Source: Deltaproteobacteria bacterium
GTDB taxonomy: Bacteria; JAEEML01
Direction: 5' to 3'
Assembly: GCA_016283195.1 (NCBI GenBank)
Contig: JAEEML010000144.1
Span: forward strand, 1-59,640
DNA length: 59,640 bases
Shown: positions 1-59,640 of the stretch, piece after piece
How positions within the stretch are numbered: position 1 is the first letter of the stretch
Layout: every line of letters begins with the position of its first letter
The notes under the pieces: model-generated
What the model saw: the letters and a program-made list of their open reading frames with translations, nothing else
The model's database searches: none
What the model was told of the DNA's origin: nothing
Translations under genes and position numbers: made by a program

Positions 1-284
1 ACCTCCTGGCCGAGCTCAATTTCCAATATAAAAGGCCCAATGGCCTAAATCCGGAAAATGGCCTCCATGATCAGCCTTTTGCCTTTACCGCTGCTTTAAT
101 GCCCACTCTCTCCATGGGCTATGGCAGCTATGCCCGCCCGCAACTGCGCCTGGTATATGCTCTTACGGTGCTTAACGATGCCGCTATGCGCACTTATGCC
201 GCCCTCGATGCCCGGCGCGATCGCCGCGTGCAACACTGGCTCGGAATAAATTGCGAATGGTGGTTTAACAGTTCAAGGCACTAA
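1..284 (+). CDS. Maltoporin-like outer-membrane porin, C-terminal fragment
   Basis: The reading frame is open from the left edge of the window, so this is the 3' end of a longer gene; the ATG at 99 is internal. About 93 residues are visible. They alternate polar and hydrophobic residues as in beta-strands and end in WWFNSSRH, with the penultimate strand reading GINCEWWF. The stretch PQLRLVYALTVLNDAA resembles the last strands of LamB-type maltoporins, where an R-x-R/K-x-x-Y strand is followed by a W-N-D/E loop. Such porins are outer-membrane trimers that admit maltodextrins. The gene lies 11 bases upstream of an alpha-amylase on the same strand, so a starch or maltodextrin uptake operon is a sensible reading. 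The family call rests on a short fragment; another 16- or 18-strand porin is possible. Confidence 0.6.
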   Translation, partial: LLAELNFQYKRPNGLNPENGLHDQPFAFTAALMPTLSMGYGSYARPQLRLVYALTVLNDAAMRTYAALDARRDRRVQHWLGINCEWWFNSSRH

Positions 285-295
285 GGAGGATCAAA

Positions 296-2347
296 ATGAA
301 AGCCAAATATTTTAATATTTTTGCCATGTTATTACTCTTAAGCCAGATGGCTTGCGTAACTCCCAAAGAAGTTGGCGGCGACCCGCACCTCACAAATAAT
401 GTGGTGGATTGGCGCGATGAAATTATTTACCAAGTGCTTATCGACCGCTTTGCCGACGGCGATTACAGCAATAATTATAATGTGGATACCGAAAACGATG
501 CCGGCTACCACGGCGGCGATTGGCAGGGGCTCATCGACAAACTTGATTACATTGCCGAGCTGGGCGTCACCACTCTCTGGATTTCGCCTGTGGTGAAAAA
601 TGTGGAAGAAGATGCCGGTTTTGCCAGTTACCACGGCTATTGGACACAAGATTTTGAAGCCACCAACCCGCACTTCGGCGACTTTACCATGCTGCGCAAA
701 ATGGTGGATGCCGCCCATGCCAAGGGCTTCAAAGTGGTGCTCGATATCGTGGTCAACCATGTGGGCCAGGCTTTTTATTATGACATCAATAAAAACGGCC
801 AGCCCGATGATTACTTCATCGGCCAGGGCTCACAAATTGGCCCCATCGGGCAAAACGATCCGGCCAGTGAGTTTTTGCGCATTCAGGAATGGGATCCCGA
901 TTTCAATATCGACGGCATTCAGGCTTGGACTTCCCTCGGCCCCTCCGGCGAAGCGCCGGCTATTTTTGTCAACTATCCGGCCATTAACCGCGTGCCGCCG
1001 CAGCCCTATCCCTTTGATCAGGACTGGGCCTATAACCGCAAAGGCCGTGTTACCGTGTGGACCACACCGGAAGTTTGCGGCTGCGAATCCTGGGGCTGCC
1101 CCTGGGACAACGAATGTCTGCGCAAACAAGAAACTCTGGGTGATTTCCCAGGCGGCTTAAAAGATATCAACACCAAAGATAAAACCGTGCGTGAAACTTT
1201 AATCGGCATTTTCTCCCGCTGGATCGATATCGGCGATTTCGACGGCTTCCGCATCGACACCTTAAAACATGTGGAGCACGATTATTTCTCTAATCCGGAA
1301 AACGGCTTTTGCCCGAACATCCGCAAACATGCCAAAGAGTTTGGCAAAGACAATTTCTTTATGTTTGGCGAAGCTTTCGACGGCAACGACAACCTTTTGG
1401 GCTCTTATACCCAGGGCGAAGGCGTGGACAGCGTCTTTTACTTTTCACAATATTATACGGTGTTTAGAGGTGCCATGCTGGGTAACGGCGACCGCACCTG
1501 CGAGATTGCCCGCCTGCACTGCCGGCGTAAAGGCTGCAGCAGTGACCCCTGCGGCGGCGGCGATGATTTTACTCAGCCAGTTTATAACAATGTTGGCAAA
1601 ACCAATGGCCCAACCAGCGAAGACGGCCAACTCTTAAACTCTCAGCAACTGGTAGTAAACTTTATTGAAAACCACGATGTGGGCCGCCTGGCTTTCTTTA
1701 TGGGTGCCGGCTGGAGCGATGATCTCAGAATGCAAGTTATCAAACAGGCTCTTGCCTACCTCATGTTTACCGAGGGCATCCCCTGCCTCTATTACGGCGT
1801 GGAACAAGGCTTCACCGGCGGTAACGACCCGGCCAACCGCGAGACCATGTGGCTGGATCGCAACTACACCACTCAGGAATTTAAAGACGGCCATTATCAA
1901 AGCGTCATGAAGAGCTATGACAGCACCGGCGACGGCATGAATGACACAGTCTGGCAGCCTTATGACACTAAAAACCCCTACTTTACCTGGATTAAGCAGC
2001 TAACTGCCATCAGAAAAGCCCATCTTGAGCTCTCACGCGGCGATTTTAATACCACTTACAGCACCACCGGCAGTAGCGGCAAAGACCACGGCATTTACGC
2101 TTTTGAGCGCACTTATGCCGGCAAAACCGCCGTTGCTGTCTTTAACTTTGATATGAATCAGGTAAGTGAAACCAGCGACGGCACCCAAAGTATGGCTGTC
2201 ACCGCCACTCCGGGCACCACCTTTACCGATGCTCTCGATAGTAGCTACACCGCCACTGTCACCTCCGGCGGCTGCCCGGCCAAAGCCGGCCAGGGCTGCT
2301 TAAATGTTTCTGTCCCATCCCGCGGCGTGCGTCTCCTGCTTTACTAA
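296..2347 (+). CDS. Alpha-amylase family glycoside hydrolase (GH13), secreted
   Basis: This 683-aa protein has the four GH13 signatures in order: region I DIVVNH (residues 150-155), region II with the nucleophile in DGFRIDTLKH (about 315-325), region III with the acid/base Glu in FMFGEAFDG (about 357-365), and region IV IENHDVGR (about 457-464). GH13 enzymes hydrolyse or rearrange alpha-1,4-glucans through a (beta/alpha)8 barrel. A Cys-rich insertion, with Cys near residues 262-277 and 402-422, is unusual and may be disulfide-bonded, fitting export. The N-terminus is a signal peptide ending SQMAC; the Cys suggests a lipoprotein but the lipobox is not canonical (Q at -3). An AGGAGG-type ribosome site precedes the ATG. 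The C-terminal 100 residues look like the usual beta-sandwich. It follows a maltoporin-like gene, so it probably digests starch or glycogen outside the inner membrane. Confidence 0.92.
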   Translation: MKAKYFNIFAMLLLLSQMACVTPKEVGGDPHLTNNVVDWRDEIIYQVLIDRFADGDYSNNYNVDTENDAGYHGGDWQGLIDKLDYIAELGVTTLWISPVVKNVEEDAGFASYHGYWTQDFEATNPHFGDFTMLRKMVDAAHAKGFKVVLDIVVNHVGQAFYYDINKNGQPDDYFIGQGSQIGPIGQNDPASEFLRIQEWDPDFNIDGIQAWTSLGPSGEAPAIFVNYPAINRVPPQPYPFDQDWAYNRKGRVTVWTTPEVCGCESWGCPWDNECLRKQETLGDFPGGLKDINTKDKTVRETLIGIFSRWIDIGDFDGFRIDTLKHVEHDYFSNPENGFCPNIRKHAKEFGKDNFFMFGEAFDGNDNLLGSYTQGEGVDSVFYFSQYYTVFRGAMLGNGDRTCEIARLHCRRKGCSSDPCGGGDDFTQPVYNNVGKTNGPTSEDGQLLNSQQLVVNFIENHDVGRLAFFMGAGWSDDLRMQVIKQALAYLMFTEGIPCLYYGVEQGFTGGNDPANRETMWLDRNYTTQEFKDGHYQSVMKSYDSTGDGMNDTVWQPYDTKNPYFTWIKQLTAIRKAHLELSRGDFNTTYSTTGSSGKDHGIYAFERTYAGKTAVAVFNFDMNQVSETSDGTQSMAVTATPGTTFTDALDSSYTATVTSGGCPAKAGQGCLNVSVPSRGVRLLLY

Positions 2348-2387
2348 ACCTTAAGCTGTTAGGCCAAGATATACTCAAAGTTAGTTA

Positions 2388-2468
2388 GCTCCTCTGCCTG
2401 CGGCGCCCTCACCAAGGCCGTCAGAGCCAATTCTTACCGCGCGCTCCTCTGCCTGCGGCGCCCTCACC
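2388..2468. repeat. Two copies of a 26-bp direct repeat
   Basis: The same 26 bases, beginning GCTCCTCTGCCTGCGG and ending CCCTCACC, occur at 2388-2413 and 2443-2468. The reverse complement contains GGTGAGGGCGCCGCAGGC, closely matching GGTGAGGGCCGCCGCAGGC at about 59455-59473. It is therefore part of a dispersed repeat family, here in minus orientation. Confidence 0.8.
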
Positions 2469-2495
2469 CCACAAGTCGTGGAAATTTGGCAGCTC

Positions 2496-2525
2496 GCCCT
2501 CTCCATTTTCACAAATAGAGAGGGC
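2496..2525 (-). repeat. REP-like hairpin, CCCTCTCCATTT family
   Basis: The arms GCCCTCTCCATTT (2496-2508) and AAATAGAGAGGGC (2513-2525) pair at 12 of 13 positions around a 4-base loop. The same arm sequence forms a perfect 13-bp hairpin at 59408-59438. In both places it is followed, in the same relative orientation, by a GGGTGAGGG...GCCGCAGGC tail. This defines a small interspersed element. Confidence 0.7.
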
Positions 2526-2579
2526 TCATCTATTTGAATTTACATGCTTTCTATAAACAACTACCGAGTCAGAGCCCGG

Positions 2580-2599
2580 GCCGGGGCGGCAGCCCCGGC
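2580..2599. repeat. GC-rich perfect hairpin
   Basis: GCCGGGGC (2580-2587) and GCCCCGGC (2592-2599) form an 8-bp stem with a GGCA loop. It lies immediately before the larger dyad at 2601-2649. The function is unknown; it could contribute to termination between the convergent genes. Confidence 0.6.
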
Positions 2600-2600
2600 T

Positions 2601-2649
2601 AAGCCAGAGGCGGCTACCCAGATCCGGTCTCAAGTGTGGCCTCTGGCTT
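2601..2649. terminator. 11-bp inverted repeat, possible terminator
   Basis: AAGCCAGAGGC (2601-2611) and GCCTCTGGCTT (2639-2649) are perfectly complementary. The right arm runs into four T residues on the plus strand. The 27-base loop is long for an intrinsic terminator, so the call is tentative. It sits between convergent genes, where a bidirectional terminator would be expected. Confidence 0.35.
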
Positions 2650-2872
2650 TTAAGACAAAACAGGAGAGATATATTTTGTAACATGCCATAAATTCCAATA
2701 TGAGCCAGACACCAAAAATCCGCGCGGGGCACCCAAAACTCAGATCTTAAAATTTATTTTATCTTAAAAAACATGGAGTTAATTTTTGGGAGGAGAGCAT
2801 GTGGCAAAAACAGGAAAGCAGGATCTTCCTAGGCTTTATCATCAGAACTCACGCGCACCGCTACAATTACTT

Positions 2873-3739
2873 TTAATCACCATGGTTCTTTTTCCATATA
2901 CGGCTTTGCAACGTTGAGGGATACGAATCACCGGCTAAAAAATACCAAGCGTAGCTACTTAAAAAACTGTCATCACCGAAAGCATCATTTAGCCACTCCA
3001 GCGGACCGCGCAAAATGCCATCAACTTTCATGCGAAAATCGGATTTCACTTTAAATTTGCGCACATAATTAAGGCAGGCGTCATCGTTATATTCTCGCGT
3101 GAAATTGCAAGTGATTTTAGAAACATAAGAATTTTTCTCCCAAGGTAGCAAATATATTTTGGTCCTTATGAGGGTAACATCTTTTTCTCCTCCATCTTTA
3201 AGAGGCAATTTGTGGTGTTCTTTTATTAAAGTTAAAATAAAGGCACTTGTTCCAAGTAGATCTTTTTCTTTCTTCAAAGTATATTGGCTATACTTACCTG
3301 TTGATAGCTGATATTCTGCCTCCCTGCGAAGGTTGCCTTCATTAAGTTCTCCATTCCATCTATGCATAAACTTGCTATTATCCTTCTCATGATCAGGAAT
3401 ATCAAACATAACAGAATCAATAGTTTCGCTTCCAGGATTGACGGAAATCACATCACTTATCTTACTTTTACCATGCCAGTCAATAAATTGATAAGGCGCC
3501 ATATTTTCTCGAAAATAGTGATTATATGTTTCATCGATATATATATAAGTGTCCCCATATAGCGGGAAAGCGTAATCCCAGCCATCAGGCACCGGCACCA
3601 TATAATAACTATAATTTAAGAAATAATTAAGCAGATGTGATGAAGAAGTTACCGGCACTTCTCCTGGCTCAGGAGCAGGTGTAGAGCATGCAGGAGCTAT
3701 GAGAGATAAAATTAGGCATATTTTAAATAAAGACTTCAT
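2873..3739 (-). CDS. Lipoprotein, paralogue of 4058-4987; putative immunity-like protein
   Basis: This 288-aa protein begins with a signal peptide and lipobox-like segment (LIAPAC, Cys about residue 18), so it is probably a lipoprotein. It is paralogous to the 309-aa lipoprotein at 4058-4987. Both start the mature part with a PGE-[VI]-P motif, share a central stretch with TLIK, and share a strong C-terminal block (REYNDDACLNYVRKFK here, RKYNDDACLNYARKFK there). I do not recognise a named family. It is the last gene of the minus-strand cluster 6333 to 2873. That cluster contains a non-secreted 449-aa protein coupled to one paralogue, and a decayed copy of the same unit. A role as an envelope-located immunity or accessory protein is inference only. 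Confidence 0.75.
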   Translation of the reverse strand: MKSLFKICLILSLIAPACSTPAPEPGEVPVTSSSHLLNYFLNYSYYMVPVPDGWDYAFPLYGDTYIYIDETYNHYFRENMAPYQFIDWHGKSKISDVISVNPGSETIDSVMFDIPDHEKDNSKFMHRWNGELNEGNLRREAEYQLSTGKYSQYTLKKEKDLLGTSAFILTLIKEHHKLPLKDGGEKDVTLIRTKIYLLPWEKNSYVSKITCNFTREYNDDACLNYVRKFKVKSDFRMKVDGILRGPLEWLNDAFGDDSFLSSYAWYFLAGDSYPSTLQSRIWKKNHGD

Positions 3740-3769
3740 AATTCACTACCTTTTTGTTTTTTTATGGCT

Positions 3770-3952
3770 TCAGTATTCATACTGAGCCCCCTTAGGATAA
3801 GGCACGGTAATACTTACGCCTCCCCATTCAGCACCTTTTACATAGTGGGAAATTGCTATTTCGCCAACTTCCGCCTCATCTTCAGAGCAGGCAGGCAGCA
3901 GTAATAGAGCCCCAAAGAGCAAAGCAAAGGCGGATAGTAATTTAGCTTTCAT
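3770..3952 (-). pseudogene. Truncated lipoprotein paralogue (60 aa)
   Basis: The signal peptide is clear (lipobox LLPAC). The mature part has only about 38 residues. Its GEIAISHYV...ITVPYPKGAQYEY aligns with GEIPIASYH...LLIPFPAKAHYECRY of the 309-aa lipoprotein (4058-4987) and then stops where the paralogue continues for about 250 residues. It is therefore a 5' remnant, or possibly a short functional lipoprotein. Its ATG overlaps the stop of the upstream remnant (ATGA). This is the same junction as between the intact 449-aa and 309-aa genes, so it was inherited from a duplication of that gene pair. Confidence 0.65.
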
Positions 3953-4057
3953 TGTGCACCTTCTTGAACAGTATTCAAATTATCCTTAAACTCCTTATGT
4001 AATACCATTCCTTCAGTCAGAATGTTTGCTTCACCGGCCCCCTGCTGGTTTAGCGCA
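3949..4057 (-). pseudogene. Remnant of a second copy of the 449-aa gene
   Basis: Reading leftward from about 4026 the frame encodes NILTEGMVLHKEFKDNLN followed by a few residues and a stop. The intact 449-aa protein contains NLLTEGMALHKEVKENWN at about residues 309-326. The rest of the gene is missing: there is no start, and the upstream part of this frame overlaps the end of the 309-aa gene. The stop overlaps the start of the truncated lipoprotein at 3952 as ATGA, reproducing the coupling of the intact pair. It is best explained as a deleted duplicate of the two-gene unit. Confidence 0.65.
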
Positions 4058-4987
4058 CTACTGCTGCTTAGAATTGGGATATGTATACAAATAACACTCC
4101 TCGCCCATATCGCCATCCACAACGTTTTTGGCATATCTCTGAAGATGTTTAACCAAAGCTGATTCAGAGCGAATTGTTTGGATAAAAAACGCGTGATTAA
4201 ATGCTTCCCAATAAACCTGGAAATCAGATACTAATTTAAATTTCCTGGCATAATTCAGGCAGGCGTCATCATTATATTTTCTGGTAGTAAGACAGGTTAT
4301 TACCACTGTACCGGTGTTCATCTTATTGACAGCTGGTATATAGATAGAAGTCTCTTTAAGGGTAGTTTCTTCTGTTGAGCCATCATCGAGGAGTACCGGA
4401 TATGAATCTTTTATCAAAGTGCCAACATAGGCATCATTACCCAGCCAAGTGGTTTTTTTATACTCAAAACGGTCATATTCTCCTTGCGCTATGCGATAAT
4501 CGGCTGAGGCTCGAATCTTCTTTTCAAAAAAGCGCTTTTCTCCAATTTTTTCTTTTTCTGAGTAATCAAAATCTTTACCTAATTTAAATTCATGTACATA
4601 GTCATTTGGTGGCTCAATAGTTCTATTAATAGCAATAGCATCTATATGAGGAGGCAGATACTGTCCGTTCTTAGTTAATGACTTTTGGATGGCCCATTCA
4701 CGAGTAAGTGGGTGTTTATTGCCTTCCAACAGAAAAGCATAGTCAAAAGGTGGTATTTTTTCTGTTAAAAAGGCGGTTCTTTCAATTGGAAAAGTTTGCT
4801 CATAACGGCACTCATAGTGGGCTTTGGCTGGAAAGGGAATGAGTAAATTTGTTCTAGTACTTTCAAAAGCTCGGTGATAGCTAGCTATAGGTATTTCCCC
4901 AGGCCCATCGGGAATATCTTCGTTGCCACAAGAGGTTAAAACAAGCAACATACCAATAATTAAAGCATAACGGCCTATTGATTTCAT
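4058..4987 (-). CDS. Lipoprotein coupled to the 449-aa gene; putative immunity-like protein
   Basis: This 309-aa protein has a signal peptide with a canonical-type lipobox (LVLTSC, Cys20), so it should be anchored in the envelope. Its start overlaps the stop of the 449-aa gene by ATGA, which implies translational coupling and a stoichiometric partnership. It is homologous to the 288-aa lipoprotein at 2873-3739 and to the truncated one at 3770-3952. The conserved features are a PGEIPI start of the mature region, a GTLIKDSYPVLLDDGS segment near residue 190, and the KYNDDACLNYARKFK block near 240. No enzymatic motif is apparent. In polymorphic toxin loci the gene directly after the toxin is its immunity gene, and membrane-acting toxins often have lipoprotein immunity partners. 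That parallel is an inference here. Confidence 0.75.
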   Translation of the reverse strand: MKSIGRYALIIGMLLVLTSCGNEDIPDGPGEIPIASYHRAFESTRTNLLIPFPAKAHYECRYEQTFPIERTAFLTEKIPPFDYAFLLEGNKHPLTREWAIQKSLTKNGQYLPPHIDAIAINRTIEPPNDYVHEFKLGKDFDYSEKEKIGEKRFFEKKIRASADYRIAQGEYDRFEYKKTTWLGNDAYVGTLIKDSYPVLLDDGSTEETTLKETSIYIPAVNKMNTGTVVITCLTTRKYNDDACLNYARKFKLVSDFQVYWEAFNHAFFIQTIRSESALVKHLQRYAKNVVDGDMGEECYLYTYPNSKQQ

Positions 4988-6333
4988 ACTATATCACCGT
5001 AGCCAACTTGGGCTTTTTTTGCCTCCAGAGCATTTAACAAATCACCAAGTGTTTGTTCGATTATTTCATCAGAATGGTAGCCATCAGGAATATATTTTTG
5101 CACTATCTCAGAGAGAGCTGGCATTAATATCGCTTTAAGTTCTTCTTTATTTTCAATAGGTATTTTATCAAGAGGATTTAACTTTTCTAACTTGGAAAGA
5201 ATAACTTCTTCCACCCCTATAGTTATGATTTTGGCCGTATTCTCTTGGGTGCTCAATTCGTTACTTCCTGCGCGAGATATAGCTTCAGCAGTTTTTATAG
5301 CCACAGAAGATATGGGCAGCAAAAGCTCTGGTAAAGCAGCTGCTATGCCAACTCCAGTGGCCATGCCGCCCATAATGTTATAAATCATATTCCAGTTTTC
5401 TTTAACCTCTTTGTGTAAAGCCATTCCTTCAGTGAGAAGATTTTTATCACGAAGTAACACCCCAAATTCTAAGGCCTTTTTCTGCAAAGAATGAGGGTAT
5501 TCTTCTATCCAAAGTTTTGGATCGTTTGTCGCAATAGTATTTACACCAGCATTTTTATACCCAGCTCCATATGCTTGGCTAAAGCTTTTAGCATGTTCTA
5601 AGCGTTTGTTTTCAGCAGGCGAAAGCTCGTTTTTCTTGCCAAGATCAGCTATATCCGCATTGGCTTTATCTAAAAGTTCTTGCGCTGTGTGGCGGCAAAG
5701 CGCCTTTGAAGCGCCCATTGCCAGTTCTTTGGCAAATTTCTGTGACAAGTTATTAATTTTTTTCTTTTCGACTGGAGTTTTTTGCTGATAACCTTTTTTT
5801 TGCTGAAAGGCATGCTGCAGTAAAAAAGTAAGATCTTCTATGGTGCAGTCTTTAAACTGTTTATAAAAACCTATTTCATTGTATTTGACTGCTTGCGTTA
5901 TGATGCCGCCTATTTGCGATGGCCTTTCTAGTTTACTTACCAACTCTTCTGCCACCTTGGCAACATCAGAATGCAGGAGTTCTTGCTGATGTTGGGTTAT
6001 TAGAGTAGCTTCTATCTTATTATCTGCATTGTTGTCCTTGTTGTTAAAAATTTTTTTGAACATGGAGCGCAGAGAATTTTCCGAATCTGACTTAATACCG
6101 CAATTAAGACTGGTTTGGCACTGTTTGTCATTGCCAATAAGCAGATTATTTGGCGTTTCATTTATTATCAACATATCTATGGAATCAGGTTGGCGACATG
6201 CTGGGGTACTCTTCTGGCAATTTGGAGAGGCCTTCGTTTGCTTGTTGTCTGTTTTCAGAAAATTGTCTTGTTCAATATTGCAAAATGGAGAATAGCCATT
6301 TGTACTTGGTGATTGTCCAATAGAATTATTCAT
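4984..6333 (-). CDS. 449-aa protein with glycine-rich hydrophobic segment; candidate effector
   Basis: There is no signal peptide. The first 100 residues are polar, Asn/Gln/Ser-rich and look disordered, with several Cys (about 38, 46, 72, 78). Residues about 100-325 are helical and charged. Residues about 327-365 form a glycine/alanine-rich hydrophobic stretch (MIYNIMGGMATGVGIAAALP and following) that could insert in a membrane. A helical, acidic tail follows and ends QVGYGDIV. I do not recognise the family. It is first in a minus-strand cluster, coupled by ATGA to a lipoprotein, and a fragment of a second copy survives downstream with the same junction. A non-secreted protein with a disordered leader and membrane-active segment next to a lipoprotein resembles a contact-dependent effector with its immunity protein. 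No secretion system is encoded nearby. Confidence 0.7.
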   Translation of the reverse strand: MNNSIGQSPSTNGYSPFCNIEQDNFLKTDNKQTKASPNCQKSTPACRQPDSIDMLIINETPNNLLIGNDKQCQTSLNCGIKSDSENSLRSMFKKIFNNKDNNADNKIEATLITQHQQELLHSDVAKVAEELVSKLERPSQIGGIITQAVKYNEIGFYKQFKDCTIEDLTFLLQHAFQQKKGYQQKTPVEKKKINNLSQKFAKELAMGASKALCRHTAQELLDKANADIADLGKKNELSPAENKRLEHAKSFSQAYGAGYKNAGVNTIATNDPKLWIEEYPHSLQKKALEFGVLLRDKNLLTEGMALHKEVKENWNMIYNIMGGMATGVGIAAALPELLLPISSVAIKTAEAISRAGSNELSTQENTAKIITIGVEEVILSKLEKLNPLDKIPIENKEELKAILMPALSEIVQKYIPDGYHSDEIIEQTLGDLLNALEAKKAQVGYGDIV

Positions 6334-6392
6334 CTTGATACCTCAATTTTATCATGTGGTTGTAATAGCACAGGTTCACATAAATAAGCTGA

Positions 6393-7895
6393 TTACATAT
6401 TCCGGCGCCAGATTTTCACCACATAATATGGGGCAATATGTCTATATGCCGTTCCACTACCAGTAGAAGTGACAGTAACAGAACCACTCGGTTTGGCAGA
6501 CATAGTAAAGTTATAAAGCTTGTAACCAGAACCGGAGTTTCGGCTCCATTCTATATTGCCTGCTTCTGTCGAAAAAACACCTGTTGTGCCACTGGGTGTA
6601 GTATTTTGATCAGAACGCCCTACAAGTCCACCAAAGGTACCTTTAATTTGATTGCCGCTAAATGTAGCCGTATGTGTATGTGAAGGCAGATTGGCTTCTG
6701 ACAAAGTAATGTTATTGGTTCCGCCCTCTTTTCGAACGGCACTATATTCAGTAATGCCATTAATTTGTCCAACCAAAGTTGCGCCCTGAGCAATTTCAAT
6801 CCAATTGCCACCAAACTTAGTGTTTGGGTGGTCATTTGTTACTGAAATATATACACTGCCAACCGGATAGATAAGGTCAACCAGAGCGGCTTTTAGCTTT
6901 TTCTGATCCAGCTTGGCCACATCGATAGCTGCATCATCGGCAATATCGATGTTTTTTATAGTTCCATCTGTTATTTTAGCAGAAGTAATAGAATTATCGG
7001 CTATTTGAAATGTAGGAATAGCCCCACTGGCTATGTTTACCGCCTGAATACAGCCTTTACATTCCAAAGCATAGGCTATGGTGGCTTTATCGGCTAAAGT
7101 GGCCGTGTCGGCTTTGGTGGCCGTGTCGGCTAAAGTAGCTTTATCGGCTAAAGTGGCCGTGTCAGCTAAAGTAGCCCTATCTGCTATAATAGCTTTGGTT
7201 GCTGTGTCAGCTAAAGTAGCTTTATCGGCTGTCGTAGCTTTATCGGCTATCGTAGCTTTATCGGCCTTAAGTGCGCTATCGGCTGTAGTAGCTTTATCGG
7301 CCTTAAGTGCGCTATCGGCTGTAGTAGCTTTATCTGCTGTAGTAGCCTTATCGGCTTCCAAGGCCTTATCAGCTGTAGTAGCCTTATCAGCTGTAGTAGC
7401 CTTATCGGCTGTGGTAGCTTTATCGGCTGTGGTAGCTTTATCGGCTGTGGTAGCTTCATCGGCCTTAAGTGCGCTATCGGCACTGGTGGCGTGCCCGGCT
7501 TCCACAGCTTCATCGGCCAGCTCGGCTTTGGCAGCCACAATAGCATACGGCATTGCTCTTATAGCTATGCGCGGTTTTAATACTTCTTCACCAATTTTAA
7601 TGCCCAAATAAAGCTCTTTAGCGCTAGCAATTTTATCGACATCTATGCCATCTATCGTGATTGCATAAAATCCATTCTTTACTGTTACTACATCGCGCTT
7701 ACCACAAAGCGCTTCGGCATTATCATCACTGCCTGAATAAATTGTGGCCTCGATAGTGCGATCAACATCGTTAATAGGCTGTCCGTTTTGCATAATGCGG
7801 CCCTGATGGGTAAAAGAGAGCGGAACTCCGGCATAGGCCGGCGCTGCTATCCCAATAAGAGATACAATAACAGCTAAAAAACATACCTTATTCAT
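6393..7895 (-). CDS. Secreted fibre protein with KATTAD repeats and tail-collar-like C-terminus
   Basis: This 500-aa protein starts with a signal peptide (cleavage after PAYA). Residues about 24-125 form a beta-rich domain (VPLSFTHQGRI...). Residues about 130-272 are nearly pure hexapeptide repeats of the type KATTAD, KATLAD or SALKAD. A short spacer follows with ITSAKITDGTI-type repeats. From about residue 335 there is a domain beginning YPVGSVYIS with GGNWIEI, LPSHTHTATF and a PYYVVKIWRR end, which resembles phage tail-collar or short-tail-fibre domains. The protein is paralogous over both ends to 46603-48171. In both places it follows a lipoprotein gene. The likely role is a surface-displayed, possibly trimeric adhesin or fibre; no phage structural genes lie nearby. 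Confidence 0.8.
   Translation of the reverse strand: MNKVCFLAVIVSLIGIAAPAYAGVPLSFTHQGRIMQNGQPINDVDRTIEATIYSGSDDNAEALCGKRDVVTVKNGFYAITIDGIDVDKIASAKELYLGIKIGEEVLKPRIAIRAMPYAIVAAKAELADEAVEAGHATSADSALKADEATTADKATTADKATTADKATTADKATTADKALEADKATTADKATTADSALKADKATTADSALKADKATIADKATTADKATLADTATKAIIADRATLADTATLADKATLADTATKADTATLADKATIAYALECKGCIQAVNIASGAIPTFQIADNSITSAKITDGTIKNIDIADDAAIDVAKLDQKKLKAALVDLIYPVGSVYISVTNDHPNTKFGGNWIEIAQGATLVGQINGITEYSAVRKEGGTNNITLSEANLPSHTHTATFSGNQIKGTFGGLVGRSDQNTTPSGTTGVFSTEAGNIEWSRNSGSGYKLYNFTMSAKPSGSVTVTSTGSGTAYRHIAPYYVVKIWRRNM
7079..7496 (-). repeat. 18-bp tandem repeats encoding KATTAD hexapeptides
   Basis: On the plus strand the unit reads GTAGCTTTATCGGCTGTG and variants, repeated in register for about 23 units. 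Several neighbouring copies (around 7381-7450) are identical or differ at one or two bases. Such a tract can expand or contract by slippage without changing frame. It lies wholly inside the fibre gene. Confidence 0.85.
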
Positions 7896-7916
7896 AAAAA
7901 ACCTCCTTATGGTTTA

Positions 7917-8603
7917 TTAATTCCAAGAGCCGTTACTTATAGTAACCGTGAGACCGTTGCTACCTTCCATAATGCCTGTGCCAACACCTTCAACCACTTC
8001 AACAGCAATATCACCAGCAGCATTCTCAAAACGTCCGCCCATTGGCGTAAGTACATAAGCGGAACTGCCGCGGGCGGTTTGGGCAAATACCGTGGTAAAC
8101 GAGGAGACAAATGGCTGAGATAACGGAATATAACTGCGTGATCTAAGTAATTCATTTATAGTCAACTGGTAGGTTGAGCCGCTTTTTAAGAGATTATTGG
8201 TTTTTATTAAAAGTTTATCTTCCAGTACTTCAACCGAGAGCGGCACGCTTTCGTTCTGAGTGCGTTTTAAACTAACAGCGCTGGAGGCATCTTCGGCCGA
8301 AAGCGGGGCGCTAAAACGCACCGTAATAAGCTGCGTAGTCAGCGGCACATTTTGGGCACCGTCAAAGGGCTCCACTGCGGTCACACAAAAATCAGCATAT
8401 TTGCGGCAAAAATTATTCTCGCAGCGATTACATACCCCCGGGCAATCAGAGGGAACTTTGCAAAGCCGCCCCTCCGGGCATACCCCATTGGGACATGTCT
8501 CTTCCGGTGCTTCTCCGCTATATGTCGGTGGGGTACTGCATGAAACACAGGTTAACGAAAAAACGAAAACAAAGGCACAAAAGCCATAGCGCGTGGTGCT
8601 CAT
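7917..8603 (-). CDS. Cys-rich lipoprotein with Big_5 Ig-like domain
   Basis: This 228-aa protein begins with a signal peptide and Cys at residues 19 and 22 (LTCVSC), probably a lipoprotein with an atypical lipobox. Residues about 37-73 are Cys-rich (CPNGVCPEGRLC, CNRCENNFC). Residues about 74-170 match the bacterial Ig-like Big_5/SbsA type: VTAVEPFDGAQNVPL, ITVRFSAPLS, then LKSGSTYQLTI. The last 30 residues (VEVVEGVGTG...VTISNGSWN) are echoed in the lipoprotein at 45949-46584 (VEILGGAMSG...VQINEGSWK). It lies 21 bases upstream of the fibre gene on the same strand. The pair probably forms an operon in which this lipoprotein could help anchor or export the fibre. Confidence 0.75.
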   Translation of the reverse strand: MSTTRYGFCAFVFVFSLTCVSCSTPPTYSGEAPEETCPNGVCPEGRLCKVPSDCPGVCNRCENNFCRKYADFCVTAVEPFDGAQNVPLTTQLITVRFSAPLSAEDASSAVSLKRTQNESVPLSVEVLEDKLLIKTNNLLKSGSTYQLTINELLRSRSYIPLSQPFVSSFTTVFAQTARGSSAYVLTPMGGRFENAAGDIAVEVVEGVGTGIMEGSNGLTVTISNGSWN

Positions 8604-8722
8604 CTCGTCCTCCTTTGGTGCATTGGAAAACTGCGGCGGAGTATATAGCTCTGGATTTTAAATTGTCAAGATATTTTTTATATAGGTAGCTTTACTGATT
8701 ATTTGATTGAATTTCTTAATTT

Positions 8723-9532
8723 TTATTCAGCTTTGGCTTCGGCGGCGGCCGGCTTTTCTTCTTTTTTGGCTTCCGGCGGCAAAGGAGCAACTTCGCCCTT
8801 TAAAAGGGCCAGTTCGCTGACAGAGTTGTAATAGCGCTTTTGCCAATCGGCCAATTTATCTTCGGCGAGTTCCGCTTTGCCTTTGGCAATAATATCGGCC
8901 TGGCGATAATCTTCAATACGCCGTTCCATGCGCGAAAGGGAGCGCTTCAAAGCAGTGCGCTCTTCGGCAAGTTCTTTATTTTTAGCTTTGATAGCCTTTA
9001 ATTCTTCTTCAAGAGCGGCAATGCGCCCCTCAAGAGCCGGGTCTTTAGCCGCTTTTGCCGGCGCCGGTTCTTTGGCAACCACTTCATCTTGAAGGGCTTT
9101 TTCTGCTTTTTTGGCTACTTTGCCGGCTGTTGCTTTAACATTTTCGAGTTCGCTCTTTAGCTCTTCGCGCTCAGTTCTAAGCTGCTCCAGCGAAGCATAA
9201 ACTTTGTTAAATTCATTATTGCGAATATCAAATTCTTCTTTTTGTTTATTAAGAGCTTTTTGTAAATCGGCGATTTCTTGTTTTATTTCGTCGTTTTTAC
9301 GGCGCGATTTAGACAGCTTTTCGCGATATTCCTGAATATTGCCGCTGTTACTCCGGCTGTCTTCTTGCACTTTTTGCAAATTGCTTTTGAGCTCTTTTAT
9401 TTGATCATTAAGAACATCCTGTTTGGCTTTTAGCTCATAAGTTATTTTGTTTTTGCCATTTAAGATAATGGTCAGCACCACTACTACTATACTGGCTAGT
9501 GCAACTAATCCCCACACTGCTTCTACTGGCAT
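8723..9532 (-). CDS. Membrane-anchored coiled-coil protein
   Basis: This 269-aa protein has one transmembrane segment at residues 6-24 (WGLVALASIVVVVLTIIL). It is followed by heptad-rich charged sequence (about 30-160 and 175-240) with an Ala/Pro/Lys linker near 150-170 and an Ala/Glu/Lys tail. The N-terminal segment is uncleaved, so most of the protein would sit on one side of the inner membrane. I recognise no named family. It is the last gene of the rpmH-rnpA-yidD-yidC-jag run, 52 bases after jag, where many bacteria carry mnmE. A structural or envelope role is possible, but nothing in the sequence fixes it. Confidence 0.75.
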   Translation of the reverse strand: MPVEAVWGLVALASIVVVVLTIILNGKNKITYELKAKQDVLNDQIKELKSNLQKVQEDSRSNSGNIQEYREKLSKSRRKNDEIKQEIADLQKALNKQKEEFDIRNNEFNKVYASLEQLRTEREELKSELENVKATAGKVAKKAEKALQDEVVAKEPAPAKAAKDPALEGRIAALEEELKAIKAKNKELAEERTALKRSLSRMERRIEDYRQADIIAKGKAELAEDKLADWQKRYYNSVSELALLKGEVAPLPPEAKKEEKPAAAEAKAE

Positions 9533-9584
9533 GATTCACCTCTTTTAAAAATAGGATTTACCAAAAGAGCCGTTAAGAGCCGGC

Positions 9585-10097
9585 TCACCGCTCATCAGGT
9601 ACAATAACAATATAGCGCTCATCACCATCGCCTGTCGAGTGGGTAGATACACCGGGATACTCTTTTAAGGCCATGTGCACAATACGCCGCTCACCGGCCG
9701 GCATGGGTTTTAACTCAATAGTATGGCCGGTATCTATAGCTTTATTAGCCATTCTGATAGCCATTTGCGTGACAATATCACGCCGCCGTTCGGTATAATC
9801 ATCAACATCTACCAGCACTTCCGGTGCTGCGCCGTGGAAATGTTTTTGCAGCATTAAAGTTAAAAGCATTTGCATAGCATGCAAAGTATCGCCATGGCGG
9901 CCAATCAAGAGGCTTTCATCGTTTCCTTTAAGAGAAATAAGCGGCACACCATCGCGTTCGCTCACAGTTATGGTTATGTCGGCCCCCATTAAATTAAGCA
10001 ATTTACCAATGAGTTCACGGGCCACATTCACGGTCTCTTCCGGCGTAGGCGCCGCCACAGCTGCTGTTTCCTCTTTTTTGGTTTCGATGTCACTCAT
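9585..10097 (-). CDS. jag: RNA-binding protein KhpB/Jag (KH and R3H domains)
   Basis: This 170-aa protein is directly downstream of yidC, the usual place for jag. A type II KH domain covers about residues 35-95, with the GxxG loop in LIGRHGDTLHAMQ. An R3H domain covers about 105-165, with the Arg/His pair in AGERRIVHMALKE. KhpB binds RNA, pairs with KhpA in several bacteria, and affects cell elongation and division. A KhpA homologue is present at 28763-28996. The long Jag-N domain found in Firmicutes and some others is absent; the N-terminus is just an acidic, Thr/Ala-rich leader of about 20 residues. Confidence 0.9.
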   Translation of the reverse strand: MSDIETKKEETAAVAAPTPEETVNVARELIGKLLNLMGADITITVSERDGVPLISLKGNDESLLIGRHGDTLHAMQMLLTLMLQKHFHGAAPEVLVDVDDYTERRRDIVTQMAIRMANKAIDTGHTIELKPMPAGERRIVHMALKEYPGVSTHSTGDGDERYIVIVPDER

Positions 10098-10116
10098 AAT
10101 AATACCTCCACTAGGG

Positions 10117-11841
10117 TTAAGATGCTTTATAAGTTTTGTTGATATAAAGCTGGTGCAAAATACTCAAGATGGAATTAACCAGTGTATAGAGCACCAGAGC
10201 ACTGGGCAAAGCAAACATAATAAGGGTTAAAAACACCGGCATAGTGTACATCATCACCTTCATTTGCTGATTTTGCTGGCTGTTATTGCTGGGCGACATA
10301 AATTTTTGTTGCAAAAAGGTCATCAGCCCGAGAGCAATGGCCAAAAAAGGTATCGGCTCTTTGAGAGAAAGGTCGCTAATCCAGAGGAATGGCTGCTGAT
10401 AGAGCTCAACTGCCGAACCGATAGCCCGGTAAAGTGCCACATAAATGGGCATTTGCAAGAGCATAGGCAGGCAGCCGGTCATCAGCGGATTAAAATGCTC
10501 CTCTTGATAGAGTTTCATCATCTCCCGCGTTTGGGCTTCCTGATCGTTGGCATAGCGCTTTTTAATTTCTTCCAGCTTGGGTTGCAATTTTTGCATGGCC
10601 CGCATAGAGAGCATATTTTTATGATTAACCGGAGTTAATATGAGTTTTACTACCAGAGTAAGCAAAATAATAGCGAGGCCGTAGCTGCCGGTCCAGTCAT
10701 GGAAAATCCCCATCAGCCAGAGCATGGGCTTAGCTAAAAAGGCCAGAGGTATGCCCCAGAGCACATAATCAACCGATTCTTCGAGAGCCATATCAGCCAT
10801 ATCAAAGGATTTTTGCATTTTGGGGCCGATAAAAGCACGGTAATTAATGGTGGTACTGGCACCCGGCGCTATATTGCGGCTATCCATAATATAAGATATT
10901 TCCGCATAAGCCTCGTTTGTCTTCTTATGTAAGTGACAAACACCGTGGGGCAAAGGAAAATCCGGGCTGGGGCCAACAGCCGCCAGGAAATATTGCCGAT
11001 CGGCGCCGACCCAGCGAATATTACCCTGATATTCTTCGTCTTTTTCCACTTTTTTGGCTGGCTTTGCCTCCAAATCTTTATCAAGAAGGCACTTTAAAGT
11101 GAGCACATCAATAGCTGGAGCCATAAAAGTGCTCTCATGGAGGCTCTCAAAGCCTTCCACTGTCACCTCGGGAATAATGGGCAGAACAACTCGCGAACGG
11201 TTGGTAATTTTTGCTTCCACATCAACGATATAGCTATCTTTGTGCTTATAGCGCAAATCAACTGCCAGCTGTTTTGTCTCGCTGTGCAAAATTATTTCAT
11301 CGCTACTCTTAGCCAGCACTTTATAGCCTTTGGGCATTTCGATATACTCGCCCAAAGTAAGGCGGAGCTGCTCATTCGGCACCATGGAAACCGGCTGCCC
11401 GGCCACCTCTTTTATATCCCCCTGAGCTTTGTCTTTAGGCAGCTCCTCACCAAGGCGCATGGTAAAATCTTTTAAATTCCAGGTAGTAAAGGTGGCATTC
11501 TTATTGGAAATGGCAATATCGCCGGCCGCGGTTGAGAAGGGATAAAACTCTTCTATAAAAGGTTTGGCGGCTATAGCAGCTGAAGCTGCGGCTGGGCTAT
11601 CGCTCGCGCCATCGGTTACGCTGTCGGTTGAACCATCGCTCCGCGCATCAGCGCTTTGCAAAGCGAGCGCCGGGATAAAAGAGGGCGCCACGGCCTTGGC
11701 GGAAAGTGTCTCCGTAGCGGCATCGAGAACAGCTGCCGGCTCCGCTTCTGGGGCGGGGAAAAGAGCTTTCCAGCCCACCCAAATTGCTAAAATAATAATA
11801 GTAGTAAGAAGGATGCGACCTTCCTGATGTTGTTCATTCAT
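10117..11841 (-). CDS. yidC: Membrane protein insertase YidC
   Basis: YidC inserts and folds inner-membrane proteins, alone or with SecYEG. The 574-aa length fits the Gram-negative form. A first transmembrane helix (about residues 9-27) is followed by a large periplasmic beta-sandwich domain from about 110 to 340. The conserved 5-helix core begins near 355, with the cytoplasmic coiled-coil hairpin ([20 protein letters not shown]) and the conserved [20 protein letters not shown] stretch. An Ala/Ser/Asp-rich linker of about 60 residues separates the first helix from the periplasmic domain. The start overlaps the end of yidD by ATGA, and jag follows after 19 bases. Confidence 0.96.
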
Positions 11842-12101
11842 GGTACGGGATCATAGCCTCCGGGATGAAAGGGATGGCATTTTAAAATACGCTTTAAGCC
11901 GAGGAAAAAGCCGCGCACAAAACCATAGCGTCTAATAGCTTCATAAGTATATTGCGAACAAGTGGGGCGAAAGCGACAAACTGGCGGTTTTAAAGGAGAA
12001 ATATAGCGTCTGTAAAAAGTAATAAGGAGCAGCGCCAGCCTAGCCGGCAGGGAGATAAGGAGAGTTATAAGGCTCTTATTTTCCTTTTCTTCCATGCTCA
12101 C
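11838..12101 (-). CDS. yidD: Membrane protein insertion efficiency factor YidD
   Basis: YidD is a small, peripheral inner-membrane protein that helps YidC-dependent insertion. The 87-aa product has the family signature [20 protein letters not shown] and the end [17 protein letters not shown]. It overlaps rnpA (ATGA at 12098-12101) and yidC (11838-11841), so the three genes should be translationally coupled. The extra N-terminal 15 residues ([10 protein letters not shown]...) are polar; a second in-frame ATG at residue 3 is possible. Confidence 0.95.
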
Positions 12102-12472
12102 TCTCTTTGTCTGCCGCTCGCCATGAGGCCAGCCTTTTTAAAAAGGCGCTCGCTATCTTTAGCCAAATCAACAAAAGTGGCTTTAAGAGAAGCCGGTTTG
12201 GCAATAAGCACAATATCGGCCTCTTTTGTGGCCAAAGCTCTAAGTTCCCGCCCCAAATGTCTAAGCCGGCGGCGCAATAAATTGCGCTCATGCGCCAGGT
12301 GGGAAACCCGCTTACTCACAGTAAGGCCGACCCTAAGGCCCTGCCCACTTGCCGTTTCGTAAACATAAAGCACCACATAGCGACCGGGATAACGCTTTCC
12401 CTCAGCTTGCGCAGTAAGAAACTCTACCCGCTTAATCAAACGGGCAGTGCGGGGAAAACAGGCTCTTGTCAT
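12098..12472 (-). CDS. rnpA: Ribonuclease P protein component RnpA
   Basis: RnpA is the protein subunit of RNase P, which removes 5' leaders from pre-tRNAs. The 124-aa size is normal. The family core is visible as [20 protein letters not shown] followed by RRRLR, which is the RNR-type RNA-binding motif, and the N-terminal [20 protein letters not shown] segment. It lies between rpmH (52 bases upstream) and yidD (4-base overlap), the conserved order in most bacteria. Confidence 0.93.
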
Positions 12473-12524
12473 GCTCTTAGCGGTGCAAAGTAACCCCAGC
12501 GGTTACCGCATAGAAAGCGGAGAC

Positions 12525-12674
12525 TTACTTGGTGTAAATGGTAGCAGCCAGATTTTTGCGACCTTTGGCCCGGCGGCGACGAATAACATTGCGCCCACCG
12601 GCGGTAGCCATACGAGCTCTAAAGCCTAATCTGTTAATGCGGCGGCGATTATGAGGTTGAAATGTCCGTTTCAT
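12525..12674 (-). CDS. rpmH: 50S ribosomal protein L34
   Basis: The 49-residue product begins [18 protein letters not shown], continues with [20 protein letters not shown] and ends AATIYTK, matching L34 throughout. L34 is a small basic protein of the large ribosomal subunit. It heads the rnpA-yidD-yidC-jag operon. Upstream lies a nested imperfect inverted repeat (12704-12756) rather than recognisable DnaA boxes, so the origin is not visibly next to this gene. Confidence 0.97.
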
Positions 12675-12703
12675 TTTATCTCTCCATTCAGGCTAAATTA
12701 AAA

Positions 12704-12756
12704 CGTTACATAAGCCATTGGCCAACATGGAGGCCAACTGGTGGCGCTATGTTACG
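12704..12756. repeat. Nested imperfect inverted repeat upstream of rpmH
   Basis: Three nested arm pairs share one centre: CGTTACATA (12704) with TATGTTACG (12748, one mismatch), GCCA (12714) with TGGC (12742), and TTGGCC (12718) with GGCCAA (12732). It lies 30-82 bases upstream of rpmH and downstream of the ssnA-like gene. It may be a terminator-leader structure or a protein-binding site. Confidence 0.5.
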
Positions 12757-12824
12757 CAATAATAGCCTTTTGTCAATATATATTTAGTTTTTTGTGGCCA
12801 AAGAAATGGTTTTAAAGCTCTTTA

Positions 12825-14162
12825 TCAGGCGCCGAGCCGTTTCCAGAGCGCCTTGGCCAATTCGCGAGCTTTAGCATGAGCCTCAACTTCGTCGATAGTG
12901 GTTAACTGGCCATCTTTTAAAAGCACTTTACCGTTTACAATGGTATGCTTAGCGGTGGTATAACGCACGCCGAAGAGGAAATGGCCGAGGAAGTTATTTA
13001 CGGTAATGGGCGTTGGGGCCAAATAATCAAAAACGGCGATATCGGCTACCGCTCCCGGAGTAAGTTCACCGAGAGTAACGCCAAAAAGTTTGCTGCTAAA
13101 ATCAATATTACCATCAAAGAGCAAAGTGCCGCTCTCTATAAAGCCCACGCCGGGATCTTTGGTCACCAGCCGTTGCAACATGGAGACAGTGGTGGCTTCC
13201 TGGCGGATATCGCCGCTCATACCGTCGCTACCCAGACCCACGCGCACTCCATGCTCCAGCATTTGAATGATGCGGGCGGCACCAACGGCATTATTCATAT
13301 TGGATTGGGGATTGTGCACCACAAAAGATTTAGTCTCGGCAAGCAGTTCAATCTCTTCATGATCGACATGAATACAATGGGCACAAATGGTCTTGGATCC
13401 CAGCATACCAAAATCGGCCAGGCGGCGCAAAACGCGCTTATTGTAATGGGTTAAATTATAATCCTGGTCGGCTTGGCCTTCGGCGCAGTGCACATGGTAA
13501 CCGATACCCACATCACTGCCGGCTTCGGCGCATTGTTCCAAGCTGCTGTCGCTCAAAGTAAAAGCGGCATGGAGGCCAAAAAGCCCCTGCATCATAGTGG
13601 GGGTTGTCTCACGGCAATGTTTGGCAAAAGCCACATTTTCATTAATACCCTCTTTCATTATGTCGAGGCCGTCGCGGTCGGAAACTTCATAACAGGTAGC
13701 GAGGCGCAGCGGCACCTTTTCCGCCGCTTTGGCAATAGTAAAAAGCGAGCCGGTGACGGCATGGGGGCTGGCATGGTGATCCAGCATGGTGGTGGCGCCG
13801 GCACGCACCGCTTGAATCATCGGGAGTAGTGCCGAGTAATATATATCATCTTGGTTCAACCCTTTATCTAGCTTCCACCAGAGATTTTCCAAAATATCGG
13901 TAAAAGTTTTGGGAGTGGGGCCGAGCGGGGCCATACCCCGGGCAAATGTGCTGTAAAGGTGCATGTGGGAGTTGATGAGGCCGGGCATAACAAGGCGCCC
14001 TTCCGCATCCAGTTCTTCATCGGCTTTACCTTGCCAGGAGCCGCTTGGGCCAACAGCCAAAATTTTGCCCTCGCTGATAATTACCTCGCCGTTTTCAATA
14101 ATCTGGGGATTTTTGCCCATTGTGGCCACAACACCGTTTTTCAGCCGAATAACCTCACTCAT
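12825..14162 (-). CDS. ssnA: SsnA-like amidohydrolase (metal-dependent aminohydrolase)
   Basis: This 445-aa protein belongs to the TRZ/ATZ/SsnA amidohydrolases, which use a divalent metal in a TIM barrel to hydrolyse amino or amide groups. Metal ligands are visible as NSHMHL (about residue 65), YHVHCAEG (about 223), the AHCIH segment and LGSDGM (about 315). Several stretches match SsnA rather than chlorohydrolases: NLWWKLD, LDHHASP, and SNMNNAVG. SsnA occurs with purine-degradation genes in enterics, but its substrate is unsettled and no such partner genes are here. I chose the ATG at 14162 because GGAG lies 8 bases upstream; an in-frame GTG two codons earlier is too close to that site. Confidence 0.85.
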   Translation of the reverse strand: MSEVIRLKNGVVATMGKNPQIIENGEVIISEGKILAVGPSGSWQGKADEELDAEGRLVMPGLINSHMHLYSTFARGMAPLGPTPKTFTDILENLWWKLDKGLNQDDIYYSALLPMIQAVRAGATTMLDHHASPHAVTGSLFTIAKAAEKVPLRLATCYEVSDRDGLDIMKEGINENVAFAKHCRETTPTMMQGLFGLHAAFTLSDSSLEQCAEAGSDVGIGYHVHCAEGQADQDYNLTHYNKRVLRRLADFGMLGSKTICAHCIHVDHEEIELLAETKSFVVHNPQSNMNNAVGAARIIQMLEHGVRVGLGSDGMSGDIRQEATTVSMLQRLVTKDPGVGFIESGTLLFDGNIDFSSKLFGVTLGELTPGAVADIAVFDYLAPTPITVNNFLGHFLFGVRYTTAKHTIVNGKVLLKDGQLTTIDEVEAHAKARELAKALWKRLGA

Positions 14163-14184
14163 ACACACTTCTCCGTTGTTATTG

Positions 14185-14202
14185 GCTCTCGCTATTGAGA
14201 GC
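14185..14202. promoter_or_regulatory. Inverted repeat in the ssnA-like 5' region
   Basis: GCTCTC (14185-14190) and GAGAGC (14197-14202) flank a 6-base GCTATT spacer, about 22 bases upstream of the gene start. This could be an operator or leader hairpin; no regulator gene is adjacent. Confidence 0.3.
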
Positions 14203-14298
14203 GGGAAGTATCATAATGGATTCATTATAAAAGTGAAGAGCTTATTCTTGTATTTTATATATTATTGCCGGAAAAGCCGGAGAGGGAGGATTTTTTAA

Positions 14299-14790
14299 TT
14301 ACTTTTTCGCTGAGGCTTTTTTAGCGGGAGCTTTCTTTACTTCTTTTTTGGCCGGAGCGGCTTTCTTGGCCGGAGCGGCAGGAGCTTTTTTAACTTCTTC
14401 TTTTTTGGCGGGGGCCGCTTTTTTTGCCGGAGCAGCCTTCTTTACTTCCTCTTTTTTGGCCGGAGCGGCTTTCTTGGCCGGAGCGGCAGGAACTTTTTTA
14501 ACTTCTTCTTTTTTAGCGGGGGCAGCCTTTTTCGCCGGGGCCTTCTTTGCTGCTTCTTTTTTAGGATCTTCTTTCTTTATTTCAACCATGTCTTCCAAGC
14601 GGGCTTGGAGGCCGATTTGAATCATAAGAGCCAATTCTTCTGGCGCGGATATATCATCCTCTTTGGCAAAATCTTCAATCATAATGAGTAGTTCTTCAGG
14701 CATTTCAATGCTTAAAGTAACAAATTTGCTCTCTTTAATTGCTGCGCTTTGTTTACTACTCTTACTACTTGATTTTTTTGCTGTGGCCAT
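14299..14790 (-). CDS. Histone H1-like Lys/Ala/Pro-rich protein
   Basis: The 163-aa protein has two parts. Residues about 20-72 contain FVTLSIEMPEELLIMIEDFA and a following helix, which could be a small ribbon-helix-helix-like or helical domain. Residues about 78-163 are low-complexity AAPAKKEEVKK and APAKK repeats, a highly basic tail like eukaryotic H1 and bacterial H1-like proteins. Such tails bind DNA non-specifically and can compact the nucleoid. The repeats are also near-identical at the DNA level, so the tail length may vary between strains. It is monocistronic, with a 12-bp palindrome CCACCATGGTGG about 40 bases upstream. A chromatin role is likely but unproven. Confidence 0.75.
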   Translation of the reverse strand: MATAKKSSSKSSKQSAAIKESKFVTLSIEMPEELLIMIEDFAKEDDISAPEELALMIQIGLQARLEDMVEIKKEDPKKEAAKKAPAKKAAPAKKEEVKKVPAAPAKKAAPAKKEEVKKAAPAKKAAPAKKEEVKKAPAAPAKKAAPAKKEVKKAPAKKASAKK

Positions 14791-14984
14791 ATTTTGACTC
14801 CTTTAGCCATAAAGACTTGCCGGCACCTAACCCACCATGGTGGCCGCCCAGGCAAGAAACATAAGCAAAATTTTAACAAAGTATTGGTATAAGTGCAATA
14901 GAAAAGGGGCGCTAATTTTTGATTTTTTTAAAAATAACGATTAGCAGATTTTAGCGGAAGCTTTTAAGAGCGAGAAAAGTATAA

Positions 14985-16352
14985 TTACTTGATATTCTGA
15001 GCGCCGTATTTAGCCATAGCGCCGAAGAGTTGATACATCTCCTCACGCGGATAGTGGTTGGCATACATACTGACATTGGTTTGAATGGTACCCACCTGAT
15101 TCATACCGAGAGCCGAACGGAATTGGTTGGCCGGGGAGTTGGGGTTGAAATCAGTCTTTTCGGTGTAGCTGACATTTAAGAAGTTTTTCAGATAATTTTG
15201 GTTGATTTTGGTGCCGAAAGCTTTGGGATCGGTCAGGTTGATATTGCCATCGAGGCTCTCGTAATCATCTTCGATATCTTCAAAATCAGCATAGCGGATA
15301 TATTTCACGCTGGGGGAGACGGTGTAAGAGAAATCGCCCTTGCGGTTAAGGAAGAAGACATTGTTATCAACTTTAACTTTTTTGGTTTTGTCGTTGCCCT
15401 TACTCATATCAACAGCGGACATGACGGTGAGGCCAAAGATGTTGTGGTGGAAGTTGCAGCTGAAGTCTGATTCGCAGCGCACGCCGTAGCCCATATCGCC
15501 AAGGTCATTCAGGCGGCTCCAAGTGAAGAGGACGGTGTTGTTGGCTACTTCCAGATTGGCAGCGTGCACTTTGGGCGCACCCTTTTTGGCCCAGGGATCA
15601 ACAAAGGCGCCAAAGACACTGATGGCCTGCATACGGATGTTCATAAAGACATTGTTTTTAACAGTGAAGGTGCCCTTGGGGAAAGAGCTTTGGACACCAA
15701 AGTTGTCGCCGTTGGCAAAGAGGCAGTTCTGCACAGTGAAGTTGCCTTCGCCGCCGGTGCCGTCAACGTGGAGGAGGGCCCGCTCACGTGAGGAGAATTG
15801 GGCTTCCTGAGTGGGGTTGTCGATGGTGTTGCCCTTGGCGGGGCCGGTGGGAACCAGCATACCGAGAGCAAAGCCTTCCGGTTTACCTTTATTGGGGTGA
15901 TAGGTATTGGAAAAAGCCTCGTCGATGGTGAGCCCGTCAACCACCACGTTGTAGCCTTTCTTGCCGCTAAGTTTGTAGGCGAGAATACCGCGGCCGGTGC
16001 CTTGGTCGGGGTTATTGGCGTTCATGGGTTGCAAAACGGTGGGGTTCTTAATAGGGTCGCGGGAGCTGAAATCATTGGTATAACCACCGATAATGTTAAC
16101 CGGCTCATTGACCTCAAACCAACCCTGCTTGGCTTTGCCCTGATAAATGCCGCCGGCTACGTGAATTGTGTCACCGGCCTTGGCTTCGGCAATGGCTTTG
16201 AAAAGGTTTTTGTAAGGTGCGGCTTTGGTGCCGGCGTTGTCGCCTTTGTTTTTGCCTGTTTCAATAGAAACATAAATGTCGGCAGCCTGAGCAGTGGTGG
16301 CGCCCATCATAATGATGGCCAGAGCGGTTAGAAACGAGTGAGACTTTTTCAT
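14985..16352 (-). CDS. Secreted right-handed beta-helix protein
   Basis: The 455-aa product starts at the ATG at 16352, which follows AGGAGG by 7 bases; a longer upstream frame lacks a ribosome site. A signal peptide ends ATTAQA. The mature protein begins DIYVSIETG...KAAPYKNLFKAIAEA...DTIHVAGGIYQG, the hallmark start of DUF1565-type parallel beta-helix proteins. Repeated strand-turn units such as FTVQNCLFANGDN, FTVKNNVFMN and LEVANNTVLFT follow, as in pectate-lyase folds. No catalytic pattern for a specific polysaccharide lyase is obvious. It is probably periplasmic or surface-located and may bind or degrade polysaccharide. Confidence 0.8.
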   Translation of the reverse strand: MKKSHSFLTALAIIMMGATTAQAADIYVSIETGKNKGDNAGTKAAPYKNLFKAIAEAKAGDTIHVAGGIYQGKAKQGWFEVNEPVNIIGGYTNDFSSRDPIKNPTVLQPMNANNPDQGTGRGILAYKLSGKKGYNVVVDGLTIDEAFSNTYHPNKGKPEGFALGMLVPTGPAKGNTIDNPTQEAQFSSRERALLHVDGTGGEGNFTVQNCLFANGDNFGVQSSFPKGTFTVKNNVFMNIRMQAISVFGAFVDPWAKKGAPKVHAANLEVANNTVLFTWSRLNDLGDMGYGVRCESDFSCNFHHNIFGLTVMSAVDMSKGNDKTKKVKVDNNVFFLNRKGDFSYTVSPSVKYIRYADFEDIEDDYESLDGNINLTDPKAFGTKINQNYLKNFLNVSYTEKTDFNPNSPANQFRSALGMNQVGTIQTNVSMYANHYPREEMYQLFGAMAKYGAQNIK

Positions 16353-16372
16353 TAGGGAGACCTCCTTAATAG

Positions 16373-16391
16373 ATGCTTTACCATAAAGCAT
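16373..16391. promoter_or_regulatory. Perfect 8-bp inverted repeat upstream of the beta-helix gene
   Basis: ATGCTTTA (16373-16380) and TAAAGCAT (16384-16391) surround a CCA loop, 21 bases upstream of the start codon. It would form a leader hairpin or be an operator for the gene at 14985-16352. Confidence 0.45.
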
Positions 16392-16482
16392 GCGGGTGAG
16401 GATTATGCACAAACTGCCTCTAAATGCAATAGACTTATGCAAGCCGCCATATTCGGGGAAAGTCCACTCTATAAACGCTCTT

Positions 16483-17838
16483 TCAGCCTAAAAGATACTC
16501 CCAGAGCGGCCCCTTTTTGCCCCGTTTTTCGCGGAGACGGCGCATGACAGCGCTATGATCTTCATCGGGGAAAATCCAGGGGCGCCCGCTCTTTTTGGCG
16601 AGTTCCTTGCAGTAATCCAAATCTATAGGTATTTGATAATACTTAGGAATAATCAAAGGATCATCTTCTTTGATATAGCCTTCTTTGATAGCCAGCCTTT
16701 GGAGCGGCGTATGTGGATAGATGCGCATCCCAAAAAAGGGGAAGAAAGCGGTGCGCGGCAAAAGGCGGGAGTGCTCCATGGTTTCGGCAACAGTCGCCGC
16801 TGTTTCCCCCGGCCCGCCCAAAATAAGAAAATGAGCCTGGTAAATATCGGCCTCGGCGGCTATTTGCGAAGTTTTCAGCACATCGGCAAAGGTAAAATCC
16901 TTGCCATAACTTTTGAGCACGCTATCGGAAAGCGACTCGGTGCCCCACTCAATATGTGTGAGTCCGGCCGCTTTTAAGAGCTGCAAAAGCTCCAAGGTGA
17001 TATTTTCCGGTGCAAAATAACCGCCCCAGCGCAGCTTTAGCCTTTTATTTACAATAGCCTCCCCGAGCTCCCAAACATAATCCGGCAAAAGTGTAAAAAG
17101 CGAATCGGTAAAAAAGACATAATCATAACCATGGGCAACGAGATAGGTTAGGCTCTCCACCACGCGTTCCACTGGCATAGAGCGCACAGTGCGCCCTTCT
17201 ATAACCGGATAAGTGCAATAAATACAATGTTTTGAGCAACCGCGCCTGGTTTGCAGATTCACCATGCCGCCCTTTAACCAATACCAGGGCATGAGCTCTT
17301 CATCGTATATGGGGCAGTAGGGCAACGCGCTCATGGGAGTAAAAGGATTGGTTTTTATTTCTCCGGCCGCCTCATAATACAAAAGGCCGGAAACACCAGC
17401 AAGACTTTGGCCGCCGGCCAGCGCCGCGATTAAATCCGGCAGTGATTTTTCGCCTTCGCCGCGCAGGCCGAAATCAAGGCCAAGACGCCTGAAGAGCTCC
17501 GGCCCAAAGATGGAAAAGCCGGCTCCGCCGCCGATAATTTTGGCCTGTGGCAAAACTTCGCGGGTAGCGCTTATAAGCTCGCGGTATGCTTCAACAAAAG
17601 CTTCGGGATTTAGCGAATTGGCACCGTCGATATTTCTAAAAGAGATAGAGACAAAATCGGGAGCAAAAGCGGCCAAAGCTGCCCGGTAAGCCGCATTATC
17701 CAGCTTATTCAAATCAAGTGATAAAAGCTCGGCTTGCGGCAAACGGGCTTTAAGAGCTGCCGAGAGATAGGCGAGAGCCAGGGGATAAACGGGATATGGG
17801 TCAATGAGCCTGTTGGCCGATACCAAAACAATTTTCAC
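16483..17838 (-). CDS. B12-binding-domain radical SAM protein
   Basis: This 451-aa enzyme has an N-terminal cobalamin-binding-like Rossmann domain (residues 1-150; PYPVYPLALAYLSAAL, then KIIGGGAGFSIFG) and a radical SAM barrel. The [4Fe-4S] ligands are in CSKHCIYC at about residue 200. The AdoMet-side motifs include the acidic FFTDSLF strand and LILGGPGET. Such enzymes methylate or rearrange unactivated carbons, using AdoMet and often cobalamin. The PYPVYPL signature recalls a group annotated as lipid-biosynthesis B12/radical SAM proteins, but the substrate cannot be read from sequence. It is followed upstream, 8 bases away on the same strand, by an uncharacterised 362-aa gene. Confidence 0.85.
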   Translation of the reverse strand: MKIVLVSANRLIDPYPVYPLALAYLSAALKARLPQAELLSLDLNKLDNAAYRAALAAFAPDFVSISFRNIDGANSLNPEAFVEAYRELISATREVLPQAKIIGGGAGFSIFGPELFRRLGLDFGLRGEGEKSLPDLIAALAGGQSLAGVSGLLYYEAAGEIKTNPFTPMSALPYCPIYDEELMPWYWLKGGMVNLQTRRGCSKHCIYCTYPVIEGRTVRSMPVERVVESLTYLVAHGYDYVFFTDSLFTLLPDYVWELGEAIVNKRLKLRWGGYFAPENITLELLQLLKAAGLTHIEWGTESLSDSVLKSYGKDFTFADVLKTSQIAAEADIYQAHFLILGGPGETAATVAETMEHSRLLPRTAFFPFFGMRIYPHTPLQRLAIKEGYIKEDDPLIIPKYYQIPIDLDYCKELAKKSGRPWIFPDEDHSAVMRRLREKRGKKGPLWEYLLG

Positions 17839-17846
17839 TATTTCTC

Positions 17847-18935
17847 CTAATGCTGCCCCCAGCCTCTAAAGCGGATAAAGCGGGCAAATCTATCAATAAA
17901 AAGATTAATGGGCTGCAATTCGAAAAGTGCCGGCGACTCATGGCGGGCAATATAGCAGGTGGTAATGTTTTCATAAAAAAGATTTGTGAGTTCCGGCGGA
18001 AAGCTTATCTCGGCCGGCGCAAATTCCTCACCGCGGCGCTCGGCCCCTATGGCATTAAGCAAAAGCTGCATAAAAACGGCTTTTAAATATTCAAAAGCAA
18101 GAGAGGATATTTGCGTAGCGCCAAGAGCTATTTTCATTATAGCAAAATCTTCAGTAAATTCAGGGGAATATTCATCAAATTCGGCACTTTGCAATACCAT
18201 TTTTCCCCCCTCAGCATCTATTTCCAAATCCGGCAGGGAGAGGTCAAACAAACTGCCCAAAGGGTAACCGATGTAGGAATTTATGGCATCAAGAGCCTCG
18301 GCGCCGTTGCTATAATGCTGAGCTACGGCCCCGTAACCGACAGAGCGCACCACACTATCTGTCCATTTACCGAGTTTCAGTTCCAATTTGGCACTTATTG
18401 TCAAATAGGCATTTTTTACTGCCGGCTCGGCCCAGCGTTTTTGTAAGTATTCGTATTTATGCGCCAGCTCCGGATTATCCGCATTTAGAGCGCTATTTTT
18501 AGAAAGGCGTTCCACACCGCCATCCACCTCTTTATTATATATAGCCTCTTTTAAGCGCTTGCTGTTTTGGCTCTCGGCGGCAGCTTCCAGCTTTTGCTGC
18601 ACCAGCGCCGCTCTATCAAGAGTAGCTTCGGCTTTTTCCGCCGCTTTAAGGAGCTTTTCTTTGGGGGAGCGCATGGCGGCAATGGAGCTCTCTTCGCGGG
18701 CCAGGCGCTGTGCTTTTAAACGCTCAGCCTTTTCGGCGGCCGCTTTTTCCGCTAAAAGGCGGGCTTTTTCTTTGGCTGAAAGGGGCTTTTCCGCCACTTC
18801 TTCCCGGCGAATCGGCGCTTCACGCGCAAGAACACTGCGCCCCCCGGAATGCTGGCGCTCCTCCACCCGCTCTTTGGCTTCTTCCAATTTCTTTTTGGCC
18901 GCTTTACGCCGTTCTTCCAGGGATAAGATTTCCAC
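17847..18935 (-). CDS. Uncharacterised protein with charged N-terminal coiled coil
   Basis: The 362-aa product starts with GTG at 18935, preceded by GGAG at a 6-base spacing. Residues 1-140 are Ala/Glu/Lys/Arg-rich and strongly helical. The remainder is a globular domain with Y, W and F in conserved-looking positions (NAYLTISAKLELKLG, the SYIGYPLGSLFDLSLP stretch, a terminal RFARFIRFRGWGQH). There is no signal peptide or membrane segment. I do not recognise the family. It lies 3 bases after the Rep-like helicase stop and 8 bases before the radical SAM gene, so it is co-transcribed with both. Confidence 0.7.
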   Translation of the reverse strand: MEILSLEERRKAAKKKLEEAKERVEERQHSGGRSVLAREAPIRREEVAEKPLSAKEKARLLAEKAAAEKAERLKAQRLAREESSIAAMRSPKEKLLKAAEKAEATLDRAALVQQKLEAAAESQNSKRLKEAIYNKEVDGGVERLSKNSALNADNPELAHKYEYLQKRWAEPAVKNAYLTISAKLELKLGKWTDSVVRSVGYGAVAQHYSNGAEALDAINSYIGYPLGSLFDLSLPDLEIDAEGGKMVLQSAEFDEYSPEFTEDFAIMKIALGATQISSLAFEYLKAVFMQLLLNAIGAERRGEEFAPAEISFPPELTNLFYENITTCYIARHESPALFELQPINLFIDRFARFIRFRGWGQH

Positions 18936-18938
18936 AAA

Positions 18939-20972
18939 TTACTCCAAAGTGGCTAAAAACTGCCCCAGAGCATTAACTACTTCGTCGGCCGAAGCCGGGG
19001 CATTCATATCGGTAATATCTAATAATTCCAAGGGAATAGGATCCAAAAAACGCGAAGGAGTGCGCTTTTGCTCCTTGCCTCTTATGAGGCGCTTATCGGC
19101 TCTCGTCATAATGAGCTCATCTTTAGCCCGCGTAATACCCACATAGCAAAGGCGCCGCTCTTCGGCTATATCGGTAATTATGGCATCGGTGGCGTGCGGG
19201 GAGAGCGTGCGCTCATGAGGCAAAAGCCCCTCTTCCAGCCCCATCAATATAACATGACGAAATTCCAGCCCTTTAGCTCCGTGAAGCGTGGAGAGAGTAA
19301 CCCGCTCACCGCTCTCTTTTTCTTCACCCACTTCCACATCCATTAAGGAGACGCGATTAATAAATTCCTCCAATAGCGGCTGATTTACCTCGCGCATATA
19401 AGCTTGCAAACTTTCCAAAAAGCCGAGGACATTACCCCAACGGGCCTCAAAGGCCTTGCCGCTGCCGCCGGCTGTGGCCGTTTGAATATCTTCATAGAGG
19501 CCGATGGCTTTGATATATTCTTCCATCACCTCATCTAACTTGCGATTTTTATGCAGAAATTCATCTGTAAAATGCTTTATGAGGCTAAGAAAATCACTAA
19601 TCGGTTTCAGCGCTCTATCTTTATCGCCTAAAATTTCCGGCGCTTTTTCCACTGCCTCTATCAGGAGCTTATGCTCGCTTTCGGCCCAAGCCGAGAGCTT
19701 ATTCAGCGTCACTGCCCCAATACCGCGGGCCGGATAATTGATAACCCGCCTAAGGCTTATTTCTTCACCGTAATGGGTGATGAGTTTTAAATAGGCCAAA
19801 AGGTCTTTAACCTCTTTTTTATCAAAAAAGGAAGTGCCGCCGATAATTCTATAGGGCACTCTTAAAGACCTTAGCTCTAATTCCAGGGGGCGGGCTGTCA
19901 AATTGGAGCGGTAGAGCACAGCAATATCACTTGGGCGATAACCATCGCGAACAATTAAGGAATCAATGTGCTCGGCTACCCAGCGGCATTCGCAGTCACC
20001 GTCGCGCTGGATGACAAGGCGCACTTTGGGGCCGGCATCGCGCACGGGAATCATGGCTTTGGGGTGGCGATCTTTATTTACCGCTATCACTTTGTTGGCC
20101 ACTGCCAAAATGTGGCCATGGGAGCGATAATTGCGCATGAGATAAATTATTTTCGCCCCAGGGAAATCATCGGAAAAATTAAGAATATTCTGCACCTTAG
20201 CTCCGCGCCAGCCATAGATGGCTTGGTCGTCGTCGCCAACGACACAGACATTTTTATGCTCGCCGGCAATGGCTTTTAAAAGGCGCATTTGCGCTGTATT
20301 GGTATCCTGATATTCATCGACAAGCACATATTGAAAGCGCTCGGCCCAGCGGCGGCGGCAATTTTCATCCGCTTCCATCATCATCGTGGGTTTTACTACC
20401 AGATCGTCAAAATCATAAGCCGAAAAGGCGGTCATTTGCTCCAAATAAAGGGGATAAAGCTCTATGGCCGCCGCTTCATATTCATCGCTACTAGGGGTTA
20501 TTTCCAAATCCTTAGGCAGAATAAAGTCGTTTTTATAGCCGCTGATACGCGTTAAAACCGCTTCCAAATCCAGTGAGCGCTCAAGTTGATAACGGCGCAC
20601 AATCTCTTTTAAGCAAGAGAGCTGGTCGCTACTGCCGTAAACGGTAAAAGGGCGGGCATTTTCCGCCAGTTTGGCTTCGGCTTTGAGCATTAAAAGACCA
20701 AGACTGTGAAAGGTGCTCATAGTCACCCGGCTCGCTTTGCGCCCCACCATACTTTTAAGGCGGTGCTTCATCTCATTGGCCGCTTTATTGGTAAAAGTCA
20801 CCGCCAGAATATTTTGCGGAGCTATACCGTTATCAATCATCTCGGCAATGCGGTGCGTGATAACCCGCGTCTTACCGCTCCCGGCCCCGGCCAGCACCAA
20901 AAGCGGGCCGTGAATAGTGGTAACGGCATCAGCCTGTTCCGGATTTAAATTATTAAGCCAACGTGATGCCAT
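18939..20972 (-). CDS. rep: Rep/UvrD-family superfamily 1 DNA helicase
   Basis: This 677-aa helicase translocates 3' to 5' on single-stranded DNA with ATP. Motifs in order: Q-motif region LNPEQADAV, Walker A AGAGSGKT (about residue 30), motif Ia FTNKAANEMK, Walker B VDEYQDTN (about 220), motif III VVGDDDQAIYGWRGA, motif IV MRNYRS, motif V TLHGAKGLEF, and motif VI YVGITRAK. The 2B-domain stretch YRIIGGTSFFDKKEVKDLLA and the overall length match E. coli Rep (673 aa) better than the longer PcrA/UvrD with their C-terminal RNA-polymerase or UvrB contact tails. It may help clear replication blocks. It is followed by the uncharacterised 362-aa gene 3 bases later. Confidence 0.9.
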   Translation of the reverse strand: MASRWLNNLNPEQADAVTTIHGPLLVLAGAGSGKTRVITHRIAEMIDNGIAPQNILAVTFTNKAANEMKHRLKSMVGRKASRVTMSTFHSLGLLMLKAEAKLAENARPFTVYGSSDQLSCLKEIVRRYQLERSLDLEAVLTRISGYKNDFILPKDLEITPSSDEYEAAAIELYPLYLEQMTAFSAYDFDDLVVKPTMMMEADENCRRRWAERFQYVLVDEYQDTNTAQMRLLKAIAGEHKNVCVVGDDDQAIYGWRGAKVQNILNFSDDFPGAKIIYLMRNYRSHGHILAVANKVIAVNKDRHPKAMIPVRDAGPKVRLVIQRDGDCECRWVAEHIDSLIVRDGYRPSDIAVLYRSNLTARPLELELRSLRVPYRIIGGTSFFDKKEVKDLLAYLKLITHYGEEISLRRVINYPARGIGAVTLNKLSAWAESEHKLLIEAVEKAPEILGDKDRALKPISDFLSLIKHFTDEFLHKNRKLDEVMEEYIKAIGLYEDIQTATAGGSGKAFEARWGNVLGFLESLQAYMREVNQPLLEEFINRVSLMDVEVGEEKESGERVTLSTLHGAKGLEFRHVILMGLEEGLLPHERTLSPHATDAIITDIAEERRLCYVGITRAKDELIMTRADKRLIRGKEQKRTPSRFLDPIPLELLDITDMNAPASADEVVNALGQFLATLE

Positions 20973-20981
20973 AATGCGCCC

Positions 20982-21869
20982 TTAGCGCCCTTCTGCTTGG
21001 GCCTCGGTCGCCGCATCTAAAATATTGCCCCTAATTTCGGAGCCGGTATTTAAAAGAGCCAGATCTTTAATAGCGCTGATAGAAAGTTGCGGTTCTCCGC
21101 GAAAAGTGCCGACGACAAAACGGCCGCTTAGCTCGGCTCCAGCGCCCCAAGAGAGAGGCAAAACCGGCTCCAGCATGGCATTCCAAATAATGAGATCCAT
21201 CGCACTCGTGCCATCGCTCACTGTAAAGCGCCAGGGCCTACTGGTGTGCGCTCCGGGCTGTTGCACACTTAAAACCTGCACTTTTAATTTAACAGCCCCG
21301 CGAATACCCTCTTCTCTTATTTGCTGCAAACTCTTTTGCGGCAGCTCCTGCTCTTTGATAACAAGAGTATCCGCATCTTTCATCACCAAATAATAATCGC
21401 CGTAAGCATCGCTCTGCACCGTACCGGCTACTGTCACCACATCGCCAAGGCGCGGCACTTTGTCATGTAAAACCAAATCGCGAGCCATATTTTTATGGGC
21501 TTTAACAGCTATGGAGCCGCTCTCATCGTCTATAAAAAGGGTAATTTCGCCCACCCCGTCGGCCCGCTGAATAATCCGGGCATCACGCACCAAAGTGCCG
21601 GAAATTTCCACATAAGCCGCATTCATGGTGCCGCCGATTTCTTCTATTTTTATCGGCTGCGGGCGGGAAAAAAGGGCCGCCAAATAAAGCATGGGTATGC
21701 CTATTAAGGCGAGAGCCAAACAGGCTACCCGCACATAAAGAAGAGGCACAACCTTGTCTTTAGCTTTTTTCGGCCCATCATTGTTTATAATGAGCTCGGT
21801 GGCGGTTTTTTCCAGCACTTCGGTTTTGGTATTTTCGCCGAAAATCTCGGTTTTACTCACTTCATCCAT
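20982..21869 (-). CDS. Membrane-anchored protein with two OB-fold-like domains
   Basis: Of the 295 residues, 1-40 are polar and cytoplasmic. One transmembrane segment lies at about 45-67 (VRVACLALALIGIPMLYLAAL). Two similar beta-barrel units follow: about 88-170 (YVEISGTLVRDARII...ITLFIDDESGSIAV...VTVAGTV) and about 190-275 (KLKVQVLSVQQPG...WRFTVSDGTSAMDLIIW...ELSGRFV). The second resembles nucleic-acid-binding OB folds of the tRNA-anticodon type. With a transmembrane anchor the domains would be outside the cytoplasm, so a nucleic-acid role is uncertain. It overlaps the cytidylate kinase gene by 8 bases and lies 9 bases before the helicase gene. Confidence 0.7.
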   Translation of the reverse strand: MDEVSKTEIFGENTKTEVLEKTATELIINNDGPKKAKDKVVPLLYVRVACLALALIGIPMLYLAALFSRPQPIKIEEIGGTMNAAYVEISGTLVRDARIIQRADGVGEITLFIDDESGSIAVKAHKNMARDLVLHDKVPRLGDVVTVAGTVQSDAYGDYYLVMKDADTLVIKEQELPQKSLQQIREEGIRGAVKLKVQVLSVQQPGAHTSRPWRFTVSDGTSAMDLIIWNAMLEPVLPLSWGAGAELSGRFVVGTFRGEPQLSISAIKDLALLNTGSEIRGNILDAATEAQAEGR

Positions 21870-22416
21870 TATTAACCCATTTATTATAAGCCTTTACCGC
21901 CATCATGGCTATGGCTTCCGGCAAATACGCTCCGCTGTCTATTACCATATTGTAACCGCTTGTATCGGCCAAATCCAGGCTGTAGAGCTTCAAAAAACGC
22001 TCGCGCTCTAGCTGCTCGCGCTCTTCCATAAGCCTAGCCGCCTGCAGGATATTTTGCTCATCGCGCTGCGAACAGCGACGAGCTCTTTCGTTTACATCGG
22101 TGTTTAAAAAGAGCGTAAAAGCCTTAATGTGCTCGCGCTGGGCCAAGAGACCGGCCAGGCGCCCTTCCAAAATAATACCTCCGCAACGAGCCAGTTCCAC
22201 TTGGCGCAAATCAAGTTGCTGATCAATCTGCGGATGGCCGGCGACATAAGCGCCAAAGTCGCCCAAAGACATCTGGTACTCGGCAGCCATCTGGCGAAAG
22301 ATAGAGCCGGTATTGACATAATCAAGGCCGGTTTGCGCGGCAATCAGCCTGGCGGCGGTAGTTGTGCCGCTGCCCGGCGGTCCACTGATGGTAATGGCTG
22401 GCTTTTTTTCTTCCAT
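21862..22416 (-). CDS. cmk: Cytidylate kinase, archaeal-type (type 2)
   Basis: Cmk phosphorylates CMP and dCMP with ATP. The 184-aa protein has a P-loop ITISGPPGSGTTT at residues 8-20, the NMP-binding YVNTGSIFRQMA segment, the RQVELARCGGIILEGRLAG strand, and the lid RARRCSQRDEQN. The short NMP domain, the SGPPGSGTTT loop and the IDQQLDLRQ pattern match the archaeal-type Cmk family rather than the usual 220-230-aa bacterial Cmk. It overlaps the OB-fold gene by 8 bases. AAGGTG precedes the ATG at a 4-base spacing. Confidence 0.8.
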   Translation of the reverse strand: MEEKKPAITISGPPGSGTTTAARLIAAQTGLDYVNTGSIFRQMAAEYQMSLGDFGAYVAGHPQIDQQLDLRQVELARCGGIILEGRLAGLLAQREHIKAFTLFLNTDVNERARRCSQRDEQNILQAARLMEEREQLERERFLKLYSLDLADTSGYNMVIDSGAYLPEAIAMMAVKAYNKWVNNG

Positions 22417-22425
22417 AACGCACCT

Positions 22426-22905
22426 TTATCCTTTTTTGTTCATTAAATACATGGTGGGGGTAAAACCCATGCGCCGCCAAAAAGGGTTGCTTTCTTCATT
22501 AAAAATGGAGGCCCTAAGCTCCACATAGTTAATCCCCCGCGCTTTAAACCAACTGTTTACATGAGCATATAAAAGCCGGCCCACACCGTGGCGGCGGTGG
22601 GCGGAAGTAACCATAAAATCAACTATTTCGCCAAAATAAGCCACTTTAAAAAGCGGCTCGGCGCGGCCAATAGTAGCTAAAGCGTAGCCTATTATCCTGC
22701 CGGCTTCTTCAGCCACCAGCACCAGCGCATTATCATTATTATTTATATGGCGCCGCACTATCTGGCTATAATGGTAAGGCGCGTTCTCACCGCGAGCAAA
22801 ATCGGTATCAAGAGCGGCGTGCATATCAATGAGTTCCACCCAAAGATCGGTCACGGCCGCCACATCGGCAATAGTGGCCGGCCTTATTGTCACCAAAGCG
22901 GACAT
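22426..22905 (-). CDS. GNAT-family N-acetyltransferase
   Basis: The 159-aa protein has the GNAT fold. The acetyl-CoA-binding motif A is HRRHGVGRLLYAHV (about residues 100-113), preceded by the strand FGEIVDFMVT, and motif B is NPFWRRMGFTP near the end. The substrate is unknown. The start overlaps the tsaD stop as TAATG. A GNAT next to tsaD recalls the RimI-TsaD neighbourhood, but RimI is usually next to tsaB, and this protein has no clear RimI signature. Confidence 0.85.
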   Translation of the reverse strand: MSALVTIRPATIADVAAVTDLWVELIDMHAALDTDFARGENAPYHYSQIVRRHINNNDNALVLVAEEAGRIIGYALATIGRAEPLFKVAYFGEIVDFMVTSAHRRHGVGRLLYAHVNSWFKARGINYVELRASIFNEESNPFWRRMGFTPTMYLMNKKG

Positions 22906-23972
22906 TAATTCTCCCTTAAACCGCGGCGCCGGCAGCGGGGTGGGGTTTTATTTAAGCCGCTTTTGCCAAAGGCGATGGGCAAGCTGGCCTCCGCCGTGAG
23001 TTCAAAAGATGAACGTTCACCGCGCTCCAGGCGGCAAAGAGCGGCAGCGCCCACCATAGCCGCATTGTCGGTGCAAAGTATGCGCTCCGGCAAATGGACA
23101 AAAACATTCCTCTCGGCGCCGGCCATAGCCATTTTTTCCCTAAGGCGCGAATTGGCCGATACACCGCCGCCCAAAACCAGGCCGGGAAGTTTTTCGCGCT
23201 TTAGGGCTTTCATGCTTTTTTCTACTAAAGTATCCACCACCGCTTCAATAAAAGAGGCGGCAAAATCAGCCAGATGGGCCGGGCTTTTTATAGGCCTGGC
23301 ACTAAGTTCGTTGCAAGCTGCCGTTTTGAGGCCGGAAAAGCTCATATCAAGCTGCGATTTACCGCTACGCATAGGCCGCGGAAAGGCAATGGCTTTAGGA
23401 TCTCCTCCCTTGGCCGCCCGCTCCAAAGCCACACCGCCGGGGAAGCCAAGGCCCAAAATTTTCGACACTTTGTCAAAAGCTTCGCCGGCAGCATCATCGC
23501 GGGTGCTGCCTAAAAAGGAATATTGGCCAAAATCATCCACTCGCAAGAGCAGTGTATGGCCGCCGCTGACAATAAGAGCCGCATGCGGATAAGGCGGCGG
23601 TTCTTTAGCCAGAAGACTGGCACTTAGGTGGCCTTCTATATGATGAATGCCAATCCAGGGCAGACCGGTAACGGCAGCAATGCCCTTTACAGCCTGCAGC
23701 CCCACCAAAAGCGAACCTATAAGCCCCGGGCCGTAAGTAACAGCCAGAGCATCAAGGTCGGAAAAGCTCACCATAGCTACGCGCATAGCTTCATCTATAG
23801 TGGGAATAATGCGGGCGATATGCTCTCTGGAAGCGAGCTCCGGCACCACTCCGCCATAAGGGCGATGAATACTGTCCTGACTATGGATAATGTTGGATAA
23901 AATATGGCGCTCGCCGTCCAAAACCGCGGCCGAAGTATCATCACATGACGATTCTATTGCTAAAAGCTTCAC
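22905..23972 (-). CDS. tsaD: tRNA N6-adenosine threonylcarbamoyltransferase TsaD
   Basis: TsaD transfers the threonylcarbamoyl group to A37 of ANN-decoding tRNAs (t6A), with TsaB and TsaE. The 355-aa length is typical. The start is MKLLAIESSCDDTSAAVL, the metal-binding HIEGH sits near residue 111, the ASKH-fold phosphate loops include LIVSGGHT, and CTDNAAMVGAAAL lies near the end. It is the first gene of a coupled run: GNAT (1-base overlap), cmk, OB-fold protein, rep-like helicase. Confidence 0.96.
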   Translation of the reverse strand: MKLLAIESSCDDTSAAVLDGERHILSNIIHSQDSIHRPYGGVVPELASREHIARIIPTIDEAMRVAMVSFSDLDALAVTYGPGLIGSLLVGLQAVKGIAAVTGLPWIGIHHIEGHLSASLLAKEPPPYPHAALIVSGGHTLLLRVDDFGQYSFLGSTRDDAAGEAFDKVSKILGLGFPGGVALERAAKGGDPKAIAFPRPMRSGKSQLDMSFSGLKTAACNELSARPIKSPAHLADFAASFIEAVVDTLVEKSMKALKREKLPGLVLGGGVSANSRLREKMAMAGAERNVFVHLPERILCTDNAAMVGAAALCRLERGERSSFELTAEASLPIAFGKSGLNKTPPRCRRRGLREN

Positions 23973-24062
23973 TCAAAAGCCTCATTTTGCCTGATTTTTC
24001 AAAGGAAACCGGCAAAAACTCCATGATAAATAAATGCAAACTATTTAATAACTGCCGGCAAC

Positions 24063-24992
24063 TCAGTTGGCTGCCACAATGTAACCGCCGTCAAGCAGCT
24101 GGATTATAAGCTCACAAACAGCCAGGTCACTCGCCGGCGAGTGATCCAGCACTTCCACAAATTGGCTGTGATTATGCACCAGTTGCAAAACATCCAGTTG
24201 TTCGGGCGATAACTTATTCAGCGGCGGCTCAAGCGGAACCGGTATTTCCAAAAAGGCGTTTTCATCCGGCAGCTTAGCGCTAAGGCGGCCTATTTCGTCC
24301 ATTTGGCGCATAGCTTCCAATAAAAGCCCTTCACTACTGCTTTGAATGCGCCGCGCCTCTTCTATTTGCACCTCACACGGAATAAACTCAAATTGCCCCT
24401 TGGTCCAGCGCATGATGCGGTAAAAGCTCTTGGCGCCGGAAACGGTATTTTTACCATCAATAATGGCATCCCCAACCATGCCGCTATCCAGGAGAATCTC
24501 CCCATCATGACCGGCACTTTCAATATGCAATTTGCCACTCTTTTTTAAATTAAAAAGCAGTTGCAAAACATCCACCACCGGCACTTGATCAATAGCTCCG
24601 CTCATGGTGCTGCTGGAAGCTTGGCGATTATCGGAAGCTTTTTGGGCCATTTGCTCTCGCACAATGGCGGCATCAGGAAGCTTTTCATCGGCGCTGGCGG
24701 TATCAAGACGCAAAATAGAGCTACCTATCAAAAGTGTATCACCAACCGTGAGTTTGACCGGCTCTTCCTGGCGTTCGCCGTTGACAAAAGTGCCGTTGGT
24801 GGAACCCATATCGCGCACTTGCCAATCATCACCAGCGCCGTAAATAAGGGCATGGTGGCGGGAAGAGAGGCTGTCATCCAGAATTATAGATTGCTCTAAA
24901 CCACGGCCAATGGATATTTCGCCGCTTTCGGGCAAGGGGTAAAGAGCTCCCTGATACGGGCCGGCGATAAAACGGAGGATTAAATTACTCAT
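24063..24992 (-). CDS. FHA domain plus DUF4388 (PATAN-like) protein
   Basis: The 309-aa product starts at the ATG at 24992 (GGAG 5 bases upstream); the longer frame would run into the rph promoter. Residues 1-95 form an FHA domain with GRGLEQSIIL, SSRHHAL and STNGTFVNG, which binds phosphothreonine peptides. Residues about 130-240 form a DUF4388 domain (GAIDQVPVVDVLQLLFNLKK, SGKLHIES), common in delta-proteobacterial and cyanobacterial signalling proteins. A short helical tail follows. It probably relays Ser/Thr kinase signals, but no kinase is in this window. A second FHA protein is at 43455-45794. It is divergent from rph. Confidence 0.88.
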   Translation of the reverse strand: MSNLILRFIAGPYQGALYPLPESGEISIGRGLEQSIILDDSLSSRHHALIYGAGDDWQVRDMGSTNGTFVNGERQEEPVKLTVGDTLLIGSSILRLDTASADEKLPDAAIVREQMAQKASDNRQASSSTMSGAIDQVPVVDVLQLLFNLKKSGKLHIESAGHDGEILLDSGMVGDAIIDGKNTVSGAKSFYRIMRWTKGQFEFIPCEVQIEEARRIQSSSEGLLLEAMRQMDEIGRLSAKLPDENAFLEIPVPLEPPLNKLSPEQLDVLQLVHNHSQFVEVLDHSPASDLAVCELIIQLLDGGYIVAAN

Positions 24993-25134
24993 GGCAACTC
25001 CATGGCCTCTTAATGAAGGCACCGGCGCATAATAGCAAACTCTTTCTTCCTTGTCTTGTAAAAGGTAATAAAAAAATGTATTACCGCTTTTACGCCGGAC
25101 AGCTTTGCCGGAAGAGATAAAATAAGGAGGCTTT

Positions 25135-25860
25135 ATGCGTTTAGACGGCCGGGAAAACAACCAAATTCGTCCCCTATCAATAGAAACCAATTACGTTATG
25201 CACCCTGAAGGCTCGGTTCTCATATCCATGGGCAATACCAAGGTTTTGGTAAATGCCACCGTGGAAAACCGGGTACCGCAATGGCTTTTGGGCCAGGGCA
25301 AGGGCTGGATAACCGCCGAATACAGTATGCTGCCCCGCGCGACAGCCCAAAGAACCCAGCGTGAGCGGGTTGGCGGCAAGCCCAACAGCCGCTCTTTGGA
25401 AATTTCGCGCCTCATCGGCCGCAGCGTCCGCACCATGGTTGACCTAACAGCTCTGGGCGAGCGCACTATTACCATTGATTGCGATGTCATCCAAGCCGAC
25501 GGCGGCACGCGCACTACTTCTATAAACGGCGCCTCTCTGGCTTTGGAAATAGCTCTTAACAAGCTGGTAGAGAGCGGTCAGCTCAAAAAGAGCCCGCTTA
25601 TCGGCCGGGTGGCCGCTATTTCCATCGGGGTAGCCGACGGAAATAGCATTGTTGACTTAAATTACGACGAAGATTCTCACGCCGAAGTCGATATGAACGT
25701 GGTGATGGACGAGCACGGCAATTTTATTGAAATTCAAGGCACCGCCGAGCGCAATCCCTTCTCCAAAGAGCGCCTAGATGAGCTTTTGGGCCTGGCTAAA
25801 GGCGCTATAGACGATATTTTTAAAGAGCTAAGCGTTAAACGCGCCGAGGCTATAAAATAA
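25135..25860 (+). CDS. rph: Ribonuclease PH
   Basis: RNase PH trims the 3' ends of tRNA precursors by phosphorolysis. The 241-aa protein matches throughout: it begins [17 protein letters not shown], contains [14 protein letters not shown] (phosphate site nearby) and [14 protein letters not shown], and ends with [18 protein letters not shown] precedes the ATG. rdgB follows after 2 bases, a widely conserved gene pair. Confidence 0.96.
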
Positions 25861-25862
25861 TT

Positions 25863-26471
25863 ATGCCGAAAATAGTTCTTGCCACATCAAATGCTCATAA
25901 GTTAGCTGAATTTCAGGTTATTCTGGCTCCGCTCGGGCTGGAGCTTGTGAGCCTTTCTGCCTTTCCGCCCATAAACATCATTGAAGACGGCGCCACTTTT
26001 GCCGAAAATTCTTACAAAAAAGCGGCGGCCGTTTTTAAAGCTACCGGCCTCCCCTCTCTGGCCGATGATTCCGGTCTGGCCGTCAATGCTCTGGATGGCG
26101 CTCCGGGGATTCACTCGGCCCGTTTTTCCGGTGTTTCCGGCCCGGACAAAGATAGAGCCAACCGCGAAAAGCTTTTAAAAGAGCTCAAAAATGTGCCTCT
26201 GGAAAAGCGGGGCGCAGCCTTCCACTGCGCTATTACTCTCATTGAAGAAAACGGCTCCGTGCATACTTTTAACGGCATTTCCCCGGGGCATATTGCCTTT
26301 AGCGAGCGCGGCGAAAACGGTTTTGGTTATGACAGCCTCTTTATCCCCGAGGGCTATAGCGAAAGCTTTGCCGAACTTAGCCCGGAAATAAAAAACAGCT
26401 TAAGCCACCGCGGGCGGGCAGCCCAAAAGTTAATAGCTTATTTAAAAGAGCAAAAGTTGGCTAAGGCTTAG
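25863..26471 (+). CDS. rdgB: XTP/dITP diphosphatase (RdgB/HAM1)
   Basis: RdgB removes non-canonical purine nucleotides (XTP, dITP, ITP) by pyrophosphate hydrolysis. The 202-aa protein has the N-terminal LATSNAHKLAEFQ, DGATFAENSYKKA, the catalytic SLADDSGLAVNALDGAPGIH (with the metal-binding Asp) and the closing GFGYDSLFIP and SHRGRA. It lies 2 bases after rph and converges on alr, 23 bases away. Confidence 0.95.
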   Translation: MPKIVLATSNAHKLAEFQVILAPLGLELVSLSAFPPINIIEDGATFAENSYKKAAAVFKATGLPSLADDSGLAVNALDGAPGIHSARFSGVSGPDKDRANREKLLKELKNVPLEKRGAAFHCAITLIEENGSVHTFNGISPGHIAFSERGENGFGYDSLFIPEGYSESFAELSPEIKNSLSHRGRAAQKLIAYLKEQKLAKA

Positions 26472-26494
26472 TGGCACTAAAATAAGCGCTTAAA

Positions 26495-27643
26495 TTAATC
26501 CACAATAATCTTGGGCGCAAAGGGCGCAAAGCGGGTCACCACCTCGTAATTAATGGTGTTACACCAGGCGGCTATTTGCTCGGCACTGATGCTTTCCTCG
26601 CCCTGGCGGCCCATTATCACCACTTCGTCTTCCAGCTTTACATCGGGAATATCGGTAATATCCACCATCGTGAGATTCATAGCCACGCGGCCGCGCACCG
26701 GAGCGCGCCGGCCGTTAATGAGCACATAGCCAATGCCGGAATTGTGGCGCTCAAAGCCATCAAAATAACCGATAGGCAAAATGGCCAGCTTAGTGGGCCT
26801 TGAAGTGCGGTAAGTACAGCCGTAGCTGATATATGAATCAGCAGGGATCTCTTTAATATGCGCCACCTTGGTATGGATGCTCATCACCGGCTCCAAACGG
26901 ATGGATACGCCGCTATCGTGGCAGGAGAGGAGTGTCTCCCGCGAGGGCCAAAGGCCATAGAGGGCTATGCCGGCGCGCACTAAATCCATGCGCGTCTCGG
27001 GGAAGAGCATAATGGCCGCGCTGCAAGCCGTGTGATGCACGGGCACCTTAAAGCCCAGCTCTTTTTCCAGCTTGCCCACCAGTTCATTATAATTGGCCAG
27101 TTGCTGCATGGCGTAGCTGTGGTCGGTGGTGTCTTCTATATTGGCATAATGCGAATAGATCCCCTTTAGCTCAAGATGCGGATTCTCAGCAATAAAGCGT
27201 CCCAAAGGTATTAGCTCACCTGGCATGGCGCCAAGGCGGTTGGTGCCTGTCTCCACTTTGATGTGGAGAGCGGCTTTTTTACCCACTTTAGCAGCGGCGG
27301 CAGCAGCCCAGGTGGCATATTCGATACCGGAGCAGTTAAGCTCAGCGCCGTTTTCTATAGCCCACTCCATATCGCTCTTTTGCACATAGCCTACAATAAT
27401 AATAGGCTGCTTATGGCCGGCTTCTCTAAGGCGGGCCACATCATCGGCGCAGTGCACCACAAAAGCATCAACATAAGGGCTTATTATGGAAGCTACTTCC
27501 AAAATACCGTGGCCATAGGCATTGGATTTGATAACTCCGGCCAGTTTACGCTCCGGACCGACCAGTTTTCTGAGCTCGGTAATATTATTTAAAAGGGCTT
27601 TTTTGCTGATACCCACATAAACAAGGTCGGATTTATTGTACAT
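26495..27643 (-). CDS. alr: Alanine racemase
   Basis: Alr interconverts L- and D-alanine for peptidoglycan synthesis, using PLP. The catalytic Lys is in AGVIKSNAYGHG (residue about 37), and the catalytic Tyr from the partner subunit is in SYGCTYRT (about 260). GIALYGLWPS and RVAMNLTMVDIT also match. I start it at the ATG at 27643 (MYNKSDLVYV), one base after the DUF368 stop. The longer upstream frame would overlap that gene by 38 bases. The predicted product is 382 aa with no signal peptide. Confidence 0.93.
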   Translation of the reverse strand: MYNKSDLVYVGISKKALLNNITELRKLVGPERKLAGVIKSNAYGHGILEVASIISPYVDAFVVHCADDVARLREAGHKQPIIIVGYVQKSDMEWAIENGAELNCSGIEYATWAAAAAAKVGKKAALHIKVETGTNRLGAMPGELIPLGRFIAENPHLELKGIYSHYANIEDTTDHSYAMQQLANYNELVGKLEKELGFKVPVHHTACSAAIMLFPETRMDLVRAGIALYGLWPSRETLLSCHDSGVSIRLEPVMSIHTKVAHIKEIPADSYISYGCTYRTSRPTKLAILPIGYFDGFERHNSGIGYVLINGRRAPVRGRVAMNLTMVDITDIPDVKLEDEVVIMGRQGEESISAEQIAAWCNTINYEVVTRFAPFAPKIIVD

Positions 27644-27644
27644 T

Positions 27645-28727
27645 TTATGCTTCCCTCGGCGCTTTTTTATGGCGCTTTTCATAAATAAGAAAGAAGGAGA
27701 CCATAGCTACGCCCAAAACGGCGGTAAAAAGTGTTAATAACTCGTTTAGCCCCAAAGAGGCCGGAAAAATATTAGAGAGGTATAATGTCTCGGCAAAAGG
27801 CGTACCGGCAGCGATAATATGCTTTTCTCTAAAGGGCCAGATAGTCCAGAGCGAGCCCACCATAAGGCCGCTCAAAAAGCCCATAGTCTCATCGCTAAAA
27901 TGTTTTAAAAGAAAATTTAAAAAGCGGGAAAAAGCCAAAAGGCCAATAAGGCAGCCCAGGCCAAAGACCAGAATTATGGGAATATTATAGCTGGAAAGAG
28001 CATTTAAAATATCAAAATAGAGCCCCATGGCCAGGAGCAGAAAAGAGCCGGAAATTCCCGGCAAAATCATAGCCGAAATGGCAATAGCTCCGGCGGCCAG
28101 GTAAAGGGCATAGCGTAAAAGCGAGCTCTCTTTATTGCCTATAGCGGCCAGTTTATTCTCTATTTCCGCACTCTTTGCGGCATCACCGCCAGCTATGGCC
28201 TGCGCTCTCTCGGCTTTTAGCACTTTAATAGCCGCTTTTTGCTCGGCGCTATTTATTTTGCTCTCTTTGGACATTAAAAAATCGCTGCCGGCGCCAACAC
28301 CTATACCCACAAAAGCCATAATAAAAACAGCAACTTTACGGCGTTTTATCAATTGCCACGGCACTATTACCGAGGCCAAAACCAGGCCAAAGAAAAAGCC
28401 GTATGTCGGGTCATGGAAAGCAGTCAAAAGGATGGTCATCACTTTGGCGAGCGCCAAAATGGCCACCCCGGCACCAATAGCCAGGAGCAATAAGAAAGGT
28501 ACATCAAGGCGTTTTAATTCGGCTATAGCAGCGGCGCGGCGCGCCTTATCCCGGCTTACTATCCCTAAAATCTTTTGGAGTGCAGAGACATTTATTTGGC
28601 TTATATCGTTTAAGAGGCGTTCATAAATGCCCAAAATAAGGGCCATCGTGCCGCCGGAGACACCGGGGATGATATTAGCCAGCCCTACAGCCACACCTTT
28701 GAAAAATGTGAAGAGCCGCTCTTTCAT
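27645..28727 (-). CDS. popT: DUF368 polyprenyl-phosphate translocase (PopT-like)
   Basis: The DUF368 family has been shown to recycle undecaprenyl phosphate across the inner membrane for cell-wall synthesis. The 360-aa protein has multiple transmembrane helices and the two internal repeat signatures: GVAVGLANIIPGVSGGTMAL (about residues 10-29) and AISAMILPGISGSFLLLAMG (about 214-233). A hydrophilic, helical insertion of about 50 residues (about 150-200, with AERAQAIAGGDAAKSAEIEN) sits between the halves and is longer than I would expect. It is one base upstream of alr, so two cell-wall functions are co-expressed. Confidence 0.88.
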   Translation of the reverse strand: MKERLFTFFKGVAVGLANIIPGVSGGTMALILGIYERLLNDISQINVSALQKILGIVSRDKARRAAAIAELKRLDVPFLLLLAIGAGVAILALAKVMTILLTAFHDPTYGFFFGLVLASVIVPWQLIKRRKVAVFIMAFVGIGVGAGSDFLMSKESKINSAEQKAAIKVLKAERAQAIAGGDAAKSAEIENKLAAIGNKESSLLRYALYLAAGAIAISAMILPGISGSFLLLAMGLYFDILNALSSYNIPIILVFGLGCLIGLLAFSRFLNFLLKHFSDETMGFLSGLMVGSLWTIWPFREKHIIAAGTPFAETLYLSNIFPASLGLNELLTLFTAVLGVAMVSFFLIYEKRHKKAPREA

Positions 28728-28762
28728 GAAATTACCGGAAGGATAGCCTAAACAGCAAGAAA

Positions 28763-28996
28763 TTATTCAAGAATTTCCAGCATGGCACGGTTTTCTGTTT
28801 TGTTGGAAACAGCTTTTAAAATTGTGCGCATGGCTTTGGCTGTGCGCCCTCTTTTGCCAATAACCTTGCCCAGATCGCCACTGGCTACTTTTAATTCAAA
28901 AACTGTGCCGCCGTGTTCACCGTTACGCACACCAACGTGCACATCGTCCGGCGAATCCACCAGCGAACGAGCCATAAATTCAACTAGTTGTTTCAT
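28763..28996 (-). CDS. khpA: KH-domain RNA-binding protein KhpA
   Basis: The 77-aa protein is a single type II KH domain with the GxxG loop in VIGKRGRTAKAMRTIL. KhpA commonly follows rpsP and partners KhpB/Jag (present at 9585-10097) in binding many RNAs. Here it lies 63 bases after rpsP on the same strand and before the popT-like gene. Confidence 0.93.
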   Translation of the reverse strand: MKQLVEFMARSLVDSPDDVHVGVRNGEHGGTVFELKVASGDLGKVIGKRGRTAKAMRTILKAVSNKTENRAMLEILE

Positions 28997-29059
28997 AACC
29001 GACTTCTCCTTATTCTTGTTTGGCCGCCCATAGCGGCAGAAAAAGTGAGCAAGCGGTTA

Positions 29060-29308
29060 TTATTTGGCCTCTTTTTTGGCTTTGGCAATGAGGTTGGCCA
29101 CAGTGGTGCTGGGAGTAGCTCCGACTTTGAGCCATTTTTCCAGCAATTCGCCCTTTAAAGAGAGCTCATTGCCTTTGTCTTGGGGATTATAAGTGCCGAT
29201 GCGCTCCAAAAAGCTGCCATCGCGCGCTACGCGGGAATCAGTGGCAACTATACGATAAAATGGATGTTTTTTGGAACCGCCTCTGGTCAAACGAATTTTA
29301 ACCGCCAT
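29060..29308 (-). CDS. rpsP: 30S ribosomal protein S16
   Basis: The 82-aa product starts [20 protein letters not shown] and continues [20 protein letters not shown], matching S16. I start at the ATG at 29308; 11 upstream codons in frame lack support and S16 begins here in other bacteria. S16 is a small-subunit assembly protein. khpA follows. The usual rimM and trmD are absent from this operon. Confidence 0.96.
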
Positions 29309-29375
29309 ATTCTTTTCCTTTTCCTTAAAAATCTCCCGCATTTTAAAAGCGGGATAAGTAATCCTATATAAACCG

Positions 29376-29392
29376 GCGAGCTACCAGCTCGC
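29376..29392. promoter_or_regulatory. Inverted repeat in the rpsP leader
   Basis: GCGAGCT (29376-29382) and AGCTCGC (29386-29392) form a perfect 7-bp stem with an ACC (GGT on the minus strand) loop, 68 bases upstream of rpsP. It could be an operator or leader structure, or part of the terminator for the small lipoprotein gene at 29485. There is no following T-run. Confidence 0.4.
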
Positions 29393-29484
29393 GTGCGGAG
29401 GCCTTATAGCAAAAGTAAAATTTTTTTTCAACTATTTTTGTTGCTTTTGCCGTTTAAGCATGAATTTTTCGCTCAAAAGTCATC

Positions 29485-29718
29485 TCAGGAAACTTTGTTA
29501 TCGCTAGCGGCATCGCCAAGATTCTCATCAGCGCCAAGTTCCAAACAAACTCCGTCACTGCAATATAGACCTTCCTTACAATTATGCATGACATCACAAT
29601 CTTCACCCAATTGCCTATTAGCTACTTCAGGCGCCGGAGCAGGTCCATAGCAGGCAGCCAAAAAAGCAATGGGTGCACCAAGTATCAAAGCGGCTACTTT
29701 TTGTTTAAAATACTTCAT
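29485..29718 (-). CDS. Small Cys-rich lipoprotein
   Basis: The 77-aa protein has a signal peptide with lipobox FLAAC (Cys23). The mature part contains one compact Cys motif, EDCDVMHNCKEGLYCSDGVC, in a spacing close to the CDDTKNLCVDGLYCDNGKC motif of the larger lipoprotein at 45949-46584. The remainder is acidic and unstructured. The function is unknown. An envelope location is likely. It is monocistronic, with about 230 bases of non-coding DNA between it and the divergent TPR-cNMP gene. Confidence 0.7.
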   Translation of the reverse strand: MKYFKQKVAALILGAPIAFLAACYGPAPAPEVANRQLGEDCDVMHNCKEGLYCSDGVCLELGADENLGDAASDNKVS

Positions 29719-29953
29719 ATTAACCTCTCTAGCACGGCAGATTATTCTCTTAGGCCCGCTCTGTTAAGCATTTTACTAAATCGTTTTTATCTGTCAACCG
29801 CATAATCGGCGCCGAAAGCCCGGCCAAGATTCAGCGCAAAAATAAAGTAAAGCTCATATTTCCATTATATAAGAGTTGCGAAAAGCGCGCTGATAGCATA
29901 TCATTCGGCCCGCAAGCCGGAAGCTATTTCCAAGTGTTTGCGTAGGAGCAGCC

Positions 29954-31210
29954 ATGAGCGATAAAATACGAAAGCTAAAAGACGATGCGGCAACCTTAAC
30001 AGCCAAAGGCAAATTCGACAAAGCCATTGAGTTATATAACGAAATTTTGGCCGCCGAGCCCGACGATCTGCAAACTCTTTTAAGAGCCGGTGATGCTTAC
30101 CGCCGTCTGGGCAAAGATACCGAAGCGGTGGAAGCTTATGAAAAGGTGGCCAGAGGTTACGGTAACGACGGCCTCCTCTTAAAAGCTATTGCCGTTTGCA
30201 AAATGATTTTGGAAATCGATGAAGCACACAGCTCCACCCAAGCGCTGCTCGCCGATCTTTATGCCAAGAAGAGCGGCGGCAGAGCCAAACTTAATCTGGT
30301 ACTTGATACCAGTGCCATAGCTGCCGAGAGCCCAGCTCCTTCCGCCGGAGAAGGCGCTGCCCAGGAGAAAGACCTGCCGGTTATCCCGCTCTTTTCCGAT
30401 CTCAGCAAAAACGCCTTTATCCAGCTCATGGAACAAATGACCATGCACACTGTGGCCCCCGGCGCCTATATTATTCGCGAGGGCGAAGTTGGGCACAGCT
30501 TCTTTATTATCTCCCAAGGACGGGTGAAAGTGAGCAAACTCACCGAGTCCGGCGAACAGATGGTTTTGGCTCATTTGGAAGATAATGCCTTTTTCGGCGA
30601 AATGGCTCTTTTAAGCAACTCCCCGCGCAATGCTTCCATCATTGCCGAAGAAGAGACAACCGTCTTTGAAGTTTCCAAAGAAGTGCTGGATAAAGTTTGC
30701 GAAAATTATGTTTCCGTGCGCCATGTGCTCATAAAATTTTATAAACAGCGGCTCCTTTCCAATCTGTTAGCCGTTTCGCCGGTCTTCCGCCCGCTCTCTC
30801 CGGCACAGCGCAAAGATTTAATTGAAAAATTCAAATCGCGCGAGGTACCGGAAGGCACGGTTTTATTGCAACAAGGCGACAAGGGCGACGGCCTCTACCT
30901 CATTCTCTCCGGCGAAGTAAAAGTGGAATGTCAGACAGAGAAGGGCCTTCTTTTACTCAATAAGTTAAAAGATAACGATGTCTTTGGCGAAATTTCTCTC
31001 TTAACCCAGGAGCCGGTTTCCGCCACCATCACCACCACCAAAAATTCCATTATTTTGCGCCTGCCGCGTAAATCATTCACCGAAGTGGCTATGTCTATCC
31101 CGCAGCTTTTGATTCATGTTTCCGAGCTGGCTGAGGAGCGGCGCCGCATTAATGATGCCGTACTGCGCGGGGAAATGGTTTACCGCGACGACGGGCTGGT
31201 GGTTGTCTGA
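29954..31210 (+). CDS. TPR protein with two cyclic-nucleotide-binding-like domains
   Basis: The 418-aa protein has TPR repeats at residues about 1-115 (AIELYNEILAAEPDDLQTLL, then AVEAYEKVAR). It then has two cNMP-binding domains at about 140-255 and 270-385. The first has the phosphate-binding cassette FFGEMALLSNSPRNAS, which keeps the Arg that normally contacts the cyclic phosphate. The second has VFGEISLLTQEPVSAT, where that Arg is missing, so it may be structural. There is no DNA-binding domain. The GspE/PilB ATPase gene follows 4 bases later, suggesting cyclic-nucleotide control of that machine. Confidence 0.88.
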   Translation: MSDKIRKLKDDAATLTAKGKFDKAIELYNEILAAEPDDLQTLLRAGDAYRRLGKDTEAVEAYEKVARGYGNDGLLLKAIAVCKMILEIDEAHSSTQALLADLYAKKSGGRAKLNLVLDTSAIAAESPAPSAGEGAAQEKDLPVIPLFSDLSKNAFIQLMEQMTMHTVAPGAYIIREGEVGHSFFIISQGRVKVSKLTESGEQMVLAHLEDNAFFGEMALLSNSPRNASIIAEEETTVFEVSKEVLDKVCENYVSVRHVLIKFYKQRLLSNLLAVSPVFRPLSPAQRKDLIEKFKSREVPEGTVLLQQGDKGDGLYLILSGEVKVECQTEKGLLLLNKLKDNDVFGEISLLTQEPVSATITTTKNSIILRLPRKSFTEVAMSIPQLLIHVSELAEERRRINDAVLRGEMVYRDDGLVVV

Positions 31211-31214
31211 TTCC

Positions 31215-33023
31215 ATGAAATTGCCCACAAAAGCATACGAATTTAATCACATTTTTATTTTGGATATGCTGGAAGAGGCCGGGCGTATAACCCCGGAACA
31301 GCGGCGCCATGTGGAAGTTTACGCTCTCCAGCAACGGGCCCGCCTTTTAAAGGAGATGTTTGGCTCGGCTCAGGCAGCCAGTGAGGCTCGTTACCAAATC
31401 TCGCCGCTTGAACTTTTAGCCTCCTTTAACCTGGCAGATCATAACGAAGTGCCGATTAATGAGGAGTATTTGGCCCGCCTTTTGGCTAAGACTGCCGGTC
31501 TGCCTTTTTTGCGCATTGATCCGCTAAAACTCGACAGCGCTCTTATCACCGGCACTTTTTCACGCCCTTTTGCCACCCGCAATACCATTCTGCCTCTTTC
31601 CCGCAGTGATGATGGCATAACTTTGGCACTGGAAAACCCTTTTGACCAGGAGCTAAAGGAGCATCTCACCCGCCTTTTGGGCACCAATTTGCATTATGTG
31701 GTGGCGCCCAAAAGCGATATTATAAAATCCATCGCCGAGGTTTACGGCTTTAAACATTCGGTGCAGGCAGCGGCAAAAGATCAGGATTTTCATGATGATG
31801 CCGGCCAGATGGTGCAAAATTTCGAGCAGCTCATCAACCTTAAGCAAGCCGAGCAAATAGAAGCCAACGACAAGCACATTGTCAATGCCGTTGATTTTAT
31901 GCTCAATTATGCCTACGATCAGCGGGCTTCGGATATTCACATTGAGCCCAGGCGCGGGGATTCGCAAATCCGCCTTAGAATTGACGGCGTATTGCACGAT
32001 ACGCAAAAATTTCCCAAAAGTGTGCACCCCGCTTTTGTTTCGCGCATAAAAAACATGGCCCGCCTGGATATAGCCGAAAAAAGGCGGCCGCAGGATGGGC
32101 GCATTAAAACCAAGATGGGCAACCGCGAAACTGAGCTGCGCGTTTCCACCATGCCGGTGGCTTTTGGCGAAAAGGTGGTTATCCGCATTTTTGACCCGGA
32201 TGTTCTCGTAAAGGGGCTGCCTGATCTCGGTTTTTACCCCGAAGAGCTCAGTACTTTTAACGATTGGATTCAAAATCCCAACGGCATTATCCTCATCACC
32301 GGCCCTACGGGGAGCGGCAAAACCACCACTCTTTACACCACTTTAAATCACCTTTCGAGCCCCGATATCAATGTGATAACAGTGGAAGACCCCATTGAAA
32401 TGGTGGTGGACAGCTTTAATCAGGTGGCCGTGCAAACTAAAATCGGTGTTACTTTTGCCGCCGCTCTGCGCACTATTTTGCGCCAGGATCCCGATATCAT
32501 TATGATTGGCGAAATCCGCGACAAAGAGACAGCCGAGATGGCTATTCAAGCCGCCTTAACCGGCCATTTAGTCTTTTCCACCCTGCACACCAACGACACG
32601 GCCGGTGCCGTCTCGCGCCTTTTGGAACTGGGGATAGAACCATTTTTATTAAAAAGCACTTTAAGGGGTATTATGGCTCAGCGCCTCTTGCGCAAAATCT
32701 GCCCCAATTGCCGCGAAGAGATTTTTTTAAGTGAAGATCAGGCGGAAACACTGGGCCTTGAAAGTTCTCAGCCCATTAAAGTTTCTCACGGCGCCGGCTG
32801 CAGCGCCTGCCGCTTTACCGGTTTTAAAGGGCGCATCAGCGTTTTTGAGCTCATGACTATTTCTGCCCCCATTCAGCTGCTCATTAAAGAGGGCGCCGAT
32901 GCTAGACGCATTGAAGAAACAGCAACAAATTTGGGTATGCGCCATTTGCGCGATGCGGCGGTGCAAAAATTACTGGACGGTGAAACCTCTTTTGAAGAGG
33001 TCATTCGGGTGATGGGGCTTTAG
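31215..33023 (+). CDS. GspE/PilB-family secretion or pilus assembly ATPase
   Basis: The 602-aa ATPase drives type IV pilus extension or type II secretion. It has an N-terminal MshEN-like domain (about 30-170), the DIHIEPR motif, Walker A GPTGSGKTTT (about residue 362), the Asp box, Walker B DPDIIMIGEIRD (about 425), the His box FSTLHTNDTA, and a C-terminal zinc site with CPNC (about 495) and CSAC (about 528). I start it at the ATG at 31215, 4 bases after the TPR-cNMP stop; the longer frame overlaps that gene. No pseudopilin, secretin or platform protein is in the window, so GspE and PilB cannot be distinguished. Confidence 0.9.
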   Translation: MKLPTKAYEFNHIFILDMLEEAGRITPEQRRHVEVYALQQRARLLKEMFGSAQAASEARYQISPLELLASFNLADHNEVPINEEYLARLLAKTAGLPFLRIDPLKLDSALITGTFSRPFATRNTILPLSRSDDGITLALENPFDQELKEHLTRLLGTNLHYVVAPKSDIIKSIAEVYGFKHSVQAAAKDQDFHDDAGQMVQNFEQLINLKQAEQIEANDKHIVNAVDFMLNYAYDQRASDIHIEPRRGDSQIRLRIDGVLHDTQKFPKSVHPAFVSRIKNMARLDIAEKRRPQDGRIKTKMGNRETELRVSTMPVAFGEKVVIRIFDPDVLVKGLPDLGFYPEELSTFNDWIQNPNGIILITGPTGSGKTTTLYTTLNHLSSPDINVITVEDPIEMVVDSFNQVAVQTKIGVTFAAALRTILRQDPDIIMIGEIRDKETAEMAIQAALTGHLVFSTLHTNDTAGAVSRLLELGIEPFLLKSTLRGIMAQRLLRKICPNCREEIFLSEDQAETLGLESSQPIKVSHGAGCSACRFTGFKGRISVFELMTISAPIQLLIKEGADARRIEETATNLGMRHLRDAAVQKLLDGETSFEEVIRVMGL

Positions 33024-33045
33024 GCCTTTTAGGCACCACCCCGGC

Positions 33046-33975
33046 TCACAGAGAGTCCTTAAGACAACGTACAGAAAATCCGCCACCTCTATTGGTAACA
33101 GGCACAAAAGCACCGCCAGAAACGAGAACCAGGCTGTACATATAGTAAGTATCGCCCTGCTCCGTAGCAGACCAGAAGTAAGCACCGTAACCGAAATTAT
33201 GAAAAACGTCATCGGTGCCCCAAAGACCTGCCGGCAAAGCACCAAAAGCTGTGCTGTTAGTAACCAGATCTTGGTAATCATGTATCCACTCCGAATCTTT
33301 AGCTACTAAAGCGAGGAAAGCCGGATTTGGTTTTTCATTATTATCATTGGTTCCAACTACACTCAAAAGGCTCTCAAATTCTGCTTTACTTGGTAAATGC
33401 CAGCCAGCTGGGCATACTTTCAAGGCATCTTCCAATGAATAAATACAACCATATTTTTCTACAAAATCGGTATCAGCATCAGTATTAGCATAACAGGTAA
33501 GCGACGCACCTTCACGGCCAAAAGTGCCAGCCATATTTTTGGCCGACCATATCTGATCACCAATAGTGACAGTTTCTAAAGCCAATGTATCACAGTTTTT
33601 TCCGGAAAAACCGGCCTGGCAGTGTGAACATGTGCCATCCTCTTGTTTGGGAATACCACCACCATTTACACATGTTGGCGTTTTATCGCAATTCGGGCCC
33701 CAATAATTAGCCGTACATTTTGAGCAGGTTCCATCCTCTTGAATACCATCTTTGCAAATGCCATTTACACAAGTGCAAGGCTTGCACTCCGGCCCAAAAT
33801 AACCACTTTTACAATAAGCCAGCTGTTCAGATGTCCCGTCTTTGTTATTTTGGCCGTCTTTACTATTTTGGCCATCTTTACCATTCTGCTCTTGTGGCCC
33901 CTGTTCTCCGGCGCCTCCACAGGCAGCAAAGAGTAAACATAAGGCTATACCACTAACCATTCCTAATTTTTGCAT
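33046..33975 (-). CDS. FISUMP-domain lipoprotein with EGF-like repeats
   Basis: The 309-aa product starts at the ATG at 33975, which has GGAGGA 6 bases upstream. The lipobox is LLFAAC (Cys19). A short Gly-rich tract (NGKDGQNSKDGQNNKDG) replaces the collagen-like tract of its paralogues. Three EGF-like Cys units follow (YFGPECKPCTCVNGIC, YWGPNCD, GFSGKNCD). The FISUMP domain covers residues about 145-309: IGDQIWSAKNMA, CYANTDADTDF, CPAGWHLPS, FGALPAGLWG, and FSVRCLK at the end. It is paralogous to 55127-56068 and 57612-58592 but lies alone and does not carry their upstream module. The role is unknown; a surface location is likely. Confidence 0.85.
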   Translation of the reverse strand: MQKLGMVSGIALCLLFAACGGAGEQGPQEQNGKDGQNSKDGQNNKDGTSEQLAYCKSGYFGPECKPCTCVNGICKDGIQEDGTCSKCTANYWGPNCDKTPTCVNGGGIPKQEDGTCSHCQAGFSGKNCDTLALETVTIGDQIWSAKNMAGTFGREGASLTCYANTDADTDFVEKYGCIYSLEDALKVCPAGWHLPSKAEFESLLSVVGTNDNNEKPNPAFLALVAKDSEWIHDYQDLVTNSTAFGALPAGLWGTDDVFHNFGYGAYFWSATEQGDTYYMYSLVLVSGGAFVPVTNRGGGFSVRCLKDSL

Positions 33976-34086
33976 AAAAAATCCTCCGCGTATAGGCACA
34001 TAAAACACCAATTTTGGTGCCTTGTTCTTTCTTTTATATCGCTGCGAATATCTAGTAATTACAGCATGTTTTTCCTGTCAGCTTGT

Positions 34087-34142
34087 AAAAATAGAGTGCA
34101 CTGACCCCATTTTTCTGGAGAGCACTTAATAGCACTATTTTT
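34087..34142. repeat. REP-like dyad with GTGCACTGACCCC core
   Basis: AAAAATAGaGTGC (34087-34099, with one bulged base) pairs with GCACTATTTTT (34132-34142). The interior AGTGCACTGACCCCATTTTT resembles, from memory, a widely dispersed REP or IS-end motif family that ends in TGACCCC. No transposase is present, so this would be a remnant. Confidence 0.45.
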
Positions 34143-34258
34143 CTCCAAATTCAACAGTGGACAACAAGTTGAGCTTTTTATGAGAAGTCATAGTTAGCAT
34201 GCACTTTCTTACGCACCAGGAAAATAAAAAACCAGCCAAGCGCGCTTTAGGCTTTAAG

Positions 34259-34286
34259 TTGACAAATACTCAATTCTCAGTAGAGT
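34259..34286 (+). promoter_or_regulatory. Candidate sigma-70 promoter for 34326
   Basis: TTGACA (34259-34264) matches the -35 consensus. After 16 bases comes TAGAGT (34281-34286), 4 of 6 matches to the -10 hexamer. It lies 40 bases upstream of the USG-1-like gene, whose AAGGAG site is at 34314-34319. Confidence 0.45.
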
Positions 34287-34325
34287 CTCTGTGGCCATAA
34301 TTGCGGCCTTTTTAAGGAGTTTGTC

Positions 34326-35342
34326 ATGCCGGGATGGCGTATTGGTATAGATAACGGTAAAAGCCTGATAGCCGAAGAGCTCATCGGCCTCCTTATGGAG
34401 CGCGGTTTTCCTTACAAAGAAATTGCACTTTACGGCGAAAGCGCTGAGCTTGGCGAAGCAGTTGAAGTGGAAGAACATGAGTTTCCCATAACTCTGCGCG
34501 CCGGCGGCCTGGATAATCCGCCGGATATTCTCTTTGTCACTAACGAAGCCCCAGATGATGCGGAAGCGATTCCGGCAAAACTCACTATTTCAGCCAAAGA
34601 AATGCTGAATAATCATGTAGCGTTAGTTGTGCCTGAGGTTAATAGCGCCGAAATTGCTCACGGCCTTCACCACGGGCTGATTGCCGTGCCCTCACCGGCA
34701 GCCATTGCCGTCGCCATTGCCCTTAATCCACTGGCCGAGGTTTACCCGGTAAAGCGCCTTAATGTAACCACAATTGAGCCGATATCCTCCTGGGGCCGGG
34801 CCGGTATGGACATATTCACCACCCAGATACACCGCCTTTTAAATGGGGCCCCGCCGGATGAAGAAGCCGGATTTTTAGGTGATTTAGCCTTTAATTTCAT
34901 GCCTTTTGTCGGCTCAATGCTGGGTGATAATCCGGTGGGCAGCGTAGCTGTCAGCGAGCTCTTATTGGAGCGAGAACTGGCCGCCCTCTTCCCGCCTATG
35001 GCCATCAGCACCTTCCGTTGCAACGCCCCAATTTTTTATGGCCTTGGCGCTGTTGTAAATGTTGAATTTGAAACAGAATTTTCTCTCGCAAAAGTCAGAG
35101 ATCTGCTCAAAGAGAGCCCAGGCATTATGCTGATAGATGAATCTCTGCGCGAGCCGGTGGCCCTCCGCGAGGTGGTGGGTAGTGATGCCACAATGGTGGG
35201 GCGCCTGCGCCAAGATCAAAAAGACAAAAAACACCTTACTATGTGGGTGGCGCTCGATAATTTGCGTAAAGGAGCCGCAACGTCTATGGTGGAAATAGCC
35301 GAGATGGTCATTCGCGACCATGCCGATTACTTTAGCGCTTAA
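34326..35342 (+). CDS. usg: USG-1-like protein, aspartate-semialdehyde dehydrogenase homologue
   Basis: The 338-aa protein aligns with Asd/USG-1 family members: VALVVPEVNSAEI, LNGAPPDEE, FLGDLAFNFMPFVGS, APIFYGLGA and the closing VALDNLRKGAATSMVEIAEM. Two key features of active aspartate-semialdehyde dehydrogenase are missing. The NADP-binding GATGxVG loop is replaced by IDNGKSLIAEE, and the catalytic Cys position reads AVPSPAAIA. E. coli Usg likewise lacks the catalytic Cys. So it is unlikely to be the functional Asd and may be regulatory or a decayed paralogue. It is followed by a CFI-box protein after 12 bases. Confidence 0.75.
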   Translation: MPGWRIGIDNGKSLIAEELIGLLMERGFPYKEIALYGESAELGEAVEVEEHEFPITLRAGGLDNPPDILFVTNEAPDDAEAIPAKLTISAKEMLNNHVALVVPEVNSAEIAHGLHHGLIAVPSPAAIAVAIALNPLAEVYPVKRLNVTTIEPISSWGRAGMDIFTTQIHRLLNGAPPDEEAGFLGDLAFNFMPFVGSMLGDNPVGSVAVSELLLERELAALFPPMAISTFRCNAPIFYGLGAVVNVEFETEFSLAKVRDLLKESPGIMLIDESLREPVALREVVGSDATMVGRLRQDQKDKKHLTMWVALDNLRKGAATSMVEIAEMVIRDHADYFSA

Positions 35343-35354
35343 AAGGAAAAACTA

Positions 35355-36650
35355 ATGTCTTTACTGGTTTTTTTAGCTTTAACACTGCTGCTTTTACCCG
35401 GGGCCGGTGCGGTTTCTACCAATGATACCAGCCAGGCTTACGGCGGTAGCGGCATCAATTTTTTATTAACCGGAGACTTGGCCGATAAAGCTTTCGACTG
35501 CGACCCGGCCGAAGACGCTTCTTGCTATGCCCTAAATGCCGCAGCTTGCAAAAGCTCGGCACAAAGCATTGATTTAACGGCTAATTTTGTTTCTTCGGTT
35601 ATTACTTGCGATGATTCCAGCCAGCGCAAAATATGGCTCAGCAGCGATGCTTCATGTCAAGACACTTCATCTACCGAATATATTACCACCAGCCACACTT
35701 TAAATGAGTCCGATACCGCTAGCGGTATTTATTTGCTTTGCGGCAGCACCATTGATTACTACCCCAACAGCAATTTAAAAGAGGAGGCTTTTACCAGCAG
35801 GGTGCTCTTTGAAAAAGCCGGTGAAAACGACAGCTGTTCGGCCGGAATAGATCAAATTCTCTATCTCTGCTACGCCATCGGCCCGGTTGCCGGCGGCAGC
35901 ACCAGCACCAATACCGTTTTCGGCTGGCACAAATTTAAGATTGATACCAAAGCTCCTTCTGCGCCGCAAGTTAGCGTTAAAGAAGGCGACAGCAAGGTAA
36001 CTATTGAATATTCCACTGCCGATTCCGATATTGCTCTCGCCACCGTTTATTACCGCGAAGCGGCTGACAGCAATAGCGATAATTGCCTTAATTGGGATAA
36101 TCCTAAAAGTGCCACCAATAAGAGCGACAGCCAAAGCGCCTCTATTACCGTAAACGGCATAGAAAACGGCAAAAAATATCAATATTGCCTCATTATGACC
36201 GACGATCTGGGCAATATGTCCGAGCCCAGTGCTGTCGGCACTTTTAGCTCGGTTGACGAATGTGATTTTTGGGAATGCGCACCGGAAGATCTGGGCAAAG
36301 GCGGCTTTTGTTTTGTGGCTACAGCAGCTTATGGCCCGGGTGATCCGGTTTTGGAAGTACTGCGCCGTTTCCGCGATACTGTGCTCATGGAAAGTAATCC
36401 CGGGCGTTTTTTCATTCATACTTATTATCGCCTTAGCCCACCTATAGCGGCCGTAATTGCCCAAAGTCCCTGGCTTAGAGCTTTAACCAGAGTGCTGCTC
36501 ACTCCGCTGGAATGGACAGCCCGCTCGATAATGGCCGTAAAAGGCCACAAAGCTGGTTTCTCCTTGGCCTTGGCCGCTCTGGCCATTTTCGTCGGCGCTA
36601 TGCTGACTCTTTTGCTTTCCTCCAAAAGGAGGAGCCTCTATGAAAAATAA
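35355..36650 (+). CDS. Secreted protein with fibronectin-type region and CFI-box C-terminus
   Basis: The 431-aa protein starts with a signal peptide (LTLLLLPGAGA). Residues about 60-190 contain Cys pairs (CDPAEDASCYALNAAACKSS). Residues about 196-305 look like a fibronectin type III domain (KAPSAPQVSVKEGDSKVTIE, then NGKKYQYCLIMTDDLGN). From about residue 321 comes CFVATAAYGPGDPVLEVLRR, the Cys-Phe-Ile/Val-Ala-Thr-Ala-Ala-Tyr-Gly box of the CFI-box C-terminal domain, followed by RFFIHTYYRLSPPIA and a final transmembrane helix with KRR. This tail may be a sorting or anchoring signal. The OMP gene that follows overlaps its end by 11 bases. Confidence 0.78.
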   Translation: MSLLVFLALTLLLLPGAGAVSTNDTSQAYGGSGINFLLTGDLADKAFDCDPAEDASCYALNAAACKSSAQSIDLTANFVSSVITCDDSSQRKIWLSSDASCQDTSSTEYITTSHTLNESDTASGIYLLCGSTIDYYPNSNLKEEAFTSRVLFEKAGENDSCSAGIDQILYLCYAIGPVAGGSTSTNTVFGWHKFKIDTKAPSAPQVSVKEGDSKVTIEYSTADSDIALATVYYREAADSNSDNCLNWDNPKSATNKSDSQSASITVNGIENGKKYQYCLIMTDDLGNMSEPSAVGTFSSVDECDFWECAPEDLGKGGFCFVATAAYGPGDPVLEVLRRFRDTVLMESNPGRFFIHTYYRLSPPIAAVIAQSPWLRALTRVLLTPLEWTARSIMAVKGHKAGFSLALAALAIFVGAMLTLLLSSKRRSLYEK

Positions 36651-37455
36651 ATTCTTTATATTTCCGCTACTTATTTTGTTAACCTCCCAAACTTTGGCCC
36701 GGGCCGATGAAGATTTTATTCTCGAAGAGCGCGGGGTAAAATTGGCCGGTACCGAAAAAAAGGTCGATCTTGATATTGATGAGCGTCCGCGCTGGGGTCT
36801 CGGCCTGAAAATCGGCCCCTTTGAGCCCAAATTTTCCATTGCTCATGATTATTACGACGCTTACTTCGGTTCGCGCGGCAAAGAGCCCTTTTATGCCCTG
36901 GAGGGGCGCTTCTTCTTTTACCGCAACACTGTTATCCAGCTGATTTTACATGCCCAAATCGGTTACTGGCAGACCTATGGCAAAAGTCAGCGCTGCACCC
37001 TAAACGGCGAAGCGGCCTCTTGCAATGCCGCCGGCGCCGTTAAAAGCAGCGGCAGCTCGCCAACTTCGCTCAACCTCTTGCCCGGCGAGCTGGGAGTGGA
37101 AATTAAACTTAATCTTTTTAAAGATCGCTTCCATGTACCTTTGGTGCCTTATATCCGCGGCTCGGTTATGTACACCATGTGGTGGGTTTATGCCGATGGC
37201 CTGGCCAAATCGGCAGATAGCGAGCGCGGCAAAGGTATCGGCGGCGTTTTTGGCCTCATCGGCAACGTCGGTATTGCCCTTAATTTAGACTGGATAGACC
37301 GTTCCACCGCCAGAGAGGCCATGCGCTCGGTAGGCTTAAAAGATACTTACCTCTATTTTGAATACAGCGGCAAAACCAACAAAAACTTTAAAAATACCGG
37401 CACTTTTGACTTTTCCGGTCACTATTGGACCATCGGCCTTTCGGTCGATTTTTAA
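36640..37455 (+). CDS. Predicted outer-membrane beta-barrel protein (MXAN_2562-like)
   Basis: The 271-aa protein has a signal peptide (TSQTLARA) and then repeated amphipathic strands (WGLGLKIGPFEPKFSIAHDY, YALEGRFFFYRNTVIQLILH, LGVEIKLNLF, YTIGLSVDF-type ending HYWTIGLSVDF). The terminal Phe is the usual signal for Bam-dependent insertion. The start overlaps the CFI-box gene by 11 bases and has AGGAGG upstream. From memory, such beta-barrels lie next to fibronectin/CTERM-anchored genes in Myxococcota (MXAN_2562 and its neighbour), and this pair fits that pattern. The function is unknown. Confidence 0.7.
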   Translation: MKNKFFIFPLLILLTSQTLARADEDFILEERGVKLAGTEKKVDLDIDERPRWGLGLKIGPFEPKFSIAHDYYDAYFGSRGKEPFYALEGRFFFYRNTVIQLILHAQIGYWQTYGKSQRCTLNGEAASCNAAGAVKSSGSSPTSLNLLPGELGVEIKLNLFKDRFHVPLVPYIRGSVMYTMWWVYADGLAKSADSERGKGIGGVFGLIGNVGIALNLDWIDRSTAREAMRSVGLKDTYLYFEYSGKTNKNFKNTGTFDFSGHYWTIGLSVDF

Positions 37456-37461
37456 GGGCCC

Positions 37462-38220
37462 ATGCGCAACATACGCCTCATCATCGAATACGACGGCTCA
37501 GCTTATTACGGCTGGCAATGTCAAAAAGACGGCCCCTCTATCCAGGCAGCTATTTTAAAAGCCATAAAAGAACTCACCCATGAAGAAGTGCGTTTAAGAG
37601 CGGCCGGCCGCACCGATGCTGGAGTGCATGCCTATGGGCAGGTAGCAAATTTTTTTACCGCATCATCAATACCGGGCGAAAAATTCGCCCTGGCCTTAAA
37701 TCAGCGTCTCCCGGAAGATATTGCCATTCGTTCTTCCACTGAAATGCCGCCCTCTTTTGATGCCAAGCATGATAGTAAAGGCAAAAAGTACCTTTACCGC
37801 ATTTATAACGCCGCCATTCCCTCCCCGCTGGAGCGCAAGAGATCATATTTCATTCGCGGGCGAGAGCTCGATGTTATAGCTATGCAAAAGGCGGCCACCT
37901 ATCTCATAGGTGAGCATAATTTTGAATCTTTTCGTTCGGTACATTGCGACGCTCCGCATGCTTTTAGAAATATTTTTTCCATAGATATTACCGAGACTCC
38001 TTTTTTAAGCCCCATTAAAGGGAAAATTGTCGAGATAGCGGTTAAGGGCAATGCCTTTTGCCGCCACATGGTGCGCATTATTTCCGGCACCCTGATTGAA
38101 GTGGGGCGCCACCGTTATCCGCCGGAACAAATGGCCGCCATTTTGGCCGCCGAAAAGCGCAGCGCAGCCGGTATCACCGCCGAACCGCAGGGGCTCTATT
38201 TGTGTGAGGTGTACTATTGA
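37462..38220 (+). CDS. truA: tRNA pseudouridine synthase A
   Basis: TruA isomerises uridines 38-40 in the anticodon arm of tRNAs. The 252-aa protein has MRNIRLIIEYDGSAYYGWQ, the catalytic Asp in AAGRTDAGVHAYGQV (residue about 54), KKYLYRIYN and the C-terminal FCRHMVRIISGTLIEVG. It lies 6 bases after the beta-barrel gene. Its stop overlaps the TTG start of the next gene. Confidence 0.95.
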   Translation: MRNIRLIIEYDGSAYYGWQCQKDGPSIQAAILKAIKELTHEEVRLRAAGRTDAGVHAYGQVANFFTASSIPGEKFALALNQRLPEDIAIRSSTEMPPSFDAKHDSKGKKYLYRIYNAAIPSPLERKRSYFIRGRELDVIAMQKAATYLIGEHNFESFRSVHCDAPHAFRNIFSIDITETPFLSPIKGKIVEIAVKGNAFCRHMVRIISGTLIEVGRHRYPPEQMAAILAAEKRSAAGITAEPQGLYLCEVYY

Positions 38221-39353
38221 TTAACAAAATATTTCGCTATATCGGTAGCCTCATCACCATACTCATTATCGCTTTAATCATAAGCGCCCTTATTACTCGC
38301 CATTTACTTAATTTTATTGCAATTTTAGTTCCTGATATTTCCTTTGGCCGCCTCTTTGTCGAGCAAACGACCGTGAGCTTCACCTACTTAGCTATAGTAG
38401 TGCTTGAGCTCTATTTTTTTAGAGGCAAACTGGTGCCTAAAGAGTATGTCAAAAGCTCTCTCCCCATTATCACCATAGCTTTTTTGAGCGAGTGGGGCTT
38501 CTCCTGGTATCTTTTGCGCGATACAGAGGCCGAATTTGAAATACACCGCGTCTTTGCTCATATTGTTAGCCTGCTACTGGCCCTCATTTTGAGTGCTCTT
38601 ACCACTAAAGAGGGGCGAAGAGTTGTGCGCGGCAGTTGCCAAATATTGATTTTCGGCCTCTCCGGAGCCGTTATATTGCCTATTGTTTTTGTGCTCTGGC
38701 CCTTTTCGCCGCACGGCCGCCTCTTTTATTATGTTTGCCGCAAAATTTGGGCTCCTTTTACTTCTAAACTAACAGGCATCAAAGTGGAAACCACCGGCCG
38801 GGAACTGGTTAATTTTAATGAGCCGGCTATTTTAGTGGCCACACACTCCAGCATTCTTGATATTTACGCTTTGCAATTTGCCGTGCCGCGCTCTCTGCCC
38901 ATGCTCTCTAAAAAGAGCATCTTTTATGTGCCAGTATTTGGGCAACTGGCGGCACTGGCCGGCTGCATTTTTATCGATCGCAGCCGCCATGAAAAGGCCA
39001 TGCAAAAACTCGATAATTCATTAAAAAAGCTGGTAAAACGCAAAGAATGGCTGGCTATTTTCGCCGAGGGTACGCGAAGCCCGGAAGGCTATATGCGTCA
39101 TCTCAAAAAAGGCGCTTTTGTCATGGCTATCAAAGCCGGTATTCCCATTGTGCCGATAGCTATTATCGGTAGCGGCAACGCCTTGCCGGCCGGCTCTTAT
39201 ATTGTAAATTCCGGTCTTATAAGTTGCCGCTTTGGAGCGCCAATTTCCACTACCGGCCTGACAATGGCCGATCGCGACACTTTGCGGCAAAAGACCGAAG
39301 AGGCGCTTTTAGCCCTCAGCGGCTTTAAAATGCTCGAAGAAAAGCTAAGCTAA
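38217..39353 (+). CDS. plsC: 1-acyl-glycerol-3-phosphate acyltransferase-like membrane protein
   Basis: The 378-aa protein starts with TTG at 38217, overlapping the truA stop (TTGA), with GAGGTG 6 bases upstream. Three to five transmembrane helices cover residues 1-175, more than a typical PlsC. The acyltransferase domain has the HX4D motif THSSILDIYAL (about 216), FIDRSRHEKA, the EGTRSPEG motif (about 284) and PIVPIAIIGSG (about 314). PlsC-type enzymes make phosphatidic acid from lysophosphatidic acid. The extra membrane region means another acyl acceptor is possible. Confidence 0.82.
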   Translation: MINKIFRYIGSLITILIIALIISALITRHLLNFIAILVPDISFGRLFVEQTTVSFTYLAIVVLELYFFRGKLVPKEYVKSSLPIITIAFLSEWGFSWYLLRDTEAEFEIHRVFAHIVSLLLALILSALTTKEGRRVVRGSCQILIFGLSGAVILPIVFVLWPFSPHGRLFYYVCRKIWAPFTSKLTGIKVETTGRELVNFNEPAILVATHSSILDIYALQFAVPRSLPMLSKKSIFYVPVFGQLAALAGCIFIDRSRHEKAMQKLDNSLKKLVKRKEWLAIFAEGTRSPEGYMRHLKKGAFVMAIKAGIPIVPIAIIGSGNALPAGSYIVNSGLISCRFGAPISTTGLTMADRDTLRQKTEEALLALSGFKMLEEKLS

Positions 39354-39357
39354 AAGC

Positions 39358-40317
39358 TCACTTTTGATATTCTTTATACCAGCTTATAAAGCGCGCTATG
39401 CCCTCTTCAAGTGAAGTCTTTGGCTGATAGCCGATGAGCTTTTGGGCGCGGGAAATATCGGCCCAGGTGGCGAGGACATCGCCGGCCTGCAAGGGCAAAA
39501 ATTCTTTCTCGGCCTCTTTGCCCAGGCCGCGCTCAATGAGCTCAATTAAGTGCATGAGCTCCTCGGTGTGGTTATTACCTAAATTAAGCACCTGATAAGT
39601 TGGCAAATTGGGCGTAAAAAGAGCGCCGAAAATACCGCTCACGATATCATCTATATAAGTGAAATCGCGGCGCATTTTGCCGTAATTAAATACTTTTATC
39701 GGCTTGCCGAGACGAATGGCGTCGGCAAAGAGCCAATAAGCCATATCCGGCCGCCCCCAAGGGCCGTAAACGGTAAAAAACCTCAGGCCGATAGTGGAAA
39801 AGCCGTAAAGATGACTATAACTATAGGCCATAAGCTCATTGGCCTTTTTGGTAGCCGCATAGAGGCTCACCGGGTTATCTACCGGATCTTCCTCAGAAAA
39901 TGGCTGCTTGGTATTGCCGCCGTAAACGCTGGAGGAGCTGGCGTAAACCAGGCGTTTTACTTCATTATGGCGGCAAAGCTCCAAAATATTCAAAAAGCCT
40001 TCTAGGTTGCTTTTTTGGTAGGCAAAGGGATTTTGCAAACTGTAACGCACCCCGGCCTGCGCCGCCAGATGACAAACGAGATCCGGCTTATAACGGCTAA
40101 AGAGTTCGCTAAGTTCGGCAAAATTGCAGAGGTCAAGTTTATAGCCACAAAAGCCCTTTAATTCCATGAGGTTATTATGACGTGCCTCTTTAAGGGAAAC
40201 CGCATAATAATCGTTAAAATTGTCTATGCCAATAACTTCATAGCCGGCTGCCAAGAGAGCTTTGGCCACATGAAAACCGATAAAACCGGCCGAGCCGGTT
40301 ACTAAAACAGGAGCCAC
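39358..40317 (-). CDS. NAD-dependent nucleotide-sugar epimerase (UDP-glucuronate 4-epimerase-like)
   Basis: This 319-aa SDR enzyme has the NAD-binding TGSAGFIGFHVAKAL, the catalytic Ser-Tyr-Lys set in ASSSSVYGG and SLYAATKKANELMA (YxxxK), and family markers AAQAGVRYSLQNPFAY and YGPWGRPDMA that are typical of UDP-glucuronate/galacturonate 4-epimerases. Such enzymes supply uronic acids for surface polysaccharide. The GTG start at 40317 has GGAGG 6 bases upstream. No glycosyltransferase lies next to it. It converges on the plsC-like gene, 4 bases away. Confidence 0.85.
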   Translation of the reverse strand: MAPVLVTGSAGFIGFHVAKALLAAGYEVIGIDNFNDYYAVSLKEARHNNLMELKGFCGYKLDLCNFAELSELFSRYKPDLVCHLAAQAGVRYSLQNPFAYQKSNLEGFLNILELCRHNEVKRLVYASSSSVYGGNTKQPFSEEDPVDNPVSLYAATKKANELMAYSYSHLYGFSTIGLRFFTVYGPWGRPDMAYWLFADAIRLGKPIKVFNYGKMRRDFTYIDDIVSGIFGALFTPNLPTYQVLNLGNNHTEELMHLIELIERGLGKEAEKEFLPLQAGDVLATWADISRAQKLIGYQPKTSLEEGIARFISWYKEYQK

Positions 40318-40336
40318 CTAACACCTCCAATCGGGC

Positions 40337-41275
40337 TTAAAAAGCCGCACTCTCCGCCGCTTTGGCCTTCCTAGCCGCCTGGCTGTTTTCTCTTAACTTT
40401 TTGAGTTCGGCCTGTAAATTGGTTTCGCTCAAGGTAACTTCATCTATCTCGGCCTGTACCTTACGCATCAGCTCAAATTCCTGCTCCATGGTGGCCAGAG
40501 CTTTAGCTGTTTGCGCTTCTGAGGCTTCCGGATTATCGCCATCAATTAAAGTGGCTTCAAGGCGGGTGGCCTTGGTACGAATGCTCTCAATCGCCTGCTG
40601 GAAGGTGGTTATTTTGCTTCTTAGGCGCTTTTCTTCCAAAAGCAGCTCATGGCTCTCCGCGATACGCTGCTCCAAAAGCTCCAAAGAAGCACTAAGCTGG
40701 TTTCTCACCATTTGGTCGGCTGTTGTTTTCAGCTGATTAATCACCGCCTCTTTTTCGCGGCCTAAAAGGGTGGGATTCTCTTCTTCTATATATTCTTCCA
40801 ATTTAATTAAATAGTTGGTTATTTTATTTATTTCGCTGACATTATGCTCAATTATGGCAATGAGCTGTGTGCCGTCGTAAGGCAGTGCTTTAACGGCTTT
40901 GGTGGCGTAGTCGGCTTGCTTTTCCACTGCTTTAAAGAGCTCATCCGGCGGCAGTTCACCGCTTATGGCCCTAATTCTGGCCACCCTTTCGGCCTCGCGG
41001 GCAGCTTTTTTCTCCTTTTGCCTAAGGAGCTTCTCGCCCTCTTCAAGAAGCACTTTGTTTTCATCTTTCCACATGAAAAAACGCACTGTTCTAAAGAGGC
41101 GTATCAGCCCCCAAAAACCGCAGGCATACAAAACACCCGGCCAAAGAAAGACTCCGATAGCGGTCAGAGAGACAAAAGCCAAAGATAAATTAATAAGCGA
41201 ACGGCGACGACTTTTATATTCATTATAAGTGCGCTCGGCCTTAGGAATCTCTTGGGGTGGTTTTAATAAGCTCAT
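40337..41275 (-). CDS. Membrane protein with cytoplasmic coiled coil
   Basis: The 312-aa product starts at the ATG at 41275, with GAGG 6 bases upstream. Two closely spaced hydrophobic segments at about 32-60 (LINLSLAFVSLTAIGVFLWP and on) are followed by long heptad-rich helices (about 75-300). No known domain is recognised. The topology recalls phage-shock or 5-bromo-like coiled-coil proteins, but no family signature is seen. It ends with an Ala/Lys-rich tail. It lies 19 bases upstream of the epimerase start on the same strand. Confidence 0.65.
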   Translation of the reverse strand: MSLLKPPQEIPKAERTYNEYKSRRRSLINLSLAFVSLTAIGVFLWPGVLYACGFWGLIRLFRTVRFFMWKDENKVLLEEGEKLLRQKEKKAAREAERVARIRAISGELPPDELFKAVEKQADYATKAVKALPYDGTQLIAIIEHNVSEINKITNYLIKLEEYIEEENPTLLGREKEAVINQLKTTADQMVRNQLSASLELLEQRIAESHELLLEEKRLRSKITTFQQAIESIRTKATRLEATLIDGDNPEASEAQTAKALATMEQEFELMRKVQAEIDEVTLSETNLQAELKKLRENSQAARKAKAAESAAF

Positions 41276-41396
41276 AATAACCTCATAGCAAAACAAAACT
41301 CAAAACCCCTTATAATTGGTACGCAAAAAAATTGAAAGATACTCTCTAAATGCTAGAGTGCATCTCGGCCTCCCGGGGAGGGCAGAGGAGTTAGAG

Positions 41397-42410
41397 TTGA
41401 AAAAGGTTATCATCTTACTATTATTTATGATTATCGCCGTTACCGCCGGCGGTTGGTACACTATCATCAATTATCTTTCCGGCCCCGGTAAAAACGAAAA
41501 ACCGGCCTATATCACCATAAAAAACGGTATGTCGATGAACAGCGCGGCCGAAGCTCTGGCCCGCGAAGGGATAATCGACCACCCCACTTGGTTTTACTAT
41601 TACGCCCGGGCCACCAAGCAAACCACGCTAAAAGCCGGCGAATATGAGATTCCCCCGCATGCCACCCCGGAACAAGTCTTAAAAATACTCTTAAGCGGCC
41701 AGGTAGTGCAGCTTTCCGTAACCATTCCAGAGGGACTTAACTCCTTTGAAATATTTAAGATTATCGAAGATGCCGGTTTAGGAAACGCCAGGGATTTGCA
41801 AAAAGAGTGCGAGAGCAAAGCTTTTATTGCCGCCATGGAACTCCCCGGCCCTACTTGCGAGGGTTATCTCTTCCCGGAGACTTATCGTTTTGCTCGCCAT
41901 TTGCCGGCCAAAACCCTCTTAAGCGGCATGATGAACCTCTTTAAAAAGAATTTTACCAAGGAAATAGAGAGCGCCGGAGCCAAGGTGGGCCTCTCGCCGC
42001 GAGAAATTGTTACTTTAGCCTCCATCATCCAGAAAGAAACCGGCATAGACAGCGAAATGCCGCATATTTCCAGCGTCTTTCATAATCGCCTGGCCAAAAA
42101 TATGCGCCTGGAAACCGATCCGACGGTAATTTATGCCGAAATTCTCGACACCGGCCGTTTTGACGGCGATATTTCTTATAGCGATTTGCGCCGCGAACAC
42201 CCTTATAATACTTATAAAAACACCGGCTTACCGCCGGGCCCCATTGCCAGCCCCGGAAAAAAAGCCCTGGATGCCGCTGTGCATCCCGATAACGGGCGCG
42301 ACCTCTTTTTTGTGGCCACCGGCGACGGCGGGCATGAATTTTGCCCCACTTATGATTGCCATTTAAAGGCTACAGAGCGCTATTTGCGTAAACTCAGAGG
42401 CAAAAAATGA
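41397..42410 (+). CDS. mltG: Endolytic murein transglycosylase MltG
   Basis: MltG (YceG) cuts nascent glycan strands and limits their length. I start it at TTG 41397: a GAGGAG site lies 7 bases upstream, and it gives a compact N-terminal anchor KKVIILLLFMIIAVTAGGW. The product is 337 aa. A LysM-like domain follows (ITIKNGMSMNSAAEALAREG). The catalytic Glu is in LASIIQKETG (about 212). HISSVFHNRLA, YNTYKNTGLPPGPIASPG and the FFVATGDGGHEF end all match. The Xer gene overlaps its stop by ATGA. Confidence 0.94.
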   Translation: MKKVIILLLFMIIAVTAGGWYTIINYLSGPGKNEKPAYITIKNGMSMNSAAEALAREGIIDHPTWFYYYARATKQTTLKAGEYEIPPHATPEQVLKILLSGQVVQLSVTIPEGLNSFEIFKIIEDAGLGNARDLQKECESKAFIAAMELPGPTCEGYLFPETYRFARHLPAKTLLSGMMNLFKKNFTKEIESAGAKVGLSPREIVTLASIIQKETGIDSEMPHISSVFHNRLAKNMRLETDPTVIYAEILDTGRFDGDISYSDLRREHPYNTYKNTGLPPGPIASPGKKALDAAVHPDNGRDLFFVATGDGGHEFCPTYDCHLKATERYLRKLRGKK

Positions 42411-43351
42411 GTGCCCCTGACGGACTCGCTACCGAACTTACCGCTGAGCTTGCCGCTTATTATGATTATCTCACCATTGAGCGCAACAGATCCCCGCGCA
42501 CAGTTGAGAGCTATGAGAGCGATTTAAAACAATTTTTAGAATTTTTAGCCGCGCAAAATGAGCCTAGTCTTAAAGGGCTTAACCAGCGCCTGGTGCGTAA
42601 GTATTTAATTGCCCGCGATAAAGCGGGAGACGGGCCGGCAACGCGCAATCGCAAACTCACCAGCATCCGCTCTTTTCTCCATTATCTTTACCGCCGCGGT
42701 AAAATTAAAGACGATTTCAGCGACCTCTTACAAAGCGCCAAAATGCCCAAAAGATTGCCGCGCAACATCAGCGAAGATGAGGCACAAAATCTTTTGGAAG
42801 AGCCGGAAGTGCCCAAAAAAATTCACGATTCATTAGAGCCATGGCGTCTTCAGAGAGACCACATTATCGCTACTTTGCTCTATGCCACGGGCATCCGGGT
42901 CAGCGAATTAACCGGGCTCACTTTGGGGAGCCTTTCCATTGCCGGGCGCATGATTAAAGTAATGGGCAAAGGCCGCAAAGAGCGCATTGTACCCTTGCCG
43001 GAAGCCATTTTGGGTGATCTGGAATACTATTTACAAAAAGTGCGCCCGACTCTGCTTGGCGGCAAAGAGAGCCAGGCGCTCTTTCCCGGGCCGGACGGCA
43101 GGCCGCTCACCCGCCAAAGCGTAAATTTGCGCCTCGCCGCTCTGGGGCAGGGAAACGGCCTTATGAAACACATTACTCCCCACATGTTGCGCCATAGTTA
43201 TGCCACCCATCTTTTGGCTCATCATGCCGACTTGCGCTCTATTCAGTTGCTTTTGGGCCACACCGGTTTAGGTGCCACCCAGCGCTACACCGCTTTAAGT
43301 TTGCAAGAATTGCAAGATACTTATTTAAAAGCCCACCCGCACGGCAAGTAA
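42407..43351 (+). CDS. Tyrosine recombinase XerC/XerD
   Basis: Xer recombinases resolve chromosome dimers at dif with FtsK. The 314-aa protein has an N-terminal SAM-like domain (YYDYLTIERNRSPRTVESY) and the catalytic set R (ATGIRVSEL), K (GKGRKERIVPL), H/R (HMLRHSYATHLLAHH), H (LLGHTGLGATQ) and Y (RYTALS). Length and motif spacing fit XerC or XerD, which cannot be told apart here. It overlaps mltG (ATGA), a chromosomal setting, so it is not an integrase. It is not flanked by a dif-like site that I can see. Confidence 0.92.
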   Translation: MSAPDGLATELTAELAAYYDYLTIERNRSPRTVESYESDLKQFLEFLAAQNEPSLKGLNQRLVRKYLIARDKAGDGPATRNRKLTSIRSFLHYLYRRGKIKDDFSDLLQSAKMPKRLPRNISEDEAQNLLEEPEVPKKIHDSLEPWRLQRDHIIATLLYATGIRVSELTGLTLGSLSIAGRMIKVMGKGRKERIVPLPEAILGDLEYYLQKVRPTLLGGKESQALFPGPDGRPLTRQSVNLRLAALGQGNGLMKHITPHMLRHSYATHLLAHHADLRSIQLLLGHTGLGATQRYTALSLQELQDTYLKAHPHGK

Positions 43352-43377
43352 TCACCGCGGGCCGGCGGCAAAAGTCA

Positions 43378-43406
43378 TTGACAGAGAGAGAGAGGATTGG
43401 TAGCAA
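43378..43406 (+). promoter_or_regulatory. Candidate promoter for the FHA-TPR gene
   Basis: TTGACA (43378-43383) is a perfect -35 hexamer. After 17 bases comes TAGCAA (43401-43406), a weak -10 candidate. The purine-rich spacer (GAGAGAGAGAGG) is unusual. A small GGCTTTTTTTAGCC dyad lies between this and the gene start. Confidence 0.4.
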
Positions 43407-43454
43407 GATATTTGGCTTTTTTTAGCCTTTGTGCCTCTTTATAAAGGTTTGGTT

Positions 43455-45794
43455 ATGGCCAGCGAACTGGAAATGATGGAAGATGAGCCGACTCCGGTTG
43501 ATGCCGGAACGGATCCCAATATTCAAGCGGAAACGGTTGATGAAGATGATGGCGCTCCCGGCGAGCACACCATGATTGATACCGGCCTTTTGGCCGAATT
43601 TATGGCCGCTCATCCGGAAGATGAGCTGGCAAAGAAAGCCGCCGGAGCCGCGAATGCCGCCGCTTCACCGTTTGCCGAAGATGAAGAACCGGCCGAGGGC
43701 AAGACTTCTATAGCCTCTCTCGATGATATTCAGGCAGCTGCCGAAGAGGCCAATACCCAAAGGACCGCCCCGCCGGAGCCGGTAAAAGCCCGGCCTAAAG
43801 ATCAGCATGAGCACCGCCGCCGGCAAGGAGCGCCGGAAAAAGCCGGGCTCAAGCCCAAGCATCACGCTCTTAAAAACAAGCCGCTACAAGAAGAGCAACC
43901 AGGTACGCTCGATTTCAATACTTTAAATTCGCCGGTGGAAAAAGCTGTAAAGCCGTTTCTGGAAGATCTGCCGCGCAAAGAAGTCAAACAAGCGCCTATT
44001 GATCAAAAAATTCCCACTGCCAGTGTAAAAGCCCCTATTACTTCCGCTCCGGTGGAAGAGATGGAGGATATGTGGGACAACATTGACGACCAGGATATGG
44101 TGGAATGGAGCTCCAGATCGGCCGAGCATCAAGCTCCGGTAATAGAGCCCCAGGCCGAAGCCGCCCAAATAGCTGCTGGCGCTATGGCTGCCGCTGCTCC
44201 GGCCGCAAGCGATAATGTTCCGCGCCTCATTTGCCTAGCCGGCGAATTACATGGCCAGATTTTTCCTTTAAGCGACAAAGAGGTGGTGGTTGGGCGCCAT
44301 GATGATTGCTCAATTATTTTGCGCGATACTTCCATGTCGCGCCACCATGCCATTATTGCGCGGCACGAAGGTGTCTATGTTGTTACCGATCAAAAAAGCA
44401 GCAACGGCACTTTTGTCAACGGACAGCGCATAGAAAAAGCTCGCTTAAGAAGCGGCGATGAAGTTGTTTTCGGCAATGTGGCTTTTAGATTTTTAGAAGC
44501 CGGTGATACCGTAAACAGCGCCGCTCCGCTGGCCGTAAAACCGGGACAAAAGGCGCCGAAAGCCGCACAGCCGACAACTACCGGCCGTCTGCCCAAACGT
44601 TTTTTGGCCGCTGCCGCCGGTGTCACTGTTCTCATGGCTATATTTATGGGCATTATTATCAATAAATTGCGCACACCGGTAAACGATCAGATAGATGCTG
44701 CGCAAATAAGAGCTATTTTTGAAGGCGGCGTCTCGGCTTTTAGAGGCCGCAAATGGAACGAAAGCCTAAACCGCTTTACTGCCCTTTCGCAATTTGAACC
44801 CGGTAGCCAGCTGATAAAGCGCTATATCGAGCGCATAAAACAGGAAACCGAAGTAGAGCAACGCCTAAACTCCATTCAAGATATAATAAGCAAAAAGCGC
44901 TTTGTAGATGCTGTTGTTCTGCTGGAAAAGGTGCCAGAAGAAACCGTTTACAAAGCCGAGGTGAGCGGCCTCAAAGGGCAGATTGAAAACGAAGCGCAAA
45001 AAGAGATAAACAAAGTCCAAGAAGTAATTGACGGCGATGCGGCTGCCGATGCTGTGCCGATGATCGAGGCCTTGCGCCAAACGCTGCCCACTTCTTTCCA
45101 TGGCCAGCTGGATAATTTACTAGCCGCCATAAATCAAAAACAGGAAGAGCTTAAAGAAAAGGAAGCCAGCGAAGCACGCCAGGCCAGTCAGCAGCGCTAT
45201 GCCAGTATCCGCAAAAAAACCGATTCCACAGCTAACCAGGCCATTAACCTCTTTAAAGAGCGGAAAATAGCCGCTGCCCTCAAGCTGCTGGAAGCTAACG
45301 GCGCCCCCAATCAATCAGCCCAGGCCGAGCTCGTTTCTTTATATAATAAGATTACAAAATTCGATGAAGCTTACCAAAGCGCCCGCCAGGAATGGCAATT
45401 CAAAAATGTAGAAGCAGCTATTCCCATGCTCCGCAAAGCTCTCACTTTGGAGAGCAAAATTGCTTCCGGTAAATCTCCTCAGGCTGCTGAACTCAGGCAG
45501 TGGCAAGCCGATATGCTCTTCATAAAAGGTATGCGCTCTTATAGCGCCAAACAGTACCCGCTGGCTTTCCAAAATTTCCAGGAAGCGGTGAACCTCTACC
45601 CCGGCCACACTCAAAGCCAGAACAAGCTAAAGGAAATATCGGATATGGCCGATGAAATGTACCGCAAAGCTTACATTATGAAAGGCACCGATCCCACCCA
45701 GTGCAAAGCTCTTTTGAATCAGGTTTTGCGCATGGTTTCTTCCGGTAATCCGCTTTATAGCAAAGCCCGCGACCTGCTCTCCACCCTGCCGTAA
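43455..45794 (+). CDS. FHA-domain membrane protein with C-terminal TPR-like region
   Basis: The 779-aa product starts at the ATG at 43455; a GTG 8 codons earlier is less likely. Residues 1-260 are acidic, Ala/Pro-rich and probably disordered. An FHA domain at about 265-355 has VGRHDDCSIIL, SMSRHHAII and SSNGTFVNGQR. One transmembrane helix follows at about 382-404 (LAAAAGVTVLMAIFMGIIIN). The remaining 370 residues are helical, with TPR-like units (ALTLESKIASGK, LAFQNFQEAVNLYPGHTQSQ). This suggests a phosphothreonine-reading scaffold with an extracytoplasmic TPR domain. No kinase is nearby. Confidence 0.82.
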   Translation: MASELEMMEDEPTPVDAGTDPNIQAETVDEDDGAPGEHTMIDTGLLAEFMAAHPEDELAKKAAGAANAAASPFAEDEEPAEGKTSIASLDDIQAAAEEANTQRTAPPEPVKARPKDQHEHRRRQGAPEKAGLKPKHHALKNKPLQEEQPGTLDFNTLNSPVEKAVKPFLEDLPRKEVKQAPIDQKIPTASVKAPITSAPVEEMEDMWDNIDDQDMVEWSSRSAEHQAPVIEPQAEAAQIAAGAMAAAAPAASDNVPRLICLAGELHGQIFPLSDKEVVVGRHDDCSIILRDTSMSRHHAIIARHEGVYVVTDQKSSNGTFVNGQRIEKARLRSGDEVVFGNVAFRFLEAGDTVNSAAPLAVKPGQKAPKAAQPTTTGRLPKRFLAAAAGVTVLMAIFMGIIINKLRTPVNDQIDAAQIRAIFEGGVSAFRGRKWNESLNRFTALSQFEPGSQLIKRYIERIKQETEVEQRLNSIQDIISKKRFVDAVVLLEKVPEETVYKAEVSGLKGQIENEAQKEINKVQEVIDGDAAADAVPMIEALRQTLPTSFHGQLDNLLAAINQKQEELKEKEASEARQASQQRYASIRKKTDSTANQAINLFKERKIAAALKLLEANGAPNQSAQAELVSLYNKITKFDEAYQSARQEWQFKNVEAAIPMLRKALTLESKIASGKSPQAAELRQWQADMLFIKGMRSYSAKQYPLAFQNFQEAVNLYPGHTQSQNKLKEISDMADEMYRKAYIMKGTDPTQCKALLNQVLRMVSSGNPLYSKARDLLSTLP

Positions 45795-45948
45795 AAGCTT
45801 TAAGTGGCGTATTTTTAAAAGAAACTTCCTCTTTATATGTCTTTTTAGTTGACTCAAAAAAAAAAAAAATAGACTAATTTATGTTAGATTGTATCAAAAC
45901 GTCTAACACTGGCATATTTAAGCCTTTAAACAGGCCGAGGAGGGCAAA

Positions 45949-46584
45949 ATGAGGCGGACAATCTTAGTAATGGGTGTCTTACTCTTACCGCTTTTGTTGA
46001 GCAGCTGTTCCAATAAACCGGAACAGAATGTGCCGCGCACCAGAGGCGTTAACGAAGCATGTGATGACACAAAAAACCTCTGTGTGGACGGGCTATATTG
46101 CGACAACGGCAAATGCCGCGAATTGTGCAACGAAAACGCCCCCTGCGGCAGTAATGAAAAATGCATTGATAATCGCTGTGTGCCTTGGAGCAATCCAGGT
46201 AGCAATACCGATATTCCAGGTAGTAACACCGATGAGCCTGGCAGCAATACCGATCTTCCCGGCACACAATCACTGGGCGATAATTGCGATGCGCAAAACA
46301 AATGCGCTTCTGGCCTCTCCTGCCTTAGCGGCACCTGTCACAAAAATTGTCAAAATAGCTCAGAATGCCAGACAGGCGAAGAGTGTAGAAATAGTGTTTG
46401 TCAGTTGCCACAAATAGCCGGGGAGACAAACAAAGTGGCTCTGCCGGCCGGCGGCGGACTCACCAACATTGCCGGAAAAACCCAAGGCTCGCGCTACAAA
46501 GTGGAAATACTGGGCGGCGCCATGTCCGGGGCGGCCAAGGGAACTCAAAACTCTGTACAAATCAACGAAGGCTCTTGGAAATAG
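45949..46584 (+). CDS. Cys-rich lipoprotein paired with collar-fibre gene
   Basis: The 211-aa protein has a lipobox LLLSSC (Cys20). Two Cys-rich modules, NEACDDTKNLCVDGLYCDNG (with following C) and GDNCDAQNKCASGLSCLSGTC, flank a PGSNTD linker repeat. The C-terminal part (KVEILGGAMSG...VQINEGSWK) resembles the C-terminus of the Big_5 lipoprotein at 7917-8603. Between them the family preserves a fibre gene directly downstream (18 bases here). The protein is probably envelope-anchored; its role with the fibre is inference. Confidence 0.75.
   Translation: MRRTILVMGVLLLPLLLSSCSNKPEQNVPRTRGVNEACDDTKNLCVDGLYCDNGKCRELCNENAPCGSNEKCIDNRCVPWSNPGSNTDIPGSNTDEPGSNTDLPGTQSLGDNCDAQNKCASGLSCLSGTCHKNCQNSSECQTGEECRNSVCQLPQIAGETNKVALPAGGGLTNIAGKTQGSRYKVEILGGAMSGAAKGTQNSVQINEGSWK
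46195..46257 (+). repeat. Three 21-bp repeats encoding PGSNTD linkers
   Basis: Units at 46195, 46216 and 46237 encode PGSNTDI, PGSNTDE and PGSNTDL. The units differ at several silent sites, so this is an old in-frame expansion. It acts as a flexible linker between the two Cys-rich modules. Confidence 0.85.
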
Positions 46585-46602
46585 AGCATAAAGGAGCAAA
46601 CT

Positions 46603-48171
46603 ATGAGAAAGAGCATTTTAAGAGGACTTATGGCTTTTGCCCTGCTGGCGGGCAGCACAACTATGGCAAAGGCCGATGTGGCAAATGTACCGCTCTCTTT
46701 TACTCATCACGGCCTTATTTGGGACGGTGATGAGCTGGCTAGCGGCAACATCAGCATCACCGCCACCATTTATGATGGGGAGGGCAATGCCATCAAAACG
46801 GTTACTAAAGAAGTTACCGTGGAAAATGGCTTTTATAACCTCACCATAGACGAATTAAGCCTTGATGCCATTTTAGCCGCCAAAGACAAATTGGAGCTGG
46901 GCCTAAAAATCGGCGATGATGAAATGGCCGCCCATATTCCCATTTCTTCGGTGCCTTTTGCCATAAGAGCGGCTCATGCCGATAGCGCCTCGACAGCTGC
47001 AAACCTGAGCTGTGACCACTGTGTGACAGAGGATTTGCTCTCAGGAGATATCAATTTAAAACTGGCCAATAGCGGTAACTCTTCCGGAGAAATGGTTATC
47101 CCCAATGGCTCAATCAACAACGAAAAAATTGATTTTAATTATGCCGCTTCCAATGCCAAAGGCGGCCCGGCGACAGAGCTTGCAGCTGAAGTTGTTACCA
47201 CAAACACCATCAAAGAGCTGGCAGTTACCTCCACTAAACTCGCTAACGGCGCCGTTACCAAAGACAAACTAGGCGACAGCTCCGTCGATAGCGCCAAAAT
47301 TTCCGATGGGACAGTTGAACTGGCTGATTTGCATGTGGACTCGGTCAATAGCGCTAAAATTGTCGATGGCTCTATCACTGCCGATGATTTGGGAGCAGAT
47401 TCAGTAATAACAGCCAAAATACTGGATAAAAATGTTACCAATGCCAAATTGGCGGACAATGCTGTAACCACCGACAAAATAGCCAACGGCACCATCACTA
47501 ATGATGATATTAAAAATGGTACCATCGGTTACGGTAAAGTTGTGGCCTCAGAATTTTTAAACAAAATGTATCCTGTGGGCTCTATATATATCAGCACTGC
47601 TCTCAAGACAGCCGCGGAAGTTGCCAGTGCCCTGGGCGGCGGTACATGGGAAGCTTATGCGGCCGGGCGCGTTTTAGTTGGCGTTGGTACAAGCGACCAA
47701 AGTTTCACAATAGGCACCAATTCCGGATCCAGCACAACCAGTTACACACCGGTTGGAACAGTTGGAGGCCACACACTTACTGTAGCTGAGATACCGTCTC
47801 ACAATCACTCATTTACAGGCTCAGCGGCAACAATTACCGTAAAAGGCGGAGATCACACCCATGGTCCAGGTACCCTAACGGGAAAATATTATGGTCGCGA
47901 TAATGATAATAGTGGCGAAACTGTATTTGGTGCTCAAATGGATAACTATAGCGCTTATGATACCTGGGCAAAAGATGGCTCTGTGGTGATCAACGGTGGC
48001 AAGACAGCCGCTTCCGGTAGCCTAACATTGACAGGTTCTTATACTCCAGCTGGGTCTATCGGAAATAAAGGTGGCGGCGGCTCACACAATCACAGTTTCA
48101 CCGGCACCAGCGCCAAAATCAGCACCTTGCAACCTTACATTGTTGTTTATATGTGGCGGCGCAAAGCATAA
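46603..48171 (+). CDS. Secreted fibre protein with tail-collar-like C-terminus
   Basis: The 522-aa protein has a signal peptide (GSTTMAKA, then DVANVPLSFTHHG). Its N-terminal domain (VPLSFTHHGLIW, ITATIYDGEG, VTVENGFYNLTIDE) is clearly paralogous to that of 6393-7895. In place of the KATTAD tract it has ITDGTI-type repeats at about 190-310 (SAKISDGTVELADLHVDSVN, TITNDDIKNGTIG). The C-terminal domain starts YPVGSIYIST and has GGGTWEAYAAGRVLVGVG, IPSHNHSF, and ends LQPYIVVYMWRRKA, as in collar or short-tail-fibre proteins. It probably forms an exported trimeric fibre. A terminator follows. Confidence 0.82.
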   Translation: MRKSILRGLMAFALLAGSTTMAKADVANVPLSFTHHGLIWDGDELASGNISITATIYDGEGNAIKTVTKEVTVENGFYNLTIDELSLDAILAAKDKLELGLKIGDDEMAAHIPISSVPFAIRAAHADSASTAANLSCDHCVTEDLLSGDINLKLANSGNSSGEMVIPNGSINNEKIDFNYAASNAKGGPATELAAEVVTTNTIKELAVTSTKLANGAVTKDKLGDSSVDSAKISDGTVELADLHVDSVNSAKIVDGSITADDLGADSVITAKILDKNVTNAKLADNAVTTDKIANGTITNDDIKNGTIGYGKVVASEFLNKMYPVGSIYISTALKTAAEVASALGGGTWEAYAAGRVLVGVGTSDQSFTIGTNSGSSTTSYTPVGTVGGHTLTVAEIPSHNHSFTGSAATITVKGGDHTHGPGTLTGKYYGRDNDNSGETVFGAQMDNYSAYDTWAKDGSVVINGGKTAASGSLTLTGSYTPAGSIGNKGGGGSHNHSFTGTSAKISTLQPYIVVYMWRRKA

Positions 48172-48192
48172 GCCAAGCTTATTTCCTTTTTT
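48168..48192 (+). terminator. Intrinsic terminator after the fibre gene
   Basis: ATAAGC (48168-48173) and GCTTAT (48177-48182) form a 6-bp stem with a CAA loop, followed by TTCCTTTTTT. The stem includes the stop codon of the fibre gene. Confidence 0.6.
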
Positions 48193-48252
48193 AATCTCTT
48201 AAAAGAAACTTTACCTTAGATATTCTCCACAGTAAGTAGCGGAGTGCCTGCT

Positions 48253-49587
48253 TTAGTCCAGCTTGGGTTCGTTATTCAGCATGAGTACAGGTTGGCCGGT
48301 GGCTTCCAAAACATCGCGCCAGAGAGAGCTCTCCGGGCTCACGCAGTTGCGCTTAGAAACGGAAACTGCCGTTGGAATATGCACAATTTTATTATTCACC
48401 TGAGCAATCAGGCATTTGGTGCGCCCGCTCATGGCGGCATGCACGGCGTTGGTGCCGAGCCGGGCGCAGTAAATGGCATCACTGGGGCTCGCCGGAATAG
48501 CTCTTATGATATAGCTGGGGTCGATATAGCGCAGGCCGATATCAATATTTTTTTCGGCAAAATAAGCCTGAATACCAGCCTTTAAAAAGGTGCCGATATC
48601 GCCTAATTTTTTATTGCCGGAAGCATCGCAGCCGAGAGAGGCTTTAAGGTGCTCCTGCCCTGCCCCTTCGGCCACCAGCACCACAGCGTGGTTATTGGCC
48701 AAAACCCGTTTTTCGAGAGCGGCGTAAAAGCCGTTATCGCCATATAGGTCAAAGGGCACTTCGGGAATGAGCACAAAATCGACATCGCTGCTGGCAAGTG
48801 CCGTATTAACAGCAATAAAGCCCGATTCGCGGCCCATAACTTTTACCAAACTGATGCCGCGAATGGCGCCTCTCGCCTCCACATTGGCGCAGGTGATAAC
48901 TTTGCTGGCCTCGGCTACCGCCGTTTCAAAACCAAAAGAGCGCTGAATAAAGGAGAGGTCGTTGTCGATGGTCTTGGGAATGCCCACCACTGCCACTTTG
49001 AGCTTTCTGGCCTCTATTTCTTCGGCAATAGCCAGCGCTCCCCGCTGCGTACCGTCGCCGCCGATAGCGAAGAGCATGGAAATACCAAGGCGCTCAATAG
49101 CATCGACAATCTCCGGCACGCGGTTGCCACCGCGCGAGGAGCCCAAAATAGTGCCGCCCAAAGTGTGAATATTATCCACTATTTCCGGATTAAGCTCCAT
49201 GGTTGGAATGGCATATTCCGGCAAAAAGCCGCGATAACCGTAACGAATACCGGTGATGCGCCTTACGCCGTATTGATTCCAAAGGCACATAACAATAGCT
49301 CTTATAACGGCATTCAGGCCCGGGCAGAGGCCACCGCAGGTAACAATGGCGGCATGGACTTTTGAGGGATCAAAATAGATATATTCCCGCGGGCCGGCCT
49401 TTTCCAAAAGGTCTTCACGGCGGTAGCTTTTAGGAGCGTCCGGAGCACCGTAATGGTCGGGAATAATCAAATCGGCATCTGTAACATAATTGGCAATTAA
49501 GTCATCGGCAACTTTGGATAATTTAATTGGTGAGGGTATCTTGGCCGCCCCCAGAGTGGAAATAGTAAAATCTTGCTGTTCGGTCAT
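48253..49587 (-). CDS. pfkA: 6-phosphofructokinase, ATP-dependent type
   Basis: Phosphofructokinase makes fructose 1,6-bisphosphate. The 444-aa product starts at the ATG at 49587 (a GGAG lies 10 bases upstream; the frame extends further with no better site). The phosphate-binding loops include TCGGLCPGLNAVIR, SSRGG and IGGDGTQRGA; the G in GGDG suggests ATP rather than PPi as donor. The catalytic Asp is in PKTIDNDL and the substrate-binding Arg in MGRESGFIA. The N-terminal 70-residue extension and overall length recall the group with plant PFKs and spirochaete enzymes. Confidence 0.88.
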   Translation of the reverse strand: MTEQQDFTISTLGAAKIPSPIKLSKVADDLIANYVTDADLIIPDHYGAPDAPKSYRREDLLEKAGPREYIYFDPSKVHAAIVTCGGLCPGLNAVIRAIVMCLWNQYGVRRITGIRYGYRGFLPEYAIPTMELNPEIVDNIHTLGGTILGSSRGGNRVPEIVDAIERLGISMLFAIGGDGTQRGALAIAEEIEARKLKVAVVGIPKTIDNDLSFIQRSFGFETAVAEASKVITCANVEARGAIRGISLVKVMGRESGFIAVNTALASSDVDFVLIPEVPFDLYGDNGFYAALEKRVLANNHAVVLVAEGAGQEHLKASLGCDASGNKKLGDIGTFLKAGIQAYFAEKNIDIGLRYIDPSYIIRAIPASPSDAIYCARLGTNAVHAAMSGRTKCLIAQVNNKIVHIPTAVSVSKRNCVSPESSLWRDVLEATGQPVLMLNNEPKLD

Positions 49588-49750
49588 AAATATGTAGCTC
49601 CCTGTTATTGCCGGCTCGGCAATATGATTCATTGTCTCTATAGATCGGCGGAAGCTATTCTTCAATATCTTTGGCCAGCTTCTTTATTAAGCACCTTTTG
49701 AGTGTTGTCAGTTTTTTATAGCTTTACTAGAGTAGTGAGGCGGAGGCCCG

Positions 49751-50665
49751 ATGGACAAAAGGCAATTTGGCAGCAAATATCAACTCATAAAGCACTATAT
49801 GACTTTGGCGTTCAAAATTGAGTACGGCGATTTGGGGGGGCAATTTCGCTCGCACTTAAAGGGCAGCGGCCTGGAGTTAAAAGAGGTGCGCCCGCTGGAG
49901 AGCGGCGAAGATGCCAGACGCATCGACTGGAAAACCACAGCCCGCACCGGCCGCCCCCATGTGCGCCTTTTCCACGCCGAAAGAGCTTTAAGACTTATGC
50001 TGCTTATTGATAACAACGGTTCATTAGCTCTTAATTACGGGCGCGAGCGCTCCTTAAAAGCCGAATTAGCTCTGATGGCGGCCTTTGTCCTGGGCTGGGC
50101 TGCTCTCAAAAACGGCGATAATGTCGGCTGGTTTTTTAATGCTGCCAAACCTTTCTTTGGCCCTTTTAGCCACAGCGAAGCCGCCTTTTGGCAAGGGATA
50201 GGCCGCGCCGAAGAAATACTTTTGCGCCCGGAGGCCGACCTAAATTATCTGCCTTTGCCGGATTTTTTATCAGCCGCTGCAAAGGCCGCCAACCGCGAGA
50301 CCACTATGGTTATCATTTCTGATTTTTTGGCCATAAGTGACAATAACTATGATAAATGGCTTAAAACCCTCAAAACTATCGCTCTAAAAAAAGAGCTTTT
50401 GGCCCTTTCCGTCACCGACCCTTTAGAAAAAAGCCTGCCGGACCGCGGCCTTCTCTGGTTAAAAAATCCCTCTACCGGCCATGAAGTGCTTTTCGACAGC
50501 TCCTCCGGCGAATTGCAAAAAGAATATGCCGCCAGAGCCAGGCGGCGCGAAGTCCATCTGGAGCGGCTCTTCAAGGAGGCCGGAGTACCTTATCAAAATC
50601 TTTCTGCCGCCCAGGACCCGGCGGCTGTTATCATGAATCTCCTGAGATTGAAAGCCGGGCATTAA
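49751..50665 (+). CDS. DUF58 domain protein
   Basis: The 304-aa protein matches DUF58: GDLGGQFRSHLKGSGLELKE, then the core VRPLESGEDARRIDWKTTAR, TGRPHVRLFHAER and a vWA-like fold (LMLLIDNNGSLALN, VIISDFLAISDNN) with a MIDAS-like DxNxS motif. DUF58 proteins usually accompany MoxR ATPases and vWA proteins, but neither is nearby. GGAGG precedes the ATG. It is joined to the BtuF-like gene by TAATG. Confidence 0.85.
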   Translation: MDKRQFGSKYQLIKHYMTLAFKIEYGDLGGQFRSHLKGSGLELKEVRPLESGEDARRIDWKTTARTGRPHVRLFHAERALRLMLLIDNNGSLALNYGRERSLKAELALMAAFVLGWAALKNGDNVGWFFNAAKPFFGPFSHSEAAFWQGIGRAEEILLRPEADLNYLPLPDFLSAAAKAANRETTMVIISDFLAISDNNYDKWLKTLKTIALKKELLALSVTDPLEKSLPDRGLLWLKNPSTGHEVLFDSSSGELQKEYAARARRREVHLERLFKEAGVPYQNLSAAQDPAAVIMNLLRLKAGH

Positions 50666-51495
50666 TGAAATTTAAAAGAGGTTTTTTAGCTAATATCTTG
50701 GTGCTTTTTATTTTTTCCTGCACAGGCGGAGAAAAAGGAAAAAGAGAGCTGGCGCCTCCAACTTTTTGCAATAATTTTATCACCTTGGGGCCATCAATCA
50801 CCGAGCTGGTCATCGCTCTTAAAGCCGAAAATCGTCTTTTGGCCGTTTCCCGCTATGACGACCGACCGGAGGTAGCCGAAAAACCGCGTGTAGGCGGCAT
50901 TTTAGACCCGGAGATAGAACGCATTGCCGCCCTTAATCCTGCTTGCCTCTTTTATATTCCCTCCGGCGCGGCTCTGGAAATGCGCCTGAATCCACTAAGA
51001 AACAGCAATAAAACCAAAGTGCTCCCTATTGATATTCCCAATATTAAGGCTATTCCCAAAGCTCTGAATGAGCTGGGGCAGCTCTTGCATCTTGAAGATA
51101 AGGCCACAGAATTACAACATAATTTTGAGCTCAAAGAAAAAGAGGTTGATAATCTGGCATTACAAAAAGGGGCCAAACTCCGCGCCGTTACCGTCTATGG
51201 CCTGGCGCCTTTGGTAGTGGCCGGGCGGGGCAGCATGGGCCATGAGCTCATGACTCTTGTCGGCTTTGAAAATCCGGTAAAAAAAGAAAATTATCCGGTA
51301 ATTGATGAAGAATATTTTCTCTCTTTGGCGCCGGATATTGTGTTTGATATGAGTCACCAGGAGGGCGGCGCACGCTTAAAACGCCTCATTGGCCCCAAAA
51401 CGCGTCTTATAATTCTAAATGATGAGGAACTGCGTCACCCTGCGCTGAATAGCCTCGCTGTTTGGCAAAAACGCCTAAAAGAACTGGGCTTTTGA
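50665..51495 (+). CDS. Periplasmic substrate-binding lipoprotein, BtuF-like
   Basis: The 276-aa protein has a short signal peptide with Cys at IFSC. It has the helical-backbone class III binding-protein fold seen in vitamin B12, haem and siderophore binders: TLGPSITELVIALKAENRLL and AVSRYDDRPE, KPRVGGILDPEIERIAALNP, and later VVAGRGSMGHELMTLVGFEN. It overlaps the DUF58 stop by one base. No permease or ATPase is adjacent, so the transporter must be elsewhere. The ligand is undetermined. Confidence 0.82.
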   Translation: MKFKRGFLANILVLFIFSCTGGEKGKRELAPPTFCNNFITLGPSITELVIALKAENRLLAVSRYDDRPEVAEKPRVGGILDPEIERIAALNPACLFYIPSGAALEMRLNPLRNSNKTKVLPIDIPNIKAIPKALNELGQLLHLEDKATELQHNFELKEKEVDNLALQKGAKLRAVTVYGLAPLVVAGRGSMGHELMTLVGFENPVKKENYPVIDEEYFLSLAPDIVFDMSHQEGGARLKRLIGPKTRLIILNDEELRHPALNSLAVWQKRLKELGF

Positions 51496-51502
51496 GGAAA
51501 AA

Positions 51503-51880
51503 TTATTTTGCTTTAAATTCCAGATGTTGCCCCACAGAGAGCCCCAGCTCGGCCACCCGGCCGGCCCAAAGCTCCAGAGTGGCCACCGCCTTAAATGTGC
51601 CGGCATAGGGGTAAAAGGGGCGAAAATTTTGCACAATTTTCAAAATATTGCCAGCTTCGTCCAAAAAAACGGCATCTATGGCATAGAACATAAAAAAATT
51701 ATGAATCGCATTACAGGGATAGAGTAAAAGGCCGCTTTTGGCCACTTCCGGCGGGCGGCCGATGAGCCCGCGCGCCCTTGTTAGCCAGCTTGAGGCGTTA
51801 AAACAGGTGGGCAAAAGCACTTCGCCGGCCCGACTGATAGCGATTAAAGCGCCCATTTGGCTCACATCTTTAAGACTCAT
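51503..51880 (-). CDS. DUF192 family protein
   Basis: The 125-aa product starts at the ATG at 51880, preceded by AAGGA at 7 bases. It overlaps the cca gene by 11 bases. The DUF192 core has SSWLTRARGLIGRPP, LLLYPCNAIHNFFMFYAIDA, VFLDEAGNILKIVQNFRPF and ATLELWAGRVAELGL. Members are small proteins of unknown function; many carry signal peptides, this one does not. It converges on the BtuF-like gene, 7 bases apart. Confidence 0.85.
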   Translation of the reverse strand: MSLKDVSQMGALIAISRAGEVLLPTCFNASSWLTRARGLIGRPPEVAKSGLLLYPCNAIHNFFMFYAIDAVFLDEAGNILKIVQNFRPFYPYAGTFKAVATLELWAGRVAELGLSVGQHLEFKAK

Positions 51881-53069
51881 CGGTAATTCCTTGGGCCCAG
51901 TTTTTGGCCAAAACCGAAAGAGCTTCCCGCTCATTAAGATCTGGATTTTCCCAGACTTTTTCTAAAAGATAGCGGCGGAGCTCACCCAGCGCCGGGCCGG
52001 CTTTTAAAGCGCATAATTCCATTAAATCATTACTTTTTATAGCCAAATTTTTGTCATTATAGAGCGGCTCGCTTTGGTAGCGCTCTGCCAATGTCCGGAG
52101 GCTTTCCGGCCCGCGAAAAAGCGCTAAATAATCGGGTATTAAAGAGTAATTTTGGGCTATAAATTCCCGCTCGGTGGCTATACCCTGCGGCGGCGCGGCG
52201 CGTAAAATATGCCAAAGAGCTATTAAATGATTGCGCTCTTTAGCCGGCAAAACCAGGCGCTCCGCTAAAGATTTTGGCTCCTGCGGCAAATAGCTAAAAA
52301 GATGGCCAAGGCGCAGGGTGCGCTCCAAGGGAAGCCCGGCCAGACCATTTAGGCACTCCTCCCAAGCGGAAATAGCCGTAAGCTCCGGCCAAAGGAGCTC
52401 AATAAGCCCTATTTTTTTAAATAAATTTAGGGCCTTTGTCGCCTGTGGAGCCGTTAAAACAAGGCAAAATTCCTGGGCAGTGCGCTCTTTGCTGAGCCCG
52501 GCGGTTAAGGGCGCCAGTTTTTGCATGGCTTTATATGTTTCCGGCACAATTTCAAAACCCAGCTTAGCCATAAAACGGGCGGCGCGCAAAATCCGCAAAG
52601 CATCTTCCTTAAAGCGCTCTTCCGCCTGACCAACTGTGCGAATCAGCTGCGCTTTTAAATCCGGCTGCCCGCCGAACGGGTCGCAAAGCGGCCCGGATGG
52701 CAACTTATAAGCTATGGCATTTATTGTAAAATCACGCCGTGCCAGGTCGTCTTCAATCTTGCTGATAAAATTCACTGCCTCCGGGCGGCGCCCATCTTTA
52801 TAAGCGCCGTCGGCCCGCAAGGTGGTTATCTCATATTGGCCGCCGGGCATAATAATGGTCACTGTGCCGTGCTTGATGCCTGTTGGAATAACTTTTTCAA
52901 ATATTTCTACTACTTTTGCCGGCTTAGCCGTGGTTGCCAAATCGTAATCATGGGCCGGGATAGCCATGAGCCTATCGCGCAGAGCACCGCCCACCAGGTA
53001 ACACTCCTCACCGGCCAGAGCCAGCTTTTGGGCAATAGTACGTAAATCGGCCGGTAAAGTTAAATCCAT
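51870..53069 (-). CDS. cca: CCA tRNA nucleotidyltransferase / poly(A) polymerase family
   Basis: This 399-aa class II nucleotidyltransferase adds or repairs the tRNA 3' CCA, or polyadenylates. The active site is ECYLVGGALRDRLM followed by the Asp pair in HDYDLATTAKP. RRDFTINAIAYKLPSG and the ERFKEDALRILRAARF motif are also present. Length fits bacterial CCA-adding enzymes without an HD domain. CCA and PAP members cannot be separated reliably by eye. It lies 9 bases after the ABC-F gene. Confidence 0.9.
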   Translation of the reverse strand: MDLTLPADLRTIAQKLALAGEECYLVGGALRDRLMAIPAHDYDLATTAKPAKVVEIFEKVIPTGIKHGTVTIIMPGGQYEITTLRADGAYKDGRRPEAVNFISKIEDDLARRDFTINAIAYKLPSGPLCDPFGGQPDLKAQLIRTVGQAEERFKEDALRILRAARFMAKLGFEIVPETYKAMQKLAPLTAGLSKERTAQEFCLVLTAPQATKALNLFKKIGLIELLWPELTAISAWEECLNGLAGLPLERTLRLGHLFSYLPQEPKSLAERLVLPAKERNHLIALWHILRAAPPQGIATEREFIAQNYSLIPDYLALFRGPESLRTLAERYQSEPLYNDKNLAIKSNDLMELCALKAGPALGELRRYLLEKVWENPDLNEREALSVLAKNWAQGITDES

Positions 53070-53078
53070 AAATACTCG

Positions 53079-54899
53079 CTATTCCGCTTTTACGGCATTT
53101 AATTTGTTTTCCAGCTCTTCCCAGCGGGCATAGAGGGCATCCACCACCTTTTGCGCTTCCTCCACCTTGGCGGCGGCGGCCGTGAGTTTAGCGGCACTAG
53201 TGCTGATAGCCGGGTCATTAAGCTCTTCATTACAGCGGCTGAGTTCGGCTTCAGCGGCTTCTATCTTGCCCTCAAGAGCCCGGTATTCGAGTTCTTCGCT
53301 ATAGGTTAGAGCTTTTTTATTAACCTTTTTGCTTTGGGCCGGAGCCGCCTGGGCCTTCTTGGGCGCCTCATTTTGCTCGCGCATCCAAGCCATATATTGG
53401 GCAAAATCGGCACAAATAATAGCACTACCCCGATTATTCAGGCCAATAATAAGGTCGCAAATATTTTCCAAAAGAGCCCGGTCGTGGGTAACAATCAGCG
53501 CCGCCCCGGGGAAAGAGGCCAGGCTTTCTTCCAAAATGTCGATAGTAGCAATATCGAGGTCATTAGTGGGCTCATCGAGGAGCATGAGGTCGGCTTCGCG
53601 CAGCATCAGGCGGGCAATAAGCACCCGCGCCTGTTCACCGCCGGAGAGGTTATCAAGGCGCATCTCCAGTTGCTCCGGCCTAAACAAAAAGCGCTCGGCC
53701 CAACCGGCCACATGGATGGGTTTTCCCTGATAAATAACGCTGTCTCCGCTTTCGGTTAAAGCCTTTTTTAGCGAAAGTTTTTTATCCAGCTGTTCACGTT
53801 TTTGGTCAAAATAGACTATTTTTAAATTATCGGCCTTAACTATTTCGCCGCCCGTGGCGCTGAGTTCTCCGGCCAAAACTTTAAGCAGCGAGGATTTACC
53901 GCTGCCGTTGGGGCCGACAAGGCCGATGATGAGACCATTTTGAATCACAAAACTTAAATCTTTAAAAAGATCCCGCTCGCCTCTATTAAGCGCTAAATCG
54001 CGGGCCACCACAAGGCGCTTGGTTTTGCGTCCGCTGGCTGTAAAAGTGAGCTCAAGTTTAGTATTTTGACCAAGATTTTTCAGCGCTTTTAGCTCTTCCA
54101 GCATAGCTTTGGCGTTATTTACTCTGGCCGCGGCTTTGGTGCTTCTGGCCGGGGCGCCGTGATGCAGCCATTCGTTTTCCCGGCGAGCTTTACTGGCCAG
54201 GCCGCTTTGGTACTGGGCCTGCGCTTTGAAAAAAGCCTCTTTTTGGGCCAGAAACTCCCGGTAGTTGCCTTTAGCGGTAAAGTAGCCGGCCGGATAGTGG
54301 TAATCTATTTCCCAAATAACGTTGGCCACATTTTGCAAAAAGGCCCGATCATGGGTGATAGTGATTACCGCCAGCGGCGCAGAGGCCACAAAAGACTCCA
54401 GCCAGAGAATACTCTCTAAATCAAGATGGTTGGTGGGCTCATCCAAAAGGAGAATATCGGGGCTAATAACCAGGGCCGCCGCCAAAGAGAGGCGGCGCTG
54501 CCAGCCGCCGGAGAGAGTTTCGGCTAAAACATCGCGCTTATTAAAGCCTAAAAGCGCCGCTGTTTTGGCAATAGCTGCCTCTTTTTGCGCTTCGTCGGTG
54601 GGTAATTTGGCAAAAGCTGCATCAAATGAAGCAGCTAAAATATCATAGACACTTTGGCCGGGGGCAAAATCTGGGCGCTGCGGCACATAAGCGAGGCGCG
54701 CGCCCTGTTTTAAGGCTATTTCGCCTTCGTCATGGCTCTCCAGGCCGGCCATAATTTTTAATAAAGTGCTTTTACCGCTGCCGTTGGGGCCGATGAGGCC
54801 AATTTTATCGCCACTATTTACATGAAGCGTGAGATCGTGAAAGAGATCGCGCGCGCCGTAAGCTTTGCCGATATTCATAATACTTAATAAAGTGGCCAT
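53079..54899 (-). CDS. uup: ABC-F family ATPase, Uup-like
   Basis: The 606-aa soluble protein has two ABC domains. Walker A motifs read GPNGSGKSTLLK (about 37) and GPNGSGKSSLLK (about 345). The signature motifs LSGGWQRRLSLA and LSGGEQARVLIA, and Walker B LLLDEPTNHLDL and LLLDEPTNDLDI, complete the sites. The C-terminal coiled coil (residues about 535-604) is characteristic of Uup. ABC-F proteins act on ribosomes or branched DNA, not as transporters. A GGAGGAG site lies 5 bases before the ATG. Confidence 0.9.
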   Translation of the reverse strand: MATLLSIMNIGKAYGARDLFHDLTLHVNSGDKIGLIGPNGSGKSTLLKIMAGLESHDEGEIALKQGARLAYVPQRPDFAPGQSVYDILAASFDAAFAKLPTDEAQKEAAIAKTAALLGFNKRDVLAETLSGGWQRRLSLAAALVISPDILLLDEPTNHLDLESILWLESFVASAPLAVITITHDRAFLQNVANVIWEIDYHYPAGYFTAKGNYREFLAQKEAFFKAQAQYQSGLASKARRENEWLHHGAPARSTKAAARVNNAKAMLEELKALKNLGQNTKLELTFTASGRKTKRLVVARDLALNRGERDLFKDLSFVIQNGLIIGLVGPNGSGKSSLLKVLAGELSATGGEIVKADNLKIVYFDQKREQLDKKLSLKKALTESGDSVIYQGKPIHVAGWAERFLFRPEQLEMRLDNLSGGEQARVLIARLMLREADLMLLDEPTNDLDIATIDILEESLASFPGAALIVTHDRALLENICDLIIGLNNRGSAIICADFAQYMAWMREQNEAPKKAQAAPAQSKKVNKKALTYSEELEYRALEGKIEAAEAELSRCNEELNDPAISTSAAKLTAAAAKVEEAQKVVDALYARWEELENKLNAVKAE

Positions 54900-55007
54900 C
54901 TATTCTCCTCCCAAGCCGGGATTTTGCCGACTCTTTATGGCAGAAAAAGATGATTTTGGAAAGAGCCAGTCTACGGTAAAAGCTGCAGATTTTCAACCAA
55001 GGAATAG

Positions 55008-55120
55008 CGCCCGCCGCAGGCGGGCGGATCGCGCTGATTTTTCAAAATTTTACAGGGTACCCTGTATATTAGGTATTGAAAATACCTAAACCATTTTTCC
55101 GTGCCTATTGGCACAAGGAG
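55008..55120 (+). promoter_or_regulatory. Conserved promoter/leader module, copy A
   Basis: Four dyads in order: CGCCCGCC/GGCGGGCG (55008-55026), the palindrome ACAGGGTACCCTGT (55052-55065), TTAGGTAT/ATACCTAA with a TGAAA loop (55069-55089), and GTGCC/GGCAC (55101-55114). AAGGAG follows (55115-55120). A -35 candidate TTCAAA (55041) and a -10 candidate TATATT (55065) are 18 bases apart, with the palindrome in the spacer. Confidence 0.75.
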
Positions 55121-55126
55121 TGCAGT

Positions 55127-56068
55127 ATGAAAAAGTGTAAAGTCTTAGTTTCAGCAATGTTAACTCTCGCCCTCACGGCCTGCGGCGGTGCCGGTGAACA
55201 AGGGCCGGAAGGCAAGCAAGGCCCGCAAGGACTCAAAGGTGATGCCGGGAGCGACGGCCAACCGGGCAGCGATGGTGAAGGCTGTTATGTAGTGAAAAAA
55301 GATGCCGACCACGGCATTGTTATTTGCCCGGCCGATGGCTCATCATACGTTATCTACAGCCCGGAAAACTTGCCCAAAGCCAATGGTTTACCTAATGGCA
55401 ACGGCGGCTATCTTTACTGCAATGCCGGTTATTTTGGAGAAAGTTGCACCGCCTGCACCTGTGAGCGCGGCACTTGCAACGATGGCCTAAACGGAAGTGG
55501 TGAATGTTCTTGCTCCAGAGGTTACACCGGCAAAGATTGTTCCGTACTTGCCCTTGGTTACATGGCCGACACCAACGGCACCGCTTACAAAACAACCATA
55601 ATCGGCGAACAAATCTGGATGGCTGAAAATATGGCCAGCGATACAGCAACCGACGGCAGCTCAATCACTTGCTATGCCAATACCGACGCTGATCCGGATT
55701 TTGTGGAACATTATGGCTGCCTCTATAATTGGGAAGATGCCATGAAAGTTTGCCCTAAGGGCTGGCATTTACCAACACAGACCAATTTTGATGGCTTGCT
55801 AAATATTGCCGGCGATAACGCCCAAAACAAAACAGATAATCTGCGTTCCGCAACTTGGCTAAATGGCAATGACAGTCTTGGCTTTAATGCTCTTCCTGCC
55901 GGAGACAAGCTCAGTACCAATTACCTTCATTTTGGTACCGGTGCTCGCTTTTGGTCAGCCACAGGCAATACTACCCTCGCCTTCTACTTGGGGCTCGGTC
56001 CTAACAATGCTTATATGGACAGAACCGGCGTGGAAGCTGCTTTCTCCGTGCGCTGCATAAAAGACTAA
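55127..56068 (+). CDS. FISUMP-domain lipoprotein, array copy A
   Basis: The 313-aa product starts at the ATG at 55127, with AAGGAG 6 bases upstream. An in-frame TTG 17 codons earlier would translate the hairpins and is rejected. The lipobox is LALTAC (Cys19). Ten Gly-X-Y triplets follow (GEQGPEGKQGPQGLKGDAG and on). Next come a Cys pair (GCYVVKKDADHGIVIC) and an EGF-like unit (GYFGESCTACTC, CSRGYTGKDC). The FISUMP domain from about residue 157 has IGEQIWMAENMA, CYANTDADPDF, CPKGWHLPT, FNALPAG, and SVRCIKD. The N-terminal 140 residues are nearly identical to copy B. Confidence 0.88.
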   Translation: MKKCKVLVSAMLTLALTACGGAGEQGPEGKQGPQGLKGDAGSDGQPGSDGEGCYVVKKDADHGIVICPADGSSYVIYSPENLPKANGLPNGNGGYLYCNAGYFGESCTACTCERGTCNDGLNGSGECSCSRGYTGKDCSVLALGYMADTNGTAYKTTIIGEQIWMAENMASDTATDGSSITCYANTDADPDFVEHYGCLYNWEDAMKVCPKGWHLPTQTNFDGLLNIAGDNAQNKTDNLRSATWLNGNDSLGFNALPAGDKLSTNYLHFGTGARFWSATGNTTLAFYLGLGPNNAYMDRTGVEAAFSVRCIKD

Positions 56069-56084
56069 ATGCGCGTCTCTCTCA

Positions 56085-57335
56085 TTAATCAAGCAGACTT
56101 TTATCCAGCAAAAAGTTAATAATTCCAATTTGTTCTATGCCGTTTTCATCCCGCCGGAGTTTTATATTGTCGCGCGTGATAATGAGCTTTTTAAAACTAT
56201 CACCAATAATATTCAAAGGTCTTTTTTCCTGCCGGCTCTTGGCCTCCGTCTCTAAATAGAGCGCTGACTGAATATAATATTTTTGGCTCCCTTTACTGGC
56301 GATGAAGTCAATCTCCAGCTGCTTTTTGATAGTTTTGCCATTAGCCCCTTTGTCAAAAGTCTCTATAACTCCAACATCCACCGAAAAGCCGCGCGCTAAA
56401 AGTTCATTATATATAATATTTTCCATGAGATGGCTTTCTTCCGTCTGGCGAAAGTTAAGCCGGGCATTACGCAAACCAACATCTGCCAAATAATATTTGG
56501 CCGTGGCAGCTATATATCTCTTGCCCTTAATATCATAGCGCGACGCCTTTGAAAGCATGAAGGCATCCTCAAAGTAGCCGATATAATTCTTGATGGTGTG
56601 ATCGCTAATAGTCTTTTGTTTAACACTCTTAAAAGTTTTTGAAAGTTTTAGGGGATTAGTAAGCGAACCAACAGCAGATGACAAAATATCCAATAATTCA
56701 TCAAGTTCTACACTGTTGCGCACTTTGTGACGCTCAAGAATATCGGCCACATATACCTCTTTAAAGAGATTTTTGAGATACGCCGCTTTTTCTTCAACCT
56801 CAGTCAGGCTAAGGACATAGGGCATACCTCCGTAATTCAGATAATCATCGAAAGCTTCATCCTTAGAACCGGAATATACCGAAGAATATTCTGCAAAACT
56901 AAGGGGATAAACCCTTATCTCATCGCCCCTTCCACGAAACTCGGTGATAATATCGGAGGAGAGGAACTTGGAATTACTGCCGCTTACATAAACATCAACA
57001 TTCGCCAGATGCAAAAAGCCGTTAAGCGCCTCTTCAAAATTTTGTATAAATTGAATTTCATCGAGGAGCAAAAAATAATCGGAGGAATCTTTAAGCAAAC
57101 TGCTTACATGATTATAAAGGCTCTCGGCTGAGCGCAATGGTTTATTCCGAATATCATCAAGAGCTATTCTGATTATGTGGTCGGCCGCTATGCCGCTTTC
57201 CAGCAAATAGTTATAAAAAATGGTGTTCAAAAGATAGGACTTACCGCAGCGCCGTATGCCGGTTATAATTTTGATCAGCCCATTTTTTTGTTTACGAATA
57301 AGCTTTTGAAGATATATGTCACGCTTAATCTGCAT
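56085..57335 (-). CDS. AAA ATPase with DUF4143 domain
   Basis: The 416-aa protein has an AAA_14-type ATPase with Walker A ITGIRRCGKSYLL (about residue 25), Walker B YFLLLDEIQFI (about 90), sensor VSGSNSKFLSS, and the RGRGDEIRVYPLSFAEY segment. A C-terminal DUF4143 domain has YYLADVGLRNARLNFRQTEE and ENIIYNELLARGF, which resembles a nuclease-like fold (LEIDFIAS near 342). Members are widespread, often variably present, and of unknown function. It lies on the opposite strand between two FISUMP genes, preceded by two similar hairpins. Confidence 0.85.
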   Translation of the reverse strand: MQIKRDIYLQKLIRKQKNGLIKIITGIRRCGKSYLLNTIFYNYLLESGIAADHIIRIALDDIRNKPLRSAESLYNHVSSLLKDSSDYFLLLDEIQFIQNFEEALNGFLHLANVDVYVSGSNSKFLSSDIITEFRGRGDEIRVYPLSFAEYSSVYSGSKDEAFDDYLNYGGMPYVLSLTEVEEKAAYLKNLFKEVYVADILERHKVRNSVELDELLDILSSAVGSLTNPLKLSKTFKSVKQKTISDHTIKNYIGYFEDAFMLSKASRYDIKGKRYIAATAKYYLADVGLRNARLNFRQTEESHLMENIIYNELLARGFSVDVGVIETFDKGANGKTIKKQLEIDFIASKGSQKYYIQSALYLETEAKSRQEKRPLNIIGDSFKKLIITRDNIKLRRDENGIEQIGIINFLLDKSLLD

Positions 57336-57346
57336 TTACTCTTCCC

Positions 57347-57384
57347 ATTGCGAATATTGGTGGAAATCCACCTTTTTTCGCAAT
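57347..57384. promoter_or_regulatory. Hairpin 1 upstream of the DUF4143 gene
   Basis: Outer arms ATTGCGAA (57347) and TTCGCAAT (57377) and inner arms GGTGG and CCACC enclose an AAAT loop. It is 11 bases from the DUF4143 start codon and may overlap the ribosome site. A second, similar dyad lies at 57419. Confidence 0.65.
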
Positions 57385-57418
57385 AACTATAGTATTTCGG
57401 AGCAGAGGACAATCATTT

Positions 57419-57456
57419 ATTGCGAATTTTGGTAAAAAAACACCTTTTTTCGCGAT
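57419..57456. promoter_or_regulatory. Hairpin 2 upstream of the DUF4143 gene
   Basis: ATTGCGAA (57419) pairs with TTCGCGAT (57449) with one mismatch, and the interior GGT/ACC pair and the CCTTTTTTCGC run match hairpin 1. The two copies start 72 bases apart. Confidence 0.6.
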
Positions 57457-57496
57457 TACCATTTTCAAAAGATCCGCGCGGTTTAGAGGAGAAATT

Positions 57497-57605
57497 GCCG
57501 CCGCAAGCGGCGATCGCGCCAGTTTTTCAAAATTTTACAGGGTACCCTGTATATTAGGTATTGAAAATACCTAAACCATTTTTCCGTGCCCATTGGCACA
57601 AGGAG
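57497..57605 (+). promoter_or_regulatory. Conserved promoter/leader module, copy B
   Basis: The same order as copy A: GCCGC/GCGGC (57497-57511), ACAGGGTACCCTGT (57537-57550), TTAGGTAT/ATACCTAA (57554-57574), GTGCC/GGCAC (57586-57599), then AAGGAG. From TTTTTCAAAATTTTACAG to the start codon it is almost identical to copies A and C. Candidate -35 TTCAAA is at 57526 and -10 TATATT at 57550. Confidence 0.75.
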
Positions 57606-57611
57606 CGCAGT

Positions 57612-58592
57612 ATGAAAAAGTGTAAAGTCTTAGTCTCAGTAGTGTTAACTCTAGCCCTAGCTGCCTGCGGCAGCGCCGGTGAGCAGGGGCCAGCTGGCCC
57701 AGAGGGCAAGCAAGGCCCGCAAGGACTCAAAGGCGATGCCGGCAGCGACGGCCAGCCGGGCAGCGATGGCGAAGGCTGCTATGTGGTGAAAAAAGATGCC
57801 GATCACGGCATAGTTATCTGTCCGGCAGATGGCTCTTCGTATGTCATCTATAGCCCGGAAAACTTGCCTAAATCCAATGGTTTACCTAATGGCCAGGGCG
57901 GCTATCTTTACTGCAATGCCGGCTACTTTGGAGAAAATTGCGCTGCTTGCACCTGTGAGCACGGCACTTGCAACGACGGCCTAAATGGAAGTGGTGAATG
58001 CACCTGTGCAGCCGGATATATCGGCAAAAACTGCGACATAGAAAACCTTCTAAAGTACAACAGCAAAATATATAAAGTGGTGCAAATTGGCGAGCAAATC
58101 TGGATGGCCGAAAATATGGCTACTGATACAGCCACAGATGGCAGCGCTGTGACTTGCTATGCCAATACCAACGCCGACCCGGTTTTTGTGGAAAATTACG
58201 GCTGCTTATATACTTGGGCTGATGCTATGAAGATTTGTCCCACCGGTTGGCGTTTACCGGAAAAAAGCGACTTCGATGACTTATTAACCTATGTGGAAAA
58301 TAATCGCACTAGCAGTAGCAACTTCTTGGCCCTTATAGCTAAAAGCACTGCTTGGACTGGGCACCAAAACCAAGGTGGTGATGACTTTGCTTTTTCTGCG
58401 CTACCAGCCGGTCGCAGGGGCGTCGATGGCAATTACAGCCTTTTTGGCACACTCACCGGTTTCTGGTCGGCTACATATAATGCTATCGGCACCGCCAACA
58501 CCCTGAGCATCAGTAGCAATAATAGCCCTACCGCCATTACAGGCACGACCGACAAAAGTCTCGCCTATTCCGTCCGCTGCGTGAAACAATAA
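57612..58592 (+). CDS. FISUMP-domain lipoprotein, array copy B
   Basis: The 326-aa product starts at the ATG at 57612. Lipobox LALAAC (Cys19). Eleven Gly-X-Y triplets, one more (GPA) than copy A. The EGF-like unit reads GYFGENCAACTC with CAAGYIGKNCD. From about residue 150 the FISUMP domain has IGEQIWMAENMA, CYANTNADPVF, CPTGWRLPE, FSALPAGRRG, YSLFGTLTGFWSA and SVRCVKQ. The first 140 residues are almost identical to copy A, while the FISUMP domain diverges. It is separated from the VapC-like gene on the opposite strand by 18 bases. Confidence 0.88.
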   Translation: MKKCKVLVSVVLTLALAACGSAGEQGPAGPEGKQGPQGLKGDAGSDGQPGSDGEGCYVVKKDADHGIVICPADGSSYVIYSPENLPKSNGLPNGQGGYLYCNAGYFGENCAACTCEHGTCNDGLNGSGECTCAAGYIGKNCDIENLLKYNSKIYKVVQIGEQIWMAENMATDTATDGSAVTCYANTNADPVFVENYGCLYTWADAMKICPTGWRLPEKSDFDDLLTYVENNRTSSSNFLALIAKSTAWTGHQNQGGDDFAFSALPAGRRGVDGNYSLFGTLTGFWSATYNAIGTANTLSISSNNSPTAITGTTDKSLAYSVRCVKQ

Positions 58593-58610
58593 CCGAATAG
58601 AGCCCAAAAA

Positions 58611-58988
58611 CTATGGGCGAAATACCTCTACTGGCAAATCAGGTATCAACTTATAATGCTTATTGTTAGCGGTACAAAGCCTTTGGCCATACTGCACACA
58701 AGTCGCAGCAATCAGGGCATCGCCCATCTCCAGTGAATTCACCAGGAAAAAGCTTTCGACATAACTCAGCGCTTTTGCAGAAATTATCTCGTTCAGTTGA
58801 ATTATTTCAACATCAAGTTTTTTAAGCATTTTCTTAAAAATAGCCAGTTCCTGCTTATTTTTCATACCCTGCACAAGTTCCATATAGGTAACGGCGGAAA
58901 TACTAAAAGGAGCCTCAGCAAGAACTTTGCTCCTAGCATTTTCATTACCACGCAAAAACCAGATAAGCACATCAGTATCAAATATCAA
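58611..58988 (-). CDS. vapC: PIN-domain toxin, VapC-like
   Basis: The 125-aa PIN domain protein has the acidic active-site residues in IFDTDVLIWFLRG (Asp4), MELVQG (Glu near 37) and MGDALIAATC (Asp near 89), followed by LCTANNKHYKLIP. VapC toxins are Mg-dependent RNases that cut tRNA or rRNA. The likely start is TTG at 58988, overlapping the antitoxin gene by 11 bases. It lies 18 bases from the end of FISUMP copy B. Confidence 0.85.
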   Translation of the reverse strand: MIFDTDVLIWFLRGNENARSKVLAEAPFSISAVTYMELVQGMKNKQELAIFKKMLKKLDVEIIQLNEIISAKALSYVESFFLVNSLEMGDALIAATCVQYGQRLCTANNKHYKLIPDLPVEVFRP

Positions 58989-59235
58989 AATGGCGCCCCC
59001 GACGCAGTGTTCGCGCGTATTCTTCTACATTTTCCGCTTCATTATGACTTTTCCAAAGTCCAAATGCCTCTTCTGTGTCGTCATCTGTATATTTTTTTAC
59101 TTTACTTTCAACTGGTGCTGCCCGGCGAAATGAATCAAGAAATGTAATAATAACTTCTTTTCCATTAAAAGAAGGAGGCAAAAAATCATCAGCCACAATA
59201 TTGCCGCCATTTACATATCCTTTTACTGCCAACAT
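58978..59235 (-). CDS. VapB-like antitoxin
   Basis: The 85-aa product starts at the ATG at 59235, with GGGAGG 7 bases upstream. The N-terminal residues (AVKGYVNGGNIVADDFLPP) with FNGKEVIITFLDSF resemble small antitoxins with a beta-rich N-terminus and disordered tail (GRHFDI end). It overlaps the PIN toxin start, as toxin-antitoxin pairs do. It does not show a clear AbrB or ribbon-helix-helix signature, so the antitoxin call comes mainly from context. Confidence 0.7.
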   Translation of the reverse strand: MLAVKGYVNGGNIVADDFLPPSFNGKEVIITFLDSFRRAAPVESKVKKYTDDDTEEAFGLWKSHNEAENVEEYARTLRRGRHFDI

Positions 59236-59407
59236 TTTCGCACCTCCCACTCTACTCACTATAGCACACCTAGCCATATTGCGCTAGCGGCTCGGGGGCA
59301 AGGTAAAGACTCCGGCAATTTTACATCAATTTCCGCAAATTCGGCAGCCACGATGCCCTCCTCTTTTCTCCTTCACCCCACAAATATTTAATAATTACAG
59401 CATGTTC

Positions 59408-59480
59408 CCCCTCTCCATTTGTAAAAAATGGAGAGGGGTGCCGCGAAGCGGCGGGGTGAGGGCCGCCGCAGGCGGCTCGC
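59408..59480 (+). repeat. REP-like hairpin element, copy 2
   Basis: A perfect 13-bp hairpin, CCCCTCTCCATTT (59408-59420) with AAATGGAGAGGGG (59426-59438) and a GTAAA loop, is followed by CCGCGAAGCGG and GGGGTGAGGGCCGCCGCAGG. The same order in reverse orientation occurs at 2388-2525. It is preceded by TAATTACAGCATGTT, also seen at 34056. Its last dyad (GCCGCC/GGCGGC, 59462-59476) doubles as the first dyad of promoter module C. Confidence 0.7.
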
Positions 59481-59568
59481 GCCTATTTTTCAAAATTTTA
59501 CAGGGTACCCTGTATATTAGGTATTGAAAATACCTAAACCATTTTTCCGTGCCCATTGGCACAAGGAG
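59462..59568 (+). promoter_or_regulatory. Conserved promoter/leader module, copy C
   Basis: Dyads as in copies A and B: GCCGCC/GGCGGC (59462-59476), ACAGGGTACCCTGT (59500-59513), TTAGGTAT/ATACCTAA (59517-59537), GTGCC/GGCAC (59549-59562), then AAGGAG. Candidate -35 TTCAAA is at 59489 and -10 TATATT at 59513. Confidence 0.75.
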
Positions 59569-59574
59569 CGCAGT

Positions 59575-59640
59575 ATGAAGAAGTGTAAAGTTTTAGTCTC
59601 AGTAGTGTTAACTCTCGCCCTCACGGCCTGCGGCGGCGCC
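59575..59640 (+). CDS. FISUMP lipoprotein, array copy C (5' end only)
   Basis: Only the first 22 codons are in the window. They encode MKKCKVLVSVVLTLALTACG, a signal peptide with lipobox LTAC, nearly identical to copies A and B. The upstream module is identical too. A third member of the array is therefore almost certain, but the FISUMP domain itself is not visible. Confidence 0.8.
   Translation, partial: MKKCKVLVSVVLTLALTACGGA

What the first reader, a model, noticed from the sequence alone, without database searches (positions are those of the whole stretch)
2873..6333. Effector-immunity-like locus with a decayed duplicate unit
The 449-aa gene and the 309-aa lipoprotein gene are joined by an ATGA overlap. 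Downstream is a fragment of a second 449-aa-like gene (NILTEGMVLHKEFKDNLN), again joined by ATGA to a truncated lipoprotein, and then a third full-length lipoprotein. Orphan toxin-tail plus immunity modules downstream of an intact pair are characteristic of polymorphic toxin loci. The 449-aa protein has a disordered leader and a Gly-rich hydrophobic segment, and the lipoproteins would sit in the envelope. No family is recognised, so this could be a new membrane-acting toxin type.
Basis: partly seen in the sequence, partly recalled or inferred. Interest (0 to 1): 0.75.

Follow-up and report, generated by a model that had tools for sequence, protein, structure and literature searches.

The report
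Orphan toxin–immunity-like lipoprotein gene array
In a bacterium with no close sequenced relatives, one gene for a helical protein with no export signal overlaps a lipoprotein gene, followed by the broken remains of a second such pair and another intact lipoprotein; this looks like a toxin with tandem immunity proteins, but no relatives were found to confirm it.

Summary
The anatomy is real. On the minus strand, T1 (449 aa, no signal peptide, disordered first ~82 residues, otherwise predicted helical, one Gly-rich hydrophobic stretch) overlaps lipoprotein L1 (309 aa) by ATGA. A 22-residue T fragment overlaps a 60-aa lipoprotein stub L2 by ATGA, then comes intact lipoprotein L3 (288 aa; 29% identical to L1, E=2e-23). 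Two corrections: the fragment matches T1 residues 296-317, not the tail; and ATGA overlaps are not rare for lipoprotein genes here (8 of 67 sampled). No homologue of T1 or L was found by profile libraries, 98 'relative' genomes, GTDB contig patterns (L only), or viral, phage and plasmid searches. GC3 of the three genes (0.31-0.33) is near the bottom 2% of sampled genes. A low-confidence model of L1 resembles DcrB (PsbP/Mog1 fold; E=0.016). The genome gives no match to the T6SS sheath gene or Phage_sheath_1, but has an atypical non-flagellar type III apparatus. Best reading: a horizontally acquired effector with tandem periplasmic lipoprotein immunity proteins, resembling the TspA/TsaI locus (about 45%). 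Main rival: a lineage-specific envelope-lipoprotein operon without a toxin. Toxicity, delivery and T-L interaction are unproven.

The parts
4984..6333 (-). T1, 449-aa candidate effector: no signal peptide, residues 1-82 disordered (N/S/Q/T/P/K-rich), rest predicted helical
   Evidence: no profile match over any cut-off
5296..5376 (-). Gly-rich hydrophobic segment of T1 (residues 320-346), a possible membrane-inserting stretch
   Evidence: Kyte-Doolittle 19-residue maximum 1.87 at residue 328; interpretation inferred
5383..5448 (-). T1 residues 296-317, the only part shared with the downstream fragment
4058..4987 (-). L1, 309-aa lipoprotein, 4-bp overlap with T1
   Evidence: lipobox LTSC at residues 17-20 (sequence)
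4208..4540 (-). C-terminal domain of L1 (about residues 150-260), DcrB/Mog1-like topology, holding the conserved ITCxxTRxYNDDACLNYxRKFKxxSDF motif and two cysteines shared with L3
   Evidence: fold weakly supported
3967..4032 (-). T2 remnant: 22 residues homologous to T1 296-317; its frame runs to a stop at 3949 that overlaps L2 by ATGA
3770..3952 (-). L2, truncated lipoprotein (60 aa: signal peptide plus first conserved block)
3736..3780 (-). 14-codon ORF ending in ATGA overlap with L3; possibly the last codons of a third T, not statistically supported
   Evidence: p~0.12
2873..3739 (-). L3, 288-aa full-length lipoprotein, paralogue of L1
6393..7895 (-). Upstream secreted fibre-like protein (signal peptide, TADKA repeats, Gp10_C domain), 59 bp from T1; possibly same transcript
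7917..8603 (-). Upstream Big_5-domain lipoprotein, 21 bp from the fibre gene; possible first gene of the transcript
   Evidence: promoter-like site at 8669-8640 is the best of the scan, but the scan finds fewer sites than shuffles

Best explanation
A horizontally acquired effector-immunity array. T1 is a protein made in the cytoplasm and delivered to neighbouring cells by a contact-dependent route, where its hydrophobic segment would act at the envelope. L1, and its diverged paralogue L3, are periplasmic lipoproteins that bind T1-type effectors and block self- or sibling intoxication. The locus once held at least two T-L units. Recombination deleted most of T2 and of L2 but kept a spare immunity gene, L3, as expected if L3 still protects against related toxins. 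Shown: gene order, paralogy, decay, lipoprotein signals, low GC3. Inferred: toxicity, binding, envelope target, delivery. The route is open: the T6SS and contractile-sheath families tested gave no match; a non-flagellar type III apparatus is present in the genome but not linked to the locus.
For: T1 has no signal peptide while all three L have lipoprotein signals, the arrangement expected when a toxin acts in the periplasm (X-Tfe/X-Tfi; Tle/Tli). Two intact plus one truncated L, and one intact plus one fragmentary T. The S. aureus TspA/TsaI locus has the same picture: toxin, tandem immunity paralogues, and a pseudogene matching part of the toxin (PMC9484751). GC3 0.31-0.33, near the bottom 2% of 329 genes of at least 250 aa. 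L1 and L3 share two cysteines (C232/C243 and C211/C222), compatible with a periplasmic disulphide. No relatives found, as expected for fast-evolving conflict genes but also for any orphan gene.
Against: No toxin, trafficking or immunity domain recognised. No secretion-apparatus gene noticed near the locus. T1 has no confident fold or fold match. The T fragment lacks the C-terminal region, so it is not a classical orphan module. ATGA coupling is common here. Tandem lipoprotein arrays also exist as such, for example S. aureus lpl (mentioned in PMC9484751). With a single genome there is no test that T and L travel together.
Confidence: 0.45

Rival explanations
1. A lineage-specific envelope operon with no toxin: the L proteins are an expanded family of surface or periplasmic lipoproteins, T1 is a co-transcribed cytoplasmic or envelope-associated helical protein, and the whole extends the upstream lipoprotein-fibre operon.
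For: The upstream lipoprotein (7917-8603) and fibre (6393-7895) genes lie in the same direction at 21 and 59 bp spacing. The genome is rich in lipoproteins, 67 of 615 called genes, and in paralogous surface genes. Tandem lipoprotein arrays are known (S. aureus lpl, mentioned in PMC9484751).
Against: The other lipoprotein-fibre pair in the window (45949-48171) has no T-L genes after it. GC3 of T and L is lower than in most genes. Decay of T together with L in one repeated unit suggests a T-L module rather than lipoprotein expansion alone.
Confidence: 0.33
2. T1 is a type III secretion substrate (effector or hydrophobic translocator) aimed at a eukaryotic host or at prey, and the lipoproteins are accessory envelope factors rather than immunity proteins.
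For: The genome has a non-flagellar type III apparatus: SctV over the hrcV cut-off and below the FlhA cut-off, SctR/FliP, a SctJ lipoprotein, FliG-like and SctL. T1 has a disordered polar N-terminus and a helical body with a hydrophobic segment.
Against: No type III gene or recognisable chaperone at the locus. sctV would lie about 8 kb from L3 only if contigs C83 and C3 really join, with unrelated genes between. Five cysteines in the leader are unusual for such signals (own knowledge).
Confidence: 0.12
3. The L proteins are exported chaperones or adaptors of T1, analogous to the DcrB-related Eag chaperones that hold effector transmembrane segments, rather than inhibitors.
For: Foldseek best match is DcrB, with Mog1 also listed. 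Eag (DUF1795) proteins are homologous to DcrB and bind effector transmembrane segments (PMC7773334).
Against: L carries a lipoprotein signal, so it would be outside the cytoplasm where loading occurs. No T6SS sheath gene found. No PF08786 sequence match.
Confidence: 0.07

Closest known systems
S. aureus T7SS TspA/TsaI locus
   Same: Membrane-depolarising toxin followed by tandem diverged immunity paralogues and a pseudogene matching part of the toxin (PMC9484751)
   Different: TsaI are DUF443 membrane proteins, and the toxin is T7SS-delivered in a Gram-positive; no sequence relation found here
Tle/Tli phospholipase pairs of T6SS (Tle1-Tli1, Tle3-Tli3)
   Same: Periplasm-acting toxin with lipoprotein immunity encoded beside it (PMC9860674)
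   Different: No lipase domain in T1; T6SS sheath gene not found in this genome
Xanthomonas X-T4SS X-Tfe/X-Tfi pairs
   Same: Cytoplasm-made effector without signal peptide and a lipobox-bearing periplasmic inhibitor (PMC10933484)
   Different: No recognised enzymatic domain in T1; a T4SS was not searched for in this genome
DcrB / Eag (DUF1795, PsbP-Mog1 fold)
   Same: Predicted topology of L1 residues ~150-260; DcrB is the best Foldseek match
   Different: No PF08786 sequence match; L has an extra N-terminal ~130 residues and the YNDDACLNY motif
Myxococcus needleless T3SS* with Kil pili
   Same: This genome's type III set looks like that basal class; the system serves contact-dependent prey lysis (PMC12075869; PMC3459982)
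   Different: No link between T-L and the apparatus shown; the text search of PMC12075869 found no mention of immunity

Membership tests
Effector-immunity (polymorphic toxin) locus | Candidate toxin and immunity genes adjacent, co-directional | tested here: met
   4-bp overlap T1/L1; base rate 8/67, so weak
Effector-immunity (polymorphic toxin) locus | Immunity compartment fits the toxin's site of action | tested here: inconclusive
   L carry lipoprotein signals, T1 has none; T1's site of action unknown
Effector-immunity (polymorphic toxin) locus | Recognisable toxin or trafficking domain | tested here: not met
   Pfam, NCBIfam, PADLOC, PHROGs: nothing significant for T1
Effector-immunity (polymorphic toxin) locus | Orphan toxin C-terminal modules with immunity genes downstream | tested here: not met
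   Fragment is T1 residues 296-317, the C-terminal 132 residues have no counterpart
Effector-immunity (polymorphic toxin) locus | Toxicity and specific neutralisation | not testable with these tools
   Needs expression assays
Effector-immunity (polymorphic toxin) locus | T and L co-occur across genomes | tested here: inconclusive
   No homologue of either in any collection searched; T1 was not scanned against genome contigs
DcrB / PF08786 | Sequence match to the family model | tested here: not met
   No PF08786 hit up to E=1 for L1 or L3
DcrB / PF08786 | PsbP/Mog1-like fold | tested here: inconclusive
   Foldseek E=0.016, prob 0.98, but model pLDDT 41
T6SS effector | T6SS in genome (VipB/TssC PF05943) | tested here: not met
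   No match; control E. coli rings
Contractile injection (eCIS/tailocin) cargo | Sheath gene PF04984 | tested here: not met
   No match; three controls ring
Type III secretion substrate | Type III apparatus in genome | tested here: met
   SctV, SctR/FliP, SctJ, SctL, SctQ-like
Type III secretion substrate | Secretion signal/chaperone, secretion shown | not testable with these tools
   Disordered polar N-terminus only

The most novel reading that the evidence does not exclude
T1 is an antibacterial, envelope-acting substrate of the genome's basal non-flagellar (needleless-like) type III system, and L1/L3 are its lipoprotein immunity proteins, which would be an effector-immunity pair for that class of machine.
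Probability: 0.07. Interest if true: 0.85.

Novelty: new member of a known kind. Interest (0 to 1): 0.4.

Why it matters
If right, it adds a toxin family and a lipoprotein immunity family from a lineage whose phylum has no other genome in the held set, and gives a testable candidate cargo for a genome whose only export machine of the three kinds tested is a basal type III system. If wrong, it is an orphan envelope operon.

Tried and rejected
No homologue by any route: own genome has only these copies; 98 'relative' genomes, all only same-domain kin; the phylum holds one genome; 15 genomes incl. Myxococcota; the phylum of the best TsaD match held one genome; plasmids and phages for T1 and L3, plasmids only for L1; viral contigs; GTDB contigs with the L alignment. 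PDB sequence search: nothing. T1 structure: single-sequence model of pLDDT 39.5, no fold match. A third T-tail before L3 looked tempting by eye but failed shuffles. 'ATGA = effector-immunity' rejected as an argument on base rate.

Full report
What is there. Transcribed leftwards, the window holds T1 (4984-6333, 449 aa), L1 (4058-4987, 309 aa), a T fragment whose frame ends at 3949, L2 (3770-3952, 60 aa) and L3 (2873-3739, 288 aa). T1/L1 and fragment/L2 overlap by ATGA. L1 and L3 are paralogues (29% identity, E=2e-23) with a shared block ITCxxTR[KE]YNDDACLNYxRKFKxxSDF. L2 keeps the signal peptide and the first conserved block of L1 and stops there; its mature part scores above all 2000 shuffles. 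The T fragment matches T1 residues 296-317 at 13 of 22 positions, and 76% over 63 nt.

The fragment is not a toxin tail: it is an internal piece, followed by five further codons and a stop, and the final 132 residues of T1 have no counterpart. ATGA junctions are weak evidence: in 0.64 Mb of this genome (window included), 31 of 615 called genes and 8 of 67 lipoprotein genes start with a 4-bp overlap onto the gene before. What is informative is that the T-then-L order with the same overlap recurs in the degraded unit. A 14-codon ORF before L3 also ends in ATGA (3736-3780), but its similarity to T1's end is not above chance.

Character of the proteins. T1 has no signal peptide; residues 1-82 are rich in Asn, Ser, Gln, Thr, Pro and Lys and hold five of its seven cysteines. 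The model is all-helical after residue 82 but of low confidence (pLDDT 39.5), and its only strongly hydrophobic segment peaks at residues 328-346. The L proteins have lipoboxes and, in L1 and L3, two matching cysteines. The L1 model is poor overall (pLDDT 41) but blocks within residues 151-220 reach 59-80, and Foldseek's best match is DcrB (E=0.016, probability 0.98), with Mog1 also listed. The Pfam DcrB model does not match by sequence. This is a lead, not a classification.

Origin. GC3 of T1, L1 and L3 is 0.31-0.33 against a mean of 0.50 (SD 0.066) for 329 genes of at least 250 aa, near the bottom 2%, in the company of genes on L124 and L089 that look by sequence like CRISPR-Cas and McrBC-type genes (names by my reading). 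The upstream fibre gene (0.34) is also low. Acquisition by transfer is likely but not proven. No homologue was found. The scans by short peptide patterns find close relatives only, and the T1 scan of GTDB contigs was not run, so absence is provisional. The organism is phylogenetically isolated: the held set contains no other genome of its phylum, and the best YidC matches are 38-41%, with Myxococcota prominent.

How it would work. A toxin made without a signal next to inhibitors that carry lipoprotein signals is the arrangement of Tle/Tli and X-Tfe/X-Tfi pairs (PMC9860674; PMC10933484). A toxin followed by tandem diverged immunity genes and a toxin-fragment pseudogene is the arrangement of TspA/TsaI (PMC9484751). 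I therefore think it most likely that T1 is an envelope-acting effector and L1/L3 are immunity lipoproteins (about 45%). A toxin-free envelope operon remains a serious rival (about 33%), because nothing here shows toxicity, binding or delivery.

Delivery. The T6SS sheath family VipB/TssC and Phage_sheath_1 gave no match in the genome; T4SS and other routes were not searched. Type III genes are present: FliP/SctR, SctV over the hrcV cut-off and below the FlhA cut-off, a single YscJ/FliF-family protein closest to SctJ, FliG-like and SctL, SctQ-like and FliO-like. That mixture resembles the basal Myxococcales class (PMC3459982; PMC12075869). Contig C83 with sctV overlaps the first 387 bases of the window at 97.7% identity, so sctV may lie about 5 kb beyond the window's left end; unrelated genes intervene. 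This makes a type III route possible, nothing more.

Noticed in passing
window 1-387 and G000 contig C83 (L089 1-387): The window's left end overlaps the start of contig C83 (inverted) at 97.7% identity, so the two contigs probably adjoin; 9 mismatches suggest strain variants or assembly ends.
   Followed up: partly
L087 16468-19699, L089 5562-7730, L092 16066-18986: Atypical non-flagellar type III secretion genes scattered over three contigs (SctV, SctJ lipoprotein, FliG-like, SctL, SctP-like, SctQ-like, FliO-like, SctR), similar to the Myxococcus basal type.
   Followed up: partly
window 6393-8603, 45949-48171; L087 1813-3159: Paralogous secreted fibre-like proteins (VPLSFTH N-terminus, tail-fibre-like C-terminus), in two cases preceded by a lipoprotein gene; only one is followed by T-L genes.
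   Followed up: partly
window 55076-58592: Two near-duplicate lipoprotein genes with collagen-like and EGF-like stretches (55076-56068, 57561-58592) flank an ATPase-like gene on the opposite strand (56085-57335).
   Followed up: no
L124 3434-9622: Low-GC3 block that reads like CRISPR-Cas genes by eye.
   Followed up: no

Follow-up and report, generated by a model that had tools for sequence, protein, structure and literature searches.

Surface protein families in which a constant part is joined to a variable part diversified by recombination include Neisseria pil, Borrelia vls, and Mycoplasma vlhA. According to the accessible part of one report (PMC4704652), most Fibrobacteres carry FISUMP domains, with 17–119 extracytoplasmic copies per genome, which were named as putatively cellulose-binding and as possible analogs of cohesins; a constant leader and front with an exchanged second half is not mentioned there. 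FISUMP has also been described as the variable domain of diversity-generating retroelement (DGR) targets, and is related to DUF1566 (PMC4159848, PMC8143477). Fib_succ_major ends a predicted lipoprotein DGR target (PMC4159848), and the Fib_succ_major variable domain was also found in Bacteroides phages (PMC8143477). The expansion of FISUMP and the FISUMP variable domains are each known separately, and recombined constant/variable families are also known.

The window analyzed here, a stretch of 59,640 nucleotides, is the entire contig C3 of a 3.22-Mb deltaproteobacterial draft genome (190 contigs). It contains two FISUMP lipoprotein genes, copies A and B, and the beginning of a third. Like the DGR variable proteins (DUF1566, FGE-sulfatase, Fib_succ_major), these combine a constant lipoprotein scaffold with a C-terminal part that varies; like pil, vls, and vlhA, they belong to a multigene family with a conserved 5′ part and a variable part that appears to be recombined; and like the collagen-like adhesins Lcl and Scl, they contain a short GxxGPxG stretch, with a weak PF07603 match on copy B.

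A profile search revealed 116 FISUMP matches in the source genome, a high copy number like that of the Fibrobacteres expansions, and 89 open frames with FISUMP were present among the genome loci examined. Among 98 other genomes, none of which is nearer to the source than the same domain, seven reached E ≤ 1e-10 in the FISUMP search, and the number of candidates was comparable in one. A search of viral contigs found eight FISUMP loci. The profile of the front yielded only collagen-like or marginal matches in 59 genomes, only one unrelated collagen-like gene in a genome-contig database, and only collagen-repeat matches among the matches listed for viral contigs.

Copies A and B and their surroundings

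The FISUMP genes of the window, their parts, and the genes between them are as follows.

33046–34011, minus strand: fourth FISUMP gene of the window, a related lipoprotein with AGEQGP and an EGF-like stretch, without the leader of copies A and B
55127–56068, plus strand: copy A, FISUMP lipoprotein (ATG at 55127, stop at 56068)
55127–55537, plus strand: copy A constant front, residues 1–137, with the lipoprotein signal LALTAC (Cys19), collagen-like GxxGPxG, and an EGF-like Cys-rich stretch
55577–55774, plus strand: copy A FISUMP first, conserved half, through CPKGWHLP
55775–56065, plus strand: copy A FISUMP second, variable half, terminating in FSVRCIKD
56085–57335, minus strand: AAA_14/DUF4143 ATPase, outside the FISUMP family, between copies A and B
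57612–58592, plus strand: copy B, FISUMP lipoprotein
57612–58028, plus strand: copy B constant front, with the same architecture as copy A (signal, collagen-like, EGF-like Cys-rich)
58065–58260, plus strand: copy B FISUMP first half, through CPTGWRLP
58261–58589, plus strand: second half of FISUMP in copy B; C48b is its close relative, and no other second half has one
58611–58988, minus strand: PIN-domain protein, between copy B and the third copy
58978–59277, minus strand: small open reading frame upstream of the PIN gene, without a Pfam match, putatively antitoxin-like
59575–59640, plus strand: opening 22 codons of the third copy, which the contig end truncates

Both complete copies score above the curated cut-offs of PF09603 (Pfam; copy A, E = 2.7e-27 and 96.7 bits; copy B, E = 4.2e-28 and 99.3 bits; cut-off 33.9) and TIGR02145 (copy A, E = 7e-35 and 121.3 bits; copy B, E = 3e-37 and 129.2 bits; cut-off 41.65), in agreement with the assignment made in a preliminary description of this DNA. 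Their N-termini are hydrophobic and carry a lipobox cysteine, as in lipoproteins (MKKCKVLVSAMLTLALTAC and ...LALAAC, read directly from the sequence). Unlike Lcl and Scl, copies A and B remain under the curated cut-offs of all adhesin models: Pfam Collagen gave 18.4 and 23.6 bits (cut-off 27.2), and the Lcl/Scl models scored far lower than their cut-offs. The match of copy B to PF07603, the Lcl C-terminal domain, is likewise sub-cut-off. Sub-threshold Lcl_C and FGE-sulfatase matches were found in FISUMP relatives, and these weak matches agree with the proposed relation of FISUMP to DUF1566. With respect to a possible C-type lectin fold, AlphaFold modeling with seven sequences gave a low-confidence mean pLDDT of 46.8, and profile searches with 3 and 46 rows found no PDB sequence match.

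The copies had been described as a tandem array, a view that could not be maintained: the ATPase gene separates copies A and B, the PIN gene and small open reading frame separate copy B from the third copy, and other copies of the subfamily are dispersed over at least six other contigs, with unrelated genes between them. The third copy does begin at the window edge, with its leader and first 22 codons, and this edge is an assembly break of the complete contig; an exact identity search of contig ends found no contig that continues it.

A DUF4143-type ATPase gene on the minus strand also lies between two FISUMP copies in C49 (L026 2940–4174; sequence resemblance). Short inverted repeats lie beside the ATPase genes (GCGAATATTGGTGGAAATCCACC... 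near 57343 in the window, CCGAAAATATGTGGCTAACCACAACTTTT at both ends in C49). PIN toxin-like genes with small partner open reading frames adjoin FISUMP copies at three loci (window 58611–59277; L137 1537–2258; L024 4439–5351), with PIN profile-tested in the window only. The members of a second FISUMP family are secreted and contain from two to four domains of this type, starting near QEYGSFTDSRDG (L080, L081, L082, L083, L084, L085, L086, L094, and L135), and at several loci a FISUMP lipoprotein gene is located directly 3′ of such a gene.

The shared leader

A leader of approximately 97 nt located 5′ of the ATG is common to the family, and copies A and B agree at 92 of 97 nt. Its elements in the window are listed below.

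55037–55126, plus strand: copy A leader, with promoter-like TTCAAA (55041–55046), 18 nt, and TATATT (55065–55070)
55052–55065, plus strand: copy A perfect 14-nt palindrome ACAGGGTACCCTGT, inside the promoter spacer
55069–55089, plus strand: copy A inverted repeat TTAGGTATTGAAAATACCTAA
55101–55114, plus strand: copy A hairpin GTGCCTATTGGCAC, abutting AAGGAG (55115–55120)
57520–57611, plus strand: copy B leader, with palindrome (57537–57550), inverted repeat (57554–57574), hairpin (57586–57599), and AAGGAG (57600–57605)
59485–59574, plus strand: third copy leader, with palindrome (59500–59513)

The ACAGGGTACCCTGT palindrome is present in the leaders of copies A, B, and the third copy. Its location inside the spacer of the putative TTCAAA-18-TATATT promoter suggests that it may act as a shared operator. 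The leader core pattern is commoner than chance, with 14 occurrences in the genome versus 0 for the reversed control. The same leader is also located 5′ of other genes for Cys-rich or EGF-like lipoproteins (C82, C88, and C109), that of C88 also with FISUMP. The leader hairpins were considered as RNA structures and are not claimed as such, because shuffled sequences fold about equally well (z −0.8 to −1.6) and the leader alignment contains a single compensated pair; DNA palindromes fit equally.

Two further leader sequences were observed. An orphan leader on the minus strand of C138 (C138:2334–2355, L153) lies by a PIN gene, without a full FISUMP gene behind it, and its ATG is followed by GACGAATTTGTAGAACAC, which resembles the FISUMP DPDFVEH stretch, as if it were a further deletion scar. 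At C109:33842–33948 (L154), two tandem leader-like sequences, the first degenerate, precede a Cys-rich lipoprotein gene.

Divergence along the gene and evidence for recombination

The comparison covered seven members (A, B, C48a, C138, C49a, C87, and partial C7e), and C48b was added for the FISUMP part only. Copies A and B had been described as nearly identical from the promoter to about residue 140; the common leader and front were confirmed, but near-identity was overstated, as residues 1–137 are 86.1% identical in nucleotides and 90% in amino acids (dS = 0.66, dN = 0.05). Nucleotide identity is 71.5% at residues 138–216 and 51.6% after residue 217. In comparisons without C87, the fronts (residues 1–137) had a mean dS of about 0.65 and dN of 0.03–0.11, the dS of the FISUMP first half was mostly 0.7–2.4, and that of the second half was saturated or greater than 1 in nearly all pairs, with dN of 0.5–0.9. 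Max-chi2 analysis of pairs of family members revealed that identity drops stepwise along the gene, and no pair of full-length members showed smooth, uniform divergence. The change point is at residue 127 for copies A and B and at residues 198–217, inside FISUMP, for most other pairs; the single breakpoint proposed near codon 140 is not supported, as this codon is near the A/B change only. C87 changes at about residue 33, and only the signal and collagen-like part are common to it and the other members. Conversion appears not to be recent for most pairs, because the fronts differ at approximately 40% of synonymous sites.

C48b is an abrupt mosaic. Its first 43 informative sites all agree with C7e (43 of 43), after which it switches to B; its identity to C7e is 99.4% before residue 198 and 47.8% after, and its second half is 87.5% identical in nucleotides to that of B. 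An assembler k-mer chimera is unlikely at this site, because the junction offers only about 10 nt common to B and C7e, and C48b differs from both parents. Because the start of C48b coincides with a contig end and its initial 120 nt are also present in C7, support from reads is desirable. In AU tests, the front rejected the second-half topology and vice versa (p = 0.0017 and 0.005; six full genes), and PHI gave p of about 0.001, at the permutation limit, both for the front by itself and for the complete gene; with 5–8 sequences, the tree and PHI tests establish discordance, not the full history. The nearest relative varies by segment (front, C48a–C49a at 91%; back, C48a–C87 at 69%).

Strain mixture or collapsed repeats could also give apparent mosaics, as an artefact of assembly or binning in a draft genome of 190 contigs with 4.18% contamination, several contigs that end within family genes, and no 16S rRNA gene detected. 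This explanation is very improbable, however: the pattern is already visible in copies A and B, which sit on a single contig and have unrelated flanking sequence, no k-mer is shared at the C48b junction, and the synonymous-site difference in the fronts is too large for collapsed alleles.

Controls were directed against a general fast evolution of the second half. Constant-front family paralogs are 74–89% alike in the FISUMP first half, and their second halves are mostly at background. For pairs with first-half nucleotide identity of at least 75%, this family averaged 79.9% in the first half versus 51.9% in the second (r = 0.15), whereas the secreted multi-FISUMP family of this genome averaged 80.3% versus 70.8% (r = 0.79). 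Since the genome background is 48.8 ± 5.2%, most second halves of the constant-front family resemble one another no more closely than FISUMP pairs drawn at random. Another FISUMP-rich genome gave means of 62% for the N half and 51% for the C half, and because second halves diverge faster there also, part of the contrast between the halves reflects constraint, as a general trend. The terminal FISUMP domains of three C95 genes (L081 4062–4547, 5811–6326, and 7564–8097) have a conserved first half (80%) and a variable second half (55–62%), and the inner domains differ.

These comparisons bear on ordinary divergence of anciently duplicated paralogs, in which the leader and front would be held by purifying selection and the second half would evolve fast by relaxed or diversifying selection, without exchange. 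The low front dN fits this explanation, as do the less conserved second halves in general, including those of the other FISUMP-rich genome. However, dS jumps as well, from approximately 0.66 in the front to mostly saturated values in the second half, and the close pairs of the sister multi-FISUMP family lack a second-half drop. The C48b mosaic and the rejection of one history by AU and PHI also argue against it, and divergence without exchange is disfavored as unlikely. Gene conversion or domain shuffling, proposed in the preliminary description, is supported by the C48b mosaic, the discordant trees, PHI, and second halves mostly at background identity, all of which point to probable recombination in a constant-front/variable-back family. 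The original observation was partly confirmed, and its interpretation is partly supported.

Mutagenic retrohoming by a DGR could likewise rewrite the C-terminal part of FISUMP, a domain already recorded among DGR targets. DGR-type reverse transcriptases carry an SQ motif at motif 4, whereas the two complete ones of the three matches in this genome have GSPLSP and GSPVAN, and the remaining match, which resembles the first, is incomplete. The differences between family members span the entire second half, with indels, and those between B and C48b involve all base types rather than one template base. Unlike DGR proteins, the family thus appears to vary by the exchange of whole halves, not by point rewriting, and a DGR is extremely improbable. 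As the cause on present evidence it was rejected: the reverse transcriptase hits inspected have the wrong motif, and the second halves compared do not differ in the manner of a DGR variable repeat. L138 and L140 contain two related non-DGR-type reverse transcriptase genes with similar neighbors, the complete one with GSPLSP and the other partial at a contig end.

Two family members are deletion products: C49b, in which the leader is joined directly to FISUMP within AAGGA, and C46, which lost parts of the front and of FISUMP. Together with C78 and C116, these fragments or truncated copies could be taken as silent donor cassettes for one expression site, as in programmed antigenic variation. They resemble deletion scars or contig ends, however, and in at least six copies the leader, start, and signal peptide are all intact, a pattern other than a single expression site with promoterless donors. 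Unlike pil, vls, and vlhA, the FISUMP copies appear individually expressible, which makes such a program improbable.

Proposed exchange and its significance

The reading that we consider probable is a dispersed, presumably co-regulated lipoprotein family in which intragenomic homologous recombination swaps the putative ligand-binding second half of FISUMP. Each copy has the palindrome-containing leader, followed by the signal of a lipoprotein, a short stalk of collagen-like and EGF-like sequence, and FISUMP at the C-terminus. The copies would recombine within the genome by homology, by gene conversion or unequal exchange, whichever enzyme and route may be involved, and the conserved leader, the front, and the FISUMP motifs YGCLYxW and CPxGWHLP would serve as homology tracts. 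Such exchange, which may continue at present, would keep the 5′ part similar and trade the second half, the likely ligand-contacting part by its relation to DUF1566/Lcl_C domains. In this way, the genome would acquire a repertoire of putatively surface-exposed, anchored binding proteins on one presentation module. A more far-reaching version, possible but doubtful, is that of retroelement-free combinatorial receptors, in which one regulated leader-front module would take up new second halves from a pool of approximately 100 FISUMP domains, with exchange favored at YGCLYxW/CPxGWHLP and an actively changing repertoire.

Some bacterial genomes carry approximately 100 FISUMP copies. The combination of a constant leader and front with an exchanged second half points to the second half as the specificity-bearing part. 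Natural pairs for binding comparison are B and C48b, with a common back, and C7e and C48b, with a common first half. The family would show that a target domain diversified by retroelements can also diversify by plain recombination, and recombining back halves on a shared front is a plausible way to build varied surface receptors.

Follow-up and report, generated by a model that had tools for sequence, protein, structure and literature searches.

Three lipoprotein genes of one bacterial contig are each preceded by the same perfect palindrome, placed at a putative promoter, and this raises the question of whether the palindrome is a site for a DNA-binding regulator, part of an mRNA structure, or a by-product of the duplication of the genes. 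The window, meaning the whole stretch of 59,640 nucleotides that was analysed, forms a single contig in the 190-contig assembly of a 3.22 Mb genome. In this window three FISUMP genes form an array in which they alternate with genes for a DUF4143 ATPase and a PIN-domain protein on the other strand, and the two complete FISUMP genes scored 96.7 and 99.3 bits against PF09603 (cut-off 33.9). The DUF4143 AAA ATPase gene of the window (56085-57335) is 51% identical to one at L046:2923-4263, and in each of the two arrays the gene takes the equivalent place between FISUMP copies. PIN-domain genes likewise occur among the copies, at 58611-58988 of the window and at L042:1860-2258.

A 16-bp palindrome overlaps the putative promoter

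The elements TTCAAA and TATATT and the 18-bp spacer between them are identical across the three copies in the window, as an earlier sequence-only reading of this DNA had described. They were assigned as -35 and -10 elements by consensus alone, and together they match the consensus at 9/12 positions in 3/3 window copies, a score that chance sites also reach, such matches being common (12 found versus 7.2 expected by chance). The elements are nevertheless recognisable, and their spacing falls within 16-18 bp. The same reading had placed a 14-bp palindrome inside the spacer of all three array genes. Exact matches to this ACAGGGTACCCTGT motif were found at 55052, 57537 and 59500, all on the + strand, so the palindrome itself was confirmed; its length and its limits had to be corrected, since the perfect symmetry extends over 16 bp in each of the three copies and its 3' end forms the first two bases of TATATT. 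This site, O1, thus extends beyond the spacer into the putative -10 (Table 1).

Table 1. Features of the duplicated unit and of the lipoprotein genes in the window
Feature	Position	Strand	Sequence or content	Remark
GC-rich hairpin, copy 1	55008-55026	+	CGCCCGCCGCAGGCGGGCG, then GATCGCGCTGATTTTT	left edge of duplicated unit; possible insulator or terminator-like stem
Putative -35	55041-55046	+	TTCAAA, 4/6 to consensus	lost in copy C46
Operator dyad O1 (predicted)	55051-55066	+	TACAGGGTACCCTGTA, 16-bp perfect palindrome	symmetric G.C to C.G change in C82, C88 and C109
Putative -10	55065-55070	+	TATATT, 5/6 to consensus	18 bp from TTCAAA
Operator dyad O2 (predicted)	55069-55089	+	TTAGGTAT-TGAAA-ATACCTAA	straddles predicted start at ~55077-55079
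Leader stem-loop	55097-55120	+	TTCC-GTGCC-loop-GGCAC-AA-GGAG	predicted pairing with Shine-Dalgarno
Lipoprotein gene 1	55127-56068	+	signal peptide, collagen-like and EGF-like N-terminus, FISUMP domain (PF09603)	
GC hairpin, copy 2	57497-57511	+	GCCGCCGCAAGCGGC	
Module, copy 2	57526-57605	+	-35 57526-57531; O1 57536-57551; -10 57550-57555; O2 57554-57574; leader stem-loop 57582-57605	
FISUMP lipoprotein gene 2	57612-58592	+		
Module, copy 3	59489-59568	+	-35 59489-59494; O1 59499-59514; -10 59513-59518; O2 59517-59537; leader stem-loop 59545-59568	
Lipoprotein gene 3	59575-59640	+	start only	cut by contig end

A second dyad at the predicted start and a stem-loop in the leader

Two further inverted repeats follow O1, and both had been taken as hairpins of the mRNA leader. 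Both repeats exist, and one of the two assignments stands. If TATATT is the -10 element, transcription would start inside the loop of the first repeat, O2, so that the mRNA would contain the right arm of this repeat without the left; of the two hairpins, only GTGCC/GGCAC would lie in the leader. In the predicted fold of this 49-nt leader, UUCC pairs with GGAG and lengthens the GTGCC/GGCAC stem over the ribosome site. Every copy folded showed this apart from the first one of the window, in which the ribosome site is covered by a longer pairing with a U-run. The arms of the leader stem are identical in 9/11 exact copies, and three variant copies (C82, C88 and C109) have a different leader in which the stem is not kept. 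The predicted pairing of a U-rich/UUCC strand with the Shine-Dalgarno sequence is similar to that of FourU-like RNA thermometers.

The module follows one N-terminal family rather than the FISUMP domain

The palindrome has 11 exact copies genome-wide, compared with 0 for the reversed control. Searches with a 151-base query and with a covariance model derived from these copies both returned the same 11 together with three variants, at C82:37318, C88:17276 and C109:33917, which carry the symmetric core change ACAGGCTAGCCTGT. At C109 the left half of O1 is further decayed, and an additional decayed copy adjoins the module. The shared promoter module with its operator-like palindrome thus occurs beyond the array as well; its total of 14 places is a lower bound, since several copies lie at contig ends.

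All 14 modules are placed alike before a start codon or its remnant. When we listed the genes downstream, as the sequence-only reading had proposed, its expectation of FISUMP genes was borne out for nine of the 14 modules (two window genes, C138:1319, C87, C48, C49:1424, C88, C46 and C49:4521), among which the C46 gene is interrupted by a stop and the C49:4521 gene has its N-terminus deleted. It failed for C82, which precedes a Cys-rich lipoprotein gene with no FISUMP match, and for C138:2343, which precedes a decayed remnant; three modules are cut by contig ends (59500, C7 and C109). Since some modules precede genes without FISUMP, the predicted regulon is lipoproteins of certain families and not FISUMP as such. 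The genome holds 114 FISUMP domain matches, and the great majority of the ~85 gene starts inspected are without the module. The module and the collagen/EGF-like N-terminal family, on the other hand, match one to one.

Common descent and evidence of constraint

The homology among the copies has a sharp left boundary at the GC hairpin and continues into the sequence of the N-terminal domain, and upstream of the hairpin the copies differ at ~66% of positions. Because the copies share ancestry, the three array copies are not independent evidence of function, and the conservation of the module partly reflects recent duplication or gene conversion from one common ancestor. The GC-hairpin sequence CCGCCGCAGGCGG has 17 exact copies, and the hairpin is missing from the C82 and C88 modules. 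A dispersed repeat of ~160 bp terminates at the same hairpin in L246 (C125), L047 (C46) and L045 (C48), and therefore the intergenic regions are mosaics of repeats. In copy C49:4521 the leader GGCACAAGGA continues directly into a GGCACAAAGGAATGG-like site that lies within a FISUMP gene, an apparent microhomology deletion. At this locus (L046:4481-5046) the module and leader are fused to the middle of the FISUMP gene, and the predicted protein is without a signal peptide.

Detailed comparison of the copies pointed to constraint on the dyads. First, 24 consecutive columns, TACAGGGTACCCTGTATATTAGGT, show no change in 11/11 exact copies, although there is variation in the O2 loop, in the leaders and, at C46, in the -35 stretch. 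The amount of change differs along the unit: compared in pairs, the copies have a difference of 0 in the palindrome, of 0.09 in O2 and of 0.17 in the 16 bases before the palindrome, and at third codon positions of 23% in codons 1-22 and 45% in codons 23-145. A rough hypergeometric check on column counts gave 7e-4 for 17 invariant columns. Second, the symmetry of the site that overlaps the promoter is retained despite sequence change. Over the dyads the variant and main modules differ at four bases, which form two compensated pairs; the chance of this is ~2e-4 if the changes are independent, and the covariation vanishes when the partner columns are slid by 1-3. Besides the change in O1, a compensated A.T to C.G change in O2 is found in C49:1424, C82, C88 and C109, and C46 retains the arm change. 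This O2 variant occurs with either form of O1, so the O1 and O2 changes are separate events. Third, the inner positions changed in O1 could not pair in an RNA hairpin, the loop being too short, so the O1 change speaks for symmetric recognition of the DNA.

Quasi-palindrome template-switch repair can yield compensated changes without selection. The strongest alternative is passive descent, in which recent copying or gene conversion conserves the module, such repair keeps the palindromes perfect, and no dedicated regulator exists, the promoter being constitutive. The one-to-one match with the N-terminal family, the sharp homology boundary and mosaic copies, and the microhomology deletion copy all fit this account, as does the lack of a regulator gene near the copies (a transcription-factor-like gene lies directly downstream in 0/14). 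However, copies with an altered -35, loop and leader (C46 and C138:2343) still show no change in the 24-nt core, and the variant copies, which stand before different genes and differ in leaders and coding regions, retain both dyads. We consider passive descent unlikely overall, with a real chance of being right.

An operator-controlled promoter as the preferred reading

Judged from its sequence, the module is a real promoter-operator element that members of a duplicated lipoprotein family share, and an ordinary kind of control element. Of the two mechanisms offered by the sequence-only reading, the simple repressor site, that is, an operator that a dimer would bind, describes it best. Short perfect palindromes at which a bound dimer blocks RNA polymerase are typical of TetR-, GntR- or LacI-type operators, and a second dyad at the start site fits the same pattern. 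We suggest an operator-controlled, translationally damped promoter cassette that was spread by gene duplication, a proposal to which we give about an even chance of being correct.

In this proposal, the promoter would be of the sigma70 type, with a moderate match to consensus (TTCAAA, 18 bp, TATATT), and built around two DNA dyads, O1 (TACAGGSTASCCTGTA) at about -26 to -11 and O2 (TTAGGTMT-N5-AKACCTAA) at about -8 to +13, each of which would overlap a region contacted by RNA polymerase. A dimeric regulator would most likely bind O1, and the same or a second protein may bind O2. Centre to centre, O1 and O2 are separated by 20.5 bp, close to two helical turns, a geometry that makes binding to the same face of the DNA possible. 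The bound regulator would block initiation until a signal releases it, repression being presumed here rather than activation. After release, transcription would start near 55078 and give a leader of ~49 nt, whose sole hairpin is predicted by folding to pair with the GGAG ribosome site and would damp translation. The unit from the GC hairpin to the N-terminal domain was duplicated with a lipoprotein gene, and the C-terminal FISUMP domain diverged afterwards. As the sequences show, the module is therefore present before each intact gene of this N-terminal family that has an assembled upstream region.

We also considered a wider, rather doubtful extension, a portable cassette in a Myxococcota-like lineage into which diversified C-terminal FISUMP domains would be plugged, consisting of a GC-hairpin insulator, a promoter with two in-phase operators, a leader that occludes the Shine-Dalgarno sequence and a conserved surface-anchoring N-terminus. 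The GTAC- and CTAG-centred operator alleles might then mark two sub-regulons with paralogous regulators.

Alternatives to a DNA operator

The same repeats could act as RNA if transcription started further upstream, so that O1, O2 and the last hairpin formed three mRNA hairpins of one regulatory leader. A 77-nt segment does fold with z = -4.35, and O2 and the leader stem make good hairpins, but good folding is expected of any perfect palindrome, the co-changed inner pair of O1 sits in the RNA loop, and no match to FourU or any other Rfam covariance model was found at E up to 1. Moreover, the upstream part of the conserved unit holds no promoter-like site, only the GC hairpin followed by TTTTT. 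Two points favour reading O1 and O2 as DNA sites, namely that with TATATT as the -10 the mRNA would lack the left arm of O2 and that the O1 change affects inner positions that cannot pair, and we regard control by RNA as improbable.

At least as improbable is a mobile or recombination cassette, in which the GC hairpin and the palindromes are ends or exchange sites that spread lipoprotein genes, as in variable-antigen systems. This would agree with the abrupt left boundary of the main copies at the GC hairpin, with the occurrence of the hairpin before a second promoter type at other genes, and with a conserved front joined to a variable C-terminus; against it, no right end is conserved in all copies, and C82 and C88 dispense with the hairpin. 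The vmp genes of Borrelia hermsii are also a lipoprotein family with a conserved upstream/5' block and a variable remainder, but their 61-62 bp upstream homology block excludes the promoter and the silent genes are promoterless, whereas each copy of the module here carries its own promoter (PMC6011951). An arrangement of silent promoterless copies plus one expression site was not found here. The GC hairpin resembles REP elements as a short GC-rich extragenic palindrome, and differs from them in forming the edge of a promoter-gene unit. An integron attC reading of the hairpin was rejected, as no matching core sites were seen by eye, and an invertible promoter was rejected, as no inverted flanking arms were seen.

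MerR-type activation by untwisting of a long, dyad-bearing spacer, the other mechanism that had been proposed, is very improbable: the promoter is weak and its dyad lies between -35 and -10 as in Pmer of Tn501/Tn21, but the spacer is 18 bp rather than 19-20 bp (19 bp in Pmer), the dyad at about -26 to -11 is centred near -18.5 rather than about -23.5 and touches the -10 instead of lying clear of it at -31 to -16, a 19-bp reading would need TTTCAA, which matches the -35 consensus at 3/6, and mer promoters mutated to spacers of 16-18 bp are constitutively active and respond hardly at all to MerR (PMC11049809).

Searches beyond this genome

The module had no match in ~85,000 genomes of other species, plasmids and phages, collections that may omit the same or a very near genome; these searches comprised a pattern scan of genome contigs and blastn against plasmids and phages. 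A shorter pattern gave 92 viral matches, 0 of them with TATATTAGG, which we took as chance. Compared by protein, the closest relative among the collected genomes was the Myxococcales MAG UBA1203, at 30% over the full length. This genome is rich in FISUMP domains, with 36 matches, and the R1 model found no module in it, weak evidence that comes from one genome. The motif TACAGGSTASCCTGTA was not found in a literature search, which returned only 12-base matches in unrelated papers.

FISUMP proteins are a large and poorly understood surface family, as the number of domain matches in this one 3.2 Mb genome illustrates, and the shared operator marks a subset that is likely co-regulated and offers a defined 16-bp bait for finding the regulator. 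The mechanism is otherwise ordinary. The compensated changes indicate that, in paralogous promoters, sequence alone can help to separate a DNA operator from an mRNA hairpin.

Other promoter types and leaders at FISUMP genes

At L260:1390-1500 (C168), C187:2466-2566, C13:14258-14359 and C46:2903-2969 the same GC hairpin is followed by a second type of promoter. Its layout is TTTTT, 22 bp, TATATTAG, then AGTCTTATTGT-GTTA-ACAATAAGACT and CTCCCCTTGCAAGGGGAG, and in its inverted repeats, too, a change in one arm between copies is matched in the other, as where AGTCTTATTG becomes AGTATTATTG and the partner changes with it. Its spacer dyad (CCGGGCGCCGCTGGG) is imperfect and differently placed, and was not counted as evidence. 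Another set of FISUMP lipoprotein genes (C28, C106, C136, C139, C33 and C175) has a third leader in common, roughly TTTTTGTTTGGCTTTTAAGG. Finally, TTCAG pentanucleotide repeats of 3-10 units lie upstream of several other FISUMP genes, at L230 (C70:1254-1303), L228 (C68:3444-3478), L231, L243 and L253, and are candidate phase-variation tracts.
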